A DNA stretch of 58,754 nt from a virus: the IMG/VR virus record IMGVR_UViG_3300046642_000452, positions 1 through 58,754 of that record, one strand, 5' to 3'. Positions 1 to 58,754 of this stretch are shown here, in pieces; the stretch's first letter is position 1, and each line of letters opens with the position of its first letter. Under the pieces are notes generated by a model. That model saw only the letters and a program-made list of their open reading frames with translations. It ran no database searches and had not been told where the DNA came from. The position numbers and the translations under genes are program-made.

Positions 1-127
1 CGTTTGTCGTGGGCGCGCTCGCGGGAGGGGCCGGCGCGGCCCCTGTGGCTGGTGGTACTGCCGGAGCAACTGGCGGGGCGGGCGGTGTCGGCACACTGTC
101 CGGCATTGCCCCGACGCTTGAGGGTAT
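1..127. repeat. Terminal direct repeat, left copy (circular overlap)
   Basis: These 127 bases are identical to positions 58628-58754. A reading frame runs through the joint without a break (58300 to 860), so the repeat marks a circular or circularly permuted molecule closed by assembly rather than two genome ends. The length of 127 equals a common assembler k-mer, which fits an assembly overlap better than a biological terminal repeat. Confidence 0.93.
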
Positions 128-860
128 TGCGGCTGGGCCTGGCGCGATTTCCGTCCCGGCCGCTGCTGCCGGCGGTGCCGTGCTGCCATCGACAACGGCC
201 GGTGTCAGCGCGCTCGGCACCTTGCCGGCGGTGAGCGCATCAGGGGCGGTCCCGGCCGCTCTGGCCGCAGGAACGACGGGCGCGGCCGCGGCGGCACCGG
301 CCTACGGCCCGCTCGCTGGCGGATATGGTGCGGCCACGACCGAAGCGAGTATCCCGCCCGCGCTCGCGGCGACAGGTGCGACGGCCGGCGGCGTCGGCAG
401 CACACTCAGCAGTCTCCTCCCGAAAGCCATCCCGGCCGCGGCCAACATCATCGGCAACCAGATCCAGAAGGGCGCGATCAACAACGCGGTGAACGCGCAG
501 GTCGGGAGTCAGGAGAAAGCCCTTGAAGCCGAACGCCTCGGCGGCGAGCGCGCGATTGGGATCCTCGCCCCGTGGGCGAACGTCGGCGGCGCGGCCGCCA
601 ATCGTCTTGGTGAACTCCTCCATCTTCAGCCGCCTCCTGCGGTGCCTGGCCAGATGCCGGTCACGCCCGCACAGCAGTCGAGCGCGAATTCGTTCGTCCC
701 GAATGCGGTGAGGAATTCGCCGACTGCGTCTCAGGTGTCGCAGGCGCCGGGACCGTACGCGAACTGGCCGATCTACCAAGCGCCTGACGGCAGCAAGCGG
801 CGTGTGGATCCGTCACAGGCGCAGGCCGCAGAGGCGGCTGGCGCAACGAGGGTAGGCTGA
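1..860 (+). CDS. Ejection/internal virion-type protein, 3' part of junction-spanning gene
   Basis: This is the C-terminal part of a gene that starts at 58300 and crosses the circle joint; the whole product would be 395 aa. The middle is an Ala/Gly-rich low-complexity hydrophobic stretch, followed by a helical segment near positions 440-640 (an AANIIG...NAVNAQ...EKALEAERLGGERA pattern ending in APW). This pattern is familiar from podovirus DNA-transfer proteins that cross the host envelope at ejection. It overlaps the next gene by one base (TGATG), so the two are translated together. Role is inferred from composition and position before two more ejection-type genes; no enzyme motif is visible. 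Confidence 0.75.
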   Translation, partial: FVVGALAGGAGAAPVAGGTAGATGGAGGVGTLSGIAPTLEGIAAGPGAISVPAAAAGGAVLPSTTAGVSALGTLPAVSASGAVPAALAAGTTGAAAAAPAYGPLAGGYGAATTEASIPPALAATGATAGGVGSTLSSLLPKAIPAAANIIGNQIQKGAINNAVNAQVGSQEKALEAERLGGERAIGILAPWANVGGAAANRLGELLHLQPPPAVPGQMPVTPAQQSSANSFVPNAVRNSPTASQVSQAPGPYANWPIYQAPDGSKRRVDPSQAQAAEAAGATRVG

Positions 861-2047
861 TGGGCTGGTGGGAAGACAACAACCTCGTCGGTATGCCAGC
901 CGATGTGGCTGGTGGGGGCATCACGGGCGGCAAGGTCTACGCGCCTGGAGGGAGCGGCTCGTTCGACGAGAAGTCCGGCAGCTACGGCGAGGCTGGCGGC
1001 TGGAATGGCCCTTTAGTCGATCAGACACAGCCGCCGGCCGGACCAGCCGCGACGACGAACGCTCCGCAGGGCGGTCAGAACTACCAGCAGATCGTCGAGC
1101 AGTTGATGGGCGGCTCGAATGATCCTGAGAAACTGAAGCAGATCGCGCCGCAACTCCAGCAATACGGCATCAAACTCAGCAACCAGAACGCCTCCGGTGA
1201 ACTGAGTAAGGTCATCCTGCCAGACGGCACGGCCGTGCGCGTCATCGGAGCCGGAGAAGGGCACGCGACGTGGTTGCCGCAACCAGGCACGGGAAGTGCC
1301 GGTGGCCAACCAGGCGCGCTCACCAACGTGCGCGGCACAGGCAACGGCAGTCAGGGCAATCTCTACAACCCCGACGATCTCACGGCCGGATTCACGCAGG
1401 CGTTTCAGCGGCCGAGCGGTGAGCCTGGCGCGGACCCGTTCACGGAGCAGTTCCACGCGCCAACCGCCGACGAAGCGCGCCAGTTCCCCGGGTATCAATT
1501 CGCGCTCGAGCAGGGGCTTCAGGGGATTGACCGCGGCGCGGCGAGTAATGGCACGCTGCTCACGATGGGCAACCAGAAGGACCGATCGCAGTTCGCGACC
1601 GGCCTTGCGGATCAGACCTATCAGAATCTCTACAACAACCAGCGCGGCGAGTTTGCCGACCGCTTCAATATCCATGCGTCCAACGCCGCGAATGCGAGCT
1701 CGGCCTACGGCAGTTCGTACGACCGGGCGATGAACGAGTACCTGAACGCGTTCAACATCTTCAACACGAATCAGGGCAATCTGTTCAATCGGCTGTCCGG
1801 CGTGTCCGGCCAAGGACTCTCGGCAGCAGGAGGGCAGGCTGGCGCGGCGCAGAACATCGGGCAGGCTGGCGCGAATGCCAACACGAACGCGGGCAACGCG
1901 CAAGGCGGCGGGGCCATCGCGACGGGGAACGCGAACGCGAACGAGGCGACGACCATCGGCCAGCTTGGCACCGGACTGTGGGACATGGGCGGTGCGTCGT
2001 CCTACCGAGATCCAGGAATATATGGCCAGCCTGGGGTCAACTACTGA
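860..2047 (+). CDS. Ejection/tail-tip type virion protein
   Basis: The 395-aa product has a Gly/Asn/Gln-rich composition. Residues about 205-330 carry a recognisable phage pattern: PGYQFALEQGLQGIDRGAAS, then a long helical region rich in Asn, Tyr and Gln ending in FNRLSGVSGQGL. Proteins with this pattern sit next to ejection proteins in many podoviruses and are thought to be carried in the virion. The start overlaps the previous stop (TGATG) and the gene ends the same way into the next. The exact position in the particle cannot be told from the sequence. Confidence 0.75.
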   Translation: MGWWEDNNLVGMPADVAGGGITGGKVYAPGGSGSFDEKSGSYGEAGGWNGPLVDQTQPPAGPAATTNAPQGGQNYQQIVEQLMGGSNDPEKLKQIAPQLQQYGIKLSNQNASGELSKVILPDGTAVRVIGAGEGHATWLPQPGTGSAGGQPGALTNVRGTGNGSQGNLYNPDDLTAGFTQAFQRPSGEPGADPFTEQFHAPTADEARQFPGYQFALEQGLQGIDRGAASNGTLLTMGNQKDRSQFATGLADQTYQNLYNNQRGEFADRFNIHASNAANASSAYGSSYDRAMNEYLNAFNIFNTNQGNLFNRLSGVSGQGLSAAGGQAGAAQNIGQAGANANTNAGNAQGGGAIATGNANANEATTIGQLGTGLWDMGGASSYRDPGIYGQPGVNY

Positions 2048-3378
2048 TGGCGATCGACACGTCCATCTACTCGATGGTCAGACCGCCGCCATCGCTGTTC
2101 AATCAGCTCGGCGAGGCGCAAGCTCTGCGCGGTGGGGAACAGGCGCTCGCGTTGGGGAAACAGCGTCAGCGCATGAACGAGCAGCAGATCCAGCAGAACG
2201 ACTTTCAGCAGCAGGAGCAGCAACGAGCCATCGCGCTTCAACAGAAAATCGGCGAGGTGATGTCGCAATCGGTCGGACAGGACGGGGCACCTGACGAAGC
2301 CAAGCTCCGGCACGGATTCCTGTCCGACCCGCAACTGGCGCCGCACTGGGGGACCGTCGAGGCGAACATCACCAAAGCGAAGGAAGCCACCGCGAAGCTC
2401 CGCGAGACATTCCAGAAGGTTGGCGCCGACGACGACGAGAAGGTCGCCGCGATGGACCCGATTCTGAATGCGTCCAACTACGACCCGGCTGTTGCCGCGA
2501 AATTACTACAAGAGGTCGGCCCTGGGTTCTCACCGGAGAAACAGCGCGACCTGCTCCAGCAGATTCAGACCAACCCGACGCCGCAAGCCGTGCAGCAAAT
2601 CTTCGCGCCGCGCGCCGCCGCCGACAAGACCCAGGCGACCAACGCGCATCTGGCCGCAGAGACCGCCGGGGCGGCTCAACTCGCGGCTGATCGGAAGGCT
2701 GAAGAAGCAGACAAGCAGTCGGCGCGTCGACTCGCGAATGCCTCGAATGCCCTGTATCTCGCCGCGCAGAAGGGCAAGGAGCAATACGCGGACGCCTACG
2801 CCGGGTTGTCGCCTGAACTACAAGGCCAGTTCGACGCGCCCGCGCGGTTCAATGAGAACACGGCCCAGAACGCGCTGGACGTCGCGCGTACGCCGCAGCA
2901 AATCTCAGAGGGCATCGACCGGGACAAGCGCGACGCCGCGAACAAGGCGAACCAGGAAGCGATTCGGAAAGAGCAGGAAAGGCGCGACAAGGCGGCCGAC
3001 TGGTATCGGAAGCAGCGCCTCGCCGTGGCCGGGAACACCAAGAAGGACGAGGATCTGAAGCAGGACACCCACGAGTGGGACGTCCTCATGGGCAAGGCGA
3101 AGGCCACCTACGACGCCGAGAAGAATGAATGGGACACGCGGAATCCCTTCGCGAAAACGACTGGCGAGATCAACCCGAAGGATCCCCAGCCGAAACTCAA
3201 ACTGCCGCCGGACCTGTCTGAATTTCACGCCCAGCGCGAGGAAGCGCGAGGACACGCCTCTCCCAAGAAGTCCGTCACGCAGGCCCAACTAGAAGCCGTC
3301 GCGAAACTGCGTGGCACCTCGGTGGAGGTGCAGCGGAAACGCGCCGAAGCCGAGGGGTTCACCATTGCCCCAAAGTAG
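2047..3378 (+). CDS. Coiled-coil internal virion/ejection protein
   Basis: The 443-aa product is strongly helical. Residues about 30-75 are Gln-rich (repeated QQ pairs), and residues about 195-340 are charged Lys/Glu/Ala coiled coil. Such sequences are typical of P22 gp20/gp16-like proteins that are injected with the DNA. It begins at an ATG overlapping the previous stop and overlaps the following giant gene. No catalytic motif is visible; function is inferred from composition and gene order. Confidence 0.7.
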   Translation: MAIDTSIYSMVRPPPSLFNQLGEAQALRGGEQALALGKQRQRMNEQQIQQNDFQQQEQQRAIALQQKIGEVMSQSVGQDGAPDEAKLRHGFLSDPQLAPHWGTVEANITKAKEATAKLRETFQKVGADDDEKVAAMDPILNASNYDPAVAAKLLQEVGPGFSPEKQRDLLQQIQTNPTPQAVQQIFAPRAAADKTQATNAHLAAETAGAAQLAADRKAEEADKQSARRLANASNALYLAAQKGKEQYADAYAGLSPELQGQFDAPARFNENTAQNALDVARTPQQISEGIDRDKRDAANKANQEAIRKEQERRDKAADWYRKQRLAVAGNTKKDEDLKQDTHEWDVLMGKAKATYDAEKNEWDTRNPFAKTTGEINPKDPQPKLKLPPDLSEFHAQREEARGHASPKKSVTQAQLEAVAKLRGTSVEVQRKRAEAEGFTIAPK

Positions 3379-6300
3379 TTCCTTCGCCGATGACCTCGCC
3401 TCGATTCGGAATCCCACGCCGAGCGCTGGTTCCTTCGCGGACGATCTGCGTGTCGCGTCCACCGGTTATTCGGTCTCGCCGGACGTCGGCGCGCTGATCG
3501 GATCGGCCGGCGCTCCGCTGCCGAAGCCGCCGTCACCGACCACATTTGAACCGCCGCCGCCGCCGGACCGCAACTTCGACGTGAACCAGAAGACCGGCGA
3601 ACGCGTGACGCCGTTGCCCATCGGCACGATTCCCGTGCTCGACGCGCCAGCGATCGGCATCCCGCAGGCGGCGCGCGGCGCGAAGAACCTCGTCACGGAC
3701 CCGTCGCTCGGCGCGGCCAACGACGTCATCGAGGGGCTGTTCAAGACGGCCGAGCCGCTGATGGCCGGAGCCGCCATCGCGAATCCGCTCCTGACCGGGC
3801 AAATGGTCCTGCGTTCTGTCATCGCCAGCAAGTTCGGCGAGGACGTGGCGGGTAGCGTGGGCGCGTCGGAGGAAGGCAAGCGGCTGTCAGGCAACGTGGC
3901 CGCGCTGTTGTCCGGCGGCCTGGGCGTGAAGAAGTTCGCCGAGAAGGTGGCGGCTGACGCGCGGGCGGTCGCCGAGCAGGTCCGGGCCTTCGACGCCGCC
4001 AATCCGCGTCCAGCGCCGCCTGAGACGGTCAACGTCGGTCGAGGGGCCACTCCTGCCGCAGCGGCCGAGCGCGTCTCTACGCCAACGCCAGCGCCACCCC
4101 CAGAGTCATTCGCGGCCGACCTGGACATCATCCGGCCGGAACCACCACCGGTTGAAACTGTCACAAAACAGGCACAGGAAGCGCCAATCGCACCCGTTGA
4201 GCCGCCGCCAGCTCCAGCCGTCGCGCCGAAGTTCGACGCTGAGACACGGAAATTGCTCCGGAAGCAGGGAGTCACCGACGCGACCATCGACAAGATGGAG
4301 CAGGACCAGCGCGTCAGCGTGGCGGCGGCCGAGCCGCGTGTCGATGTCGTGCCTCCCACACCGCCCGCTGGACTCTTTCGGCCAGGCGACACCATCAAGA
4401 TCGTCGGCGAGACGGACGACAAGGTCCACACGATCGATTCGGTCGGGCCGGATGGGTGGATCTACACGAAGTCCGGCGCAGCGGTGAAGCCTGAACAGGT
4501 GTACCGCGCCGCTCCGACGCCTGTGCTGAGCGGCGGATTCGACTACGACCGCCAGCCGAACGCGGCTACGCAGCCTGAAATAGCGCCAGCCGAAACTCCG
4601 CAGCCAAGAGGACGCGTGGCATCGTTCCCAACCCGTGAGGACGCCACGCTATCCACTGAGGCTGAACTGAAAGCCGTGCTGCGCGATCCCTCGAAATCGA
4701 ATATTGAGCGCGCATACGCCGCGGACGAGATGGAGGTTCGCGGACTGGACCCCGGAGCCGTTCTCGGCTACACCAAGGCGGCAACAGGACAAGAGCCGCC
4801 CCAGATGCCACGGCGGAAGACTCCACCACAACCTGTGGAGAAACCTTCGGAAAACGAGCGATTCAAGAGCATGGCCGTCGCCCGTAGCGACGTGGTGGAT
4901 TACCTCCAGGCAAATCCAAATGGCGTGACGCCAGGGCAGGTCGCTTCCGCGTTGTTTGGCGGCAATTTGCAGGTCGCGCAAGGCACGCTCTCTGCGCTCG
5001 ACCAGTTGCGGACCATCAACGCGCGAGGCGAAACGCGAGGTGGACGTGACATCACCGTCTACTACCCGAAGAACTTAGCAACTCAGCCACCCGTGGTGGA
5101 GAATGGTGTTGCCTCGACCGAGGAAGCGGTTCCAGTCTTCGGCGCGAACGGGCTGGCTGATCAACTCAATCGGATCGAGGACCGGGTCGACCGCCTCACG
5201 ATGCGAGGCACGATCAGCGAATCGGAACTTGAGCAGATCGAAGCTCTCACGGATCGGATCGAGCAGCAGATCGGCACGCGGAAAGAAATACCGGCCGCCG
5301 AAGCGGCCAAGATGGGCGACGAACTCAAGGCGGCCATCCAATCGCTTCGGCCCGCTCGCCGGGCACAACTCGCCGCAGCAACGAAGGATGTCAATGAAGC
5401 GCGCAACCTTCCCGGGGAGCCGGTCAGTCCTGCCGCACCGGCCGCGAGTGCCCAAGTTGATGATGGGCAAGTCGCGCCGCGTGGCGAAGGTGAACGCCCT
5501 GCGCCTGATGAAAGCGGGCTTCTCGCGTCAGGACGCCGTGAAGGGCGCCCTGCACAGCGTCGGGCTGTGGGCCGGACAATCAAGCCAGACGCCAGCGCCG
5601 ACAACGACACCCTCAACGAGCTCGTCGCCAGAGCCGTTGCCGGCGGGTATCGAGGCGACACCAATACCCTCAGAACAGACCTGACGGAACGCCTTCAGGC
5701 GCTCCGCGACATCGACAGCGAGTTTGCGGACTCCGGCCGCAACCCCATCACGCTCCTGAAAGCCATCGCAAAGCTCGGCGGCATCAGCAGCCGTGCGGAA
5801 ACCGGACAAAAGGGCGAGATTGCACGCCTCAAAGAGTTCCGCGATCAGCAGTCATCCGAGCGCCTGACCACATCGAAGACCGGTGAAGTGAAGCGGCGTG
5901 GCCGACCGGGCGGCATCATCACGATGGATTCGATTCGTGGTGTGCGTGGCATCTTCCGTGATGCTGGACTCCCGCTCGATGACATCGTCGCTCGCCTCAA
6001 GCAAGATCCAGAATTCGACCACATTCAAACTATCGAAGACCTCACACACGAGATCGAACTGGCCGCGTCAGATCAATCCGACGCGCTCTCAGCCAAGCGA
6101 TTCGTGAAGGGCCTCGGCGAGAAGTACTGGGAGAACGTCAGCGAACCGGTGGAGCAACCGGCCGGCGAGGACGTGAACGAATTCGGCGAGGTGCAGCCGC
6201 GCCTGCCGGAAGCCGGAATGGTCCGCGAGCAGAACATCGAGACGCCGGAGTTCGATGCGCCCTTCTCGCTCACCGCTGAAATCGACAAGCAGATCAAGGA

Positions 6301-8959
6301 ACGCGACCGCGATCTGTTTGAGCGCGAGCCCGGCGCGGACGACGAGGACGAGACCACGCTCAGTCGCTTCATGCGCGAGGAAGAAGGCAGCGTGCCGCTT
6401 CCGGAGGATCTTAAGACGATCGCGAAGGGGATGCGCCAGATTGCCGGCGAGGTCGCCGCTGTTATCGCCCCGCAGTCGCGCTCTCCAGAAGCCCAGCGCG
6501 CCGCCGACATCGTACGCCTCGCGATGGCGAAGGCTGCGAACCCTGGCACGGTCGAGCGCATGAAGGCCGACAAGCGGTATGGGATCGGTCCATCGAAGGG
6601 CGCCGAAGTCGCCTTCGCGAAGGGTGGCAAGGACAAGGCGGTCGCCGACATCTCGTCCTACGAGCGCACCGGACAGTTCCCGGCGGTCAGCGGTCTCGAC
6701 CCCGGCTACAGCAAGCTCTATCAGGACTCCCAGATGGCGAGCCTGATTCTCTACCGCTACGCGTACGGTGCGGATCAGGTCGGCTACATCGAGAACCGCG
6801 TGGCCAGACTGTTCCGGTTCCCTGATCGCGCCAATCAGGCGAAGGGCGAAGCCTTCCTCCACGCCAACGCGCGGAAGCTCTCAGCCGACCGCGGCCCAAC
6901 CAAAAGCCGCGTGCTGGACATGCCGCTCGACCAGGCGCTCGCCCAGATGAAGGCGCGCGGCATCGACGTCGAGATGGCCTCGTGGAACCCGGAGACGATT
7001 CGCCAGTGGGATCTCTCCAACGCGCGACTGGCCGCCGCGATGCGCGATGCGTGGACAGATCTCAAGGCCGGCGGCCTCGTAACGTGGGTGAAGGCTGGAG
7101 ATAAAGCTCCCGCCGGCATGGTTGCGATCGATGAGAAGGGCGCGAAGTTCTTCTACCCGCGCGAGCGCGAAAAGGCGATCGTGGATCCGAACGGTAATCG
7201 CACGGTCATTGTCGGCGGGAAGTACTACGCTGACGAGAACGTGGCGCGCGTGCTGAACAACGTGGTGTCGGACGGCTTTGGCATGAGGGTCACCGTCAAC
7301 GGCATCATGAAGATCAACAACGCCTACAACCAACTCCAACTCGGGTTCTCGGCCTTTCACGCGATGGGGACCGCGATTCATGGTGCCGCGGCCGACGCGC
7401 ACATTGCCGTTCGTCGACTCATGGCTGGCGCGCCAAGCGAAGCCGTGCTACCGGCGCTCCGCGCGATGGTGCCCGGCGTGTCGTTCGCGCGCGACATCTA
7501 CCGCGGCGCCCACTACGTCAACGATCTCAAGCGCGACAACCCTGCGGCCTGGGACGCGCTCGAGAACAAGTTGAACCCGGGAGGCGTACGTCTCCAGATG
7601 CAGCAGGACTACCGCACCGACATGATCAAGTCGATGACGGAGGCGTGGCGGGAGGGGAAGTACGACAAGGCGCTCGTGCGTCTGCCGCTGGCAGTCGTCG
7701 AGGCCATCGCGAAGCCGCTGCTGGACTACGCCGTGCCGCGGGTAAAGATTGCCGTCGCGCTCGACCGCATGGCCGAAGTGAACCGCCGGATGCCCAACGC
7801 GACGCCAGAGCAGAAGGCCCGCGCCTACGCCGCCGCCTCCGACCAGATCGACAACAAGTTCGGGTTGCTCGTCTACGACAACGGGTTCTGGAAGCGCACG
7901 CATCGTCAGGCCGCGCACATGAGCACGCGTTCGGTGGGGTGGTCATTCGGCACGCTGCGGTGGGGCGTGGGGACCGCGGCCGACATGGGCCAGGTCGTCA
8001 AGAATCTCGCCAGCGGGAAGCACGCCGATGCGAGCGACCGCATGATCGACGCGCTCGTCTACCCGATGGTCGCCGCCTACCTCGGTGCGATGTACATGTA
8101 TCTCAGCACGGGCAAGAAGCCGAAGTCGGCCAAGGACGTGTTCTACCCGGAGAACGGACGCACAGACAAGAACGGGAAGCCGAGTCGCACCGTCCTGCCG
8201 ACCTACATGAAGGACGTCTATGCCTACTCTCAAGACCCGCTCGCGACCATCCTCCAGAAGCAGTCGCCGGTCCTCGAATCCACCTACGACCTGCTCAAGA
8301 ACGAGGACTACTTCGGCGTGCTGATTGCCGATCCTGACGACCCCAAGGTGAAACAGTGGGAAGACCGCGGCAAGTACATTCTGAAGAACGCGCTCCCGTT
8401 CAGCATCACACAGGGCCAGCGCATCCATCAGGAGAGCGGCGGCGACCTCGCGCAGAGCGCCGAAGCCTTCCTCGGGCTGACGCCGGCCAGCGCCGCCATC
8501 TCGCGCACGCCGCTCGAACGGTATCTCCATAGCCTCGTGCCGCCCGCGCATCTCAATCACGAGCAGGCCGAACGCGCCCAGGCCAGGCGGGATGTCCGTG
8601 CGCTCGCGCAGGGCGGCAAGATCGCCGAAGCCGTGCAGGCCGCGCGTGAGTCTGGCATGTCGGCCGCGTCGATCCGTGCGACACTGAAGACCGCCCGCGA
8701 GGGCACCGTGCGCTCTCAATTCGAGCGGTTGTCGTGGAACCAGGCGGTGAAGGCGTACACGCTGGCGGATCCGGATGAGCGGAAGCCGCTGCGGATCGCG
8801 GTCGACCGCAAGGTTGGAGCGGCAATGGCGGCGGCATCTGACAAGGCGGAACGTGACAAGGTGCTGGAGACGTATCGTGACCTGCGGAAACTGCCGACCG
8901 AAGAGGCACAGCCGAAGTACATGGCCCCGTCGTTGATGCAAGGAGCGACCGCACCGTGA
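3365..8959 (+). CDS. Giant (1,864-aa) polyvalent internal virion/ejection protein
   Basis: This is the largest protein of the phage. The first 350 residues hold repeated SFADDL motifs (near residues 5, 22 and 245) in a Pro/Ala-rich linker. The middle is charged and helical. The last 700 residues resemble the large polyvalent-protein associated domains found in phage-injected proteins, with several amphipathic or hydrophobic helices (around residues 1320-1350 and 1560-1590). The start chosen is TTG at 3365, 6 bases after GAGGGG, which gives a short overlap with the upstream gene; a GTG at 3311 is the alternative. It probably enters the host with the DNA. Enzymatic activity, such as peptidoglycan cleavage, is possible but no active site is recognisable. 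Confidence 0.8.
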   Translation: MPQSSSFADDLASIRNPTPSAGSFADDLRVASTGYSVSPDVGALIGSAGAPLPKPPSPTTFEPPPPPDRNFDVNQKTGERVTPLPIGTIPVLDAPAIGIPQAARGAKNLVTDPSLGAANDVIEGLFKTAEPLMAGAAIANPLLTGQMVLRSVIASKFGEDVAGSVGASEEGKRLSGNVAALLSGGLGVKKFAEKVAADARAVAEQVRAFDAANPRPAPPETVNVGRGATPAAAAERVSTPTPAPPPESFAADLDIIRPEPPPVETVTKQAQEAPIAPVEPPPAPAVAPKFDAETRKLLRKQGVTDATIDKMEQDQRVSVAAAEPRVDVVPPTPPAGLFRPGDTIKIVGETDDKVHTIDSVGPDGWIYTKSGAAVKPEQVYRAAPTPVLSGGFDYDRQPNAATQPEIAPAETPQPRGRVASFPTREDATLSTEAELKAVLRDPSKSNIERAYAADEMEVRGLDPGAVLGYTKAATGQEPPQMPRRKTPPQPVEKPSENERFKSMAVARSDVVDYLQANPNGVTPGQVASALFGGNLQVAQGTLSALDQLRTINARGETRGGRDITVYYPKNLATQPPVVENGVASTEEAVPVFGANGLADQLNRIEDRVDRLTMRGTISESELEQIEALTDRIEQQIGTRKEIPAAEAAKMGDELKAAIQSLRPARRAQLAAATKDVNEARNLPGEPVSPAAPAASAQVDDGQVAPRGEGERPAPDESGLLASGRREGRPAQRRAVGRTIKPDASADNDTLNELVARAVAGGYRGDTNTLRTDLTERLQALRDIDSEFADSGRNPITLLKAIAKLGGISSRAETGQKGEIARLKEFRDQQSSERLTTSKTGEVKRRGRPGGIITMDSIRGVRGIFRDAGLPLDDIVARLKQDPEFDHIQTIEDLTHEIELAASDQSDALSAKRFVKGLGEKYWENVSEPVEQPAGEDVNEFGEVQPRLPEAGMVREQNIETPEFDAPFSLTAEIDKQIKERDRDLFEREPGADDEDETTLSRFMREEEGSVPLPEDLKTIAKGMRQIAGEVAAVIAPQSRSPEAQRAADIVRLAMAKAANPGTVERMKADKRYGIGPSKGAEVAFAKGGKDKAVADISSYERTGQFPAVSGLDPGYSKLYQDSQMASLILYRYAYGADQVGYIENRVARLFRFPDRANQAKGEAFLHANARKLSADRGPTKSRVLDMPLDQALAQMKARGIDVEMASWNPETIRQWDLSNARLAAAMRDAWTDLKAGGLVTWVKAGDKAPAGMVAIDEKGAKFFYPREREKAIVDPNGNRTVIVGGKYYADENVARVLNNVVSDGFGMRVTVNGIMKINNAYNQLQLGFSAFHAMGTAIHGAAADAHIAVRRLMAGAPSEAVLPALRAMVPGVSFARDIYRGAHYVNDLKRDNPAAWDALENKLNPGGVRLQMQQDYRTDMIKSMTEAWREGKYDKALVRLPLAVVEAIAKPLLDYAVPRVKIAVALDRMAEVNRRMPNATPEQKARAYAAASDQIDNKFGLLVYDNGFWKRTHRQAAHMSTRSVGWSFGTLRWGVGTAADMGQVVKNLASGKHADASDRMIDALVYPMVAAYLGAMYMYLSTGKKPKSAKDVFYPENGRTDKNGKPSRTVLPTYMKDVYAYSQDPLATILQKQSPVLESTYDLLKNEDYFGVLIADPDDPKVKQWEDRGKYILKNALPFSITQGQRIHQESGGDLAQSAEAFLGLTPASAAISRTPLERYLHSLVPPAHLNHEQAERAQARRDVRALAQGGKIAEAVQAARESGMSAASIRATLKTAREGTVRSQFERLSWNQAVKAYTLADPDERKPLRIAVDRKVGAAMAAASDKAERDKVLETYRDLRKLPTEEAQPKYMAPSLMQGATAP

Positions 8960-10575
8960 GTGCCAACACTGGACGCGTCGGCTTTCCTGTTCCGCAGACC
9001 GCCGAGGTCATCGCCGGCCGAGATCCATCTGGGCTGACCAGGGGGGTGGCGGTCGACGCAGACGGCAATCTGACCGTCAGTGTCAGTGTCACGTCCAGTG
9101 GGGCGGCCATCGAAGACGGCGCGGACGCAGCCATCAAAGCCACGGTCAAGGACTACACCAATAGTAATCCGCTGACGGTCGTTCTCACGGATACGTCTGG
9201 CGATCCCTACGTCGCTGGCGTGGCGGTTGGTGGCGCGACCGCCGCGAATCAGGTCTTGGAAATCGCTGCGGTCAACAAGATCAACGCGCAGATCCTTGAC
9301 CTCGATACCGGCGGCGGGACCGCGAACACGGTCGGCCTCTTCCTGGCGCTGCCGGCGAGTGGCGGCCCGGTCGCTGGGGGGACCACGACGAATCCCATCC
9401 ACATCATCGTGGACTCAGGTTCGATTACGACTGGCGGGCTGACCGACACGCAGCTCCGGGCGACTCCGGTCCCGGTTAGCGGGACGGTCACGGCGAACGC
9501 GGGCGCCAACCTCAATACGTCCGCACTGGCCCTCGAAGCCGGACATCTCGCAACCATTGACACGACCACGGCGGCCGGCAACGTGCTCGCGGGGGCAGTC
9601 ACAGAGGCGGCACCGGCTACGGACACGGCCTCGAGCGGACTAAACGGACGTCTCCAGCGGATCGCGCAACGCCTCTCGTCGTTGATCGCCCTCCTGCCGA
9701 CCGCGCTCGGGGCCGGCGGCGGCCTGAAGGTGGACGGGTCTGGCACGGCGCTACCAATTAGCGGGACCGTGACGGCGACCGTGGCATCCACCACCATCAC
9801 CGGGAATGTGGCGACGACGGTAGCCGATGCGGCCAACGTTAATCAAGGCGCGAATGCCGATGTGGCTATTGCGGCCGGAGCGGCCGGAACACTCTCTGCG
9901 AAACTGCGCTCGATCTCACGAGATCTAGTTGCGAACATTGTTCTCGCTGCTGGAAGCAGCATCATCGGCAAGGTAGGAATAGATCAGTCCACTCCAGGCA
10001 CAACGAATGCTGTGTCGATAGCACAGATCGGAGGCACGACAGTTGTTACTGGCGGCGTGAACGGTTCGCTTGGCACGGGCGGCAACGTCGCACACGATGG
10101 CGTCAACGCTGGAAATCCTGACCTAGCTGGCGCAGAAGCGATCGCATTCGGAGCGAATCCAACGGCGGTCGCTGCCGCTGACCGCACGAAACTCTATGCG
10201 AATCGCGCAGGTGTGCCGTTTGTTCTGTCTGGGCATCCCAACATCATCACGCGTCGAGACAATTACACGTCAGCGCAGACAGACACGAAGCTCATCACGG
10301 TGTCGACCGGGACGAAAATTGTCGTCGTGTCCTGCACGATTGCTTCTGATACTGCGACATCAACCAAGCCGGCCGTGAGGGCTGGGTTCGCCGCGTCCAC
10401 GACTCCAACTGGAGCAGGCGTCTATATTTCGCATCCTGGCCTGTCGGCTGGCAGCGGGATTCGTGAGGCTGGAGCCGTCGCAGGAGCAGACGGTGACGAC
10501 TTCATCTTCACGTGCGCTGCCCCGACGAGCGGATCGCTTGATGTGGTCACGAAATACTTCACGATTGAGAGTTAA
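8956..10575 (+). CDS. Tail fibre-like structural protein
   Basis: The 539-aa product starts with GTG overlapping the previous stop (GTGA). It is low-complexity beta-rich sequence (Thr, Ala, Gly, Val) with repeated SGTVTA motifs near residues 175 and 270, typical of elongated trimeric phage fibre shafts. The C-terminal 130 residues look globular. It lies after the ejection genes and before a beta-helix spike gene, so an adhesion or fibre role is likely. No depolymerase active site is visible. Confidence 0.65.
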   Translation: MSANTGRVGFPVPQTAEVIAGRDPSGLTRGVAVDADGNLTVSVSVTSSGAAIEDGADAAIKATVKDYTNSNPLTVVLTDTSGDPYVAGVAVGGATAANQVLEIAAVNKINAQILDLDTGGGTANTVGLFLALPASGGPVAGGTTTNPIHIIVDSGSITTGGLTDTQLRATPVPVSGTVTANAGANLNTSALALEAGHLATIDTTTAAGNVLAGAVTEAAPATDTASSGLNGRLQRIAQRLSSLIALLPTALGAGGGLKVDGSGTALPISGTVTATVASTTITGNVATTVADAANVNQGANADVAIAAGAAGTLSAKLRSISRDLVANIVLAAGSSIIGKVGIDQSTPGTTNAVSIAQIGGTTVVTGGVNGSLGTGGNVAHDGVNAGNPDLAGAEAIAFGANPTAVAAADRTKLYANRAGVPFVLSGHPNIITRRDNYTSAQTDTKLITVSTGTKIVVVSCTIASDTATSTKPAVRAGFAASTTPTGAGVYISHPGLSAGSGIREAGAVAGADGDDFIFTCAAPTSGSLDVVTKYFTIES

Positions 10576-10580
10576 TCATT

Positions 10581-10895
10581 ATGGCCATCACAGACCCGCA
10601 AGCGATTCGCTTCTGCAACGAAACCGTCAGGCCGCTCTGCGAGCGCACGAGAGCATTGAGAGCCGACATCAACGCGGCGAGAGCAGCCTACGATGCGGGT
10701 ATCGGCGACTTCTTCTTCTCGCACGGCGCAGAAGCGGTCGAAGACGGCAGAGAGGCAGAAGGTATCTCTCGTCTTATCGGCGATGATGTGCTCGCGTTTG
10801 TGGCATTGTTGCTGGAAGACATCAAGAACACGCTGAACGATACAGGTAACGCGGCGGTGATTGCCAAGCCGTGTGTGCGCGACCTGGTGACATAG
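10581..10895 (+). CDS. Small helical protein of unknown function
   Basis: The 104-aa product is mostly helical and starts with ATG five bases after the fibre stop. It contains an FFFSHGAEAVEDGREAEGI segment and no transmembrane segment. Genes of this size and pattern often lie between fibre genes in phages and may be chaperones or minor structural proteins. I do not recognise a family. Confidence 0.65.
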   Translation: MAITDPQAIRFCNETVRPLCERTRALRADINAARAAYDAGIGDFFFSHGAEAVEDGREAEGISRLIGDDVLAFVALLLEDIKNTLNDTGNAAVIAKPCVRDLVT

Positions 10896-10898
10896 CGC

Positions 10899-12026
10899 AT
10901 GGCTATCGTCCAGCGGTTTTTCTCTACGAGCAGCGCCGGAGCTGCGGACGGCACGACGTGGGCTGATCGCGCCGTGCTGTTCAACGGAAGTAATCAGTGG
11001 TCAACGATTATCACCGGATTCGATTTCAGCGGATCGGACTCGCTTCAGTGTCTCATTGGTCCCGGAAACTATGCCTGCGCGCAATCCCTGAGTGGATCGC
11101 TGTTTAGTAATCCCCCCACGCTAGCGAATCCAATATTTTTAACGGGCTGCGATTCAAGCGGAGTCTTACTAGCTATCCCAGACCCGAATTGGACAAGCGC
11201 TGAGCCAGCATGGGACGATTCGACACTGCCTATCATCAGCACGGCCGTTGACATACTGACGCTATCATTTGCTTCGGCCAATACCTGCTACGTCTACCTT
11301 CTGAAGTTCACGGCGACAGTTAATAGCACGCTCGTCATCAACACGGCGACATTGACGTGGTGCGTGGTTACGTCGTCATCTCCCGGAAATAACGTGAGAT
11401 GTGCGCTGCTCAGCAATCTAACCGTCGGCTGCGTGTTCACCATTACGAGCAATAGCTATCTGGCTGTTCTTCAGTCTCCAGCCGATCTCATTAACTGTCG
11501 CGTTGAAGGCAATCCAGCGGCGTCTGATGACGCGCACGGTGTCATCTACACGGGATCTGTCGGTCGGATTACCAGGTCAACGATTGTGAACAATGCTGGC
11601 AGCGCGATCTACGATTTCTTCGACAGCAGCAGCTCCTACTATCTCCAGCGTTGCGTATTGGCCAACAACAACGGGTACGGGGCGCGGACGCATGGCGGCA
11701 GCATTGACGCGCATTCACTGATGGTCACAGGAAACGGTGCCTACGGCCTCTACGGTGTCGCGGGTGGGCGGTTCGTGATTGACCATAACAGGCTCAGAGA
11801 CAACACATCTGGGAACACGACCGGCTTTGGTAATTATCCCCTTCTCAACGATGATACATCGGCTGGGTCTGACGGGGCAGAATACGTCTCGGCAGGAGCC
11901 AATGGGGATTTTCGGATTAAGAATACGAGCACGTTGTGGGACAAAGGATATGGCGTCACTGACGAGCCCGCGGCAGCCAGTGCGTCTGGAACATCTGGCA
12001 TCATCGGTGATGGATCAACATGGTAA
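10899..12026 (+). CDS. Beta-helix tailspike-like protein
   Basis: The 375-aa product shows a repetitive pattern of short hydrophobic strands separated by Asn/Asp/Ser/Gly turns (for example HSLMVTGNGAYGLYGVAGGR near residue 270), as in right-handed parallel beta-helices. Cys residues are scattered through it. Its base composition is visibly lower in GC than the flanking genes, which suggests recent acquisition. A receptor-binding or capsule-degrading spike role is inferred. The gene overlaps the next by 7 bases. Confidence 0.65.
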   Translation: MAIVQRFFSTSSAGAADGTTWADRAVLFNGSNQWSTIITGFDFSGSDSLQCLIGPGNYACAQSLSGSLFSNPPTLANPIFLTGCDSSGVLLAIPDPNWTSAEPAWDDSTLPIISTAVDILTLSFASANTCYVYLLKFTATVNSTLVINTATLTWCVVTSSSPGNNVRCALLSNLTVGCVFTITSNSYLAVLQSPADLINCRVEGNPAASDDAHGVIYTGSVGRITRSTIVNNAGSAIYDFFDSSSSYYLQRCVLANNNGYGARTHGGSIDAHSLMVTGNGAYGLYGVAGGRFVIDHNRLRDNTSGNTTGFGNYPLLNDDTSAGSDGAEYVSAGANGDFRIKNTSTLWDKGYGVTDEPAAASASGTSGIIGDGSTW

Positions 12027-12394
12027 AACTCATCTGGCGTTTCCTCATGGCGTCACTCTTCATGGCCTCGACGGCTGCGGCGGCAGACCTGAAGGTGCAG
12101 TGGCAGCAAAACGCGGCGGCTGAAGGCGTCACGAATTACAATGTGACCATTGACGCGCTCGCTCCAGTGGTCGTACCGAATATCGTGAACACCACGTGTA
12201 ATTGTGTCCAACTGATTGCGACATTTGCGACTGGCCCACACGTCGTCAGGATTTCCGCTGTGGCACCCCTCATCACAGGGATCGCCGTCGATGGCGTCAC
12301 TCAGGCCGACGAAGTAGCAGAGAGTGCGCCCGCCACACTCACCTTTACGCTCAATCCTGGCGGTCAGATCAAGAATGTCACGGTGAAGAAGTAA
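12020..12394 (+). CDS. Secreted fibronectin-III-like small protein
   Basis: The 124-aa product starts with a clear signal peptide (basic start, then a hydrophobic core with an AAAAD cleavage region at residues 18-23). The mature part is beta-rich with a VQWQQN start and a HVVRISA strand, reminiscent of an Fn3-type fold. It would be exported by the host Sec system, so a periplasmic or surface role late in infection is likely. It could act in host-surface remodelling or superinfection exclusion; nothing shows which. Confidence 0.65.
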   Translation: MVKLIWRFLMASLFMASTAAAADLKVQWQQNAAAEGVTNYNVTIDALAPVVVPNIVNTTCNCVQLIATFATGPHVVRISAVAPLITGIAVDGVTQADEVAESAPATLTFTLNPGGQIKNVTVKK

Positions 12395-12430
12395 ACGATC
12401 AAGCTCCAGATGAAGTATTAGGCCCCACAC

Positions 12431-12757
12431 ATGATCAACCGCCTACAACGGTTCCTGCGCTGGCTCGGTGCGCTGCTCGTGGCGTGGGGCACACCGCCGC
12501 GTCCAGCCTGGCCAGATTCGTGGGCGCCGATGACGCCGGAGTCGTCTGCCGCGCTGCGCGAGCTCTTTGCGCGGCCATCCGATCCGGGCGCGTGTCCGAC
12601 GTGCGGTGCGTCCTGGCTTGAGCACCACTGCCCATTCACCGTCTCGACGAGCACAGCGGAGCGTCAATGCGAGGTGTGCAATATGGCGCTCTCAGTCGAC
12701 GCCGTCCGGACGCATGATGGGAAGTGGCGCTGCCGGGCGCACAAGGAATCGGTGTGA
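12431..12757 (+). CDS. Membrane-anchored zinc-ribbon-like small protein
   Basis: The 108-aa product has an N-terminal hydrophobic segment (about residues 8-22) and two Cys pairs (CPTC near residue 55 and CEVC near residue 80), with a Cys and a His near the C-terminus. This looks like a zinc-binding fold behind a membrane anchor. It opens a cluster of four small genes before the strand switch. Its stop overlaps the GTG start of the next gene. I do not recognise the family. Confidence 0.55.
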   Translation: MINRLQRFLRWLGALLVAWGTPPRPAWPDSWAPMTPESSAALRELFARPSDPGACPTCGASWLEHHCPFTVSTSTAERQCEVCNMALSVDAVRTHDGKWRCRAHKESV

Positions 12758-13065
12758 CACTTGATCCGGTCGACGAATCCTGGCGTGATCGCTTCGAGGC
12801 CAAGATTGAACGGCTCATCGATGACAAGCACAAGCGCGTCAATATCCGTGTCGATGACTGCGAACGCGCACACGAAAAGCTCGCAGAGAATATCCAGGAG
12901 CGGTACGTGTCAAAAGAGTCCTTGAGGTACCAACTCGACGGCATCAACAACCGGCTTGAGGACCGCTACGGCCCGATCCTTACTGCTCTGAAGTGGGTCA
13001 TTGGCATCGTGTGCGGTGGATTTCTCGGTGGCCTGGTACACTACGTGTATACACACAACTCATGA
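12754..13065 (+). CDS. Coiled-coil protein with C-terminal membrane segment (possible lysis accessory)
   Basis: The 103-aa product starts with GTG overlapping the previous stop. Residues 1-70 are charged helix (coiled coil). Residues about 80-98 are one transmembrane helix (WVIGIVCGGFLGGLVHYVY). This coiled coil plus C-terminal anchor layout is seen in XhlA-type holin-accessory proteins and in some spanins. The neighbour at 13062 is a one-helix membrane protein, which fits a lysis pair. Family membership is inference. Confidence 0.6.
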   Translation: MTLDPVDESWRDRFEAKIERLIDDKHKRVNIRVDDCERAHEKLAENIQERYVSKESLRYQLDGINNRLEDRYGPILTALKWVIGIVCGGFLGGLVHYVYTHNS

Positions 13066-13166
13066 TCAACATCGCTGGCGACCTACCGCCGCGCTGGATT
13101 CTCGTCGTGGTCTCCATCATGGGCGCGTTCAGCGCCTACTACTGGACCCTTCAGTTATTGAGATGA
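13062..13166 (+). CDS. 34-aa single-helix membrane protein (holin candidate)
   Basis: This short gene starts at an ATG overlapping the previous stop (ATGA). It encodes one hydrophobic helix (ILVVVSIMGAFSAYYW) with a few charged residues at the ends. Its tight coupling to the coiled-coil membrane gene suggests a shared role, perhaps a holin or antiholin. The reading is supported only by the overlap and hydrophobicity. Confidence 0.5.
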   Translation: MINIAGDLPPRWILVVVSIMGAFSAYYWTLQLLR

Positions 13167-13173
13167 GGCGTGA

Positions 13174-13380
13174 ATGAAAGCTGTTCCATTCGGCCCGGTG
13201 CGCGTGACCAGCGAGGCCGACGCGCAGAAATTACTCGGCTCCCTCAAGGGACCACGCGGCAAGGCGCCGACGCACATCACACTGACGATTGTGCCGGTCG
13301 CCAGGAAGCCCAGCAAGAAGCCGAAGGTTGCGCTGTACTACTGGTGGGGCGATTGGTCAGGCTTTTCCTTTTACGGGTGA
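13174..13380 (+). CDS. Small basic protein of unknown function
   Basis: The 68-aa product is preceded by GAGG seven bases before its ATG. It is Lys-rich in the middle (ARKPSKKPK) and ends in an aromatic patch (YYWWGDWSGFSFYG). I do not recognise a family. The basic, aromatic C-terminal third could bind membrane or nucleic acid, but this is only a reading of composition. Confidence 0.5.
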   Translation: MKAVPFGPVRVTSEADAQKLLGSLKGPRGKAPTHITLTIVPVARKPSKKPKVALYYWWGDWSGFSFYG

Positions 13381-13418
13381 TGTGTCCCTTGCGCTGGCTG
13401 CGTGTTAGAATCCTGCGC

Positions 13419-13709
13419 GTGGGAGACACCATCAACGTCTACATCGGCGGATCTGGCCCGGCGGATCCGAGAGTCGACACCATCCTTACCAAGCTAGGAG
13501 ACATGATGAGCGCAAACGCAGACGCCGTGAAGCAGTTGGAAGCCCGCATCGACGCCGCCACGACAGCCATCTCCGACCGAATCGACACGCTCATCTCGCA
13601 GATCGGCACCGGCATGACGCAGGCCGAGGTCGACGACTTGAAGGCCGCTATGTCGGCCGAGGCCGACAAGTTGGACGCGCTCGGAAAGCCAGTCACCCCT
13701 TTGCCCTAG
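13419..13709 (+). CDS. Small coiled-coil protein, last gene of the + run
   Basis: The 96-aa product starts with GTG at 13419, just after a TAGAAT -10-like hexamer (13406-13411), so the message may be leaderless. Residues 25-90 form a helical coiled coil with regular Ala/Leu/Ile spacing. Its stop and the stop of the convergent - gene share the palindrome CCCTAGGG (13704-13711). An upstream in-frame ATG at about 13380 is an alternative start. Function unknown. Confidence 0.5.
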   Translation: MGDTINVYIGGSGPADPRVDTILTKLGDMMSANADAVKQLEARIDAATTAISDRIDTLISQIGTGMTQAEVDDLKAAMSAEADKLDALGKPVTPLP

Positions 13710-13918
13710 GGCACCTGTGCGCCGTCATCGACGGCGAGTAGGCGCCGGCAGCACCGACAGCGTTCCACGAAGTACGCACCCAGGAGCAGACGGACCGGAT
13801 CGTCCGGTCCGTACGGCTCGCACCTGTCGGTATCTCCGTCCAGGCACATCGGCGTCTGTGTCTCGGCGCTCGCCAACGCTTCCGCTTCCGGGTAGGGAAT
13901 CTCCAGCCGGTAGGACAT
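13706..13918 (-). CDS. Cys-rich small protein
   Basis: The 70-aa product is the last gene of the leftward operon and converges on the + strand gene ending at 13709. It has a CRCC cluster near its C-terminus and further Cys at residues about 24 and 32, so it may bind zinc. The ATG overlaps the stop of the nuclease gene (TGATG). Family not recognised. Confidence 0.6.
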   Translation of the reverse strand: MSYRLEIPYPEAEALASAETQTPMCLDGDTDRCEPYGPDDPVRLLLGAYFVERCRCCRRLLAVDDGAQVP

Positions 13919-14343
13919 CACGTCTCCAGAATCTCGATCCCGTGCTCGATCTGCATCCACTTCTTCTTGAGCAGGTAGATGTCTTCGCGCAGGCCGCCGG
14001 TCGGCTTCACGTCCTCAACGATGCGCTTGCCGAACTCGGTGTAGACGAAGTCGGCGACGTACCGCGTGACGATTTCCTTCAGACCGTCAGGGGTCGTGGT
14101 CGTCAGGTCGTAGCGCACCTGTCGAGCGAGGTTGCGGACCAACCCGGCCTGCTTGAGCACGCACAGCCCGATCCACCGCTTCGCTTCCTTGCGCGACCGG
14201 AACAGGATCCACTCTGGCCGCTTCGTGTCCTTCGCGTACTCGATCATCTCCAGCGTGGGCGTCACGAACACCCAGCGGGCGCCGCGGCGCGTCCCGCGGT
14301 CAGCCCCCTGCGCGAACGCGCGGCCGAAGTTTCGCGGCTTCAC
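13918..14343 (-). CDS. DUF1064-like PDDEXK nuclease (resolvase-type)
   Basis: The 141-aa product starts with GTG overlapping the previous stop (GTGA). It shows the DUF1064 pattern: F-x-S-x-x-E-A-x-R near residue 48, a VADFVYTEFGKRIVEDVK core near residues 95-112, and a KKKWMQIEHGIEI end. The Asp of ADF and the Glu-x-Val-Lys are the expected metal-binding and catalytic residues of this restriction-endonuclease-like fold. It probably cleaves branched DNA during recombination or packaging. It closes a recombination module with the ATPase and exonuclease upstream. Confidence 0.7.
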   Translation of the reverse strand: MKPRNFGRAFAQGADRGTRRGARWVFVTPTLEMIEYAKDTKRPEWILFRSRKEAKRWIGLCVLKQAGLVRNLARQVRYDLTTTTPDGLKEIVTRYVADFVYTEFGKRIVEDVKPTGGLREDIYLLKKKWMQIEHGIEILET

Positions 14344-14591
14344 TTGGCCTGCTCTTTCGGCTTCAGTTTACTGAGCACTGCCGCTGTGGCCGGCATGGTG
14401 ATGCGATTCGTGAAATCGCGCAGTTGGAGATCGATGTCATCTGGACGTACGACGAACGTCGCCCACGCAGCCGTCCCGTCCTGCCGCTCAATGAGAACAG
14501 CCCCTAATGTCTCGCCAAGGCTACGCCTCGCACACAACATTCGACTACGGTCCATATGGGTCAAAAACGCACGCGCGGTATTCTCAGTCAT
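14340..14591 (-). CDS. Small protein in recombination operon
   Basis: The 83-aa product lies between the Sak4-like ATPase and the DUF1064-like nuclease, overlapping both (TGATG and GTGA). It has a beta-alpha pattern with AVLIERQDGTAAWATFVV in the middle and a basic C-terminus. Position suggests an accessory to recombination. I do not recognise a family. Confidence 0.6.
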   Translation of the reverse strand: MTENTARAFLTHMDRSRMLCARRSLGETLGAVLIERQDGTAAWATFVVRPDDIDLQLRDFTNRITMPATAAVLSKLKPKEQAK

Positions 14592-15541
14592 CAGTCCTCT
14601 CCTGGCTCGCGCGCCGCCTTCAGCGCGGTCCAGCGCGCCGTGTAGGCGGATCGTAGCAACTCCTGCTTCGCCTTCGGGAGCGCCTTGACCTGCTCAGAGA
14701 TGGCCTTGAGCGCGTCGAGCGTGGGCGCCTCGTTGATCGCGAACGTCAGCCGGTCAATCGCGGTGGGGTCGTCGTCAACCGTGCGTGGCACCTCGCCGCC
14801 CTTCGCCCACGCCGCGAGTTTTGCCCCTGAGTCTTCCGTGATCGGCTTGTCCGCTGGGAAGAACGGCCGATGCTGCGCCTCCAACTTGATCGGCAACGGC
14901 ACGCCGGGATGTTCAGCCATCAGCAGAAAGCTCGCGGTAAGTTCGTACGGGAGGTTCTTCTCGCAGATCGGGAACCAGCCATTGAGCGCCGTCAACCCCT
15001 GCTTGGCGACCACTTCCATGCGCCCGCCCTCACCACGAATCATGTCCACCTTTTGCTCAGCGCGGAAGCACAGGATCAGATGCGCGCGGACCTGGAGTAA
15101 CCGCTGCACCATATGCTTGTGAGACATCTTTGGCTTGATCCAACTCGCCATCTTGCACGACTCGCGCTTCTTGTAGTCGTCCCTCGCCATGCGATACAAC
15201 TCGTCCTCCTGCATGTCGAGCACGCCTCCCTCGCCCGACCACTCAAGGCTCGCTGAGTCCACAAGGATCGCTTGGTAGCCGGCGTCGTCAGCCGCCTTGA
15301 TGGCCTCAGAGTAGCGGTCTGGAGTGAACGGTGGCGTCAAGTCGCCGTGATCGAAGGCAAACCGATCCGCGTAGTGTTTCGAGCGCGCGGCCTCCGTGTC
15401 GATGACGGCGAACGGCTTGTCGCCGCAGATACCATTCGCGAGTCGCATCGCCGACATGGTCTTCCCGCTGCCGGTGCCGCCCGACAAGCCAATGAGCAGG
15501 CCGACGTTCTCGCGTTTCGCTGGTCTAAATTGAAAGCTCAC
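14591..15541 (-). CDS. Sak4-like RecA-fold recombination ATPase
   Basis: The 316-aa product starts at GTG 15541, preceded by AAGGAGG, and overlaps the exonuclease gene by 17 bases. Walker A is GGTGSGKT near residue 20; a Walker B-like strand (AILVDSASLEW) lies near residue 90. The overall AAA_24/Sak4 layout fits a small RecA-like core that helps single-strand annealing in phage recombination. Pairing with an exonuclease directly upstream is the usual context for this role. Annealing itself is not shown by the sequence. Confidence 0.8.
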   Translation of the reverse strand: MSFQFRPAKRENVGLLIGLSGGTGSGKTMSAMRLANGICGDKPFAVIDTEAARSKHYADRFAFDHGDLTPPFTPDRYSEAIKAADDAGYQAILVDSASLEWSGEGGVLDMQEDELYRMARDDYKKRESCKMASWIKPKMSHKHMVQRLLQVRAHLILCFRAEQKVDMIRGEGGRMEVVAKQGLTALNGWFPICEKNLPYELTASFLLMAEHPGVPLPIKLEAQHRPFFPADKPITEDSGAKLAAWAKGGEVPRTVDDDPTAIDRLTFAINEAPTLDALKAISEQVKALPKAKQELLRSAYTARWTALKAAREPGED

Positions 15542-16493
15542 GGTCCTCCTTCGCCAGCCACGCGGCCTCGGCCCATGATGGCATCTCGGCCCAGCACGTA
15601 CGATGCTCATAGCCGGGCCACTCGTTGTTGTCGAGACAGGTCTTCCAGAGCTCGAGCGCGTAGCGGACCTTGCGCTCTGCCAGCATCATGGCGCCGGCCG
15701 TCAGCCCGACAACCGACAGGGCGTACGGCGCTTCCTTCTCGATGAACGCGAACCTGAACACGGCATCCTCTCCGGTCAGCCGCTTCAACCCACGCAGATA
15801 GAACGCGGCCTGGATGTCGTAGCCCATGCCGAACAGCGAACGCGAGCAGACTTCCGGGTTGGCATTCGGCGTGGTCTTCAGATCGTCGATGGCTCCAGCG
15901 CGTAGCCAGTCCAGTCGCGCCCGGCACCACGCGCCGTTGTCCTCCTGCCACACGAGAACCGACTCTGGCTTGCCGGCGCGGAACATCTCTTGTCCTCCGT
16001 CCGTGTGGTCGAGCAGTTGCCGGCGTGTCGCGACTACCATCTGCTCGACGTCCTTCCAGATGTGCGGGAGCAGGGGGATCTTCCCTTCGGCCCGTGCCTT
16101 GTCGCGCGCCTCCTTCGCGACGTTGGTGCGCCAGTCCTTCGCGTCGATGATCTGGACCGCCGCCGTGCCTTCGAGCAACACGGCATGGGCCGCCGTCCCG
16201 ATGTCAAACCGCTCGTCCTCCTGCTCCACCGCGCCAGGATTGAGCCGAGGATGTCGCATCTTGGCGTGCAGCGGCGACGACAGGCAGAGCAGTTTCGCGA
16301 TGGAGGACGACAGCGACGGAGTCAGGCACGGGTCGGCGTGGTACTCACTCGCTGGCATGTCGTCGTAGATGCCTGGTTTGTATTTCGGCACGAGCTTGGC
16401 TTCGAGTTCAGCAATGGTCGCCTCCGCGACGCGCTTCATCAGACCCTTCTGGGTCAAGGCGAGATGCTGTTGCGGTTCCAGTTCGTCGCTCAT
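15525..16493 (-). CDS. PDDEXK exonuclease (RecE/exodeoxyribonuclease VIII-like)
   Basis: The 322-aa product has a RecE C-terminal-type nuclease fold. Visible motifs are FDIGTAAHAVLLEG (His motif, about residue 100), ARLDWLRAGAIDDLKT (catalytic Asp and D-x-K, about residues 195-210) and a Q-x-x-x-Y-like DIQAAFYLRGL helix. It would degrade one strand of double-stranded ends and feed the product to the Sak4-like partner just downstream. The ATG at 16493 gives a family-length protein that starts MSDELEP. Confidence 0.8.
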   Translation of the reverse strand: MSDELEPQQHLALTQKGLMKRVAEATIAELEAKLVPKYKPGIYDDMPASEYHADPCLTPSLSSSIAKLLCLSSPLHAKMRHPRLNPGAVEQEDERFDIGTAAHAVLLEGTAAVQIIDAKDWRTNVAKEARDKARAEGKIPLLPHIWKDVEQMVVATRRQLLDHTDGGQEMFRAGKPESVLVWQEDNGAWCRARLDWLRAGAIDDLKTTPNANPEVCSRSLFGMGYDIQAAFYLRGLKRLTGEDAVFRFAFIEKEAPYALSVVGLTAGAMMLAERKVRYALELWKTCLDNNEWPGYEHRTCWAEMPSWAEAAWLAKEDRELSI

Positions 16494-16533
16494 CGCTTCC
16501 TCGCTTGGAAGGCGGTTTGAATCGAACTGGTGC

Positions 16534-17181
16534 TCATACCGTAGCCTCGTCAGCCTTCTTTGCGCGCCGCGGCTTCTCGTCCGCATTCTCAAGCGGCAAC
16601 ACAGTCTGCTGTTGCTCGAAGGTCACGAACAACTGCTCGGTGTACGCGCTGAAGATGAACAGCAGTTCATCGGGAGCCGGATAGCGCATCTTGACCTTGA
16701 GTCGCGCCGAGAGAATCGGCCCTTCCTTGTCGGCGCGGACCTTGATCGTGTTGTCCACCTCGACATCGTCGAAGACGTGCGCCCCGGGCGCATCCGGCGC
16801 GGTGCGAACCGCCATGCGCTGTGGTGCGACCGCGATCTTCATCTTGCAGTCGATGATCAGGTCGTTCGGTTCCCCGCTGCTGTTCTCGAACAGGTCGGTG
16901 CCGAGGCCGAGGTCGTCAGCCATCTCGCGCGTGAACGGCTGCGCCATGAAATCCAGCGTGAGAGTCTTGCGTGTTTCGTCGTCCACGGTTTCGACGCCTG
17001 GACGGATGTCGCGGAGGTAGAGCGGTTGCTGCGGTCTGAACATGTGCGGTCCTTTGGTTGGCTGCTGTTTCCGGCGACGGGCTTGGGCGCGGCGTTCTTT
17101 CGGTGTGTAGCCCCAGACGTCGTAGGTGCCATCGAGCACCTTCGGATGGTCCGGCGCGAAGATGGGCGGATACTCACTCAC
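16534..17181 (-). CDS. Conserved-looking protein of recombination operon, function unknown
   Basis: The 215-aa product starts with GTG overlapping the stop of the PEP-CTERM gene (GTGA). It is beta-rich in the middle (IIDCKMKIAVAPQRMAVRT, then SARLKVKMRYP) and ends in a basic Lys/Arg/Ala tail. Lying just before the exonuclease and ATPase, it could be a DNA-binding or single-strand-binding accessory, but I see no OB-fold signature I can name. An internal ATG (MFRPQQ, about residue 48) is a possible shorter start. Confidence 0.65.
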   Translation of the reverse strand: MSEYPPIFAPDHPKVLDGTYDVWGYTPKERRAQARRRKQQPTKGPHMFRPQQPLYLRDIRPGVETVDDETRKTLTLDFMAQPFTREMADDLGLGTDLFENSSGEPNDLIIDCKMKIAVAPQRMAVRTAPDAPGAHVFDDVEVDNTIKVRADKEGPILSARLKVKMRYPAPDELLFIFSAYTEQLFVTFEQQQTVLPLENADEKPRRAKKADEATV

Positions 17182-17906
17182 GGACGGCGTCTCAGGCGTG
17201 CGGCAATGCCGACGAGGCCGATGCCGAAGAGACAGAGCGCGCCTGGCTCCGGCACGGGGTCGATGCTGCGCGAATCTGGCCGAGCCACGATCGCGATCAC
17301 GGCCGTGTCCCAGCAACTCGCCAGTCCGTAGTCGCAGTGGAACGGCTGGCTTTGCGGCACGCCGTCCTGAAGGAGTGCCGGCGTGCCCATAAACACGTCC
17401 GCGTTCTGAAACGGGTTCGGCAGGCACCGCGGCGCCGTGTTGTGTCCCTCGATGTCAGCCCAGAAGCTCCCACAGGGCGCTTGATGCACGTTGTCCGCGT
17501 AACCGAACAACAGCGTGAAGGCGTCATCGCTATAGACTTCGACGAGTCCATGCGCTTCGTTGAAGCCTGACCCGGCCGAGGTTTCATTGGCCGTGAGGAT
17601 GTGCCCGAAGTCTGGAACCGTATGAATCACGCCATCAATCACGACCTGCGCGACGGCGATGTCACCGCCGTAGTCCGACAGGTCGAAGTTGTAACTCGCG
17701 AACTGGCTCGGACCATGCTGATCGTCCTGCGCCAGCACGAGGGATTGTCCGGCGGCGAGCGTGACGGGCAACGCCCAGCCGACCGTGGCGGCGTTGAACG
17801 TGCTGGTGCCGACCGTCACGGTGACGGCCTGCACGGTGATGGGACCGGCGCTCACGAGGCGTGGCAGGCCCAGCAGCGCAACGATGAGGAGTAGACGTGT
17901 CTTCAC
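17178..17906 (-). CDS. Secreted PEP-CTERM protein
   Basis: The 242-aa product starts with GTG after AGGGAG and has a signal peptide (KTRLLLIVALLGLPRLVSAG). It ends with a textbook PEP-CTERM sorting signal: VPEPG, a hydrophobic helix (ALCLFGIGLVGIAA) and a basic RLRRRP end. In bacteria such proteins are cut and anchored by an exosortase of the outer-envelope/EPS system. The mature region is beta-rich with Cys pairs and is clearly related to the product of the gene just upstream (shared GW-LPV-L-AG and YADN motifs). A host surface-modifying role during infection is inferred. Confidence 0.8.
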   Translation of the reverse strand: MKTRLLLIVALLGLPRLVSAGPITVQAVTVTVGTSTFNAATVGWALPVTLAAGQSLVLAQDDQHGPSQFASYNFDLSDYGGDIAVAQVVIDGVIHTVPDFGHILTANETSAGSGFNEAHGLVEVYSDDAFTLLFGYADNVHQAPCGSFWADIEGHNTAPRCLPNPFQNADVFMGTPALLQDGVPQSQPFHCDYGLASCWDTAVIAIVARPDSRSIDPVPEPGALCLFGIGLVGIAARLRRRP

Positions 17907-17919
17907 TGATGTCTCCCTT

Positions 17920-18510
17920 CTAGTGCTCGTGTGGCGTGTTGGGATCTGGGATGTCGGTGTTGGTGATGCGGATCGCGGGCGCACGCCAGCACGTTGGGGC
18001 GCCCCATCGGCAGATGTTCGCCGGCAGCGCCTCCGTGCCAGGCTCGCGGAACGTCGATTCGCCTTGAAAATACGTCGGCGCGAAGAAATCCAGCGGGAAG
18101 CATTCCAGCAAGACGCACGGTGCGGGCGTCCAGTTGTCCGCGTAACTGACCCACACGTCGATGTTGCCGACCCGATAGACCAACTCCCATTCGACGCCGC
18201 GGTTGCCGACTGGCCGTCCGAACAGCACACGGTTCCGATCAAAGATCGGCCGCTGCGTCCCGTCGATGGTGACGAGCACGACCGGCATGGACGTCGGCGG
18301 TAGGTCGAAATTGAATCGTGGCGTCTGCGTCAGGATGACACTCTCTCCAGCACCGAGCTTGACGGGCAGTTGCCAGCCGAGCGCGGCCCCCTGGTAGATG
18401 TCCCAGCCGGACGCGAGGGTCACATCGTCCACCGTGAAGTCAGCGGCGGCAATCGGCGGGGCGAGCATGAACACGACGAACGCGACGGACCAAAGGATGC
18501 GGTTCACCAT
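17920..18510 (-). CDS. Secreted paralogue of the PEP-CTERM protein, lacking the sorting signal
   Basis: The 196-aa product has a signal peptide (ILWSVAFVVFMLAPPIAAAD). Its mature part aligns by eye with the downstream gene: LGWQLPVKLGAGESVILTQ against VGWALPVTLAAGQSLVLAQ, FNFDL in both, and YADNWTPAPC against YADNVHQAPC. It has no PEP-CTERM tail and ends in Asp/Pro/His residues, so it would be soluble in the periplasm or released. The two genes look like a tandem duplication with one copy anchored and one free. Function unknown. Confidence 0.75.
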   Translation of the reverse strand: MVNRILWSVAFVVFMLAPPIAAADFTVDDVTLASGWDIYQGAALGWQLPVKLGAGESVILTQTPRFNFDLPPTSMPVVLVTIDGTQRPIFDRNRVLFGRPVGNRGVEWELVYRVGNIDVWVSYADNWTPAPCVLLECFPLDFFAPTYFQGESTFREPGTEALPANICRWGAPTCWRAPAIRITNTDIPDPNTPHEH

Positions 18511-18545
18511 AGAGACTCCTTCTGCGGTTGATCTGAATGGACGAT

Positions 18546-19259
18546 CTAGTCATTGAAGTAGCAGCGGCGTTGTCCGATGAGCGGAAACATGGGCTTCGGT
18601 TTCTCGATTGGTCTGGTGTCGTACTGCTGGTCGGCCTGGGCTGCGAGCGACCGCGCCGTGATGATGGGCGAGAGACCAGGCGAGAACGACATCGTGATGG
18701 TCATACCACTCGGCGACCCGGCATCAACGAGGCGTCGGACCTGGTCAATCGCCGCCTCCATCGCGCTCTCGTATTCGCGGCGCACCCACGAATTACTGAT
18801 ACCAATCGCCGGCATCAGAGGTGGGCGCCGAAGCGACCGATCGGGCCACGGTTCCTCCATTGGCTCGATCCCGACCCGTTCCAACGGCCGGATGATGCGT
18901 CTATCGCCCGCGCCGATCTCGACATACGCCTCGCCGAGCGGTCCCGTGAAATAGATCGTGGCCCTTCCACGCGGCTCGAATTTATAGATGGCGTCACCAC
19001 GGCCGATCGGGAGCTGAGAGACCTCGCTGGCATCCACCCTGATCAGTTCGTACAGCGTCACGCCCGAAAGACGAGTCTCGCGCACGAACCCACGGATGGT
19101 CGGCTCCGTCTCCGGCGCTGGCGGGAGCACGATGGGGTTATCGGCGAGCGTGACGCGCCAAAACTGCTCGGTTCGTGCTTCTCTGAGGCACGCCGAACAC
19201 CACGGCGAATTCAGCCCACGAACCCCCAAGCATCCATTGGTGGCGCATTTATTCGGCAC
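18546..19259 (-). CDS. Zinc-ribbon protein with C-terminal RRCYFND tag
   Basis: The 237-aa product starts at GTG 19259, six bases after GGAGG, and overlaps the previous gene by 11 bases. It opens with a Cys cluster (C-x4-C ... C-x2-C, residues 5-23) that fits a zinc ribbon. A long beta/alpha middle follows. The last 30 residues (QYDTRPIEKPKP then RRCYFND) match the end of the protein at 32259-32849. No enzyme motif is recognised. Confidence 0.7.
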   Translation of the reverse strand: MPNKCATNGCLGVRGLNSPWCSACLREARTEQFWRVTLADNPIVLPPAPETEPTIRGFVRETRLSGVTLYELIRVDASEVSQLPIGRGDAIYKFEPRGRATIYFTGPLGEAYVEIGAGDRRIIRPLERVGIEPMEEPWPDRSLRRPPLMPAIGISNSWVRREYESAMEAAIDQVRRLVDAGSPSGMTITMSFSPGLSPIITARSLAAQADQQYDTRPIEKPKPMFPLIGQRRCYFND

Positions 19260-19551
19260 TCGGCACCTCCGATCGCGCGACGTTCCGATCCGTCCAATCA
19301 CGGTCGTCCACCACGTCTTGCAGTTCCCGCCACAGCCTGTTACGCTCGCGCTTCGTCCGCACGGGGATACCGGCGAGCGACAGCACCTCGCGATAGCCAC
19401 GGCGGCGCGAGTCGTATTCCTCCAGCACGAGGCGCACACGATCAGGCTTGCGGGCGCGTTTAGGAAGTGCCGGGTCAAGGATGCGCGCGGCTAACTGGTC
19501 GGGGGTTTCCAGTTTGTTCAGCCGCACGCCTTTGTAGGGATTCGGCATCAT
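19249..19551 (-). CDS. Small basic protein of unknown function
   Basis: The 100-aa product begins MMPNPYKGVR at an ATG overlapping the stop of the SbcC-like gene (ATGA). It is Arg-rich and helical, with a KRERNRLWRELQDVVDDRDW segment. Size and charge suggest a DNA-binding helper. Family not recognised. Confidence 0.6.
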   Translation of the reverse strand: MMPNPYKGVRLNKLETPDQLAARILDPALPKRARKPDRVRLVLEEYDSRRRGYREVLSLAGIPVRTKRERNRLWRELQDVVDDRDWTDRNVARSEVPSAE

Positions 19552-20939
19552 GTCTCCGTGCGTGGTCCGCTGCTGCCGTCCGTGATGAACACCGAGACCG
19601 CGCCCTCGTCCTTCGTCACCCACTCCATCCAGATCTGCGCGTCGGCCGCCGTCGCCTGAGCGGACAACTCGGCCAGCGAATCCTCGTCCAGCAGGTTCCC
19701 GTTCCGCACCAGCAGCACCTTCAACGAGGGATTGAGCGCCAGCCCGATCGCGACCGACACGCGCAACTGCTCCGAGCTCGACGCCTGCGTGAAGGGGAGA
19801 CCGCTCCAGGTCACGCCATCCTCGCTCAGCCCGAGGCCAGCCACCGGGAACGTGACCGCCGCGAGCGCCTTGCGCTTCGCATCCTCGGCCGCCTTGACGG
19901 CCTTGTCCTGCTGCGCGACCTGTTTCGCGAGGGTATCGGCTTCCGCTTGCGCCGCCGCGTAGGTCTGATTCTGGCGAACCTTCCGGTTGGTCGCTTCGAT
20001 CTCGGCGAGCTTCGCTTGGATGACCGTCACGTCCGGCACGACGGCCCGCGCCGACTCGGCGGTGATGAGGCGTGCGTCAATCTCCCGTGCGTTGTCCTCG
20101 CTGTCCTTGACCGACCGCTTCAACTCAGCCTCTTTGTCGGCGAGACGCGCTCGCAGTTCAGCCGCCTCGGTCTCGAGTCTCACACGCTGGCGGTCGAGTT
20201 GTCCACCGTTGCCGCGTGCCTGCCCGACCAACTTCTCGGCTTCCTCGGCGAGCTTCCGATACGCTTCCGCGCGCTGGAGCTCGTCCGACACCACGGAGAC
20301 CGGCGTCTCGTCCTTTGGTAGTCCGACGTGCCGCGGCATGGCCGCCACGATAGAGACCCGGGCCGAGTGCGCCTTCTTGAGCCTCGCGCGCTCCTCGAAC
20401 GCCTTCATGCGTGCGGCTTCGTGTCCTGAGATGTCCAGCCCAACGAGCGCCCGCAAGGTCTCGCGCTGATCCTTGGGCTCGGCGTGCGCGAACGCCAGCG
20501 GGTCAAAGGTCAGCGAGCCGTACAGCTTCTCAAGCATGGCCTGCGGGGAGCGGTAGACCGCGCCATCCTTCGAGGTCACCACCAACGCGCTTTTCGTCTC
20601 GCCGTAGTCCGTCTCTGAGGCACAGTCGATGACATGGCCAACCTCGCCAGTCTCCGGATTCACGCTCGTCTGGCAATCACACTCGGCCTTCTCGCGCCAG
20701 AACTTCCGCGTCACGGTGAAGTCTCCGAGGTCCACATCGATCCGCGCCGCGGTCTCGCCCGCCCGAATCGGCTCGTCTGGCACCAACTCCTTGCCGCCGA
20801 GCGCCATCGCAATGGAATTCAGCACCGACGACTTCCCGGCACCGTTCTTCCCGCCGATCGTCACGAGGTTTCCCTCTGGCGCAATCTCCACCGCGACCAA
20901 GCGCAAGACATTCTCGCTCCGCAACTTCACGATTTTCAT
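19548..20939 (-). CDS. SbcC/Rad50-like SMC-type ATPase
   Basis: The 463-aa product starts at ATG 20939, about nine bases after GGGAGG. Walker A is GGKNGAGKSS near residue 32; an ABC-type signature region reads SSSEQLRVSVAIGL near residue 385. Between them lies a coiled-coil arm (residues about 180-350) without a clear CxxC zinc hook. The segment where Walker B belongs reads LKVLLVRNGNLLDEDS, a variant lacking the usual consecutive hydrophobics followed by DE. No SbcD-type nuclease is seen beside it. A role in DNA-end processing or recombination is inferred from the fold and operon. Confidence 0.75.
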   Translation of the reverse strand: MKIVKLRSENVLRLVAVEIAPEGNLVTIGGKNGAGKSSVLNSIAMALGGKELVPDEPIRAGETAARIDVDLGDFTVTRKFWREKAECDCQTSVNPETGEVGHVIDCASETDYGETKSALVVTSKDGAVYRSPQAMLEKLYGSLTFDPLAFAHAEPKDQRETLRALVGLDISGHEAARMKAFEERARLKKAHSARVSIVAAMPRHVGLPKDETPVSVVSDELQRAEAYRKLAEEAEKLVGQARGNGGQLDRQRVRLETEAAELRARLADKEAELKRSVKDSEDNAREIDARLITAESARAVVPDVTVIQAKLAEIEATNRKVRQNQTYAAAQAEADTLAKQVAQQDKAVKAAEDAKRKALAAVTFPVAGLGLSEDGVTWSGLPFTQASSSEQLRVSVAIGLALNPSLKVLLVRNGNLLDEDSLAELSAQATAADAQIWMEWVTKDEGAVSVFITDGSSGPRTET

Positions 20940-20982
20940 AAAGGTCATTCCTCCCATTTCTGCGTCGTCCGCTGTGTCCCGC

Positions 20983-21132
20983 CTACGCCCCGCGCTGGCC
21001 GTCCAGCCGAAGCCGGCGGGCCACCCACTCACGAGAAACAAACTGCTCTGATGCGCTCGAGCGCCGCGCCGCGCGCCAGAGCCACCAGAGCAGCGCCACC
21101 AGGCCGGCGGCGCCGCTCCAATAGCCGATCAT
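20983..21132 (-). CDS. 49-aa membrane protein
   Basis: A short gene with AAAGGGGG six bases before its ATG. It encodes one hydrophobic helix (WSGAAGLVALLWWLW) followed by a basic tail. It follows another tiny membrane gene (21144-21236). Function unknown. Confidence 0.55.
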   Translation of the reverse strand: MIGYWSGAAGLVALLWWLWRAARRSSASEQFVSREWVARRLRLDGQRGA

Positions 21133-21143
21133 CGGTCCCCCTT

Positions 21144-21236
21144 TCACCATAACCAGAGCACGATCCACACCTCGATCACGACCGCGACGAGTGCCAGGCC
21201 GGCCGCCCAATCGGAGAGGCTCGGCCGGCCGTTCAC
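21144..21236 (-). CDS. 30-aa membrane micro-protein
   Basis: A possible GTG-start gene of 30 codons, with GGAG about ten bases upstream. The product is almost entirely one hydrophobic helix (WAAGLALVAVVIEVWIVLWLW). It is supported only by position in a gap between two genes, the ribosome-binding site and hydrophobicity. Confidence 0.4.
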   Translation of the reverse strand: MNGRPSLSDWAAGLALVAVVIEVWIVLWLW

Positions 21237-21243
21237 CCGTCGT

Positions 21244-22227
21244 CTACTCCAGGCCATAGGCCCGGCTCGGCCGGTTCGTCACGAGCGCGGCCGCCGCCTT
21301 GTCGATCTGCGCCACGGATTCAGCCACTCGGCGCCGGAGCGATCCGCGGTTGCGGAGGTCGCCCGCGTCCACCCCGCTCATGATGCGGCGGCCTTCCTGC
21401 ACCAGTGCGGCGAGTTCGGTATCGTTCGCCAGGTTGCGCTTGGAGAATGCCTCGGCGAATTCCTCAAAGTTCTTCACGAGCGAATCCCGGAACACCTTCG
21501 GCTTCCCGCTCTCGTCTGGCGTCAAGCGCTCGGCCAAGCGCGAGATCACCTCGGCAAACCCCAGACGGAGTGTCGCGCGGCATTCCTGCAACGCTTCCGC
21601 TTGCCACTGTGCGGCCGCCGCCGGATCGGTGTAGCCGAACGTCATGAAACTGCGCGTCATGCCAAAGGCCGCCGCCGCTTCCGACCGTTCCGGATACTGA
21701 ACATCCCACTTGAGCGATCCGAGACGCGCCCGCGTTTCCTCAATGCGGAGACTGTAGACTTCGAGGAACGCATCCACCAGATCGGCCCGTTCCGCCTCGC
21801 GCGCGTCGAGGTAGCGATCGATCTCCGGCTTGAGCACCAACGGCACGAGATGAAACCCCCCTTGGTTGGCGAATGCTGGCCCGGCTTTCTTGCTGTCCAC
21901 CCATCGCGCCGTTTCGCTGTCGTGACGCGCGATGGCGGCGAGTTCTGGCGAGTCAAGGATCTTCTTGGTGACACTGACAAGCGCCTTGTCGGTGTCCGTG
22001 TCGCTGGCGGTCTTCTTCACGTCGATCGCGTCGGTCTTCACCTTGCGCGAGATGCCCAGCCGGCGAAACTGAAGCTGTAACACCGTCGCCTTGGAGAAGA
22101 TATCGATCGGGTTGTCGGATGCCAGGGCCGGCATCGTGTCGACCTGATCCTGGAGTTCGTCAATCACCTGTCGCTTGCTCCATTCGGTTTCCACGCGCGC
22201 TGTCTCAAATAGTCCATCCGTGATCAT
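21244..22227 (-). CDS. DUF3150-like protein of the ATPase module
   Basis: The roughly 327-aa product is largely helical, with conserved-looking patches (VYSLRIEETRARLGSLKWDVQYP, FMTFGYTDPAAAAQW). Proteins of this type (DUF3150-like) are found near MoxR/CobS-type ATPases in phages, and here an AAA+ ATPase gene lies two genes upstream. The start at MITDGLF (ATG 22227 after GAGGAG) is preferred; an earlier ATG at 22254 is possible. The family assignment is tentative and the function unknown. Confidence 0.65.
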   Translation of the reverse strand: MITDGLFETARVETEWSKRQVIDELQDQVDTMPALASDNPIDIFSKATVLQLQFRRLGISRKVKTDAIDVKKTASDTDTDKALVSVTKKILDSPELAAIARHDSETARWVDSKKAGPAFANQGGFHLVPLVLKPEIDRYLDAREAERADLVDAFLEVYSLRIEETRARLGSLKWDVQYPERSEAAAAFGMTRSFMTFGYTDPAAAAQWQAEALQECRATLRLGFAEVISRLAERLTPDESGKPKVFRDSLVKNFEEFAEAFSKRNLANDTELAALVQEGRRIMSGVDAGDLRNRGSLRRRVAESVAQIDKAAAALVTNRPSRAYGLE

Positions 22228-22311
22228 GTGCTCCTCGCTTCCGGAAACGTCCATCGTTTCCCCAACCACCACGAGCCGCGCCCGTGGGGGAAGGGCACCC
22301 GATGACCGTCT

Positions 22312-22509
22312 TTAGTGCGTGTGCTCGGCGTGCGTGTGCGTGTGCGTGTGGTGTTCGTGCCTCGCTTTCTTCGTCACCGGGCCGCCGGCCAGCGTGGACA
22401 GGTCTTTCATAAACGCTTCGGCGCTCTGATGGTTGGGTCCGCTGATCGGGTCCGTGGTCGTCTTAATGGTCCCATCCGCGAGAATTTCGATCCGCATGAT
22501 GTCAGGCAT
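22312..22509 (-). CDS. DUF2997-like small protein with polyhistidine tail
   Basis: The 65-aa product begins MPDIMRIEILADGTIKTTTD, which fits the short beta-rich DUF2997 pattern, and starts eight bases after GGAG. It ends in a His/Thr/Glu tract (HEHHTHTHTHAEHTH) encoded by a GTGCGT-type dinucleotide repeat at 22317-22355. DUF2997 proteins accompany Ycf46-like ATPases and Ycf35/DUF1257 proteins, as here. The His tail could bind metal. Confidence 0.65.
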   Translation of the reverse strand: MPDIMRIEILADGTIKTTTDPISGPNHQSAEAFMKDLSTLAGGPVTKKARHEHHTHTHTHAEHTH

Positions 22510-22679
22510 TAGGGAAGCTCCAATCCGTGCGCCACCTCGGCGCGAAATCTCGCTTTCCACTCCGCGCGTATCAATCGCCCAAAGACGATGCCCCACCGCG
22601 CGAACGACAGCCGGCGCGCCAGCAACCGCTCACACCTCGCGATCGTCTGTGCCGGCGTCCGATAGTGCCGGCGGTTCAT
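22509..22679 (-). CDS. 56-aa basic protein
   Basis: This small gene starts at an ATG overlapping the upstream stop (ATGA) and its TAA overlaps the next ATG (TAATG), so it fills its slot exactly. The product is Arg-rich and helical with one Cys (TIARCERLLARRL). Function unknown. Confidence 0.6.
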   Translation of the reverse strand: MNRRHYRTPAQTIARCERLLARRLSFARWGIVFGRLIRAEWKARFRAEVAHGLELP

Positions 22680-22981
22680 TTCGTCACCTCATACGCAAAG
22701 TCGGTCACTTTCTTGATCGTCCAGCCGTTCCGCTGCGCGGTGTACTTCACCGCTTCCGCGGAGTACGCCCGCTTCACCGTATCGGCCAGGTGTTCCGATC
22801 CTTCCTCCACGGTAAACTTCCCGCCGCGGATCGTGCATGGCTTGCCTTCCAGCGTGAAGTACGCGCCCGTCGAATCCACGTAGACCCCACGAGCCCCGAG
22901 CGCGTACAGCGCGCGCTTGAGAAGCGCCGCGTTCATGGTGCCGATGGTGACTGAGTTCGTGATGACCTGATCGCACGGCAT
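22676..22981 (-). CDS. DUF1257/Ycf35-like protein
   Basis: The 101-aa product has the layout of the Ycf35/DUF1257 family: a short strand with IT-S-V-TIG, a helix (LLKRALYALG), then strands and a C-terminal NGWTIKK strand. It sits two bases after the Ycf46-like ATPase gene and two genes before the DUF2997-like gene, the usual company of this family. Probably an ATPase partner. Family call is by pattern and context. Confidence 0.65.
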   Translation of the reverse strand: MPCDQVITNSVTIGTMNAALLKRALYALGARGVYVDSTGAYFTLEGKPCTIRGGKFTVEEGSEHLADTVKRAYSAEAVKYTAQRNGWTIKKVTDFAYEVTK

Positions 22982-22983
22982 GA

Positions 22984-24555
22984 TTACGAATCTCCATAGA
23001 GTCGCGTCGGCAACGCGTGAAATTGTTCTTTCGTGGGCAGTGTGCCAGGCGTCACGGTGCCGGCGTTGTGCTTGTAGGGGCCGGCATAGCTGGCACTGAG
23101 GAACTTGCCGCTCGCCTGCTGGCGCAACGCTTCGATCGCTTGCGGCGCCGAGGTCGCGATCGGCACGATCGACTTCGCCGCATCCACGAGCGAGCAGCGC
23201 CGCCGATAGGCCAGTCGGCAGCAATTCCGAATCTCGGCCCCGGTCCAGTTGCGATCGTTCGGCCGGGTGGCGTCGGCCGCGTGGCCAAACTTCGCGAGAT
23301 GCACCGGCCAGATCGCCGCCTTCTCTTCGTCGGAGCACAGATCGAAGTACCAGATCCCATCCGTGAACCGGCGGATCAAGTCGGGCGTGATGACGCCGGC
23401 CGAAATGTTGTTGCAGGTCGCGACGAAGTACGCATGAGGCCCCGCGACCGCCTTCACGACCTTCATGACGTTTCGGATCAGTCCTTCACTCCCGCCGACG
23501 AATTTGGTTTTCATCGATCCGAAGTCAAAGCTGAACGTCGGCGCGCCGTACGTATTCCCGATCGATTGGCTGATCGCGGTCTTGCCGCTCCCGGGCGGCC
23601 CCACGGCAATAAACCCGGTCCACCCGTTATCCTCCATCTCTCGAAGGATGACGCCTTTCTGGTCTTGGCTCGTGCCTGAGGTATCGCCGGCCGCCCCGGC
23701 CATCATCTTTTCGATCTCGTCGAGGCGCACAATCACCCGCGGCGGTTCCGGTCCATCATAGATGGCGCGCCCGTGTCGCTTGATCTCGGCCAGGCCGCCG
23801 AGCATGTCAAACGTGAGTACGCCCTGATCCATCGCAAGCCCGGGCGTCTGGTTAATCAGTGCTCGCTTGCGCGCCCAGAGCCGATCCGGGTCCAGCCGGC
23901 CAGCGTTCAACGTGATAGCGACCGCCTGCTCTGCTGGAAAAGCGGCCAGGCCAGTCAAGGCCGCCACGGCACGCGCCTTCGTCGCCTCGTCTGGCGTCTC
24001 CGGCGGCGGCGTCATCGCTTGCGCGCTCGCAAGCTCCGTGTCGATGATGTCTCGAATCTGCGCCTCGGTCGGAAGCGGGTCATCCAAGACCAAGACATCT
24101 TGAACAAGCTGCGCCGGCAGACTGATCGCCGCATCCAAGAGAATCAAGCAGCGCCCGTCAGCCTTGAACGTGTCGCGGAGATTGCACACCGCCTGCACGA
24201 CCTGGGGATTGTCGAGCAGGCATTGGGCGTTGTGCACGAGGAGCACAGAGCGCCTGGGGAGCTTCACCGCGGCCGCCAACGCTTCCGCCGGAGAGGTCAG
24301 CACCGGCCCGCCGCTCGAGGCCATGACATCATCGCCAGGAGTCAAGGCGCCGGCTGCCTCCAGGCCGGAGTCATTCAGCCCGACCACCCCGCGAACGATG
24401 TCATGTTGCAAGATCGGCGGGGCGGTCTTATCGCTGCCGGCTTTCGCGGCCACGATGGCCGCCACAAGCGCCGGCGGGTCCGGCGTCGTGATGCCGAGCA
24501 GTGGCGTCGCCACCATCCGCGCGGCCCGGAGTTCGTCAATCAGTCCATTGGTCAC
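22984..24555 (-). CDS. Ycf46-like AAA+ ATPase with Walker B ahead of Walker A
   Basis: The 523-aa product starts at GTG 24555, seven bases after GGAGG. Residues 90-170 match the degenerate N-terminal half of Ycf46-type ATPases (LLVHNAQCLLD ... VLDDPLPTEAQI). The active AAA+ half is unusual: a Walker B-like VIVRLDEIEK with its GDTSGTSQDQKGVILREMEDN follow-on is at residues 274-310, before Walker A (GPPGSGKT, 319-326). Between Walker A and sensor 1 (ATCNN, 379-383) no second Walker B is present; the arginine finger region RRF is at 395-397. It probably remodels a protein or DNA complex with the DUF1257- and DUF2997-like partners. Confidence 0.82.
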   Translation of the reverse strand: MTNGLIDELRAARMVATPLLGITTPDPPALVAAIVAAKAGSDKTAPPILQHDIVRGVVGLNDSGLEAAGALTPGDDVMASSGGPVLTSPAEALAAAVKLPRRSVLLVHNAQCLLDNPQVVQAVCNLRDTFKADGRCLILLDAAISLPAQLVQDVLVLDDPLPTEAQIRDIIDTELASAQAMTPPPETPDEATKARAVAALTGLAAFPAEQAVAITLNAGRLDPDRLWARKRALINQTPGLAMDQGVLTFDMLGGLAEIKRHGRAIYDGPEPPRVIVRLDEIEKMMAGAAGDTSGTSQDQKGVILREMEDNGWTGFIAVGPPGSGKTAISQSIGNTYGAPTFSFDFGSMKTKFVGGSEGLIRNVMKVVKAVAGPHAYFVATCNNISAGVITPDLIRRFTDGIWYFDLCSDEEKAAIWPVHLAKFGHAADATRPNDRNWTGAEIRNCCRLAYRRRCSLVDAAKSIVPIATSAPQAIEALRQQASGKFLSASYAGPYKHNAGTVTPGTLPTKEQFHALPTRLYGDS

Positions 24556-24725
24556 TTCTGCACCTCCAATCGTTCGATCAACTTCACCACCGCCCGCACC
24601 TCGGCGATCGGCGTCTTCACGATCAACGCTTCCGCTTCGCTTGGTCGGAGGTCGAACCGTTTCACGAGCCACAGCGCAGCCCGCGCACGATCCGCTTCGT
24701 CGGCTACCGCGTAACGTCCAGTCAT
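24552..24725 (-). CDS. 57-aa helical protein
   Basis: A small gene whose stop overlaps the GTG start of the ATPase (GTGA) and whose ATG overlaps the previous stop (ATGA). The product is helical and charged (DEADRARAALWLVKRFDLRP, then VRAVVKLIERLEV), resembling a small HTH or helical-bundle protein. Translation coupling suggests a link to the ATPase. Confidence 0.6.
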   Translation of the reverse strand: MTGRYAVADEADRARAALWLVKRFDLRPSEAEALIVKTPIAEVRAVVKLIERLEVQK

Positions 24726-24856
24726 TTCTTGCCCCCCTTCACCACCGAGACAACAGCCTGCACGACACGGGCACCCACGAGCCCCACGAACGGCGAGAGG
24801 TACCCGAGCACCTGCAACGAGGTCACGACCGCGGTTTCGTGATGCTGGCGGGTCAT
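24722..24856 (-). CDS. 44-aa membrane protein
   Basis: A small gene coupled at both ends by ATGA overlaps. The product has one hydrophobic segment (LGYLSPFVGLVGARVVQAVVSVV) and a basic end (KGGKK). Function unknown. Confidence 0.55.
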   Translation of the reverse strand: MTRQHHETAVVTSLQVLGYLSPFVGLVGARVVQAVVSVVKGGKK

Positions 24857-25032
24857 CTGGCCACCCGTCGCGGTTGCCGCGCTTCCGCCTGCTCGATCGC
24901 TTCCAGCCGTTCCGCGGCGTGCTGAACCGCGTCGATCCGCTGCCGCTCGACCGTCACCCATTCGCGCACGGTCTGTGTCGGCATCAGCCGCAGCACCCGC
25001 TTCAGTTCATCCAACGAATACATTTCATACAT
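24853..25032 (-). CDS. 59-aa helical protein
   Basis: It starts at ATG 25032 with AGGAG about seven bases upstream and ends overlapping the next start (ATGA). The sequence is charged helix (RVLRLMPTQTVREWVTVERQ and an Ala/Glu-rich C-terminus). A promoter-like TTGACA lies just upstream. Function unknown. Confidence 0.6.
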   Translation of the reverse strand: MYEMYSLDELKRVLRLMPTQTVREWVTVERQRIDAVQHAAERLEAIEQAEARQPRRVAR

Positions 25033-25079
25033 GGGAGACTCCTATTTTCTACAACTGTTAGCGAATGTCAAGCGTGATG
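25033..25079 (-). promoter_or_regulatory. Internal promoter candidate for the ATPase sub-operon
   Basis: This 47-bp gap is one of the few true gaps in the leftward operon. On the - strand it reads TTGACA, 16 bases, GAAAAT, then AGGAG and the ATG at 25032. A perfect -35 and a four-of-six -10 in a gap this small support a start site for the genes 25032 to 22312. Confidence 0.45.
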
Positions 25080-25274
25080 TTAGTGCGCGTTCACGATTTC
25101 GACTTCCTTGTGACAGTGCCGGCATTCCCAGTACCACCGGCAATCGACGTGCGCCAGGTCGTAGTGATGCCGGCAGCGCGCTTGATGCCACCAGAATGCG
25201 AGCGCCGCCCAGGCGCACGACAGCCGGCGGCGCGCCCGGTCGGTGCGGGTTTCCGGACGAAGGTAGCGCTTCAT
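25080..25274 (-). CDS. Cys/His-rich small protein
   Basis: The 64-aa product ends with C-x2-C-like and His residues (CRHHYDLAHVDCRWYWECRHCHKEVE), a probable zinc-binding fold. Its ATG overlaps the previous stop (ATGA) and has GAGGG upstream. Part of a run of Cys-rich micro-genes. Family not recognised. Confidence 0.6.
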   Translation of the reverse strand: MKRYLRPETRTDRARRRLSCAWAALAFWWHQARCRHHYDLAHVDCRWYWECRHCHKEVEIVNAH

Positions 25275-25465
25275 TTGCCCTCGCGCGGCCGCACGTAATC
25301 ATCGCAACGCGGACAGTAAAACGAATCGCCTTCGTAGTGAAGCTGTTCTCCATCCTTCGGGCAGTGCTTCCCTTTGGCATGTGGCGCCCAACTCACACCG
25401 GACCACTTCCGGTCATAGGTCGGATCGCCGGGTTTCTTAACGGTCGGATGTCGGCCCATTCCCAT
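25271..25465 (-). CDS. Zinc-ribbon micro-protein
   Basis: The 64-aa product has a zinc ribbon (CPKDGEQLHYEGDSFYCPRC) near residues 36-55. The ATG overlaps the previous stop by one base and the stop overlaps the next ATG. It could bind nucleic acid or a host protein; no family recognised. Confidence 0.6.
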   Translation of the reverse strand: MGMGRHPTVKKPGDPTYDRKWSGVSWAPHAKGKHCPKDGEQLHYEGDSFYCPRCDDYVRPREGK

Positions 25466-25707
25466 CACAGCACCTCGAAGAGACTGCGCGCCACCTCGCG
25501 CGGGGTTGTGTCGGCGCCGCCGTCCAGGGTGAACGGCGCATCGAAAGCCGGCGTGTGGTGGTCGATCTCTCGGACGGCGCCGGCTTCCGGGAGTCGGTCT
25601 TGCTCGAGCAGGAAGACGGAGCCCGGGCGCACACGGCGGGAGAGCGGACAATGTCCCTTGCTCCCGAAGTGCTCAGCCCGCGGGCGGCCGCAATGGTGAC
25701 AGGTCAT
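25465..25707 (-). CDS. Small protein with N-terminal zinc knuckle
   Basis: The 80-aa product opens MTCHHCGRPRAEHFGSKGHC, a compact C-x2-C ... H ... C metal site, followed by a acidic region without clear structure. Coupled to its neighbours by ATGA and TGATG overlaps. Function unknown. Confidence 0.6.
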   Translation of the reverse strand: MTCHHCGRPRAEHFGSKGHCPLSRRVRPGSVFLLEQDRLPEAGAVREIDHHTPAFDAPFTLDGGADTTPREVARSLFEVL

Positions 25708-25898
25708 TCGCCGTCCCTCCGGATGTCCGACCGATAGACAGCCACGCGACCCCCGATGGCCTGCAACTTCTCAGGATGGCCAACAGGCGTCAACGGTTGC
25801 ACGGTGTAGTGGTAGGGACCACCCGCGACCACGCGATACCAGTGCCCGAGGCAATCCCGTACGAGTTCGCCAGCCGGAATCTGTGCGTAGTCGGTCAT
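25704..25898 (-). CDS. 64-aa beta-rich protein
   Basis: The product (MTDYAQIPAGELVRDCLGHW...) looks like a small beta-barrel with YRVVAGG and YHYTVQPL strands. ATGA overlaps at both ends place it firmly in the operon. Family not recognised. Confidence 0.6.
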   Translation of the reverse strand: MTDYAQIPAGELVRDCLGHWYRVVAGGPYHYTVQPLTPVGHPEKLQAIGGRVAVYRSDIRRDGE

Positions 25899-26125
25899 CG
25901 GACATCACCTGCGGTTGCTCCTACGTTCTCGAATCCGTCAATGTGCCCGGCGATCTCATACCACCCATGCCCGTAGCACTCCAGGTCCGTCTCACACTGG
26001 CTCTGTCCGGCCGGCGCCGGCAGGTTCCAGATCGGCTCGGCCATCCAGAATCCCCAAGCCGCCAGCAGCCACGGCGCCAGCATGATCACCACGAGGTTTC
26101 TTCGGTCGCGTGTGCGATTGGTCAT
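25895..26125 (-). CDS. Small membrane protein, first gene of the long leftward operon
   Basis: The 76-aa product has a hydrophobic helix (LVVIMLAPWLLAAWGFWMA, residues 11-29) after a basic start, then a soluble part with two Cys. It is the first gene after the 1.1-kb non-coding region, with an ACTTGGCAA box upstream. A membrane role (for example exclusion) is possible but not shown. Confidence 0.55.
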   Translation of the reverse strand: MTNRTRDRRNLVVIMLAPWLLAAWGFWMAEPIWNLPAPAGQSQCETDLECYGHGWYEIAGHIDGFENVGATAGDVR

Positions 26126-26155
26126 GCCGGACTACTTAGCAACTGAATTGCCAAG
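26126..26155 (-). promoter_or_regulatory. Promoter/operator region with ACTTGGCAA palindrome
   Basis: Just upstream of the gene at 26125. On the + strand an imperfect palindrome reads ACTTAGCAA-ctgaa-TTGCCAAGT (26131-26153). Read leftward it gives ACTTGGCAA, the box that also occurs at 31311-31330 and 33173-33182. A -35-like GTGACA with a 17-base spacer to TAAGTA can be placed here. The box probably binds a phage regulator. Confidence 0.5.
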
Positions 26156-26861
26156 TGTCACACTGCACATATACAAGGGGTTTTCGCACAAGCGCCCCGC
26201 AAACGTCTGCGCCCGGTCAGACAAAAGGCGCGTCAGGCACCGATTTGCAGACTTTGCCACCATCGCACGGCGCTTGCGTCTCACCGGCCATCATGCACGC
26301 GGAATCGCTGAGCAAATCAGCCCGTCACCAGGCCGGACCCCGCGCCACGAGCCCCACAACCCGGCCCGCGGCGTCCATCCAACCTCGCCGACCGTCACCG
26401 CTCGAGCACCGCCCGTCACCCCGCCACTACGCGCGCCGCCTCAACCAGAGCAGGCTATACCGATCCGGTATGGCTGTTTGACCACACCGAGCCTCGAATC
26501 CACGGTCACCGCCTGCCTGGATGGATGACGCGCTCTAGGAGGTCAGATGTTCTATCTCCTGCGGCCGCGCTCGCTTGCCGCGGTGGATGCGCGTTCACCT
26601 AGCCGGCGCTGTGCTCCTGCTCATAATCTCGCGCGCTGGCAAGCCTCATGCTGTCAGTCACTTGCAGGTTAACGTAACGCTCATTATCGGACTCAGCCCG
26701 AATCATTGGCAATTCCTTCAGCCTTCGCCTCGAGCAGCCACCTTCGCCTGGCGAAACCGTTCGCATCATCACCTCGCATAGCGTAGCCATCACGAGGCAC
26801 GAGCTCTGTCCTGTGCTCAGCGGTCCTCACTGGCGCGTGCTCTTGGGATGGGCAGGCTGTA

Positions 26862-26881
26862 GGGGTAGGGGTAGGGGTAGG
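26862..26881 (+). repeat. G-tract, possible G-quadruplex
   Basis: The + strand reads GGGGTAGGGGTAGGGGTAGG, a three-and-a-half unit tandem repeat of GGGGTA, preceded by GGGATGGG. Four G-runs within about 30 bases satisfy the usual quadruplex pattern. A C-rich CCCCA repeat follows 20 bases downstream. Confidence 0.8.
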
Positions 26882-27193
26882 CCAGATATGGGCACAGACC
26901 ACCCCACCCCACCCCTTTAACCAGGCCGATCGGCCGGGGCGGATCCGGGTCCCCTGGGTGATTCAATTTCTACAGAGAGCGAAGCAGAATTTGGGCGCGA
27001 ATTTTTGGCGGGGCGAATTTCTTGAGGCCGGTTGTTCGTTGGGAGGTCGTGCTGCTGGGGGAAGGTTTGTCCGGAACGCGCGCGAGGGAGCAAAGAATCT
27101 ACCACAGGTTTGAAAATAGTTGGCGGCGCTCGCGGAAACCCGAATGATTTGTGGTGAGAGGGGGGCTTGACACGCGATTTTTCAGAGAGGGAT

Positions 27194-27382
27194 AGTCGAT
27201 TATGGTCGGAAATTCGTGTGTTTTCAATGTGTCAGAAACGCCTGAAATGGCTCGGTGGTCTGAATTCTCTCCAGGAGGGCCGCTTGGATCTTCGTCAGTT
27301 GGCGTCTCGATTCCGAGTCGACTTGAGTGGATTCGGCGAGTCGATTCGAGTCGATTTTCGGTGGATGCGCGATAGTCGATTT
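27194..27382 (+). repeat. Five iteron-like AGTCGAYT repeats
   Basis: AGTCGATT or AGTCGACT occurs at 27194, 27316, 27339, 27349 and 27374, all in one orientation. Four of them lie inside the 3' half of the gene at 27224-27517. This density is far above chance for an 8-mer in 190 bp and resembles binding-site iterons beside an origin or a partition site. Confidence 0.55.
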
Positions 27383-27517
27383 TTTCTCGGATGCGGCGAG
27401 GAGGTGGTCACGAATGGCGTCGAGGTCGAGGAGATGGCGGTCGACGCGCCGGGTGACGGCGGGCCAGTGGATGAGGTCGGCGTAGCGGAGGTGGAGCGGG
27501 CGTGGCAGGTGGCTCAT
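27224..27517 (-). CDS. 97-aa protein overlapping iteron repeats
   Basis: The last gene of the 30680-27224 operon, starting at an ATG overlapping the previous stop (ATGA). The first half looks folded (LRYADLIHWPAVTRRVDRHL); the second half, where the AGTCGATT repeats lie on the opposite strand, is polar and probably flexible. It could bind its own repeats, but this is speculation. Confidence 0.55.
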   Translation of the reverse strand: MSHLPRPLHLRYADLIHWPAVTRRVDRHLLDLDAIRDHLLAASEKKSTIAHPPKIDSNRLAESTQVDSESRRQLTKIQAALLERIQTTEPFQAFLTH

Positions 27518-27711
27518 GGTTCCTCTGGCTTTCTCGTGATGACGCGATGGACAGCCTCGAAGAAGCGGTCCTCGATGTGCGGATACTTCAGGCTGGCAAA
27601 TTCTCTGAGAGTAGCCAGCTTCTCGGCATCCGTGAAGAGATTGAACGCGCGCAGGCTCATCTTGAAATCGTCGCGCACGTCGATGGTGTGGCCGCGGTGG
27701 GTGATGGTCAT
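27514..27711 (-). CDS. 65-aa protein of unknown function
   Basis: The product starts MTITHRGHTIDVRDDFKMSL and ends in a helix with FFEAVHRVITRK. It starts four bases after the previous gene and overlaps the next (ATGA). Family not recognised. Confidence 0.6.
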   Translation of the reverse strand: MTITHRGHTIDVRDDFKMSLRAFNLFTDAEKLATLREFASLKYPHIEDRFFEAVHRVITRKPEEP

Positions 27712-27715
27712 CGGC

Positions 27716-27970
27716 TCACCAGCCCCACCGATGCTTCCGCTGCTGGTAACTGTCGTAGCCGAGGAAATTGTTGAGCGCGGCGGGGGTCATCTGCTCAAGC
27801 CAGACCGTCTTGATGGCCTCGCCGTTCGGGCCGATGTATTGGACCCGTCGGCGCCCGCGGACGGCGGTGGTGCGAAGGCGGCCGTTCGTGAGATCGGCCT
27901 GGTCGAGAAAGGCGCGTGCCGCGATCCACGGCTCGCCTTCTTCACGAGTCAACGATCGGTATGCAGGCAT
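27716..27970 (-). CDS. 84-aa protein downstream of the methyltransferase
   Basis: The product (MPAYRSLTREEGEPWIAARA...) has a beta-rich centre (RRVQYIGPNGEAIKTVWLEQM) resembling a small SH3-like or WYL-like strand set. The ATG overlaps the methyltransferase stop by one base (TGATG), so the two are probably translated together. Confidence 0.6.
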   Translation of the reverse strand: MPAYRSLTREEGEPWIAARAFLDQADLTNGRLRTTAVRGRRRVQYIGPNGEAIKTVWLEQMTPAALNNFLGYDSYQQRKHRWGW

Positions 27971-28713
27971 CACCGCGCCCCCGGATGCCACGAGCGAGCG
28001 ATGTGTCTGGCGAGTGGTAGGGGAATCTTCGCGATGTGGGCAGAGGCCGCTTTCCTGGCGCTACCATGACTGGATGTGTTGGGTATCTTCCGTCCAAACG
28101 CTTTCGGGTGATTGCGTTCTCGTCCTTGAGAGCCTTTAACGCCTTCGTTTTTCATCCTAAGGTTTCGCTCGGCGTGTCCATTGAACGCTAGACCCTTAAC
28201 GTGTTTCGGATGACCGGTCGGATACCAACCCGATCCCATCGTCGGAACTTTCACGTGTTTCGTGACGATGGGCATCAGCGCTGGCACGTCGCCCCATAAG
28301 TAGAAGCTGCCGTAATGCCACCGAGCGCGCCCGACCCACTTCTGAGCCCCGCACACGTTCTCCACGACCATAGGAATCGGTACTCCAGCCGCGTCTTCAG
28401 CCTCCCGTTGAATCCGAAAGCACGCCTCAAAGAGCGCGTTGTCTGGCGGCGGCAGCGCCTTGGATTTCTTCCACGGCATCGCGCGGTACGAGTACGCCTG
28501 GCAGGGTGGACTCGCCACGATCAACGCCGCGTCCTTGAATTGCGCGCCGTGAATGGTGAGGACATCCTGTAGAACGAGTTGCGCGGGATACTGCGCGGAC
28601 CCGTAGCGGTGACGCACGTTGTCGAATCCGACCACGCGATACCCCTCAGTGATCAGTCCTTCGGTCCATCCACCGAGGCCGCAGAAGAGATCGATCGCGA
28701 GCGGTGCGCTCAC
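27970..28713 (-). CDS. DNA C5-cytosine methyltransferase
   Basis: The 247-aa product starts with GTG overlapping the previous stop (GTGA). Motif I is DLFCGLGGW (residues 8-16), motif IV with the catalytic Cys is SPPCQAYS (68-75), and motif VI is VVENVCG (about 117). It is short for the family: the target-recognition domain is small and I cannot place motif VIII with confidence. It likely methylates phage DNA against host restriction; no cognate endonuclease is seen. Confidence 0.88.
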   Translation of the reverse strand: MSAPLAIDLFCGLGGWTEGLITEGYRVVGFDNVRHRYGSAQYPAQLVLQDVLTIHGAQFKDAALIVASPPCQAYSYRAMPWKKSKALPPPDNALFEACFRIQREAEDAAGVPIPMVVENVCGAQKWVGRARWHYGSFYLWGDVPALMPIVTKHVKVPTMGSGWYPTGHPKHVKGLAFNGHAERNLRMKNEGVKGSQGRERNHPKAFGRKIPNTSSHGSARKAASAHIAKIPLPLARHIARSWHPGAR

Positions 28714-28922
28714 TGTGCCCCCAGGAGCAACTTCGCCGCGACGGGGTCCGGCGAACTGGCATCACACGATAGGTAATGGGCATCGCACGCAAAGAGCGGC
28801 GCGGCAGCGATGTGCGTATACAGCGCGTCAATCATCGCGAGTTGGGTGCGCGCACTGGCGACCCATCCGCAGGCGCACCGGGCGAGGTGGAGCTCGAGCG
28901 CGTGGTCATCGGTCGTGGTCAT
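28710..28922 (-). CDS. Small His/Cys-containing protein
   Basis: The 70-aa product (MTTTDDHALELHLARCACGW...) has Cys at residues 16, 18 and 46 and several His. It may bind zinc. Overlaps on both sides are of the ATGA/GTGA type. Family not recognised. Confidence 0.6.
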   Translation of the reverse strand: MTTTDDHALELHLARCACGWVASARTQLAMIDALYTHIAAAPLFACDAHYLSCDASSPDPVAAKLLLGAQ

Positions 28923-29077
28923 ATCGCCTCAATCTCGGTGACGGTGGAGGCCGGGAAGTCGAATGCGAGGCCATCAAATCTCAGGAAGATCCAGAATCGG
29001 CCATCACACACGATACGGACGACACCATCAGCGATCCAGCGGTCGGTCTGTGTGGTGATACGAATACGCGGCGTCAT
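28919..29077 (-). CDS. 52-aa beta-rich protein
   Basis: A small gene coupled at both ends by ATGA overlaps. The product (MTPRIRITTQTDRWIADGVV...) is a series of short strands (RIVCDGRFWIFLRFDG, FDFPAST), perhaps a tiny barrel. Function unknown. Confidence 0.6.
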   Translation of the reverse strand: MTPRIRITTQTDRWIADGVVRIVCDGRFWIFLRFDGLAFDFPASTVTEIEAI

Positions 29078-29346
29078 TCATCCCCTCCGGCTTGCTGCTT
29101 TTTCCAGTCAAAGGCCAGATCCCGCATCGGCGCGAAGCTCCGCGGCGCGGCCGAGGCCACCGGGTCCGGGTCGGACGGCGCGTCGGGCAACACCTCCGGC
29201 GGCATCTCGCTGGTGCAGTCGACGCACCGCGTCTTCCGGCGGTCGAGCCCCGGGACGATCAGGAACAGCACCGGTTCGCCCTTCCGGATGGGGTTCCCGC
29301 AGAAGCCACAGAGCATGACGTGGCCCGCGCGCGCCCACGCTCTCAT
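29074..29346 (-). CDS. Zinc-ribbon small protein
   Basis: The 90-aa product carries CGFCGNPIRKGEPVLF and RCVDC, a treble-clef or zinc-ribbon pattern in residues 12-45, then a Pro/Asp-rich linker and a basic end. Coupled by ATGA overlaps on both sides. Possibly a nucleic-acid or host-RNA-polymerase binder; unproven. Confidence 0.6.
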   Translation of the reverse strand: MRAWARAGHVMLCGFCGNPIRKGEPVLFLIVPGLDRRKTRCVDCTSEMPPEVLPDAPSDPDPVASAAPRSFAPMRDLAFDWKKQQAGGDE

Positions 29347-29579
29347 GATGGTGGCCTTTCATGGACTGGACAGTTAAAGTCGTAGTTGTCGATCTCGCAG
29401 GTGCAGTCATCGTGGAGGACCGCAGCGACCGTGAGTGGCGTGCCGAGCGCCAGGCGGCCGAAGTGCCCGGCGAGCCGCGCGGCCAAGGCGATCGTGTCGA
29501 GGCTGTCGATGCAGTCTGGATTGATGCGGAGTTTCGTTGAAAGTCCCCACCGTTCGGCCTCTTCGCGATACCACGTCAT
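29343..29579 (-). CDS. 78-aa protein with C-terminal Cys/His motif
   Basis: The product is helical in the middle (TIALAARLAGHFGRLALG) and ends CTCEIDNYDFNCPVHERPP, a likely metal site. ATGA overlaps on both sides. Family not recognised. Confidence 0.6.
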   Translation of the reverse strand: MTWYREEAERWGLSTKLRINPDCIDSLDTIALAARLAGHFGRLALGTPLTVAAVLHDDCTCEIDNYDFNCPVHERPPS

Positions 29580-29764
29580 CGGCCGGTCCTCGCGAAATCG
29601 TCCTCGATTTTCTTCTGGCGAATGGCGCTGAACGGCTTCGGCATCTTCGCCATGCGCGCATCACACCGATGACACACCCCGTAGCCTTCCGCCTCGCGCC
29701 AGACCCGATACACCGTCCAGCGACAGGACGAGCATTGCACCCGCACCGCGTTGACGCTCTTCAC
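29576..29764 (-). CDS. Zinc-ribbon micro-protein
   Basis: The 62-aa product starts with GTG overlapping the previous stop. It has two CxxC pairs (CSSC near residue 11, CHRC near residue 31) spaced like a zinc ribbon, then a basic helix. Family not recognised. Confidence 0.6.
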   Translation of the reverse strand: MKSVNAVRVQCSSCRWTVYRVWREAEGYGVCHRCDARMAKMPKPFSAIRQKKIEDDFARTGR

Positions 29765-30114
29765 AGCTTCGCCCTCCCGGTTCGCATCCCAGCCGCCCCG
29801 ATGTCGATCCCGCCTGGCCCCTTCGGTCGGAGCGCCACGGGAATATCGGCCTCGTCCACCACATCTTCCACGAGCACGACGTTCGCGATGGGGATCTGAA
29901 ACCGATGCGCGAGCAACGCCTTCACGCCGCGCGGGATATTCGCCCGGTAGAGTAAGCCGTCGCGACACAGGCACAGCGCGAGCTCGGCATGCGCCTCGGG
30001 CGGCCGGTGCTCCCCGACGCAAATCAGCCCCGGGCGCGGAGAGCGCGATCCGCCACAGAGGTCGCAGTCTGGCCCATGTGAGAATTCCTGTCCGGTTGGT
30101 TCAAAGCGGCTCAT
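29761..30114 (-). CDS. 117-aa protein with N-terminal zinc motif
   Basis: The product has CDLCGGSRSPRPGLICVGEH at residues 17-36 and further Cys at about 48-50, then a globular C-terminal half (VKALLAHRFQIPIANVVLVEDV). Coupled to both neighbours by overlaps (ATGA and GTGA). Function unknown. Confidence 0.6.
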   Translation of the reverse strand: MSRFEPTGQEFSHGPDCDLCGGSRSPRPGLICVGEHRPPEAHAELALCLCRDGLLYRANIPRGVKALLAHRFQIPIANVVLVEDVVDEADIPVALRPKGPGGIDIGAAGMRTGRAKL

Positions 30115-30680
30115 CGTGGCCTCATCTGCTTGGCCAGGAACGCGGCCCGGCGCTGGTTCAGCCAGTTGAATTTCACGCTCAGGATCCCGATGCCGCGGTC
30201 TGACTCTTGGATGAATTTATCATCGGTGCGGACATCAAGGAGGATCGTCGCACACTCCTGTATCTGCTTCACGGAGAACTGTCGCAGGAGATTCTTGACA
30301 ATGGCGTGGTCCTGACCGTTCTTCACCAAATACTCGGCGCCGAGCGAGTGCGAGTTGTATTCGTCGCAGAACCACGCAATGAACTCGTTCACGCGCGGGT
30401 CAGGGCCGCGCTCGATAAATCCGCGACCTCCGCAATCACCACACGCAATCGCATCGTTCTTCGAGCCAGACCCCATGCACCGCTCACATGGTTCCTTCGT
30501 GATCCTCGGCTGCGCCGTGCCGTTCTTCGTGTAGCGCGGCGCGGCGTAGCGCAGGATCGCGCGCTCGATCGCGTCGGCCACATGTGAGCGGTCCCAGGTC
30601 AACGCGATCTGGTTCTGTGCATCGGCGAGATGTTCCGCCTCTTCCCGAATTGTGCGCCCAGTCTTTGGATGTGCCTTCAT
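30111..30680 (-). CDS. Protein with DnaJ-type zinc motif, possible replication accessory
   Basis: The 189-aa product heads this operon, with AAAGGA before the ATG. Residues about 65-88 hold CERCMGSG ... CGDCGGRGF, the DnaJ-type zinc pattern. The C-terminal half (GQDHAIVKNLLRQFSVKQIQECATILL ...) resembles the small helical domain of phage replication or helicase-loader proteins. That resemblance is weak, so replication is only a suggestion. Expression probably starts from the palindrome-rich region just upstream. Confidence 0.6.
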   Translation of the reverse strand: MKAHPKTGRTIREEAEHLADAQNQIALTWDRSHVADAIERAILRYAAPRYTKNGTAQPRITKEPCERCMGSGSKNDAIACGDCGGRGFIERGPDPRVNEFIAWFCDEYNSHSLGAEYLVKNGQDHAIVKNLLRQFSVKQIQECATILLDVRTDDKFIQESDRGIGILSVKFNWLNQRRAAFLAKQMRPR

Positions 30681-30697
30681 GACGTCCTTTCTTCCGT

Positions 30698-30808
30698 GCC
30701 GGACTTTTTTCCCTGATTCGCTCTTCTCCTGAGTGGCAAGAGCGGACGCGGGCCAGTGATTCCGAATGCTTGCGCGACAGCATCAGGTCGGGGAGGAAAA
30801 AGTCCGGC
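30698..30808. repeat. 12-bp perfect inverted repeat with nested hairpin
   Basis: GCCGGACTTTTT (30698-30709) pairs exactly with AAAAAGTCCGGC (30797-30808). Inside lie CCTGAT/ATCAGG (30712-30717 with 30782-30787) and CGCTCTT/AAGAGCG (30719-30725 with 30738-30744). The nested layout suggests a cruciform, an operator or an origin element. Confidence 0.7.
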
Positions 30809-30919
30809 TGAATCCTGACTCCCCTTGAATGCGCGATGAAACGCTCGCGCGAACGCCCCTTTTCGGCACGAAGGGGGAACCGCCGGAACGAGGCTAACCG
30901 GTCAGCCGTGAAATCGGAC

Positions 30920-30949
30920 TTGGAATGGTCGGCGAAGGTAGGCTAGAAT
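30920..30949 (+). promoter_or_regulatory. Rightward promoter for the candidate small RNA
   Basis: TTGGAA (30920-30925), an 18-base spacer and TAGAAT (30944-30949) make a good sigma70-type promoter on the + strand. No + strand protein gene follows before the terminator at 31008-31044. Confidence 0.55.
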
Positions 30950-30955
30950 GCGGGT

Positions 30956-31045
30956 GGCTTTTGAGAGCCGTCCCCGCCACGTTGCCTGAATCAACGTCGG
31001 CGAATCCAACGGTCGGTGTTTCACGCACCGGCCGTTTTCTTTTTG
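30956..31045 (+). ncRNA. Candidate ~90-nt small RNA
   Basis: A promoter-like pair at 30920-30949 and a strong intrinsic terminator ending near 31045 bound about 90 bases with no plausible open frame. The 5' part can fold (GTGGC near 30955 with GCCAC near 30976; GGCttttgaGAGCC inside). It lies antisense to leader or read-through RNA from the leftward gene at 31284. It could regulate the early switch; identity unknown. Confidence 0.45.
31008..31044 (+). terminator. Rho-independent terminator
   Basis: An 11-bp stem, AACGGTCGGTG with CACCGGCCGTT (one T-G wobble), a 7-base loop, and then TTTTCTTTTT on the + strand. The T-tract is on the + side only, so it terminates rightward transcription. It is the clearest intrinsic terminator in the genome. 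Confidence 0.8.
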
Positions 31046-31056
31046 ACCCAGCGACT

Positions 31057-31284
31057 TTACGCTTCGGTCTTGGCGCTGTCAAGCGCCTGTTTCACGGAGG
31101 ATGGCAGCGGCGGATCCAGGTCGAACCGCTCCACCTCGAACTCATCGTAGGACGGCACACCAGCGATTCGGCCCCGCCCGTTGATCTCGGCGGCATATGC
31201 CTGCGCCGCCTCTTCCGTCGTGAAACAGCAATGGACGCCGTAGTCCGAATACGATCCGCTCGACACGCACCAGATGTCTCCCAT
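31057..31284 (-). CDS. 75-aa protein at the divergent switch
   Basis: The product (MGDIWCVSSGSYSDYGVHCC...) is a small alpha/beta protein with FTTEEAAQAYAAEING helix and a FEVERFDLDPPLP strand, a pattern seen in phage proteins of unknown function. The ATG at 31284 has GAGAG upstream; an ATG at 31302 is the alternative. It diverges from the gene at 31348 and may be an early gene. Confidence 0.6.
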   Translation of the reverse strand: MGDIWCVSSGSYSDYGVHCCFTTEEAAQAYAAEINGRGRIAGVPSYDEFEVERFDLDPPLPSSVKQALDSAKTEA

Positions 31285-31302
31285 GCGCGCACTCTCGCAC
31301 AT

Positions 31303-31347
31303 TGCAATTCACTTGTCAAATCACTTGGCAATCTGCTACGCTGCGCC
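31303..31347. promoter_or_regulatory. Divergent promoter with tandem ACTTGKCAA boxes
   Basis: The + strand has CACTTGTCAAAT followed at once by CACTTGGCAAT (31310-31332), a direct repeat matching at 10 of 12 positions. A rightward promoter reads TTGTCA (31313-31318), 18 bases, TACGCT (31337-31342), which would start RNA at the ATG of the gene at 31348. On the other strand TTGCCA and TTGACA could serve the leftward gene. The boxes overlap the promoter, so they are likely operator sites. Confidence 0.6.
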
Positions 31348-31524
31348 ATGCCGATTCTTGGATTGGTCGTGATGCTTGCTTCGGTGGCCTTGTTCGCCTT
31401 CACGCTGGGCCGAGAGACCAGCTTGACCGCACACGAATGGCGGATCATCAAAAAATTGCGCTGGGAGGCTTGGCAGGAACAGAAACAGCGCGAACACGAG
31501 TACGACATTCCGAAGGGCCAGTGA
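31348..31524 (+). CDS. 58-aa membrane protein, probably leaderless
   Basis: The first rightward gene. The product has an N-terminal hydrophobic helix (ILGLVVMLASVALFAFTLG) and a charged C-terminal helix. No ribosome-binding site is seen and the predicted RNA start falls on the ATG, so the message is probably leaderless. Function unknown. Confidence 0.55.
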   Translation: MPILGLVVMLASVALFAFTLGRETSLTAHEWRIIKKLRWEAWQEQKQREHEYDIPKGQ

Positions 31525-31529
31525 CCGCC

Positions 31530-31760
31530 ATGCCGATTACCGGACTGAAGGGGACCGAACACCCTCGTGGCGTGCTGCTCGTGGCGGCCGACAACGCGAC
31601 GGGATTCAGAGCGCCCGCGTGCGTCACGTCACGCTGCTACCTGTGCGACACGTTTTTCGAGGCGCGCACCGCCGAGGCCGCGCGCTCCCTACTGGAATCG
31701 CATCAGGCGCGGGAGCACGCGCCTCGCAGGTGTCCTTTCGCGGCGGTGATTGAACCATGA
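31530..31760 (+). CDS. 76-aa Cys-containing protein
   Basis: The product (MPITGLKGTEHPRGVLL...) has a C-x4-C-x2-C cluster (CVTSRCYLC, residues 31-39), a helix and a C-terminal REHAPRRC, consistent with a C2H2-like zinc finger. It overlaps the next gene (ATGA). Function unknown. Confidence 0.6.
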   Translation: MPITGLKGTEHPRGVLLVAADNATGFRAPACVTSRCYLCDTFFEARTAEAARSLLESHQAREHAPRRCPFAAVIEP

Positions 31761-31900
31761 CCGACCGCTGCTGCTGGACCATGAGCGCGGACCTAAAGAT
31801 GCGCCGCCCGTGGATCGTCTCGTGGTTCACGGAACGCGTGGGTCCGAGCGACACCCGTATCATCGCGCGCCTGCGCTGGATTCCCTTGAGGCCCATCTGA
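31757..31900 (+). CDS. 47-aa basic protein
   Basis: A short gene with ATGA overlap upstream and TGATG downstream. The product (MTDRCCWTMSADLKMRRPWIV...) is basic and aromatic with two adjacent Cys. Its slot is exactly filled, which supports it. Function unknown. Confidence 0.5.
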   Translation: MTDRCCWTMSADLKMRRPWIVSWFTERVGPSDTRIIARLRWIPLRPI

Positions 31901-32262
31901 TGTTCGACACAATTTGGAACGGTGCGCGCGGCCACTACCTCTGCTCGGACGGACCCTCGCTCTCGCACGCGCAGCGCATGGTGATGGAAGCTGAACCCGA
32001 TGATCCGTGGCGCACGGGTCGTCTTCTCTATGAGGGTCGCGGGTATCGTCCGCTTGGTCGCCGATTCCGCGATGACGTCTTCTCCGTCGTGACGGATCGC
32101 CTGTCGCTCGCACAGGTCTGCGAGGTGATGGAGTCCACCGGCCAGCGCGACATGGCGAACATCGCTCGGGCGCTGAACACGCTGGTGAGCGAAGGACGAC
32201 TCGCGCGAGAACTCGTGAAGATGGGCCGCGGCCGTCCGCGCTGGGTCTACTGGCGGCCATGA
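31900..32262 (+). CDS. Winged-helix-like small protein
   Basis: The 120-aa product has a C-terminal region (LSLAQVCEVMESTG ... MANIARALNTLVSEGRLAR ... GRGRPRWVY) that reads as a helix-turn-helix with a wing, typical of phage regulators. It starts at ATG 31900 overlapping the previous stop. It lies just after the operator-bearing promoter and could bind the ACTTGGCAA boxes; this is inference. Confidence 0.6.
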   Translation: MFDTIWNGARGHYLCSDGPSLSHAQRMVMEAEPDDPWRTGRLLYEGRGYRPLGRRFRDDVFSVVTDRLSLAQVCEVMESTGQRDMANIARALNTLVSEGRLARELVKMGRGRPRWVYWRP

Positions 32263-32849
32263 CCGAATCAGAGCGACGCGCCGAGTTGGCCGCTGCGTTC
32301 GCCGCGCAGTTCGACCGGGCGATGTTGGCGTTCTCAGAAAAAATCGACGGCGATGCGCTGGAGATGATGATGGCGTGGACCCCTGATGCGCCGTTCGAGA
32401 TGCGCTACGCCGATGCGATCAATCGGTTCGCGCTGAATCCTGATCTGCCGCTGACGCGCGACACGTTTCGGATCTTCATCGGGGAGCCAGACCGCCTATT
32501 GTCCCCGGCATTTTGGAAGCGAGTACGCCAAGCTGTCGGTGCGGCACGTCTCGCGGCGAAACAACCCGAGGCGCGCAAGAGCCGTGCGGAACAACTGATC
32601 GCGGACACGAAGCGGGCGCTCGACAACGCGAAAGTAAACGTCGAGATGATCGCGCGCTACACCGCGCCGCCAGAGATTATTGAGCGAGTACAGATCAACA
32701 TCAATGAAGGTTCAGGACCACCAGTTTATGTCCGCATGAGCGGCGCTGTGCCTGCACGCGTCAACCGGAAATACGACACGCGTCCCATCGAGAAGCCGAA
32801 GCCGACACTCGTGCTCCTCGCGCCGAAACGCGCCTACTTCAATGACTGA
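32259..32849 (+). CDS. Protein with C-terminal KRAYFND tag
   Basis: The 196-aa product is helical in residues 1-145, then has a beta segment (ERVQININEGSGPPVYVRM) and a tail (KYDTRPIEKPKP ... PKRAYFND). The tail matches the end of the unrelated zinc-ribbon protein at 18546-19259. It overlaps its neighbours by ATGA and by 8 bases. Function unknown; the tail may dock to a common partner. Confidence 0.65.
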   Translation: MTESERRAELAAAFAAQFDRAMLAFSEKIDGDALEMMMAWTPDAPFEMRYADAINRFALNPDLPLTRDTFRIFIGEPDRLLSPAFWKRVRQAVGAARLAAKQPEARKSRAEQLIADTKRALDNAKVNVEMIARYTAPPEIIERVQININEGSGPPVYVRMSGAVPARVNRKYDTRPIEKPKPTLVLLAPKRAYFND

Positions 32850-33171
32850 CTGCGATCGTAAGGCGCGGTTCGCCTCGAAGGCATTCGCCGAGCAGGTCGT
32901 GCGCGAGCATCAAGAGCGTGCTGGCTACCTGAAGAGGGCCGGTATGCAGCACAGGGCCTACTGGTGCATCCGGCATGGCTGCTGGCACACGGGGAACTCG
33001 ACGTCTGCACAACATTTTTCCTCCATCACCCCAGCCGAAGAGGCGACCGCGATCCTGCAACGACTCAGGCAAGACCTCATTGCCGACTACGGGCGCACGA
33101 AAGACCCGCAGTTGTGGGTGGGTGTGCGTGCGATCTCCGGCGCCATCGTCCACCTGACGCGCCATCCGTGA
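32842..33171 (+). CDS. 109-aa protein with a C/H motif
   Basis: The ATG lies inside the last codons of the previous gene (8-base overlap). The product has a YWCIRHGCWHTG segment (residues about 40-51), like the short Cys/His-Trp-His motif of many small phage proteins, and a helical C-terminal half. Function unknown. Confidence 0.6.
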   Translation: MTDCDRKARFASKAFAEQVVREHQERAGYLKRAGMQHRAYWCIRHGCWHTGNSTSAQHFSSITPAEEATAILQRLRQDLIADYGRTKDPQLWVGVRAISGAIVHLTRHP

Positions 33172-33172
33172 G

Positions 33173-33203
33173 ACTTGGCAACCCGCGGATTCCGTGCTAC
33201 AAC
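33173..33203 (+). promoter_or_regulatory. Rightward promoter with ACTTGGCAA box
   Basis: TTGGCA (33175-33180), a 17-base spacer and TACAAC (33198-33203) form a sigma70-like promoter in the 44-bp gap after the gene ending at 33171. The -35 lies within ACTTGGCAA, the same box found at the other two control regions. RNA would start about six bases before the GTG at 33216. Confidence 0.55.
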
Positions 33204-33215
33204 ATTTCCCATCCT

Positions 33216-33437
33216 GTGAACGCCAGTGACCGCGCCCACGCTGTCATCCGTATCGGCACCAGTCTGCACGCGCGTCTCGCGAAAGACATTCTCGACACCA
33301 CGCAGGATCCAGACGAACGCAACGAACTGCTCGCGGGGTGTATTTGTATGGTCCTGCGCCAGTCGTTACGCGGGATTCCGGTGCCGGTGGACCGCGACGA
33401 GTGGTTGGCCGCGATCATCACGCAGGCGGTCGCATGA
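33216..33437 (+). CDS. 73-aa helical protein, near-leaderless
   Basis: The product starts with GTG a few bases after the expected RNA start. It is helical (AVIRIGTSLHARLAKDILDTTQ ... ELLAGCICMVLRQSL). The start is chosen from the promoter position. It overlaps the next ATG (ATGA). Function unknown. Confidence 0.55.
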   Translation: MNASDRAHAVIRIGTSLHARLAKDILDTTQDPDERNELLAGCICMVLRQSLRGIPVPVDRDEWLAAIITQAVA

Positions 33438-33895
33438 CGTCCGATGCGCGCACCGCCAATGGGCGTTTCGCGCAGGGACGCGTGGATGCACGCTCCGATA
33501 CGATGCAGACGCGGATTCGTCACGCGCTCGGTGCGGGGCCGGCTCAAATCGCCGAGCTGATGACACGGCTCGGGATCGCCCGGTCGGATTCGCTGACAGA
33601 CGCCGGGCGTCAATCCGTGAAATACCAACTACGCGCGATGGTCCGTCTGCGTCTCGTGCGCCGCATCGGAAATCGGCGGGAAAGTACCTGGGCACTGATC
33701 GGCCATCGCGGGACCGTGCCGACGCGCACGCCCTCTGCGCGCATCGTGCGGCGACCAGACCCGGCGCCACCGAAACCGCCGTCGACGTCTTGGTGGTTGG
33801 TGTCGGACGAGGAATTCGGGGCCGTGTGCCGCCAGCGCGCCGACCTGAAGCAGTTCAGTTCGATCGCGTTGATGGGGACGCTCGATCGTGAGTAG
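33434..33895 (+). CDS. Winged-helix-type putative regulator
   Basis: The 153-aa product has a helix-turn-helix-like region (TRIRHALGAGPAQIAELMTRLGI ... VKYQLRAMVRLRLVRRIG) in residues 25-85, with a basic wing. A Pro-rich linker and a small C-terminal patch follow. It precedes the packaging genes and could control them. Overlaps on both sides. Confidence 0.6.
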   Translation: MTSDARTANGRFAQGRVDARSDTMQTRIRHALGAGPAQIAELMTRLGIARSDSLTDAGRQSVKYQLRAMVRLRLVRRIGNRRESTWALIGHRGTVPTRTPSARIVRRPDPAPPKPPSTSWWLVSDEEFGAVCRQRADLKQFSSIALMGTLDRE

Positions 33896-34565
33896 CTATC
33901 GACGGCCCGCCCGCATCGTCGCCGTGGACGACATGATGAACCCGAAAGGGACCATCAAGTTGTGCGGACAGGTCTGCAAGAACGGCCCGGGGAAGCACAA
34001 GGACTGGCTCTGCCATCAGCCGGCGACGAAGCTCACCGGGCGCTGCATCACGCACAGCCCGAAGGATGCGTTCATCGACGCGCCAGCCGGTCGCGCCGAC
34101 GAGGTCTACAAACGCTCGTCGCTGATTCGCGAGCTCGGGCTGCACAAGGATTTTGGGGATCATCGCAACGATCCGGAATTACTGGAGCTCAAACACGAGC
34201 TCGCGCTGATCGACGTGCGCGTCGATTCCGTCCTGCGGTTACTGAAGGGCGAGAACACCGCCGCGAACGACAAGCGGCTCATTGAACTCCTCAAGGTTCG
34301 CCGGCAGTACGTCGAGAGCATCTACAAGACGACAGCGAACGGCGTGCCGAAGGAACGCGTGGTCAAGTTCATAGCGGCGATGATGAGCACTATCGACAAA
34401 TTCATCCCTGACGCGCAGAAGAAGGCCGAATTCCTCGCGGCCATTCGTGAAATTTCTGGTCGTAGTACCGAAGTGAAGCCACCAGAGGAGCCCATTGAGG
34501 TCTCCGCGGAGCCCGTGCCAGAACAGGAATCGGAAGCCCTTCAGGTGATCGATGCTCCCGCCTGA
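33888..34565 (+). CDS. Terminase small subunit candidate
   Basis: The 225-aa product starts with GTG. Residues 26-56 hold a Cys/His motif (CGQVC ... WLCHQP ... GRCITH) like the zinc-containing front of many phage TerS-like proteins, followed by a helical region that could oligomerise. It lies directly before, and overlaps, the large terminase gene. TerS identity rests on that position and pattern. Confidence 0.6.
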   Translation: MSSYRRPARIVAVDDMMNPKGTIKLCGQVCKNGPGKHKDWLCHQPATKLTGRCITHSPKDAFIDAPAGRADEVYKRSSLIRELGLHKDFGDHRNDPELLELKHELALIDVRVDSVLRLLKGENTAANDKRLIELLKVRRQYVESIYKTTANGVPKERVVKFIAAMMSTIDKFIPDAQKKAEFLAAIREISGRSTEVKPPEEPIEVSAEPVPEQESEALQVIDAPA

Positions 34566-36078
34566 CAGCGATTCCCCGTTCACGATCGGCGACATGTTCG
34601 CCCAGGTCGAGCGCACGCTCTCCGAATCCCTCGGCGTGGAGGCCGCCGCCGCGGTCGCGGAGATCGAGCATCCGTCAAAATTCACCACGTTCTTCCCAGA
34701 GACCGGCCCCTACTCGCGCGAGAAATACCGCAAGCACATGGAATTCTTCGCGGCCGGCGCGAAGTACCGCGAGCGCCTGTTCATGAAGGCGAACCGAGTC
34801 GGCGGCACCGAAGCGGGCGCCTACGAGACGACCTGCCACGCGACGGGCCTCTATCCGCCGTGGTGGCGCGGCCGCAAGTTCGATCGCCCGGTGGACATCT
34901 GGGCCTGCGGGACCACCGCGGAGTCCACGCGCGACACCGTGCAGAAGAAGCTGTTCGGATCCGTGGACATCCCCAATTCGCGCAAGAGCGAAGATGGAAT
35001 GGTCCCTGATCGGCTGATTCGCCATCGCGCCCGCCGCGTGCATGGTCTCCTTGGCACGCTCGAGAGCGTCTGGGTGCAGCACGTCAGCGGGGGCGTCAGC
35101 CAGATCGGCCTCAAGACCTACGAGCAGGGGCGCACGTCGTTCGAGGGCACGGAGCGCGACGTCATCTGGTGCGACGAAGAATCGCCGGAAGACTGCTACA
35201 CCGAAATGCTCTACCGCACCGCGACCACGCGCGGGATCGTCTACACGACGTTTACGCCGCTCCAGGGCCGCTCGAAGGTCGTCAACAGCTTCCTCGACCC
35301 GGAGAACGCCGCCGCCGCGAAGTCGAAGTGGTACATCAAGGTCGGCTGGTCCGATGTGCCGCATCTCACCGAGGAGGCGAAGGCCGAACTGATCGCGACC
35401 ACGCCGATCTTTCAGTTGCAGGCGCGCACGGAAGGCGAGCCGAGCCTCGGGGCGGGCGCGATCTACCCGCTGCCGGAGTCTGAGATTCGCGTCAGCGATT
35501 TCATCATTCCGACGCATTGGCCCCGCCTCTTCGCGCTGGACGCCGCGATGGCCGGACCTACTGCTGCGCTCTGGTTCGCGCACGATCGCGACGCCGATAT
35601 GGTGTACGTATACAGTGAATACAAGCGGAGCAATGCGGAGATCCCGATTCATGCCGCCGCGCTGAGAAGCCGCGGGAGTTGGATTCCAGGCGTCGGCGAC
35701 GTGGCGGGCATCACGAGCACGGACGGGATGCAGTTCATCGATCTCTACCGCCGCGAGGGCCTGAACGTCGTGCTCGCCGACAAATCGGTCGAGACCGGCA
35801 TTCAGGACGTGTGGCAACTCCTGAGCACGGGGCGACTGAAGGTCTTTCAGTCGTGTCAGGCGTTCTTCAAGGAATACGGGAACTACCACCGCATTCAAAC
35901 AAAGAACGGCGAGAGCAAGATCGTGAAAGAGAACGATCATTTGATGGACTGCCTACGCTATGGTGTCAGGGCGCAGCGCACGCGCATGAAGACCAAGATC
36001 GAAGCGGTACCGTCGTCGATGCGCCGCACCGCATTTCCTGGCCTCGCGCCAGGCAGTCAGAGGGGTTGGGCGAGCTAG
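34552..36078 (+). CDS. Terminase large subunit
   Basis: The 508-aa product is the packaging motor. The Walker A-like loop reads KANRVGGTEAG (about residue 78); the usual Lys before Thr is Gly here. Walker B is DVIWCDEES (about 203). The RNase H-like nuclease has Asp in LFALDAAMAG (about 329), VVLADKS (about 405) and DHLMDCLRYG (about 463). It cuts and pumps DNA into the procapsid through the portal. Start ATG overlaps the TerS-like gene. Confidence 0.9.
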   Translation: MLPPDSDSPFTIGDMFAQVERTLSESLGVEAAAAVAEIEHPSKFTTFFPETGPYSREKYRKHMEFFAAGAKYRERLFMKANRVGGTEAGAYETTCHATGLYPPWWRGRKFDRPVDIWACGTTAESTRDTVQKKLFGSVDIPNSRKSEDGMVPDRLIRHRARRVHGLLGTLESVWVQHVSGGVSQIGLKTYEQGRTSFEGTERDVIWCDEESPEDCYTEMLYRTATTRGIVYTTFTPLQGRSKVVNSFLDPENAAAAKSKWYIKVGWSDVPHLTEEAKAELIATTPIFQLQARTEGEPSLGAGAIYPLPESEIRVSDFIIPTHWPRLFALDAAMAGPTAALWFAHDRDADMVYVYSEYKRSNAEIPIHAAALRSRGSWIPGVGDVAGITSTDGMQFIDLYRREGLNVVLADKSVETGIQDVWQLLSTGRLKVFQSCQAFFKEYGNYHRIQTKNGESKIVKENDHLMDCLRYGVRAQRTRMKTKIEAVPSSMRRTAFPGLAPGSQRGWAS

Positions 36079-36080
36079 TT

Positions 36081-36611
36081 ATGGGTTTATTGAAGCGACT
36101 CCGACGTATCTTTAGCCAGGCTGAAGTTGGGCACCAGCACATTGCGCCGGTCGACCCGGAGGCGATTTTCTACAAACGTCAAGAACAACGCGGCTACGCC
36201 TCTGCAAGACCAGCGAATCAATGGACCGAGGACATTGCGCGCTCGAATCAAGAGATCGCCGACGCGTGGAGTAACGAGGAACGCCGACGCAACGACCTGA
36301 AGGAGCGTGGCAAGTACGTCTCGCGCTTCGGAGACATCACGGCCGACATGGTCTTCGAGTCGCGCACGCACAACGTCACGGGCTTAGAGCCTGCGGTGCC
36401 GGCGCTCTCACCGCTCGAAGCCTCGCAAGCCACGACGGTGTCCGACCTCGAAAACGAGATCCAGATGGTCGAGCGCAGCCGCGCCGACAAGTCCATCACG
36501 GTGCCAGGTCGTCCCACGAAGCGCGAAGTGCTGGAGCGCGCGGGCGGCGATGAAGCGCGGGCCGCACAGGTCGAGCGGAAACTCGACGAACTCTACGGCG
36601 TGGAGGCGTGA
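36081..36611 (+). CDS. Coiled-coil protein after the terminase
   Basis: The 176-aa product starts two bases after the terminase stop. It is charged and helical (for example DAWSNEERRRNDLKERGKYV) and ends in a short predicted helix bundle. It may be a minor head protein or a packaging helper; I recognise no family. Confidence 0.6.
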   Translation: MGLLKRLRRIFSQAEVGHQHIAPVDPEAIFYKRQEQRGYASARPANQWTEDIARSNQEIADAWSNEERRRNDLKERGKYVSRFGDITADMVFESRTHNVTGLEPAVPALSPLEASQATTVSDLENEIQMVERSRADKSITVPGRPTKREVLERAGGDEARAAQVERKLDELYGVEA

Positions 36612-36847
36612 TGGTCGGATCGTTGCGGAAGGGCGTTGCGCCGACCGCCGGCTGTCTGTGGTCGTGGCTCGTTGGTCTGCCCGCGCACATCCGCTATGAA
36701 GCCGCCCGCCGCGAAGAATTCGTCTTTTCGTTTGAAAGCCCATTCAACCACCGTGAGCGCGAAGAAGCGGCCGCGCTTCGCAAGCGAGTCTCCGACCGCG
36801 CGAAGACCAACATCCTCCACGAATACTGGTTCGGGAAGGGAGCGTAG
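36611..36847 (+). CDS. 78-aa protein of unknown function
   Basis: The start overlaps the previous stop (GTGATG; ATG at 36611 or GTG at 36608). The N-terminal third is mildly hydrophobic (GCLWSWLVGLPAHI); the rest is charged helix. Function unknown. Confidence 0.55.
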   Translation: MVGSLRKGVAPTAGCLWSWLVGLPAHIRYEAARREEFVFSFESPFNHREREEAAALRKRVSDRAKTNILHEYWFGKGA

Positions 36848-37021
36848 ATGCCCAAGTCAGTCAAAGGCGTCATGGACGAGTGGAAGGCTGGCGCGCTCCA
36901 TAGCGGATCGAAGCACGGCCCCGTCGTCAAGAATCAGAAGCAGGCCGTCGCGATTGCGCTCAGCGAGCAGCGACAGCAGAAGCGCGGTCCTATCCTCCCC
37001 GGCCAGCGGAAGTCACGATGA
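36848..37021 (+). CDS. DUF6496-like small protein
   Basis: The 57-aa product (MPKSVKGVMDEWKAGALHSG, then QKQAVAIALSEQR) matches the widespread short phage/bacterial pattern of an amphipathic basic protein with a WKAG-LHSGS core. It starts directly after the previous stop. Role unknown, possibly DNA-associated. Confidence 0.7.
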   Translation: MPKSVKGVMDEWKAGALHSGSKHGPVVKNQKQAVAIALSEQRQQKRGPILPGQRKSR

Positions 37022-37031
37022 TGGAGAGCGT

Positions 37032-37634
37032 ATGAACACGATGCCGAATCGGTACTACTACGTCGCCGATCTCTGTATGCAGAACGCCGCGAACAACAAC
37101 TTCACGCTCAACGGAGAGAAGGTCGCGTTTCCGCAGGGGCCAGAGAACGACGCGTATCGGCTCACCTTCCTGACCACCGTCGTCATCCCGCATCTGAACA
37201 CGCTGGACAACGGCGAATGGGGACTCTGCACCAAGACCGAGCAGGGCAACAAAGTCCCCTGCGATATTCTCATGTGGCGCAGCACACGCGAGCTTGTCGA
37301 TTGCCTGACCGGGGTCGGCGCCGCGTGGCAGACGTTCAGTAGCCCGCCGCCGGACTCGTGGGTCTGGACGCCTGTGGATGGATCGGTACCCCCTGTTCAA
37401 CCGCCCATCACGCCCGTGCCGCCCACGCTGGCCTACAACGAAGGCGAGGTCAACGGATTCCTGGCCGATGAGATCGGTGCCTACGCCGAGGCGGGCCGTG
37501 AACTGGACGCGCAGTACCCGATCTGGTGCGCCCGGATGCAGTACGACGCCTTCGCGATGGGCTACACTGCCGCCCGGTCGAAACAGCTCGCGGAGTGCCG
37601 GAAGGCGCTCGGCTTGCCGCCCGTGAGCATCTGA
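37032..37634 (+). CDS. 200-aa protein of unknown function
   Basis: The ATG has GGAGAG upstream. Residues 1-105 are an alpha/beta domain with several Cys (YYVADLCMQNAANNNFTL ...). A Pro-rich linker (VPPVQPPITPVPP) leads to a helical C-terminal part. Encoded between packaging and portal genes; possibly a minor virion protein. No enzyme motif seen. Confidence 0.6.
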   Translation: MNTMPNRYYYVADLCMQNAANNNFTLNGEKVAFPQGPENDAYRLTFLTTVVIPHLNTLDNGEWGLCTKTEQGNKVPCDILMWRSTRELVDCLTGVGAAWQTFSSPPPDSWVWTPVDGSVPPVQPPITPVPPTLAYNEGEVNGFLADEIGAYAEAGRELDAQYPIWCARMQYDAFAMGYTAARSKQLAECRKALGLPPVSI

Positions 37635-37843
37635 TGGGCAACTGGCGACGACCACTCGTGATCCCGAAGCGGACGAAGCCGCCAGAGAAGAATTACGTCT
37701 TTACGATCAAGCACATGCCGTCTGGGCGATTCATTGAGGAAATCGACCCAGCGACGATGAAGTCAACCGGCCGACCGAAGCAATTCACGTCCGACGTCGA
37801 GATGCCGACAGTTCTTGAAGTGGATTGGGTGAAGTATGGGTAG
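37634..37843 (+). CDS. 69-aa basic protein
   Basis: The ATG overlaps the previous stop (TGATG) and its 3' end overlaps the next gene by 8 bases. The product is basic with a beta hairpin (YVFTIKHMPSGRFIEEIDP). Function unknown. Confidence 0.55.
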   Translation: MGNWRRPLVIPKRTKPPEKNYVFTIKHMPSGRFIEEIDPATMKSTGRPKQFTSDVEMPTVLEVDWVKYG

Positions 37844-38297
37844 TGCCGCTCGCACACGCCTGCGCCTCGTGACGCCCGATCGCATCGACGGCGGGGATGC
37901 GCTTCGCGAGATGGCCGCGCGCATCACCGACGAAGCCAGTTGGCAGGCGATCCTGGCCAGCGCGCAGGACGATGAAACGCGCGCCGAACTGGAACGCGTC
38001 GTCGGGCCGCTGCTCGCGTTCCGCCATCCTCACTGCCACACCCCGCTCTGCGAGTCCGGCTTGCCACCCATCTATCAACCCACGCTCGTGGTGCGCCACC
38101 AGGCGTGGGGCGACCCGATCTATGCGCCGATCGAGATTCGTGTCTGCGAGGACTGCAAGGCGTCGATGCGCGTAGGTGATCTGATGACGAGCGCCATCTG
38201 GGGGCAAATCTGCGCGAAGTGCGACGAGGCGGGCGAGCCGACGCCGACCCGCATCCTGACCCAACTGACGTTCGACCGGTTTGACCGCGTCTCCTGA
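37836..38297 (+). CDS. Zinc-ribbon protein
   Basis: The 153-aa product has Cys/His residues in HPHCHTPLC (about residue 68) and a clear pair CEDC (about 105) with CAKC (about 127), making a probable zinc-binding domain. The N-terminal half is helical. Function unknown. Confidence 0.6.
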   Translation: MGSAARTRLRLVTPDRIDGGDALREMAARITDEASWQAILASAQDDETRAELERVVGPLLAFRHPHCHTPLCESGLPPIYQPTLVVRHQAWGDPIYAPIEIRVCEDCKASMRVGDLMTSAIWGQICAKCDEAGEPTPTRILTQLTFDRFDRVS

Positions 38298-38307
38298 AAG
38301 GCGCAGA

Positions 38308-38622
38308 ATGCAGGACACCATGGCTGAAACCGCAATGCCCTCGAAGGTCTCCACGGCGAAGCACAAGACCGTCAAGCACGAACTGCATCGGATGGACATC
38401 GAGAAGGCTGACAACGGCGGATATTCAGTCACCCATCACTTCCGGCCGAAGGGCAAGCGCGGCGAGATGGGGGCTGATTCCTACAAGCCAAGTCAGACTC
38501 ACGTCTTCCAATCCTTCACGGACATGCACGGCCATCTGCCGAAGGCGTTCGAGGAAAAGGTCACGCCTGCGGCTTCGGTACAAGAGGGCAATGAAGAGTT
38601 GCCCACATCCAAGAAGGCATAG
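38308..38622 (+). CDS. 104-aa basic protein
   Basis: The product is Lys/His-rich (STAKHKTVKHELHRMDIEKA) with an HFRP-KG beta segment and a flexible end. GAAAGG precedes the ATG. Phage proteins of this kind are often virion-associated, but there is no direct evidence here. Confidence 0.6.
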   Translation: MQDTMAETAMPSKVSTAKHKTVKHELHRMDIEKADNGGYSVTHHFRPKGKRGEMGADSYKPSQTHVFQSFTDMHGHLPKAFEEKVTPAASVQEGNEELPTSKKA

Positions 38623-38865
38623 AGATACACCACAGAGGGCAAAGGCCGGTCGGGCCGGCACGTCGAGTCATACCAGCTCCGGACAGTTCACGCGGTAAAC
38701 CGGAGCCTCTGACCGCTGGCGATGGAGAGTAGTTCGGGCTCATCGTCGGGTCCGTTGCGGGACAAGGCGGCAAATTCGGGGCGAGCGTGAGACGTGGCCT
38801 TCGCATGACGAAGGATGCAGGGCGCGCAACCGGACCTGCATCCACTTTCAGGAGAGGAAAACAGC
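38623..38865 (+). other. Structured non-coding region / 5' leader
   Basis: About 240 bases without a gene hold three perfect hairpins: GCTCCGG/CCGGAGC (38676-38682 with 38700-38706), CCTTCG/CGAAGG (38798-38803 with 38809-38814) and GGATGCAG/CTGCATCC (38813-38820 with 38836-38843). A Shine-Dalgarno AGGAGAGG lies just after the last hairpin, before the gene at 38866. This could be a regulated leader, a structured RNA or a protein-binding site. Confidence 0.5.
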
Positions 38866-39072
38866 ATGAGAACCGGCGACATCAAATCTGAGGGAGCCTT
38901 CGACTCCACGGTCAGGCTCGCGGTCAACGCGGCGCTCCAGACCGCATCGGCCAGCGTTCCGGCTACGGCGACAGCGACCGGCGTGGCGGGCGCGCTCGCG
39001 TACGAGAGCGGATTTCTCTACGTGTGCGTGAGCACGAACGTCTGGCAGCGCGTCGCGATCGCGACCTGGTGA
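38866..39072 (+). CDS. Small fibre/decoration-like protein
   Basis: The 68-aa product ends in GALAYESGFLYVCVSTNVWQRVAIATW, a beta motif common at the ends of phage fibre and appendage proteins. A strong AGGAGAGG lies upstream. It may be a small structural protein. Expression may depend on the hairpin-rich leader. Confidence 0.6.
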   Translation: MRTGDIKSEGAFDSTVRLAVNAALQTASASVPATATATGVAGALAYESGFLYVCVSTNVWQRVAIATW

Positions 39073-39075
39073 TCC

Positions 39076-39375
39076 ATGCTGGTTCGCGCGGAAGGCGAGC
39101 GGCAATTCCTACTGACGGACAAGCAGCGGGTCTACGGCACGGCCGCCGGGCTGATCAAGTGGCTGCGCGATGGTGATCGCGGCATCCTGGCCCACGAATT
39201 CTACTTGATGGGGGAGGCCAACTTCATCGGCGTCATGCGGAAGAACGAAACGCCGCACAGCCTCGCCGCCGGGCTGACCGACGCGCAACTCGGCGAGGTC
39301 TACGCGCACTTGTGCGAGTGGGTGAAGGGCCTCGCGCGCAAGGGGCACTACCTGCGGAAGCGGAGGACGGGTTGA
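39076..39375 (+). CDS. 99-aa protein of unknown function
   Basis: An alpha/beta small protein (KQRVYGTAAGLIKWLRDGDRG ... EVYAHLCEWVKGLARKGHY). It starts four bases after its neighbour. Family not recognised. Confidence 0.6.
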   Translation: MLVRAEGERQFLLTDKQRVYGTAAGLIKWLRDGDRGILAHEFYLMGEANFIGVMRKNETPHSLAAGLTDAQLGEVYAHLCEWVKGLARKGHYLRKRRTG

Positions 39376-39569
39376 AAACCAAGACCATCGCGCCGATTCT
39401 TCCTGGCCAGAAGCCACTCCATTTCAAATCGGGCGGTCTCCATGCGAGCACAGGCACGCCTCCAGGGAAGAAAATTCCGGCCGCGAAGCACGCAGCCGCG
39501 GCGAGTGGAAAACTTGGTGCCAAGGCGGCAAAACAAGAAAACTTCTACCGCAATGTCCTCAAGCATTAA
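39372..39569 (+). CDS. 65-aa basic protein with TTG start
   Basis: A TTG start overlapping the previous stop (TTGA). The product is Lys/Ala-rich (KIPAAKHAAAASGKLGAKAAKQ) and starts with a TKTIAPILPGQ segment similar to the end of the DUF6496-like protein (GPILPGQRKSR). Function unknown; it may be DNA-condensing. Confidence 0.55.
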   Translation: MKTKTIAPILPGQKPLHFKSGGLHASTGTPPGKKIPAAKHAAAASGKLGAKAAKQENFYRNVLKH

Positions 39570-40125
39570 GGATCTGATCGCCGCGCAGCAGGCGTATAAC
39601 GACCTCGTGAGCGTGTGGGCTGACGGGGTCCAACTGGCGTCTATGCCGATCGGAATGTCTGGCGAAACGATTGAACTCGAAGCGAAACCGCTGCGCCCGT
39701 ATCAGGATGGCGATCTCCAGGTCGGCGACGTGTTCACGGTCGGATCGAACGCGCAGGTATTCATCGTCACGCAGGACGACACACGCACGTTGATCGTCTC
39801 TGGTGGTGATGGGTTCATCGTAGAGCGGATCGAGCCAGTCCGTATGGTCTACCCGCAGTTCGCGATGCGAGTGTCAAGCGAAGATGCGCCGGTTCTCTCT
39901 CCGCGACGGTGCTACAACGCGGACGGGCAGGCGCCGGCCATCATCACCTCGAAGCGACGGGCGGCTCGGCAGCCAAGTGGGCTATGGGTGGACAGCCTTG
40001 ACTATGTGGCTGGATCTGGCGCGACAGACTACGACCCAATCGCCGACCAATTCTTCGTGCCTGGCATGTCCGTTCAGGGCCGGCCGCTGGTGCTCAGCGC
40101 GCGCCGGGCGTACTTCAATGACTGA
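39553..40125 (+). CDS. Beta-rich protein with C-terminal RRAYFND tag
   Basis: The 190-aa product is beta-rich (VFTVGSNAQVFIVTQDDTRTL). It carries the motif twice: APVLSPRRCYNADG inside (about residues 112-125) and PLVLSARRAYFND at the C-terminus. The end matches the tails of the proteins at 18546-19259 and 32259-32849. The neighbouring portal protein begins MATRRLYNAD. Probably a minor virion protein; inferred from position only. Confidence 0.65.
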   Translation: MSSSIKDLIAAQQAYNDLVSVWADGVQLASMPIGMSGETIELEAKPLRPYQDGDLQVGDVFTVGSNAQVFIVTQDDTRTLIVSGGDGFIVERIEPVRMVYPQFAMRVSSEDAPVLSPRRCYNADGQAPAIITSKRRAARQPSGLWVDSLDYVAGSGATDYDPIADQFFVPGMSVQGRPLVLSARRAYFND

Positions 40126-40333
40126 GGTCAAGTACGAGAAGCTGCCCGAGTGGGGACTGGAGTTGAAGTCCGTCGCCCTCAACGCCTCCGACCGTCGCTG
40201 GGTGCCGCTCCTCAAGGGCAAGTACACGCGCTTTCGCTTCCCGAACTACGATGCCGCCGAGGACTACCTGAAGGAACTGCACCGCACGCAACCCCATCTG
40301 GAGCTGCGCGTCGTGCCCTGTGAGGTCTGGTGA
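40118..40333 (+). CDS. 71-aa protein of unknown function
   Basis: The ATG lies in the last codons of the previous gene (8-base overlap, as at 32842). The product (MTEVKYEKLPEWGLELKSVA...) is a small beta/alpha protein. Family not recognised. Confidence 0.6.
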   Translation: MTEVKYEKLPEWGLELKSVALNASDRRWVPLLKGKYTRFRFPNYDAAEDYLKELHRTQPHLELRVVPCEVW

Positions 40334-40596
40334 TGTCGACATTCTGGCTGCTCGCCGCCGTGTTCTTTGGGGTCTTCTTCTTCGCCGTCATCTTCGCCGC
40401 CTTTCTGGCCGGCGGCTACCTGTCGGATCCGGACTGGCAGGCCCGGCGCGACTATCCGCCAGAGGTGCGGCGCTCGCACCGGCACGTCGATCGCCCACCC
40501 GTTCCGCCCGACACGCCGACGCCACAAACACCGACCCGCGAAGAACTCGACCATTTTCTCGAAGACATGCGAACGACCTATCCGCCGTTCTCTTGA
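40333..40596 (+). CDS. 87-aa membrane-anchored protein
   Basis: The N-terminal 28 residues are a strong membrane helix (FWLLAAVFFGVFFFAVIFAAFLAGG), followed by a Pro-rich polar linker and a short helix. Such a layout fits an envelope-spanning or lysis-accessory protein, but no family is recognised. Its stop codon lies inside the TTGACA of the conserved element at 40592. Confidence 0.6.
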   Translation: MSTFWLLAAVFFGVFFFAVIFAAFLAGGYLSDPDWQARRDYPPEVRRSHRHVDRPPVPPDTPTPQTPTREELDHFLEDMRTTYPPFS

Positions 40597-40621
40597 CACC
40601 TCGCCACGTCACCAAGCACCC
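40592..40621 (+). promoter_or_regulatory. Conserved late regulatory element, copy 1
   Basis: CTTGACAC followed by CCA-GTCACCAAGCACC matches the element at 43164-43193 at nearly every position. TTGACA is a perfect -35, overlapping the TGA of the upstream gene; no good TATAAT-like -10 follows, so it may work with a phage factor. It lies before the small gene at 40661 and the portal gene. Confidence 0.55.
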
Positions 40622-40660
40622 TGATCGGGCATTCGTCTCCACTGGAGAGGCCCGATCATC

Positions 40661-40885
40661 ATGGGAAAATTCGAGTCGCAGTTTTCGGCCCTGAACTCTG
40701 AGCAGAACCGCCGCAATAGCGGATCCGACTCGTCCTCGATGAAGGGGGACGTGGGCGGCAGTCCAAAGTTCACGCTCCCAAGCCCCACTACCAAATCCTT
40801 CCCGAAGAACAGCGGCGATATCCCGGCGCTGAAGAAGCTGGCCTCGGGTCGGCCGGATACCGCAAAGGGCAAGAACGTCGTCTAG
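40661..40885 (+). CDS. 74-aa Ser/Lys-rich small protein before the portal
   Basis: A polar, low-complexity protein (SGSDSSSMKGDVGG ... TKSFPKNSGD ... DTAKGKNVV) with ATG at 40661. Such small disordered proteins before portals may be head-assembly helpers. Function unknown. Confidence 0.55.
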   Translation: MGKFESQFSALNSEQNRRNSGSDSSSMKGDVGGSPKFTLPSPTTKSFPKNSGDIPALKKLASGRPDTAKGKNVV

Positions 40886-40906
40886 TCGCCTCGTGCGACT
40901 GACCAC

Positions 40907-43168
40907 ATGGCGACCCGCAGGCTCTACAACGCCGATGCGCGATCGGGTCTGACCACCGACGAGAACATTGGCCCGGCGACCGGCATTGAACTGCCAGCGG
41001 AAGCCGGCCCGGGCGACCCTGACCAGGACAAGCGCGCGCGCGTCGCCGAGTTCATCAAGGCCAGCCGCGATCGCTGGAAGACCTCCGACCAATCCTCCCA
41101 GAAATTCCGCGAGAAGATGCGCCGCGACCAACTCTTCGCGAGTGGGGGCGGCAACCAGTGGTCGGCCGAAGACAAATCCGCGCGCAGCGACGAAGGACGG
41201 CCCTGTCTCGAAATCAACCGCATCCCGCAGTTCATTCGTCAGGTCTCCAATCAATCGCGCGCCAACCGATCGCAGATTCAGTACGCCCCGAGAGGGGGGG
41301 GAGCGACGGTCGAACTCGCGGCCACGCTGCAAGGGCTTGCCCGCGGTATCGAAGTCGAGTCGGACGCGGACACCGCCTACGACACGGCCACAGACGGCCA
41401 GTTGATCGCCGGGATTGGCTTCGTCCGGTTGCGGGCGAAGTGGGCGAACGGGACGACGTTTGAGCAAGTCTGCGCCATCGAGCGCATCCGGAACCCGCTG
41501 GCGGTGTACTGGGATCCGTCGACGCAAGACGCCAACTTCGCCGACATGCGCTTTCTGCACATCATCGCGGTCGTCGGGAAGGACGAGTACAAGGCGCGAT
41601 GGGGCGACGCCAGTCCGTACGCGAGTCTCGTGGAATTCGTGAAGACCAACTCCCAGGCGTCCGACTGGATGCCCGAGGGGAAGGTCGTCATTGCCGAGTA
41701 TTTCTACGTCGAGGTCGAGCAGAAGTCCCTCGTGCAGCTCGCCGATGGCGCCGTGGTTTGGAAGGACGAACTGGAGAAGTACCTCCAATCAGTCCAGATG
41801 GCCGGAATGCCCTCACCGCCCGTGCAGCGTGAACGGCCAGTCGAGACCCGCGTCGTGCGCTGGTGTCTGCACAACGCGGTGGACATCCTCGAAGGGAACG
41901 AGGACAAGACCGCTGGGCGCGCGCTGCCAGGCACGCGCATTCCGATCTTCCCGCTCATCGGCACCGAGCGCGATCTCGACGGCGACATCGACTACCTTGG
42001 CATGGTCCGCGACAGCATCGACCCGCAGAAGATGTACAACTTCTGGGCGAGCTCCATCGCGGAGACAGTGGGCCTGACACCCAAAAGCCCGTGGCTCGCG
42101 GAAGCCTCGCAGGTCTCGCAATACCTCGACGACTGGAAGGAAGCCAACCGCAAGGCGCTCTCGGTGCTGGTCTACGACGGCAAGAGCGTCGATGGCAACC
42201 TGATCCCGCCCCCGCAGCGCAACATCGCCGAGCCGCCGATTCAGGGCATGGTCATGGGGCTGAAAGAGGCCGACCAAGACCTGAAAGCGGTGATGGGTCT
42301 CTTCGAGGCATCTCTCGGTGAGCGCGGCCCGCAGCAATCCGGGAAGGCGATCTCGGCGGTGCAGCAGCAAGGGCTCGTCGCGAACAGCAACTTCCTCGAT
42401 AACCTGCAACGGATGAAACGCGCCATCGGGCGATCGCTGCTCGAATGGATGCCGGCGGTGTACGACGCCGCGCGCATCGTGCATCTGGTCGATCCGAGCG
42501 GGAAGAAAAAGCGCGTCATGGTGCATTCCGGGCCGGAATTCAAGCCGAACGAGAAACCGCCAGACGTGAGCGGCGTGTTCGATCTCTCGACGGGCGAATA
42601 CGACGTGTCCATCAGCACGGGACCATCGTTCGCGACCGAGCGCGCCGAGCAGGAAGCGCGGCTCTTGGAACTGTTCAAGGTGTTGCCCGGCCTCGGGGCT
42701 CTCGGTGCCGACATCGTGCTGGAGAACAGCGACAACCCGGCGTCGCAGGCGCTCGCGAAGCGCGCCAAGATGATGCTGCCGCCGCAAGTGCAGGCCGCGG
42801 ACGACCCCGAAACCGCCATTCCGAAACTGCTGCAAGAGAATCAGCAGATGAAGGGACTGCTGGAGAAGGCGCACGCGGCCGTGATGACGATGGGAAAGAC
42901 CATCAGTCAGCAGGAAATCTCGGGCCACGTCAAGATTCAGGTCGCGATGATCCAGGCGCAAGCGCAGTTGGCAATGGCCGCCGCGAAAATGGGCAACGAG
43001 CGCGATATGGCGGCGTTCCAAGCCGAATTCGAGCGGTTCCAGCAGCAAATCGATCACATCCAAGCGTCGGCGATTGCCGACATGGAGCACGACCACACGC
43101 TTGAGCAGCAGGCGCAGCAAGCGCAGTTGCAACCGCCCGCGCAATCAGGTGGGGGCGGCGGCGCTTGA
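40907..43168 (+). CDS. Portal protein (P22-type)
   Basis: The 753-aa product has the size and layout of P22 gp1-like portals. Visible features are FIKASRDRW near residue 48, EINRIPQFIRQVSNQSRANR near residue 102, a wing and crown region, and a long C-terminal Gln-rich coiled barrel (residues about 640-745). Twelve copies form the DNA entry channel and bind the terminase. It begins MATRRLYNAD, similar to the RRxYxxD motif of the tagged proteins. No clear Shine-Dalgarno is seen. Confidence 0.9.
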   Translation: MATRRLYNADARSGLTTDENIGPATGIELPAEAGPGDPDQDKRARVAEFIKASRDRWKTSDQSSQKFREKMRRDQLFASGGGNQWSAEDKSARSDEGRPCLEINRIPQFIRQVSNQSRANRSQIQYAPRGGGATVELAATLQGLARGIEVESDADTAYDTATDGQLIAGIGFVRLRAKWANGTTFEQVCAIERIRNPLAVYWDPSTQDANFADMRFLHIIAVVGKDEYKARWGDASPYASLVEFVKTNSQASDWMPEGKVVIAEYFYVEVEQKSLVQLADGAVVWKDELEKYLQSVQMAGMPSPPVQRERPVETRVVRWCLHNAVDILEGNEDKTAGRALPGTRIPIFPLIGTERDLDGDIDYLGMVRDSIDPQKMYNFWASSIAETVGLTPKSPWLAEASQVSQYLDDWKEANRKALSVLVYDGKSVDGNLIPPPQRNIAEPPIQGMVMGLKEADQDLKAVMGLFEASLGERGPQQSGKAISAVQQQGLVANSNFLDNLQRMKRAIGRSLLEWMPAVYDAARIVHLVDPSGKKKRVMVHSGPEFKPNEKPPDVSGVFDLSTGEYDVSISTGPSFATERAEQEARLLELFKVLPGLGALGADIVLENSDNPASQALAKRAKMMLPPQVQAADDPETAIPKLLQENQQMKGLLEKAHAAVMTMGKTISQQEISGHVKIQVAMIQAQAQLAMAAAKMGNERDMAAFQAEFERFQQQIDHIQASAIADMEHDHTLEQQAQQAQLQPPAQSGGGGGA

Positions 43169-43193
43169 CACTCTTCCAAGTCACCAAGCACCT
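43164..43193 (+). promoter_or_regulatory. Conserved late regulatory element, copy 2
   Basis: CTTGACACTCTTCCAAGTCACC (in two parts) is the second copy of the element at 40592-40621, again overlapping the upstream stop (GCTTGA). It lies 13 bases before the ATG of the scaffold gene, so it may drive scaffold and coat expression. Confidence 0.55.
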
Positions 43194-43205
43194 TAATTCC
43201 GCGAC

Positions 43206-44327
43206 ATGGCCGACAACGATCTGACGTTTGAAAGTACGACGGACACGCCAGAGCAGATGCGCGAGGGCATGGGCCTTCCCGCTGAATCCGCCACGACGAC
43301 CGTTGTTGAAGCCGGCGCGCCAGACACCGCGGATCTCGCCGCCGACCCCGCGCCAGTCGCGGCCACCGACGTCACGACGACCGACACGCCAGCCGAACCC
43401 GTTGTCGCCAAGCCTACCCGCGCCAAAGACCCCGTCACCGGCAAATTCATCGCGACACCGAAAGCGGATCCCGTCGCCGAGGAGCGCGCACAGCGCGTGG
43501 TCGCGGAGACCGAGCGCGATGCGCTGAAGCGGCGCGTCGAGGAATTGGCGGCCGGCGCACCGAAGCCGGCACCCGTCGCGCCCGCACCGGTTGTCCCGGC
43601 CATCGACCCGGACACATATCAAGATCCTGGTGTCGCCGCAAAGTTTGCTGCGGCACGCACGGCGCTGGGGCAAGAGCCGAGGCAGGAAGACTTCGACACC
43701 GACAACGCCTACACGGACTTTCGCAACGCACAGCGCGCCTACGATCGCAAACTGGCCGTGCTTGACGCGCGCGAGGCCGACGCGCACTACAACGCGGGCG
43801 TTTCTGCGCGCACCACCGCGCAGGCCGGTGCCGCCGCCGCCCGCCAGGTCTTCGACACCTACGAGCAGCGCACCGTCGCCACGAAGGCGCGGCACGGCGA
43901 CTACGACGCGGTGATGGAAGCGGGCAAGAACATCCCCTTTACGGGTGCCCATCGCGCAGACGTCCAACGCGCGATCGTCGAGATGGAAGACGGGCCGGAA
44001 GTGGTCTACCACCTCGCCAAGAACCCAGAGCTCATCCAGAAGATCATGTCGCAGCCGTCGGTCTATCTGGCCCTCGCCGAACTCGGCCGAGTGGCGAGCG
44101 TCGCCACCGCGGCGGTATCGGCCGCGACCGCGCCCGCCGGAGCCACGCAGACCGGCCCGACCACCATTGTCGCCACCACCAAGCCCGTCTCGAGAGCGCC
44201 GGAGCCGCAAGGCACCGTGCTCGGGTCGGGGCCTGGCCTGGTGACGACCGATCTCAGCAAGGTCACGACGCAAGCCGAATACAACCGGATCCGCAACGCC
44301 CAAGAACGAGCCAAGTTCGGTCGATAA
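43206..44327 (+). CDS. Scaffolding protein
   Basis: The 373-aa product lies between portal and coat. It has an acidic, Ala/Thr/Pro-rich N-terminus, a helical core with RRVEELAAG coiled coil and HGDYDAVMEAGKNI, and a basic C-terminal helix (YNRIRNAQERAKFGR), as expected for a scaffold that binds coat through its C-terminus. Position and composition make this likely. Confidence 0.75.
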   Translation: MADNDLTFESTTDTPEQMREGMGLPAESATTTVVEAGAPDTADLAADPAPVAATDVTTTDTPAEPVVAKPTRAKDPVTGKFIATPKADPVAEERAQRVVAETERDALKRRVEELAAGAPKPAPVAPAPVVPAIDPDTYQDPGVAAKFAAARTALGQEPRQEDFDTDNAYTDFRNAQRAYDRKLAVLDAREADAHYNAGVSARTTAQAGAAAARQVFDTYEQRTVATKARHGDYDAVMEAGKNIPFTGAHRADVQRAIVEMEDGPEVVYHLAKNPELIQKIMSQPSVYLALAELGRVASVATAAVSAATAPAGATQTGPTTIVATTKPVSRAPEPQGTVLGSGPGLVTTDLSKVTTQAEYNRIRNAQERAKFGR

Positions 44328-44340
44328 GGAGCACGCACCC

Positions 44341-45684
44341 ATGAATCTGACGTTCCGCTTCCGGTCCAACGGCGAGTCGTTCTGGCACGCCTCTCTGATG
44401 TGGCTGATCGCCGGGTCCGTGGGCGGCGCGCTCGCGTGGCTGAATTACCACAGTGGCACGAGCGGGATGCTCTTTGCCGACAACGTACTCTTGACGAGCA
44501 CGCTCATCACGCGCGAAGCGATGCGCGTCCTCGAGAACAACCTGACCACGACCAAGTGCGTCAATCGCCAGTACGACGACAAGTTCGGCGTCGAAGGCGC
44601 GAAGGTCGGCCAGATCGTCAACGCGCGCAAGCCGATTCGTGTTGTCGGCCGCGTGGGGCAGGGCGCGCAGATTGAGGGCATCGTCGAAACCTCCGTGCCG
44701 GTCCCGCTCACGACACAGGCTGGCGTGGACCTCGAAGTCTCTCAGGCTGATCTCCTGCTCTCCATCGACGACTTCGGCGACAGGATTCTCAAGCCGTGCG
44801 TGGCCAACATCGCCAACCGCATGGACGCCGACGTCAACGCGCTGGCGCTTCAGGTCGCGAACGTCGAAGGCACCCCGGGCACCACGCCGAACGACCTCCT
44901 GACCTACCTGCTCGCGGGCGTCGACCTCGACAACGCGGCGGCCCCGATGGACGGCGACCGGCATCTCGTGCTGACCCCGCTCTCGCAGGCGTACATCGTC
45001 AACGCGCTGAAGGGGCTGTTCCAGCAAGCGACCTCGATCGCCGAGCAGTATGCCAAGGGCCAGATGGGCACCGCCATCGGGTTCCAGTGGTACATGGATC
45101 AGAACATCACCACGTTCACGGTCGGCCCGCAGGGTGGGACGCCGCTGGTGGACGGGGCGAGTCAGACCGGCAATTCGCTGCTCACGAAGGGTTGGACTGG
45201 CGCGGCGGCCACCCGCCTGAACTTTGGCGACAACTTCACCATCGCGGGCGTCCACTCGGTCAACCCGCAGAGCCGCCAGTCCACCGGAGTGCTGCAACGC
45301 TTCGTCGTCACGGCCCTGTTCGCGTCGGATGCGTCCGGCAACGGGTCGGTGCTCATCTCGCCGCCGATCATTCCATCCGGCCAGTATCAGACGGTCGACA
45401 CCTCGCCGGCCGACGCGGCGGCCATCACGGTGGTCGGCGCGGCCAGCACGCAGTCGCCGCAGAATCTCGCGTTCCACCGCGATGCGTTCACGCTCGTCAC
45501 CGCCGACCTGCCGATGCCGCGTGGCGTCGACATGAGCGGCCGGCTGAGCGACAAGCAGCTCGGCATCTCGATCCTGTTCGTGCGCGCCTACGACGTCATG
45601 AGCGGCCAGTTGATCACGCGGCTGGACGTGCTCTATGGCGTCGCGGTCCTGCGCCAAGAGCTCGCCTGTCGGATTGCGGCGTAG
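44341..45684 (+). CDS. Major capsid protein (P22 gp5-like)
   Basis: The 447-aa product shows the P22 coat pattern: LLTSTLITREAMRVLENNLT, then NRQYDDKF and, near the C-terminus, VRAYDVMSGQLITRLDVLYG ending in RQELACRI. AAGGAG stands nine bases before ATG 44341. The first 42 residues add a hydrophobic segment (SLMWLIAGSVGGALAW) not expected in coat proteins; an internal ATG at 44467 would give a conventional N-terminus but has no ribosome-binding site. It forms the icosahedral shell. Confidence 0.88.
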   Translation: MNLTFRFRSNGESFWHASLMWLIAGSVGGALAWLNYHSGTSGMLFADNVLLTSTLITREAMRVLENNLTTTKCVNRQYDDKFGVEGAKVGQIVNARKPIRVVGRVGQGAQIEGIVETSVPVPLTTQAGVDLEVSQADLLLSIDDFGDRILKPCVANIANRMDADVNALALQVANVEGTPGTTPNDLLTYLLAGVDLDNAAAPMDGDRHLVLTPLSQAYIVNALKGLFQQATSIAEQYAKGQMGTAIGFQWYMDQNITTFTVGPQGGTPLVDGASQTGNSLLTKGWTGAAATRLNFGDNFTIAGVHSVNPQSRQSTGVLQRFVVTALFASDASGNGSVLISPPIIPSGQYQTVDTSPADAAAITVVGAASTQSPQNLAFHRDAFTLVTADLPMPRGVDMSGRLSDKQLGISILFVRAYDVMSGQLITRLDVLYGVAVLRQELACRIAA

Positions 45685-45691
45685 GAGACAC

Positions 45692-46270
45692 ATGGCACGC
45701 GGCACCGACCTCTCGAAATCGCTCGACCCGGCCGAACTGACGCGCATCCGTGCGCTTCTGGCCGAGAATCCGCCGAACCTGCCGGAGCCTGGCGCGGTCA
45801 CGCAGTATCCCCGGATGCTGTTCCACGCCAGCTATCTCGAGGCGCAGCAGGAGTGGAAGAAGACCAAGGACGAGACCATCAAGAAGGTCTGCGTCGAGAA
45901 GATGGCGGTCGCGGTCCATATCGTCACGGACGTCGAGGAGGAGGAGGAATTCCTGCTCGACGGCTGGAAACACTCGCCGGCCGACTTCCTGCCGCCTGAC
46001 AAGGATCCGCGCATCCCGGTCGGCCGCGAACTTCGCAAGGCGCTGGGACAGCAACGGCTGTCGCGCGAGGACGAGATTCAGTCGCTCCGGCTGCGGCTGG
46101 CCGAGTTGACCGGCCGCACGGCGCCGGCAGTGGCCGAGCCTGTCCGTGAGAAGCGTCCCTACACGCGCCGGAAGAAACTGCGGACACGCCGGACGTCGCA
46201 AGTCGCCAAGGCCAGAGCCGCCGTCGAAACCGCCGCGGCACCGCCGGCAGAGCATCAGACCACGTCGTAG
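45692..46270 (+). CDS. Head-associated helical protein
   Basis: The 192-aa product starts seven bases after the coat stop. It is acidic and helical (TDVEEEEEFLLDGWKHSPADF) with a basic Arg/Ala C-terminal tail. Position suggests a decoration or head-completion protein. Family not recognised. Confidence 0.6.
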   Translation: MARGTDLSKSLDPAELTRIRALLAENPPNLPEPGAVTQYPRMLFHASYLEAQQEWKKTKDETIKKVCVEKMAVAVHIVTDVEEEEEFLLDGWKHSPADFLPPDKDPRIPVGRELRKALGQQRLSREDEIQSLRLRLAELTGRTAPAVAEPVREKRPYTRRKKLRTRRTSQVAKARAAVETAAAPPAEHQTTS

Positions 46271-46304
46271 CGCATCACCGTTTGCCCGAAGGAGCACGAG
46301 ACTC

Positions 46305-47021
46305 ATGGCTGACACTTCCAAATCTCCAGCGGTCGCCAAGGCCGATGACTCGCACGATGCGCGCTACACCCACACGTCGTTCGAGTCGCCCGGTGGGCCC
46401 GGCGGGCGTGCCACCACGCCGACGAAATATCCAAAGTGGGTCACGCCGGTCGGCAAGAAGGCCGTCATCGTGAACGATCCCACGGAAGAGGCCAGCGTGA
46501 TGAGTGGCAAGGGATTCAGTCGCATCAGCGCCATGTGCGCGATGGCCCTGATCGCGCTCGTCCTGATCGCGGTCCCGCAGGCCGTGACGGTGCTGACCAC
46601 GACCACGCTCTCGGCGGCTGTCGCGGCTCCCGCGCAGGGTGCGCCGGCCAACACCGTGCGGTTGACGGCGATTACCGGCGTCACTGCGAATACCTCGATC
46701 TATGTGGACCTGGAACTGATGCGCGTGACGGTCACGCCGACCACCGCATCGCAGCCGGTCTCCGTGGCTCGCGCACAGAATGGCACCCTCTCGGCGGCTC
46801 ACGCCTCCGGCGCGACGGTCACGCTGGGTCCGAACAACGCCTTCAACGTCGGCGGCCCGCCGGCGGGCCCCTGCACGGGCGCGGCACAACTCTACTCGCC
46901 GTGGATCGACGTCCAGACGGGTAATTTCTGGGTCTGCCGCGGGGGCGGGACAACCGGGACATGGAACGGCACGAACATTCGCGCGTTGACCTACAACTCG
47001 ACGCAGACTGGGACGCCCTAA
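46305..47021 (+). CDS. Structural protein with internal membrane helix
   Basis: The 238-aa product has a polar front, a transmembrane helix at about residues 75-100 (MCAMALIALVLIAVPQAVTVL) and a beta-rich Thr/Ala domain. Membrane helices are unusual in head-region proteins. GGAG lies ten bases before the ATG. It precedes the glycosyltransferase-like pair and may be their substrate or partner. Confidence 0.6.
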   Translation: MADTSKSPAVAKADDSHDARYTHTSFESPGGPGGRATTPTKYPKWVTPVGKKAVIVNDPTEEASVMSGKGFSRISAMCAMALIALVLIAVPQAVTVLTTTTLSAAVAAPAQGAPANTVRLTAITGVTANTSIYVDLELMRVTVTPTTASQPVSVARAQNGTLSAAHASGATVTLGPNNAFNVGGPPAGPCTGAAQLYSPWIDVQTGNFWVCRGGGTTGTWNGTNIRALTYNSTQTGTP

Positions 47022-47302
47022 TTCGCTGGCAGGACATCGCAGGGGGACTGGTGTTGGTCCTCCTGCTGCTCACCGCTCGGCGCGCAGCGGTCTTCACGAG
47101 CGACCTGACGCTGTGGACCGATGCGACGCAGCAGGCACCCACCCTCCTTCGTCCCCACTTAAATCGCCGGAAGGCCCTCATTGGTGAGGGCCGTTGGCTT
47201 GAGGCGCTGGACGAATGCACGACGGTCTTAGCCTTGGTCGCGGACGGGAAAGGGACGACCTACGGGCGTTCCTTTGCGGCCTCGCAGTGCTTCTCGCGCT
47301 GA
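46961..47302 (+). CDS. C-terminal half of a TMTC/PMT-type membrane glycosyltransferase (split, upstream)
   Basis: The 113-aa frame has one hydrophobic helix (IAGGLVLVLLLLTARRA), then FTSDLTLWTDATQQAP and a TPR-like repeat (RPHLNRRKALIGEGRWLEALDECTTVLAL). This is the known order of the last helix, R-x-W-like segment and first TPR of TMTC-type O-mannosyltransferases. The next gene holds the rest. The true start is uncertain: ATG 46961 overlaps the previous gene, and GTG 47050 with GGGGA is the alternative. Confidence 0.65.
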   Translation: MERHEHSRVDLQLDADWDALIRWQDIAGGLVLVLLLLTARRAAVFTSDLTLWTDATQQAPTLLRPHLNRRKALIGEGRWLEALDECTTVLALVADGKGTTYGRSFAASQCFSR

Positions 47303-48204
47303 CGGCGCTCGCCTATATGCCGGTGCCGTGGGCCGGCTGGGTCTACGAAGACGCCGCCTGGATTGCGGAGCGGGACTTCTGGTACATCGCCAGCACCTAC
47401 CACCTGGTCGCGCTGGTCTCCACGCTCAATGACTGGATCGGCGGCTTCACCCCGCGCAGTTACCACCTCTTCAACGTCGCGCTGCACATGCTGAATGGCG
47501 TGCTGATCGGCGTGCTGGTCGGCGGCGCGCGGCGGCCGCTGGCGGCGTTCACCGCCGCTGGTGTCTTCCTACTACACCCCCTCCAGGCCGAAGCGGTCGC
47601 GTATGTCACCGGGCGCTGGGAATTGCTCGTGGCGCTCGGCATCCTGGTCGGACTGCTCGCGATCCGGTCGGAGGAGCCGAGCAGGGGATTGGTCGTGGCC
47701 GGCGCGGGCCTGTTCGCGCTGGCGGCCAAGCCGTCCGGCGTGGTGGCCCCGGCGCTGATTCTGTTGGGCGCCTCGACCTGGGCCGCGGCGTGGGTGCCGG
47801 TGACGATCTGGACGTGCGGCTTCGCGGTCCTAGTGCCGCGGATCTGGCGCATCCTCTGGAGTCCGTCCGCGCTCGCCGTCGACGTGTCGCCCCTGCTTTA
47901 CGCGTGGCAGCAGTTCACGACGGCGCTCCAGTATCTCGGCATGGTCATTGTGCCGGTGGGCCAGACGATTGACCACGAGCCTGGCCTGATCGGTACGGGG
48001 ATGCTGGGCCTGCTCGCGTGGTTCGCGCTGTTCTACTTCCGGCCGTCATCCCGACCGATCCTCGGCCTGATGCTGGCGTGGATCGCCATTGCGCTGGCTC
48101 CGCGGCTCGTGGCGCGCATTCCGGAGTACCTGAACGAGCATCAGTTCTACGTGCCGATGATCGGCGTGAGCCTGGCGCTGGGACGAGTGGTCGATCGTGG
48201 ATAA
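47215..48204 (+). CDS. N-terminal half of a TMTC/PMT-type GT-C glycosyltransferase
   Basis: The 329-aa product has about nine membrane helices. It opens with a helix and the first loop motif WVYEDAAWI (the acidic site expected for GT-C enzymes), then SYHLFNVALHMLNGVLI, FLLHPLQAEAVAYVTGRWELL and AKPSGVVAPALIL, the hallmark of the TMTC family. It ends EHQFYVPMIGVSLAL, where normal family members continue with a last helix and TPRs. Those missing parts lie just upstream. It would work in the host inner membrane using lipid-linked sugar; target unknown. Confidence 0.75.
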   Translation: MHDGLSLGRGRERDDLRAFLCGLAVLLALTALAYMPVPWAGWVYEDAAWIAERDFWYIASTYHLVALVSTLNDWIGGFTPRSYHLFNVALHMLNGVLIGVLVGGARRPLAAFTAAGVFLLHPLQAEAVAYVTGRWELLVALGILVGLLAIRSEEPSRGLVVAGAGLFALAAKPSGVVAPALILLGASTWAAAWVPVTIWTCGFAVLVPRIWRILWSPSALAVDVSPLLYAWQQFTTALQYLGMVIVPVGQTIDHEPGLIGTGMLGLLAWFALFYFRPSSRPILGLMLAWIAIALAPRLVARIPEYLNEHQFYVPMIGVSLALGRVVDRG

Positions 48205-48571
48205 CACGACGGCTGGTATCTGGGCGCTGATCATCACGACCAGCGCGGGTCTCATCAAGCAGTTCTGGAGCGATTGGGAAGCCTCGAAGCGCGAAGAACG
48301 GGCAGAGGCACGAGCGGATCGTGAGCGTGCCTTCGCCACGTCTGAGCGCGTGACGGTGGCGAAGGCGCTGGCCACGAATATGGAGCACGCGGCGCGAACC
48401 TCCGCGAACGCCACGGACGAGATCAAGGACGCGCTGGCGGCCAACACGGCCCTGACGGCTGACGTTGGCAAGAAAGCTGATGCGGCCTACAAGGAAGCGA
48501 ACACCGTCAACGCCAAGATCGAGAGTCTTGGCCTGCAAGTGACCGGCGCAGGCGCAAGCGAGGCCCACTGA
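48197..48571 (+). CDS. Membrane-anchored coiled-coil protein
   Basis: The 124-aa product starts with GTG overlapping the previous stop. It has one N-terminal membrane helix (AGIWALIITTSAGLIKQFW) and a long charged coiled coil. This shape is shared by holin-accessory and spanin-like proteins and could also be a virion-associated tether. Function unknown. Confidence 0.6.
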   Translation: MDNTTAGIWALIITTSAGLIKQFWSDWEASKREERAEARADRERAFATSERVTVAKALATNMEHAARTSANATDEIKDALAANTALTADVGKKADAAYKEANTVNAKIESLGLQVTGAGASEAH

Positions 48572-48572
48572 T

Positions 48573-48743
48573 ATGAATCTCATCCTCATCATCCTTGTGA
48601 TCCTGCTGCTTCTGGGTGGCGGCGGGTACTACGGCACCACCGCGAACTGGCAAGTGCCTCAGTATGGTGGCGGCCTCATCGTGTTGATCCTCGTGATCCT
48701 GCTCCTGCTGCTGCTGACCGGCAATCTTCGGGTGCCGCGGTGA
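48573..48743 (+). CDS. DUF3309-like two-helix membrane protein
   Basis: The 56-aa product has two hydrophobic helices (LILIILVILLLLGGGG and LIVLILVILLLLLLTG) around a short TTANWQVPQYGG loop, the DUF3309 layout. Its stop overlaps the GTG of the gp4-like gene. A holin-like role is possible. Confidence 0.65.
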   Translation: MNLILIILVILLLLGGGGYYGTTANWQVPQYGGGLIVLILVILLLLLLTGNLRVPR

Positions 48744-49510
48744 AATTCACCGAGCTCGCTCGAAAGGCGCTCCGGACCATCAACGCGGCGCCGCGCGCCG
48801 GAGAGGTCAGTCCGGAAGACCTGAACATCGCCTTCGAGGCCGCCAACGACATGCTGGACGCCTGGGCCGCCAAGCGGCTGACGATCTTCCAGGTGCAGCG
48901 CAAGGTCTATCCAGGCGTCACCGGTAAGGGCAGTCCGTCGAATCCCTACACCATCGGCCCGGGGGGCGATTTCGATCAGCCGCGCCCGCTCTGGATCCCG
49001 AACGCGGAATGCCAGGTCAACACGACCACCCCGCCGTTTGAATTCCCGCTCAACATCCTGAAGGATGACGATTGGGCGCGCACGAGTATCAAGGCGCTGG
49101 CGTCGTCGCTGCCGAGCGACCTGTATTACGACTACCGATTCCCGGTGACGGGCATCGACACCGGCCTCGGGCAAATCTACCTCTACCCGGTGCCGAACGG
49201 CGGCCAGCCGATCTCGATCGTGCTCTACACACCGCTCGCGCTGGCGCGGTTCGCCGATCGGGACATCACGGACTACACCTTCCCGCCGGGCTATGCGGAG
49301 GCGTTGCGGTATCAACTCGCGATCCGTCTCGCGATTGAACTCGGCTACGAACAGCCGCAAGACCTGAAAGACATGGCCGCGACGACCTTTGGGGTGATTC
49401 AGCGCCCGAACGCGCGCATCCCGGTCCTGCGCTCCGATCAAGGCATGGCGGGTATGGCCGGCGGCGGTTTCTATAACTGGCGACTCGGCACGATGACGAG
49501 GCGTGGCTGA
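48740..49510 (+). CDS. Tail accessory/head-completion protein (P22 gp4-like)
   Basis: The 256-aa product starts with GTG overlapping the previous stop. It matches the gp4-like pattern: ARKALRTINAAPRAGEVSPED, AANDMLDAWAAKRL, and later FPPGYAEALRYQLAIRLAIELG. It plugs onto the portal after packaging and carries the tail hub. A second feature, YYDYRFPVTGIDTGLGQIYLYP, fits the family well. Confidence 0.85.
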   Translation: MKFTELARKALRTINAAPRAGEVSPEDLNIAFEAANDMLDAWAAKRLTIFQVQRKVYPGVTGKGSPSNPYTIGPGGDFDQPRPLWIPNAECQVNTTTPPFEFPLNILKDDDWARTSIKALASSLPSDLYYDYRFPVTGIDTGLGQIYLYPVPNGGQPISIVLYTPLALARFADRDITDYTFPPGYAEALRYQLAIRLAIELGYEQPQDLKDMAATTFGVIQRPNARIPVLRSDQGMAGMAGGGFYNWRLGTMTRRG

Positions 49511-49728
49511 TGGGTGATCGGACGCCCCGTCTCTTCGATCTCGCGGCGCTTCCGCTACTGCCGATCAACGCGCGGCAGGCGGCGTATGCCGCACTGCTCG
49601 AGACCGGCAATCTCGCGCAGGTCAACGCGAAGATCCGCAACTTCTTCCAGCGCGGCTTCATCACGAATCAGGACTGGCTCACGATGACACTGACGGCGGC
49701 CGGACAGTCCGCGATGGATAGCCAGTGA
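49510..49728 (+). CDS. Small tail-region protein
   Basis: The 72-aa product has the ATG overlapping the gp4-like stop (TGATG) and overlaps the next GTG. It is helical (NAKIRNFFQRGFITNQDWLTMTL). Its place between gp4 and gp10 genes suggests a tail-completion factor. Family not recognised. Confidence 0.6.
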   Translation: MGDRTPRLFDLAALPLLPINARQAAYAALLETGNLAQVNAKIRNFFQRGFITNQDWLTMTLTAAGQSAMDSQ

Positions 49729-50852
49729 GGTTTGAGGGCTTCTGCGGGGGGTCCGCGACTGAGCGCGTGCCGACGATCAACATCGAGCGGTCCATCAATT
49801 TCTATCCGGTGTTCTCCGACTCCGGCACGCCGAAAGCGCCCGTCTACAACGCCCACACGCCAGGGTCGCGCCCGTGGGTGGTGTTGAGCGCCGGCCCGGT
49901 GCGCGCGATCTTCTACGAGGACGGCCGGTGTTTCGCGGTCGGCGGCAACACGTTCTTTGAGGTCTACGGATCGCAGAACTACCTGGCGCGCGGCCCGGTC
50001 GCCGTGGATGGTTACGCGGCCACCATCAGCACGAACGGCACCGCCGGGCACCAGTTGTTCATCACGAGCGGAGGCCACGGCTACATCTTCGATCTGATCG
50101 CGAACACGCTGACCGAGATCACCGATCCGGACTTCCTCACGCCGACCGCGATGGGGGTCTTCGTCGATGGCTACTTCGTGTCGCTGGTCCGCGGCACGCG
50201 CACCTTCCAGTTGTCGGACCTTGAGGACGGCACGAGCTGGAGCGGGCTGGACGTCGCCGAGGTGTCGCAGTCGAGTGACAACCTGATCTCGATGACGGTG
50301 CATCGGCGGGAACTGTGGCTGGCCGGGTCCAAGACGACTGAGATTTGGGCCGACATCGGCGCGGCGAATTTCCCCTTTGCGCCGATTCCTGGCGCGATGC
50401 TCTGGGAAGGCGTGATGGGGCTGTCCTGCACGGCCGAACTGGACAACAGCCTCTTCTGGGTGGGCCAAAACGCCAACGGCGATCGGATGGTCTACAAGGC
50501 GGATGGTTACGCGCCGCAGCGCGTCAGCACCACGGCGATGGAGCAGTACTTGTCGCAGGCCACGCGCACGGACGACATCGTGACCTACGTGTACCAGGAA
50601 GAGGGCCACGCGTTCTTTGTGATCCTCGTGCCGACGCTGCCCACCACGCTCGTGTACGACATCGCGGGGCCGCCGCGGGCGAAGTGGCACGAGCGGGCGG
50701 ATTGGGACGATCGGGTGGCGCGCTGGACCCCGCATCCTGGCCGCTGTCACGCGCTCGCCTTCGGTCGGCATCTCATTGGAGACCGGCGCTCGCCAGCCAT
50801 CTACGAACAATCGCTCAACTTCAACACGGATCAACTCGTACAACTGCTCTAG
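49725..50852 (+). CDS. gp10-like packaged-DNA stabilisation protein, N-terminal part
   Basis: The 375-aa product starts with GTG overlapping the previous stop. It has the gp10-type front (PTINIERSINFYPVFSD) and a beta-propeller-like body (MTVHRRELWLAGSKTTEIWAD, then NSLFWVGQNANGDRMVYKADG). It ends at IYEQSLNFNTDQLVQLL, where family members normally continue with an R-x-x-P segment and an SDDGG-W domain. That missing C-terminal domain is found in the protein at 54677-56335. It forms part of the tail hub. Confidence 0.8.
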   Translation: MRFEGFCGGSATERVPTINIERSINFYPVFSDSGTPKAPVYNAHTPGSRPWVVLSAGPVRAIFYEDGRCFAVGGNTFFEVYGSQNYLARGPVAVDGYAATISTNGTAGHQLFITSGGHGYIFDLIANTLTEITDPDFLTPTAMGVFVDGYFVSLVRGTRTFQLSDLEDGTSWSGLDVAEVSQSSDNLISMTVHRRELWLAGSKTTEIWADIGAANFPFAPIPGAMLWEGVMGLSCTAELDNSLFWVGQNANGDRMVYKADGYAPQRVSTTAMEQYLSQATRTDDIVTYVYQEEGHAFFVILVPTLPTTLVYDIAGPPRAKWHERADWDDRVARWTPHPGRCHALAFGRHLIGDRRSPAIYEQSLNFNTDQLVQLL

Positions 50853-50866
50853 GAGAGGATGCTGAC

Positions 50867-51277
50867 ATGGCGCTGAATACGACACTCGCGAACGTGGGGG
50901 CCAACGCGGCGGCCGATGCCGTCTGTGCTCTGTGCAACAGCGGATTCTTGGACATCTACGACGGCACGCAGCCGGCGACCGCCAATACCGCGATCTCGAC
51001 CCAGAACAAGCTCGCGGGTCTGACCTTCGGGGCGACGGCATTTGGCGCGGCCTCGCTCGGTGTCGCCACGGCGAACGCCATCGGGAGCGACGCATCGGCC
51101 GACATGACCGGCACGGCGTCGTGGTTCCGCGCCTGGAAGAGTGACCACACGACCGCGGTCTTCGATGGCAGCGTGGGCCTCTCGGGCTGCAACCTCAACC
51201 TGCTGTCGACCTCGATCACGGCGACACAGACCGTCTCCGTGACGGCGATGACCTACACGCAGAAGAAAGTCGAATAG
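50867..51277 (+). CDS. 136-aa tail/structural protein
   Basis: The product is Ala/Thr/Gly-rich with alternating strands (LDIYDGTQPATAN ... WFRAWKSDHTTAVFDGSVGL) and is preceded by GGAG. This pattern is widespread in small phage tail proteins. It is the first of the two genes inserted between the two gp10 parts. Confidence 0.65.
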   Translation: MALNTTLANVGANAAADAVCALCNSGFLDIYDGTQPATANTAISTQNKLAGLTFGATAFGAASLGVATANAIGSDASADMTGTASWFRAWKSDHTTAVFDGSVGLSGCNLNLLSTSITATQTVSVTAMTYTQKKVE

Positions 51278-51323
51278 CGCGGCCACTCGTGTGGAAGGCC
51301 CGTAAGGCTGGAGCCACGTCCCG

Positions 51324-54300
51324 ATGCCGCCACCGATCACGGATCCGCTTATTCACGCGTCGACCCTCGTGTATAAGGGCGCGTTCCGCCTCCCGTCGAG
51401 TGGGGGGCGGTACGACTTCCCGGGTGGAGGGCTGTGCTATAACGCGGCGAACGATTCGCTGTTCGTCACCTCGTACGTTGACTTTCATTCCACGGGCGAG
51501 ATCACCATCCCGACGCCGATCAAGGGTGCGCCATCCCTCAGTGCGCTGAATCGGGCCGAGGTCATTCAGCCGATCGCTGATCCCTCAGACGGATCATGGG
51601 TGCTGCTGAACAACGGATCCGGCATTCACATGGGTGGGATGCTGACCTACGGCGGGCGCCTGATCGTCACGTACTATCGCAGTTACGACACCGACGGCTC
51701 CCAGCCCTACAGTCATTGGGCGCGCAATCCGACTCTGATCCCTGGATCTGATTACGTCGGCCCTGTCACGCTGCAAGTCACTGACGCGGTCGGCACGTCT
51801 GGCGTCCACGCGGGCAGCGTCTCCGGCTACATGGGGACGATTCCCGCGGCGTGGCAGACCGCGTTCGGGGGGCCATGCCTGACCGGGCAATGCGGTATTT
51901 CTATTTTTTCGAGAACATCGCTGGGGCCTGGCGTCTTCTCATTCAATCCGGATGACATCGGATCGGTCAACCCGGTACCCACTACCCCACTGGTGTTCTA
52001 TCCAGGCGCCCATCCGACGCTCGGCGTGTATGGGGATCCCACCCCGAATAATCTCTTCAATGGCACCATGCAGATGGGGGGGGTGTGCTTTCCCGAGGGG
52101 TCGCGCTCGGTGCTGTTTTTTGGACTCATCGGGATCGGCGAGTACCACTACGGCAACGGCACGCCAGACCCGTCGCTCAACGGCACGCTCGTGCCCGGCT
52201 ACACGAATCGGTATTACTTCTACGATCCGGTCTTTCAAACCCCGGGCGATCACGCGTATCCCTACATCGCCCAAGTGTGGGCCTATGACGCCGCCGAGCT
52301 CGCGGACGTCGCGGCTGGAACCAGGGATGCCTGGACGGTGGTCCCGTACGAGACCTGGCAAATTCCATCGGACTACTACAGCTTCAATCCGCGGCCCGCC
52401 GGCGCGGCCTATCGCGCGTCCACGGGGGAAATTTTCATCCTCAAGACCTTTGGCGATGGTGACGCGCCGCTGGTTGATGTGTACCAGTTACCAGCGCCGT
52501 CAACGGATCGCTATGTCGCCACGACCGGCAGCAACGCCAACGCCGGCACGATCGACGCGCCGTGGCGCGACATCGCCTACGGAGCCTTGCAGGTCACGGC
52601 AGGCGTGACGCTCTGGGTGCGCGGCGGCACCTACGACGAAAGCCTGACCGCGTGCAACTCCGGCACGGGGACGTCGTGGGCCGACGCCAATCTGGTTCGG
52701 ATCGCGGCGTATCCCGGCGAGACGGTCTGGATGACGCCGAGCGTTGCCAACGCGGGTAGCAACATCATCTGGTTCGACGCCGACATTCACTTCGTCGAGT
52801 TCGATGGGATCAATCTGGATGGCCGGCCGACTCGGCAGAATGGTCTCTGGACATCGACGAACAACGGCCATAATCCGCACCACATCCGGTTCCAGAACGC
52901 TGAAGCGATCGCGGGCATGAGCTTGCCTGGGGAGGCTGGTGCCGCGGTCATCAGTCTGGGCGCGCACGCGAACATCGGCGGCGCGACGGGGTTCAACTGG
53001 GTCCGAAACTGCACACTGCATGGTGGTGGGGCACCCGGTCTGTGCGGGGTGTTCTGTGCAGCGGTTGGTGTCTACATCCAAGGGCCGAACAACATCGTGG
53101 AGCAGAGCGACATCTACGATACCGGCGGTGTCGGCATTCAGATTTACAACGGCACGGGCGATGCGCCAGACAACAACACCATTCGGCGTAACCGGATTCA
53201 CGACATCACGAGGCTCGGCGATCCGGCGGAAGCGTGGGGCATCCTCGTCTCACAGGGTCTCAACAACCGGGTCGAGAACAACCTGGTGTATCGGGTGTTG
53301 GTCGGTAATCAACTCGGGGACGGCGGGATTGCCGTCGCGGGCGTGGGCACGACGGTCTGGTACAACACCGTCTACGGGAATCTTCAGAGCGGCATCATCG
53401 TCGGTAGTGGCGCGGTCAACGCGCTCATCCAGAACAACATCACGGACGGCAACGGGAGCGACTACAGCAATAACAGTGGCAGCACCGTCGCCAACCATAA
53501 TCTGATCGGACTCAATCCACTGTTCGTGGACGCGGCGACCGATGATTTCCATCTCCGCGTCAACAGCCCGGCGCGCGGCACGGCGATCGGTCTCTTACAA
53601 GTGCCGACCGATTTCGACGGCAACCCCCGGCCGACCTCCGGCGCCTCGGACGCGGGCGCGTATCAGTTCACGAGTAGCAGCACCAACTCAGGAACCGCTG
53701 CCGTGGCGGTGCGAGGCCCAGGCGTGGCGGCGTCTGGTCAGACATCCGGCGGCGGCGGCCCGGCGGCTGTGGCAATCAAGGGGCCGACCGTCAACGCGAC
53801 GGGTCGCTCCACGCTGATTGGCACGGCGACATCGGCCGTGAAGGGGCCGACCATCAATGCGGGTGGCGGCGGCGCGTCGGTCACTGGAACGGTCGCCTCG
53901 GCGATTGCCGGGCCGACCATCACCGCGTCTGGAAGTGCGCCGATCGCTGGCACCGCCGCGCTTGCCGTGAAGGGACCGACCGTCCTCGGGGCGGGCGGCC
54001 AGTTGCCGGCGACCGGCACGATCACGCTCTCCGTGAAAGGTCCGGCTCTCGCGGCGACCGGACAGGGGCAATCGTCCGGCTACGTGATTCTCGGGATCGG
54101 TGGGCCGAGCGTGGTCGGCGGCCAGGACTCGTCGACGACGGGCACGGCGACGGTCGCTGTGCTCGGGCCGCGCATCAATAGCTTTGGTGCCGGCGTGTCG
54201 GCGACGGGCACAGGTGCGGCCGCCACGGCTGGCCCCACCGTGTCGGCTACGAGCAGTGACAACGCCGGGGCGGCTGCGGCCGCGATCCTTGGGCCGACCA

Positions 54301-54677
54301 TCGCGAGTGCTGGGACGACGGGCTCGGTTGGCACCGTGGCCTCGGCGACGGCTGGTCCGAGTGTGCAGGCCAGCGGATCGGGGATTGGTGTCGGCACAGC
54401 GACGTCGGCCATCGCGGGACCATCAGTGGCCGGGACTGAGACGGCGCCCTACGTGACCGCCATCGTGACCGGCCTCGACGGCAACTGTGCGCGGAACGAG
54501 ATCACGATTACGGGCCTGCATTTCCAGGCTGGGGCGACCATCGTGTTGACGGGCTATCTCGACGTCGTGGAGACGTTCGACCTCGTCAGCCTGGCCCCTG
54601 CGAAGATCGTCCTCAACAACTTGAATCCGCCGCTCTTGAGTCGCACGCAATACTGTGTCACCGTGACGAACCCGTAA
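51324..54677 (+). CDS. Tailspike-like protein with beta-helix and 12 tandem repeats
   Basis: The 1,117-aa product has four regions. Residues about 1-390 look like a propeller-type beta domain. Residues about 395-780 are a right-handed beta-helix (VATTGSNANAGTIDAPWRDI, then NNRVENNLVYRV and TVWYNTVYGNLQSG), as in pectate-lyase-like spikes. Residues about 790-1040 hold roughly twelve 20-22-aa repeats of the form GTA-x-x-A-[VI]-x-GPT-[VI]-x-A-x-G. The last 70 residues resemble an IPT/TIG-type domain with two Cys. It probably binds or degrades the host surface polysaccharide. Confidence 0.75.
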   Translation: MPPPITDPLIHASTLVYKGAFRLPSSGGRYDFPGGGLCYNAANDSLFVTSYVDFHSTGEITIPTPIKGAPSLSALNRAEVIQPIADPSDGSWVLLNNGSGIHMGGMLTYGGRLIVTYYRSYDTDGSQPYSHWARNPTLIPGSDYVGPVTLQVTDAVGTSGVHAGSVSGYMGTIPAAWQTAFGGPCLTGQCGISIFSRTSLGPGVFSFNPDDIGSVNPVPTTPLVFYPGAHPTLGVYGDPTPNNLFNGTMQMGGVCFPEGSRSVLFFGLIGIGEYHYGNGTPDPSLNGTLVPGYTNRYYFYDPVFQTPGDHAYPYIAQVWAYDAAELADVAAGTRDAWTVVPYETWQIPSDYYSFNPRPAGAAYRASTGEIFILKTFGDGDAPLVDVYQLPAPSTDRYVATTGSNANAGTIDAPWRDIAYGALQVTAGVTLWVRGGTYDESLTACNSGTGTSWADANLVRIAAYPGETVWMTPSVANAGSNIIWFDADIHFVEFDGINLDGRPTRQNGLWTSTNNGHNPHHIRFQNAEAIAGMSLPGEAGAAVISLGAHANIGGATGFNWVRNCTLHGGGAPGLCGVFCAAVGVYIQGPNNIVEQSDIYDTGGVGIQIYNGTGDAPDNNTIRRNRIHDITRLGDPAEAWGILVSQGLNNRVENNLVYRVLVGNQLGDGGIAVAGVGTTVWYNTVYGNLQSGIIVGSGAVNALIQNNITDGNGSDYSNNSGSTVANHNLIGLNPLFVDAATDDFHLRVNSPARGTAIGLLQVPTDFDGNPRPTSGASDAGAYQFTSSSTNSGTAAVAVRGPGVAASGQTSGGGGPAAVAIKGPTVNATGRSTLIGTATSAVKGPTINAGGGGASVTGTVASAIAGPTITASGSAPIAGTAALAVKGPTVLGAGGQLPATGTITLSVKGPALAATGQGQSSGYVILGIGGPSVVGGQDSSTTGTATVAVLGPRINSFGAGVSATGTGAAATAGPTVSATSSDNAGAAAAAILGPTIASAGTTGSVGTVASATAGPSVQASGSGIGVGTATSAIAGPSVAGTETAPYVTAIVTGLDGNCARNEITITGLHFQAGATIVLTGYLDVVETFDLVSLAPAKIVLNNLNPPLLSRTQYCVTVTNP

Positions 54678-56335
54678 TGCCGAGCAATACCAGTCCGGCT
54701 ACCGCGATCGTCGTGACGCTGCCCGCCACCGTCACGGTCGATCTGTTTGATGCGATCGGCACCGGGCTGTGGTATGCCTTTACGCCCACCTCGGATGCCG
54801 ATCCGTGCTACGTGGGAGCGCGGGTCCTACCGAATCCTCCGGACGAATTCGCCAAACTCTCGGCCTACAAGAGCCTGGCACTGTTGCCCATCTCGGCATT
54901 CGGTGCGATGGAGGTGGATTCCTTCGACCCCATGCAGGTGCCGGTGTCGGCCGGCAACACGTACTATTTCAAGATCATCTCGGTGATTCCGCCCTCGGGG
55001 TCGGTCATGGCGACGTTCACGCTCATTGCCCCACCGAGTCTCCCGGCAGCGATCGGCAGCATCATTGTGCCGGACGATGGATTCCCCTTCCCGGCGGTGA
55101 TGATCGGTCGCGACAGCGAAACGGTGGTCCGCGCGTTCCCCTACGCCTCTGGAGAGAATGGCGATATTCTCCCGGCGCAGATCACGCTCATGGAAGCCAA
55201 GGACGGCACGGGCGGCGTGCAGACGGTCAATCTGTACGATGCCGAGTTCAACCTCCTGGCCGAGATCGAGCCGCCCTCTGGCCGATCCTTTGGCGGCGAC
55301 ATCTCTGCGGATCAAGTCGATACGTTCTATACGATTTCGACGGATTCTCCCGTGACGTCGTTGCTACTACAGGGGATCTCGAATACCGGGGCCTCCACGG
55401 GAAGCTGGACCCTTCCCGGAACGGCCTTCGCGCAACTCTCCGTGGCGCCGGCCGGCACGATTCTCTATTGGTCGTCGGCGGCGGTCAACGGTGCGATTCA
55501 CCGATTCGACATTCCCGGCAATGCCGCGCTGTCGGATCTGGTCTCCGGCGTGGCGACGTTCAACACGCACGAGATCATGACGCTGGCTGACGGGTCGATC
55601 CTGGTCGCGTATCGGAAAGTGCCGGAGACGTCTGACTTCATCAGGCGCTACAGCGCGGCCGGGGCGGCGCTGATGGATTACGCCGTGGGCACCTACGCCT
55701 CTGGCTTCATCATCGATCACATGGCCCGCGATCCGGGAGGCGCGGCGGCGTTCTGGGTGTGGCTCCAGACCGCGTCCAATGACACCTCGAAGTTCATCAA
55801 GGTTGACACCGCGGCCGGGACGCGCTCGGAAACCGTCACGATCCATAACTTCGAGCACGGGCTCGCCTTATTTCCGGAGGACACGCAGGATTTCGGCCCG
55901 TCGCAGTCGTGCCCGTTTTTCTTACTGACGGCGCCGGTCAATGAGCCGGTCTGCGCGACCATCGTCTGCCCACAAGGCTACGGCGTGGTCGAGAAGACGA
56001 TCCGTCGCGAGCGGATCACGCCACACATCTCCAACGAGCAAAAGAACGTGTTCTACCCGGCGATTCAGGTGGAAGTGCGACCGGGCACTGGCCATACGAT
56101 TCCGCCCGGCGTCCAGCCGCAGGTCATGCTCAGCGTCTCGTTCGACGGTGGCTATAATTGGACGCCGGAAACCTGGATGAGCGCAGGCGAGCTCGGCGAC
56201 TATCGCAAGCGCGTCATCGCGCGGCAACTCGGCTACGGACGGGACGTCGTGTTCAAGGTCATCGTCTCGGATCCCAACGTCTGGGATCTGCTCGGCGCGT
56301 ACTTCGATCCGCCACCCATACGAGGACGCCATTGA
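54677..56335 (+). CDS. Tail protein fused to the C-terminal domain of gp10
   Basis: The 552-aa product starts at an ATG sharing one base with the previous stop. Residues 1-430 are beta-rich with propeller-like sections. Residues about 440-545 (RRERITPHISNEQKNVFYPA, then PQVMLSVSFDGGYNWTPETW, GELGDYRKRVIARQLG and FKVIVSDP) match the C-terminal domain normally at the end of gp10-like proteins. The gp10 gene at 49725-50852 lacks exactly this part. The protein probably completes the hub by association. Confidence 0.75.
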   Translation: MPSNTSPATAIVVTLPATVTVDLFDAIGTGLWYAFTPTSDADPCYVGARVLPNPPDEFAKLSAYKSLALLPISAFGAMEVDSFDPMQVPVSAGNTYYFKIISVIPPSGSVMATFTLIAPPSLPAAIGSIIVPDDGFPFPAVMIGRDSETVVRAFPYASGENGDILPAQITLMEAKDGTGGVQTVNLYDAEFNLLAEIEPPSGRSFGGDISADQVDTFYTISTDSPVTSLLLQGISNTGASTGSWTLPGTAFAQLSVAPAGTILYWSSAAVNGAIHRFDIPGNAALSDLVSGVATFNTHEIMTLADGSILVAYRKVPETSDFIRRYSAAGAALMDYAVGTYASGFIIDHMARDPGGAAAFWVWLQTASNDTSKFIKVDTAAGTRSETVTIHNFEHGLALFPEDTQDFGPSQSCPFFLLTAPVNEPVCATIVCPQGYGVVEKTIRRERITPHISNEQKNVFYPAIQVEVRPGTGHTIPPGVQPQVMLSVSFDGGYNWTPETWMSAGELGDYRKRVIARQLGYGRDVVFKVIVSDPNVWDLLGAYFDPPPIRGRH

Positions 56336-56392
56336 CCATCTTATCGAAATGCTGCCTTGCGCCGATTCTGAAAAAGGGTTGACTGTGGTTTT

Positions 56393-56409
56393 GCTCCCAG
56401 TGTGGGAGC
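56393..56409 (+). promoter_or_regulatory. Palindrome GCTCCCA-gtg-TGGGAGC in an intergenic gap
   Basis: A perfect 7-bp inverted repeat with a 3-base loop lies in the 96-bp gap 56336-56431, after TTGACT (56379-56384) and before AAGGA and ATG 56432. No T-tract follows, so it is more likely an operator or mRNA hairpin than a terminator. Confidence 0.5.
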
Positions 56410-56431
56410 CAAATACATAAGGACTGCCGAG

Positions 56432-56815
56432 ATGCCGACCGCGCTGTATCCGCCGCTGAATGATCCGCCGCTCGAAGGCGACCTGCTCACGCCGAATGGC
56501 GCACGCGGCACGCCGAAGCGCCCGTTCTTCTCGAAGGCGTGGCAGCAATACTTCGCGCGATTGGCCCAGGCCGCAAGTGGCGGGATTGCGCCAGCCGGGG
56601 CCGAGTACGTCCTCACCGCACCGAATCCCGCGCTCCCGGCCGCCGCGGTGCTGGTCTCGACGGACACCGTCACCGTCGACACCGCCACGCCGGGACAGGT
56701 CAAGTTGCACGCCCGCACGGGCATTGCCTACGTGCCGCTCGCGCTCGGTGGCGAACCGCTGACCTTTGTCTCGGACGGATCCGGTAACCCGATTCTCGTG
56801 TCGTATGCCCCATGA
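56432..56815 (+). CDS. 127-aa tail-associated protein
   Basis: The product starts MPTALYPPLNDPPLEGDLLT after AAGGA. It contains FFSKAWQQYFARLAQAA, a helix common at the front of phage tail-appendage proteins, then a beta-rich Val/Thr/Ala half. Overlaps the next gene (ATGA). Probably a small fibre-attachment protein. Confidence 0.6.
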   Translation: MPTALYPPLNDPPLEGDLLTPNGARGTPKRPFFSKAWQQYFARLAQAASGGIAPAGAEYVLTAPNPALPAAAVLVSTDTVTVDTATPGQVKLHARTGIAYVPLALGGEPLTFVSDGSGNPILVSYAP

Positions 56816-57486
56816 GTGATACCGCCCTCGACAAATTCCTCAACTATGGCACGGCGGCAGAACGCATCGCGTTCACCCCGTCCCCGCCGCCTCTGGCCAC
56901 GCTCTACTTGTGGTATGAGACGGACACCGGAGACACATACGTCTACGATTCGTCGTGGCATCTCGTCAGCGGTACGGCTGGCATCGTACGCCGTGAGGTC
57001 GTGGTCATGAGCGATGCGGCCATCAAGAGTTCGCCGACCGTGCCCGTCGAACTCATAGCCGCCGCGCCCAGCGGGTTTCGCTATCGACTCATCGCCTACA
57101 CGATCATGGTCGACACCACGTCCGGCGCGTATACCGGGATCGACCCGACATACGCCGACTTGCACCTCCTGCTCGGGACGAACTATGTGTCGTATGGTCC
57201 CGTCGATGATGCGACCACGACACCGGTCTTGGCTGGGGTGACGGCGTTGCTCGGGACGGTCGCTGCCTCGGTGTATGACGTCGCGGTCCCATCCGTGGCG
57301 TCTCCTAGTGGTGGACCACCGACCTTCAATCAGTACGTCATGAACGTCAATGTGGGGTCACGAGGAGAACAAGAGGGCGCCGCGCTGATCTTCGCGATGG
57401 ACAATGACGGCGCGGGAAATCTTGGGGGCGGCCACGCGGACAATACGATGACGCACACCATCTACTACGCGCTTGAGGCGTTCTGA
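56812..57486 (+). CDS. Tail-appendage beta-rich protein
   Basis: The 224-aa product starts MSDTALDKFLNYGTAAERIAF and includes ATLYLWYETDTGDTYVYDSSWHL, a small beta motif frequent in fibre proteins. The rest is a beta-sandwich-like sequence. Likely part of the tail appendage; receptor unknown. Confidence 0.6.
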   Translation: MSDTALDKFLNYGTAAERIAFTPSPPPLATLYLWYETDTGDTYVYDSSWHLVSGTAGIVRREVVVMSDAAIKSSPTVPVELIAAAPSGFRYRLIAYTIMVDTTSGAYTGIDPTYADLHLLLGTNYVSYGPVDDATTTPVLAGVTALLGTVAASVYDVAVPSVASPSGGPPTFNQYVMNVNVGSRGEQEGAALIFAMDNDGAGNLGGGHADNTMTHTIYYALEAF

Positions 57487-57487
57487 C

Positions 57488-57619
57488 GTGGTGCCGATCA
57501 CCTCGGATCTGGCGGGCTACGCGGAATTCTGGAGCCGCGCGCTTTGGCGGTTGATTCTCGCGCTGTTCGTGATCTCGCTGCCGATTGACGTGTTGCTCTG
57601 GTTGATCTGGAGGAAGTAA
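57488..57619 (+). CDS. 43-aa membrane protein
   Basis: A short gene with GTG start two bases after the previous stop and TAATG overlap with the next. The product has one strong hydrophobic helix (LWRLILALFVISLPIDVLLWLIW). A holin or exclusion role is possible; nothing decides it. Confidence 0.5.
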   Translation: MVPITSDLAGYAEFWSRALWRLILALFVISLPIDVLLWLIWRK

Positions 57620-58266
57620 TGGCGTACCTGTTTCCTGGCGGCTTAATACCGTGGACCGAGCGCCGGTTCACCGACGCGAACGGTGTGCCGCTGGCCAACG
57701 GCTTCTTCGAGAGCTACATCGCTGGTACGAGCACGCCACTGGAGACGTACAACGATGCCGATCTGAACACCGCGAATCCAGTCGTGATGGTCTTGAACGA
57801 CAACGGCTGCACGCCGTTTCCGACCTATCTCCTGCCGCGGATGTACAAGATCATCATCCGGGACTTCGCCGGCATCGCCCAGCCGCACTACCCGTTCGAC
57901 AACGTGGGCGACATCGGGCAGATCTTCGCGGAGTACTTCGGCACGTATTCCGGCAACGGCAGCAAGGACGTCACGAGCGGCTACCTCACGGTGAACACCG
58001 ACCACTTCATCACGGTCGCGTCCACGGGTGGCGTCAACCCCTGCATCATCAACCTGGCGAGCGCGGCCATTGCGATCTGGCCCCTCACCATCAAGAACGA
58101 GGGCACGGTCCCGCTCAGCCTGCAACCGTGGGGGAGCAACACGATTGACGGATCCGCGACGCCATTCGTGGTCCCGGCCGCGGCCTACCCGGTCCTGCCG
58201 GCCATCACGCTCCAATCGGACGGGGTCAGCGCGTGGAAGATCGTCAGCAGCCACGGGGTTGCGTGA
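57619..58266 (+). CDS. Tail fibre protein
   Basis: The 215-aa product opens RRFTDANGVPLANGFFESYIAGTSTPLETYND, matching the common fibre-head pattern D-A-N-G-x-P-L-x-x-G with TTP and a downstream NPVVM strand. The rest is beta-rich (LTIKNEGTVPLSLQPWG). The ATG overlaps the previous stop. It precedes the ejection genes across the circle joint. Confidence 0.7.
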   Translation: MAYLFPGGLIPWTERRFTDANGVPLANGFFESYIAGTSTPLETYNDADLNTANPVVMVLNDNGCTPFPTYLLPRMYKIIIRDFAGIAQPHYPFDNVGDIGQIFAEYFGTYSGNGSKDVTSGYLTVNTDHFITVASTGGVNPCIINLASAAIAIWPLTIKNEGTVPLSLQPWGSNTIDGSATPFVVPAAAYPVLPAITLQSDGVSAWKIVSSHGVA

Positions 58267-58299
58267 CGGTCCATCTAAGCAAGTAGACTCTGGAGGCGC

Positions 58300-58754
58300 A
58301 TGGCCTACGACGCGCCCGATTACACCGTCGTTCTGTGGGATGCCAGCGGCAAGCCCTACTGGAAGACCGCCTCCGGGAAAAAGACCTACATTCCGCCGAT
58401 CACCGCCATGCAAATGAGCGATGATCCGAAGGCGCTGGCCTGGGCGAAAAGCCAAGGCTTCAGCATCGGCACGAAAGCTGATGGGACGCTCGACGTCAAG
58501 ACGAACGCGCCGGGCTCAAGCCTGCTGAAGAACCGCGGTGTCTGGAATTCAGAGACCGGTCAGTACGACCAGGGCATCAATTGGGGCAACATCGCGGCCA
58601 TCGGGATCGGTGGCGCGATTGCGGCCCCGTTTGTCGTGGGCGCGCTCGCGGGAGGGGCCGGCGCGGCCCCTGTGGCTGGTGGTACTGCCGGAGCAACTGG
58701 CGGGGCGGGCGGTGTCGGCACACTGTCCGGCATTGCCCCGACGCTTGAGGGTAT
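58300..58754 (+). CDS. Ejection/internal virion-type protein, 5' part of junction-spanning gene
   Basis: The start is ATG 58300, four bases after GGAGG. The first 100 residues are soluble (YDAPDYTVVLWDASGKPYW), then a hydrophobic Gly/Ala-rich stretch begins (IAAIGIGGAIAAPFVVGALA). The frame continues through the 127-bp overlap into 1-860, giving a 395-aa protein when the circle is closed. See the entry at 1-860. Confidence 0.75.
   Translation, partial: MAYDAPDYTVVLWDASGKPYWKTASGKKTYIPPITAMQMSDDPKALAWAKSQGFSIGTKADGTLDVKTNAPGSSLLKNRGVWNSETGQYDQGINWGNIAAIGIGGAIAAPFVVGALAGGAGAAPVAGGTAGATGGAGGVGTLSGIAPTLEG
58628..58754. repeat. Terminal direct repeat, right copy (circular overlap)
   Basis: These bases repeat 1-127 exactly. 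One copy should be dropped when the circle is closed, giving a genome of 58,627 bp. Confidence 0.93.

Follow-up and report, generated by a model that had tools for sequence, protein, structure and literature searches.

A phage-encoded PEP-CTERM protein and its tail-less paralogue, with evidence that PEP-CTERM genes recur in viral contigs

Exosortase substrates leave the cytoplasm through Sec, are retained by the PEP-CTERM helix, undergo processing and end up outside Gram-negative cells, possibly together with polysaccharide (PMC12188702). Floc formation requires PEP-CTERM proteins, which attach polysaccharide to cells (PMC9850573; PMC12188702). In general, exosortase substrates are viewed as bacterial surface proteins. 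An exported phage protein of another kind is Llp of T5, a small lipoprotein that blocks a receptor (PMC9586334). The open-access full text searched yielded no paper treating phage-encoded PEP-CTERM proteins as one class, an absence that is provisional, as subscription papers and preprints fall mostly outside that scope.

The window analysed here is a viral contig of 58,754 bases, and its genes include a large terminase, a P22-type portal, a scaffold, a P22-type coat, head-closure proteins, a DNA-ejection match, an exonuclease VIII and an SbcC-like ATPase. It is a genuine tailed phage whose head genes are of P22 type; no integrase was seen in the part of the gene set that was searched. Two adjacent genes, g19 (17178..17906) and g20 (17920..18510), are located among the recombination genes (exonuclease VIII, SbcC-like ATPase). 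An earlier note had placed them at these positions without giving a strand; both are present, and both are on the minus strand. The reading order is thus 18510 to 17920, followed after 13 bases by 17906 to 17178, with g19 overlapping the next gene (16534-17181) by 4 bases. Given this spacing, the good ribosome-binding sites and the overlap, the block looks like a single operon. In codon-position GC the pair matches the other phage genes (GC3 0.79 and 0.82, against 0.79).

The g19 gene encodes a secreted protein of 242 amino acids, comprising a signal peptide (17847..17906, minus strand), an ectodomain of about 190 residues and a complete PEP-CTERM sorting tail, VPEPGALCLFGIGLVGIAARLRRRP. Its start codon is a GTG with a ribosome-binding site, AGAAGGGAG, upstream; the open frame extends as far as 18242, through g20 DNA in another frame only, and the GTG at 17906 is the sensible start. 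The signal peptides of both proteins were called from hydropathy and AxA-type cleavage sites. That of g19, VKTRLLLIVALLGLPRLVSA, has a basic start, a hydrophobic core (heuristic hydropathy 3.29) and an LVSA-GP site, with the cut predicted after VSA and the mature protein beginning with GP. No lipobox cysteine follows the signal peptide in either g19 (VSA-GPITV) or g20 (AAA-DFTV). A hydropathy screen of the 92 predicted genes flagged four N-termini, and only g19 and g20 have the look of cleavable signal peptides. Below the threshold of that screen, a small protein at 12020-12394, close to where the plus-strand block ends, has a signal-peptide-like start, MVKLIWRFLMASLFMASTAAAADL, and looks exported; it belongs to no convincing family.

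The PEP-CTERM motif of g19 (17187..17258, minus strand) consists of VPEP, a hydrophobic helix and the basic end RLRRRP, and the protein terminates in DPVPEPGALCLFGIGLVGIAARLRRRP, with a C-terminal hydropathy maximum of 1.94 at residue 222. Both relevant models score above their cut-offs (PF07589, 30.2 bits against a gathering threshold of 20.7, E 4e-7; TIGR02595, 17.7 bits against 16), and the earlier description of a signal peptide and a complete PEP-CTERM end thus holds. In a six-frame PF07589 search this tail was the sole match in the window (E 1.9e-9), so that a chance match is not a credible explanation. Models of PEP-CTERM families match g19 essentially at the C-terminal end only and far below their cut-offs, and the ectodomain falls in no described family. 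Family-profile and fold searches returned no family or structural match for it, although the fold searches carry no meaning, because the AlphaFold2 model, built from four sequences, is poor (mean pLDDT 54).

The neighbouring g20 encodes 196 amino acids, with a ribosome-binding site, AGAAGGAG, and a signal peptide, MVNRILWSVAFVVFMLAPPIAAA, assigned on hydropathy. Judged by sequence it is a true paralogue of g19, with 27% identity over 200 columns (BLASTP, E 2e-16) and homology across the ectodomain. The tail is absent: neither PF07589 nor TIGR02595 matches, the C-terminal hydropathy maximum is 0.25, and the protein ends in IPDPNTPHEH at the position of the PEP motif of g19 (VPEPGALC...). The E value and the missing PEP-CTERM match bear out the view that the neighbour is a related secreted protein lacking the tail. 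PADLOC models matched the pair with no family at E values up to 1, and PHROGs holds no family for it.

The pair occupies a variable cargo slot. Its right border is a conserved phage gene directly downstream of g19 (16534..17181, minus strand), and its left border is the gene directly upstream of g20 (18546..19130, minus strand; gene prediction). The record IMGVR_UViG_3300036852_000463 is collinear with the window along the greater part of the genome (coat 89%, portal 74% and terminase 65% identical) and keeps homologues of 16534-17181 (55% identical) and 19249-19551, as well as of several genes in the interval 21244-24555; a C-terminus similar by eye to that of the left-border gene is found at the same place (L086, 3598-4272). 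The g19/g20 pair is absent from this record, no PEP-CTERM match occurs anywhere in it, and other small genes fill the slot interval, which argues that the pair behaves as mobile cargo.

Single-protein scans of viral contigs returned no relative of g19 or g20, whereas a two-row alignment search of viral contigs identified two full-length homologues of g19. These sequences, from L093 and L094, are 68% and 67% identical to g19 (about 70% over the matched part), and both retain the signal peptide and the tail. Each lies in the interval from terminase to portal and is read from the same strand as both. The portals of these contigs are only 25-28% identical to that of the window, which indicates that phage lineages have exchanged the gene. 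L093 and L094 differ from one another at 59 synonymous and 7 non-synonymous positions (dN/dS 0.03), and window g19 compared with either gives a dN/dS of 0.16-0.18 with synonymous sites nearly saturated. At the codon level the anchored protein is under strong purifying selection, tail included. Because g19 lies in a recombination-gene setting in the window and its homologues in a packaging-gene setting, position singles out no function.

Directly after the PEP-CTERM gene in these two contigs, with a 4-base overlap, are homologues (L093 2268-2819; L094 5408-5971) of a family-less window gene at 37032-37634, which in the window is 19 kb from g19 and near the portal. It is possible that its product is a functional partner of the PEP-CTERM protein.

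A homologue of g20 was found in no other contig sampled, and L093 and L094, both fragments, show the anchored form only. A tail-less homologous neighbour was likewise not found in other sampled phages with PEP-CTERM genes, with the window serving as positive control. The earlier note had proposed looking for the same gene pair in related phages, and on these results the combination of an anchored and a free form is not a conserved module. Since g20 is so far unique to this contig, no model should lean on the tail-less copy. Outside L093 and L094, phage and plasmid collections contained no homologue of the g19 or g20 ectodomain, a GTDB pattern scan with the pair gave none, and an ectodomain profile found none in 1157 bacterial genomes of three groups (396 + 369 + 392), a weak negative in that no positive genome is known.

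PEP-CTERM tails themselves are considerably more widespread. Viral contigs were scanned with a degenerate DNA pattern for VPEP-x4-[LF]-[LF]-G-x-G-[LF]; among the matches listed, at least 79 are in frame and at least 76 end within 40 residues and have a hydrophobic N-terminus, counts that are approximate and include some short frames. The ectodomains among these matches form families of at least 24, 13, 5 and fewer members, with many singletons, and the g19 family is separate. The family of at least 24 comprises related PEP-CTERM proteins of about 211-234 amino acids (L143, L156, L175, L142, L166 and others), often near head or packaging genes. In 50 records checked among the matches listed, the PF07589 cut-off was passed in 49, a terminase match was obtained in 27 and a P22-type portal match, in some cases weak, in 18; as the terminase profile also matches prophage-bearing bacterial genomes, these counts indicate phage genes on the contig and not its purity. 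Adjacent PEP-CTERM gene pairs recur among the matches listed (L157, L159, L181, L186, L190 and L204), with both members tailed and no detectable homology between them. Three PEP-CTERM frames in a row are present at 3387-5353 of L152, a 5.5-kb viral contig that may be bacterial DNA.

The class is also present in a cultured phage. Tunturi_5 (PP885688.1), a jumbo phage with a Tunturiibacter (Acidobacteriota) host, encodes two PEP-CTERM proteins annotated as hypothetical, ORF97 and ORF179 (PF07589, 26.4 and 24.3 bits). Their genes are at 75107-75703 and 125878-126516, one among helicase genes and the other flanked by exonuclease and SbcD-like genes. The main text of the paper describing this phage does not mention PEP-CTERM (PMC11924767). 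Because Tunturi_5 was isolated and sequenced, contamination with cellular DNA cannot account for the class in its entirety.

No recognisable exosortase was detected in the window or in 49 other viral records. This set of 50 overlaps the one checked for terminase and includes the collinear relative and Tunturi_5, and nearly all of its members carry PEP-CTERM genes. Predicted exosortase substrates without exosortases are therefore a recurrent phage cargo, found in many unrelated phage contigs and not peculiar to this phage. This breadth, which the earlier note underestimated, is the stronger of the results. The proposal of the earlier note that the phage copy would be sorted by a host enzyme is a sensible one, and with exosortase missing from these records, use of that of the host would be its natural form. 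In one candidate phylum, counted as background, 66 of 199 genomes carry an exosortase. Relatives of the window terminase in genomes are scattered over Planctomycetota, Acidobacteriota, Pseudomonadota and others, the best being 54% identical, and give no decisive pointer to the host. Terminase relatives L106 and L108 are in a MAG labelled Bathyarchaeota (isolate palsa_989), which is probably a binning problem or a case of phage contigs binned along.

We consider it probable that the pair is envelope-directed phage cargo, with the anchored form sorted by the host exosortase and the tail-less form released. Both proteins would be exported by the host Sec system. The PEP-CTERM tail would hold g19 in the inner membrane, where the host exosortase would process it, and the processed protein would then be directed, along with surface polysaccharide, to the outside of the cell; g20 would be released into the periplasm or the medium. 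Exosortase sorting of g19 is a natural expectation from the tail that it shares with exosortase substrates. As for what the displayed protein does, our first choice, a tentative one drawn from analogy with T5 Llp, is that it may reduce how well additional virions adsorb to the infected cell or its debris, through superinfection exclusion or receptor masking.

Ranked close behind exclusion or masking is the alternative that the protein becomes part of the extracellular polysaccharide around the infected cell and alters stickiness or clumping in favour of phage spread, with no receptor being blocked. Cellular PEP-CTERM proteins do bind polysaccharide to cells and are required for flocs (PMC9850573; PMC12188702), and the great diversity of phage PEP-CTERM ectodomains is expected of matrix proteins more than of one receptor blocker. 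However, family-profile searches recognised no polysaccharide-binding domain in the pair, and such matrix or aggregation control seems to us rather unlikely. A late or lysis-linked function, in which the exported protein would have its role in the envelope while virions assemble or the cell lyses, and not at the cell surface, is suggested by location in other phages. Among the matches listed, in the 28 records with a terminase or strong portal match, 20 have the PEP-CTERM gene no more than 5 kb from terminase or portal, against about 12 expected under uniform placement, although these records are not independent. In L139 it is 2 bases upstream of a P22-type portal with a coat gene downstream, and in L093 and L094 it occupies the terminase-portal interval. 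The window pair is instead among recombination genes and no lysis domain was recognised, which leaves a late function improbable.

Some bacteria carry PEP-CTERM genes in very large numbers, and the cassette moves between genomes and is missing from the nearest relative identified, as would be expected if the pair were recently captured bacterial genes of no benefit to the phage. The dN/dS values of 0.03-0.18 argue against such passengers, as do a codon-position composition like that of the phage and the failure to find an ectodomain homologue in the 1157 bacterial genomes, the GTDB pattern scan or plasmids; this origin is slightly less probable still than a late function. The record is a metagenomic virus contig, so a viral bin that took in cellular DNA, or an error of assembly, must also be weighed. 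The flanking genes, however, are collinear with a second phage contig, the composition matches, homologues are beside terminase and portal in other phage contigs, and an isolated phage has PEP-CTERM proteins; an artefact is accordingly very hard to credit. Exclusion or masking is retained as the first choice for the displayed protein, with a late function allowed for by the packaging-side location elsewhere.

More broadly, it is conceivable, if still somewhat doubtful, that many tailed phages, unrelated and independently of one another, have equipped diverse proteins with a PEP-CTERM tail for display on the infected cell by the host exosortase. Phages would then have a general, unrecognised means of reshaping the envelope of bacteria covered in polysaccharide, and the g19/g20 pair would be one elaboration of it. 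If phages commonly make PEP-CTERM proteins, exosortase would be a host factor for some of them, the tail would flag which phage proteins are bound for the surface, and a location could be assigned to one class of hypothetical phage genes.

Compared with described systems, g19 resembles T5 Llp in being small, exported and phage-encoded, and its place of action would be the infected cell's envelope. Unlike Llp, it has no lipobox cysteine and would follow a different sorting route, and the exclusion role is proposed by analogy. ORF97 and ORF179 of Tunturi_5 are likewise phage-encoded, with a signal-peptide-like N-terminus and a PF07589 tail, and there are two per genome; that phage, however, is a jumbo myovirus, and the two ectodomains are unrelated to g19 and to each other. 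From PEP-CTERM/exosortase substrates g19 differs in being encoded by a phage, in not being located beside exosortase or polysaccharide genes, and in having a second gene that is tail-less, whereas the signal peptide, the VPEP motif, the hydrophobic helix and the basic end at the extreme C-terminus are common to both.
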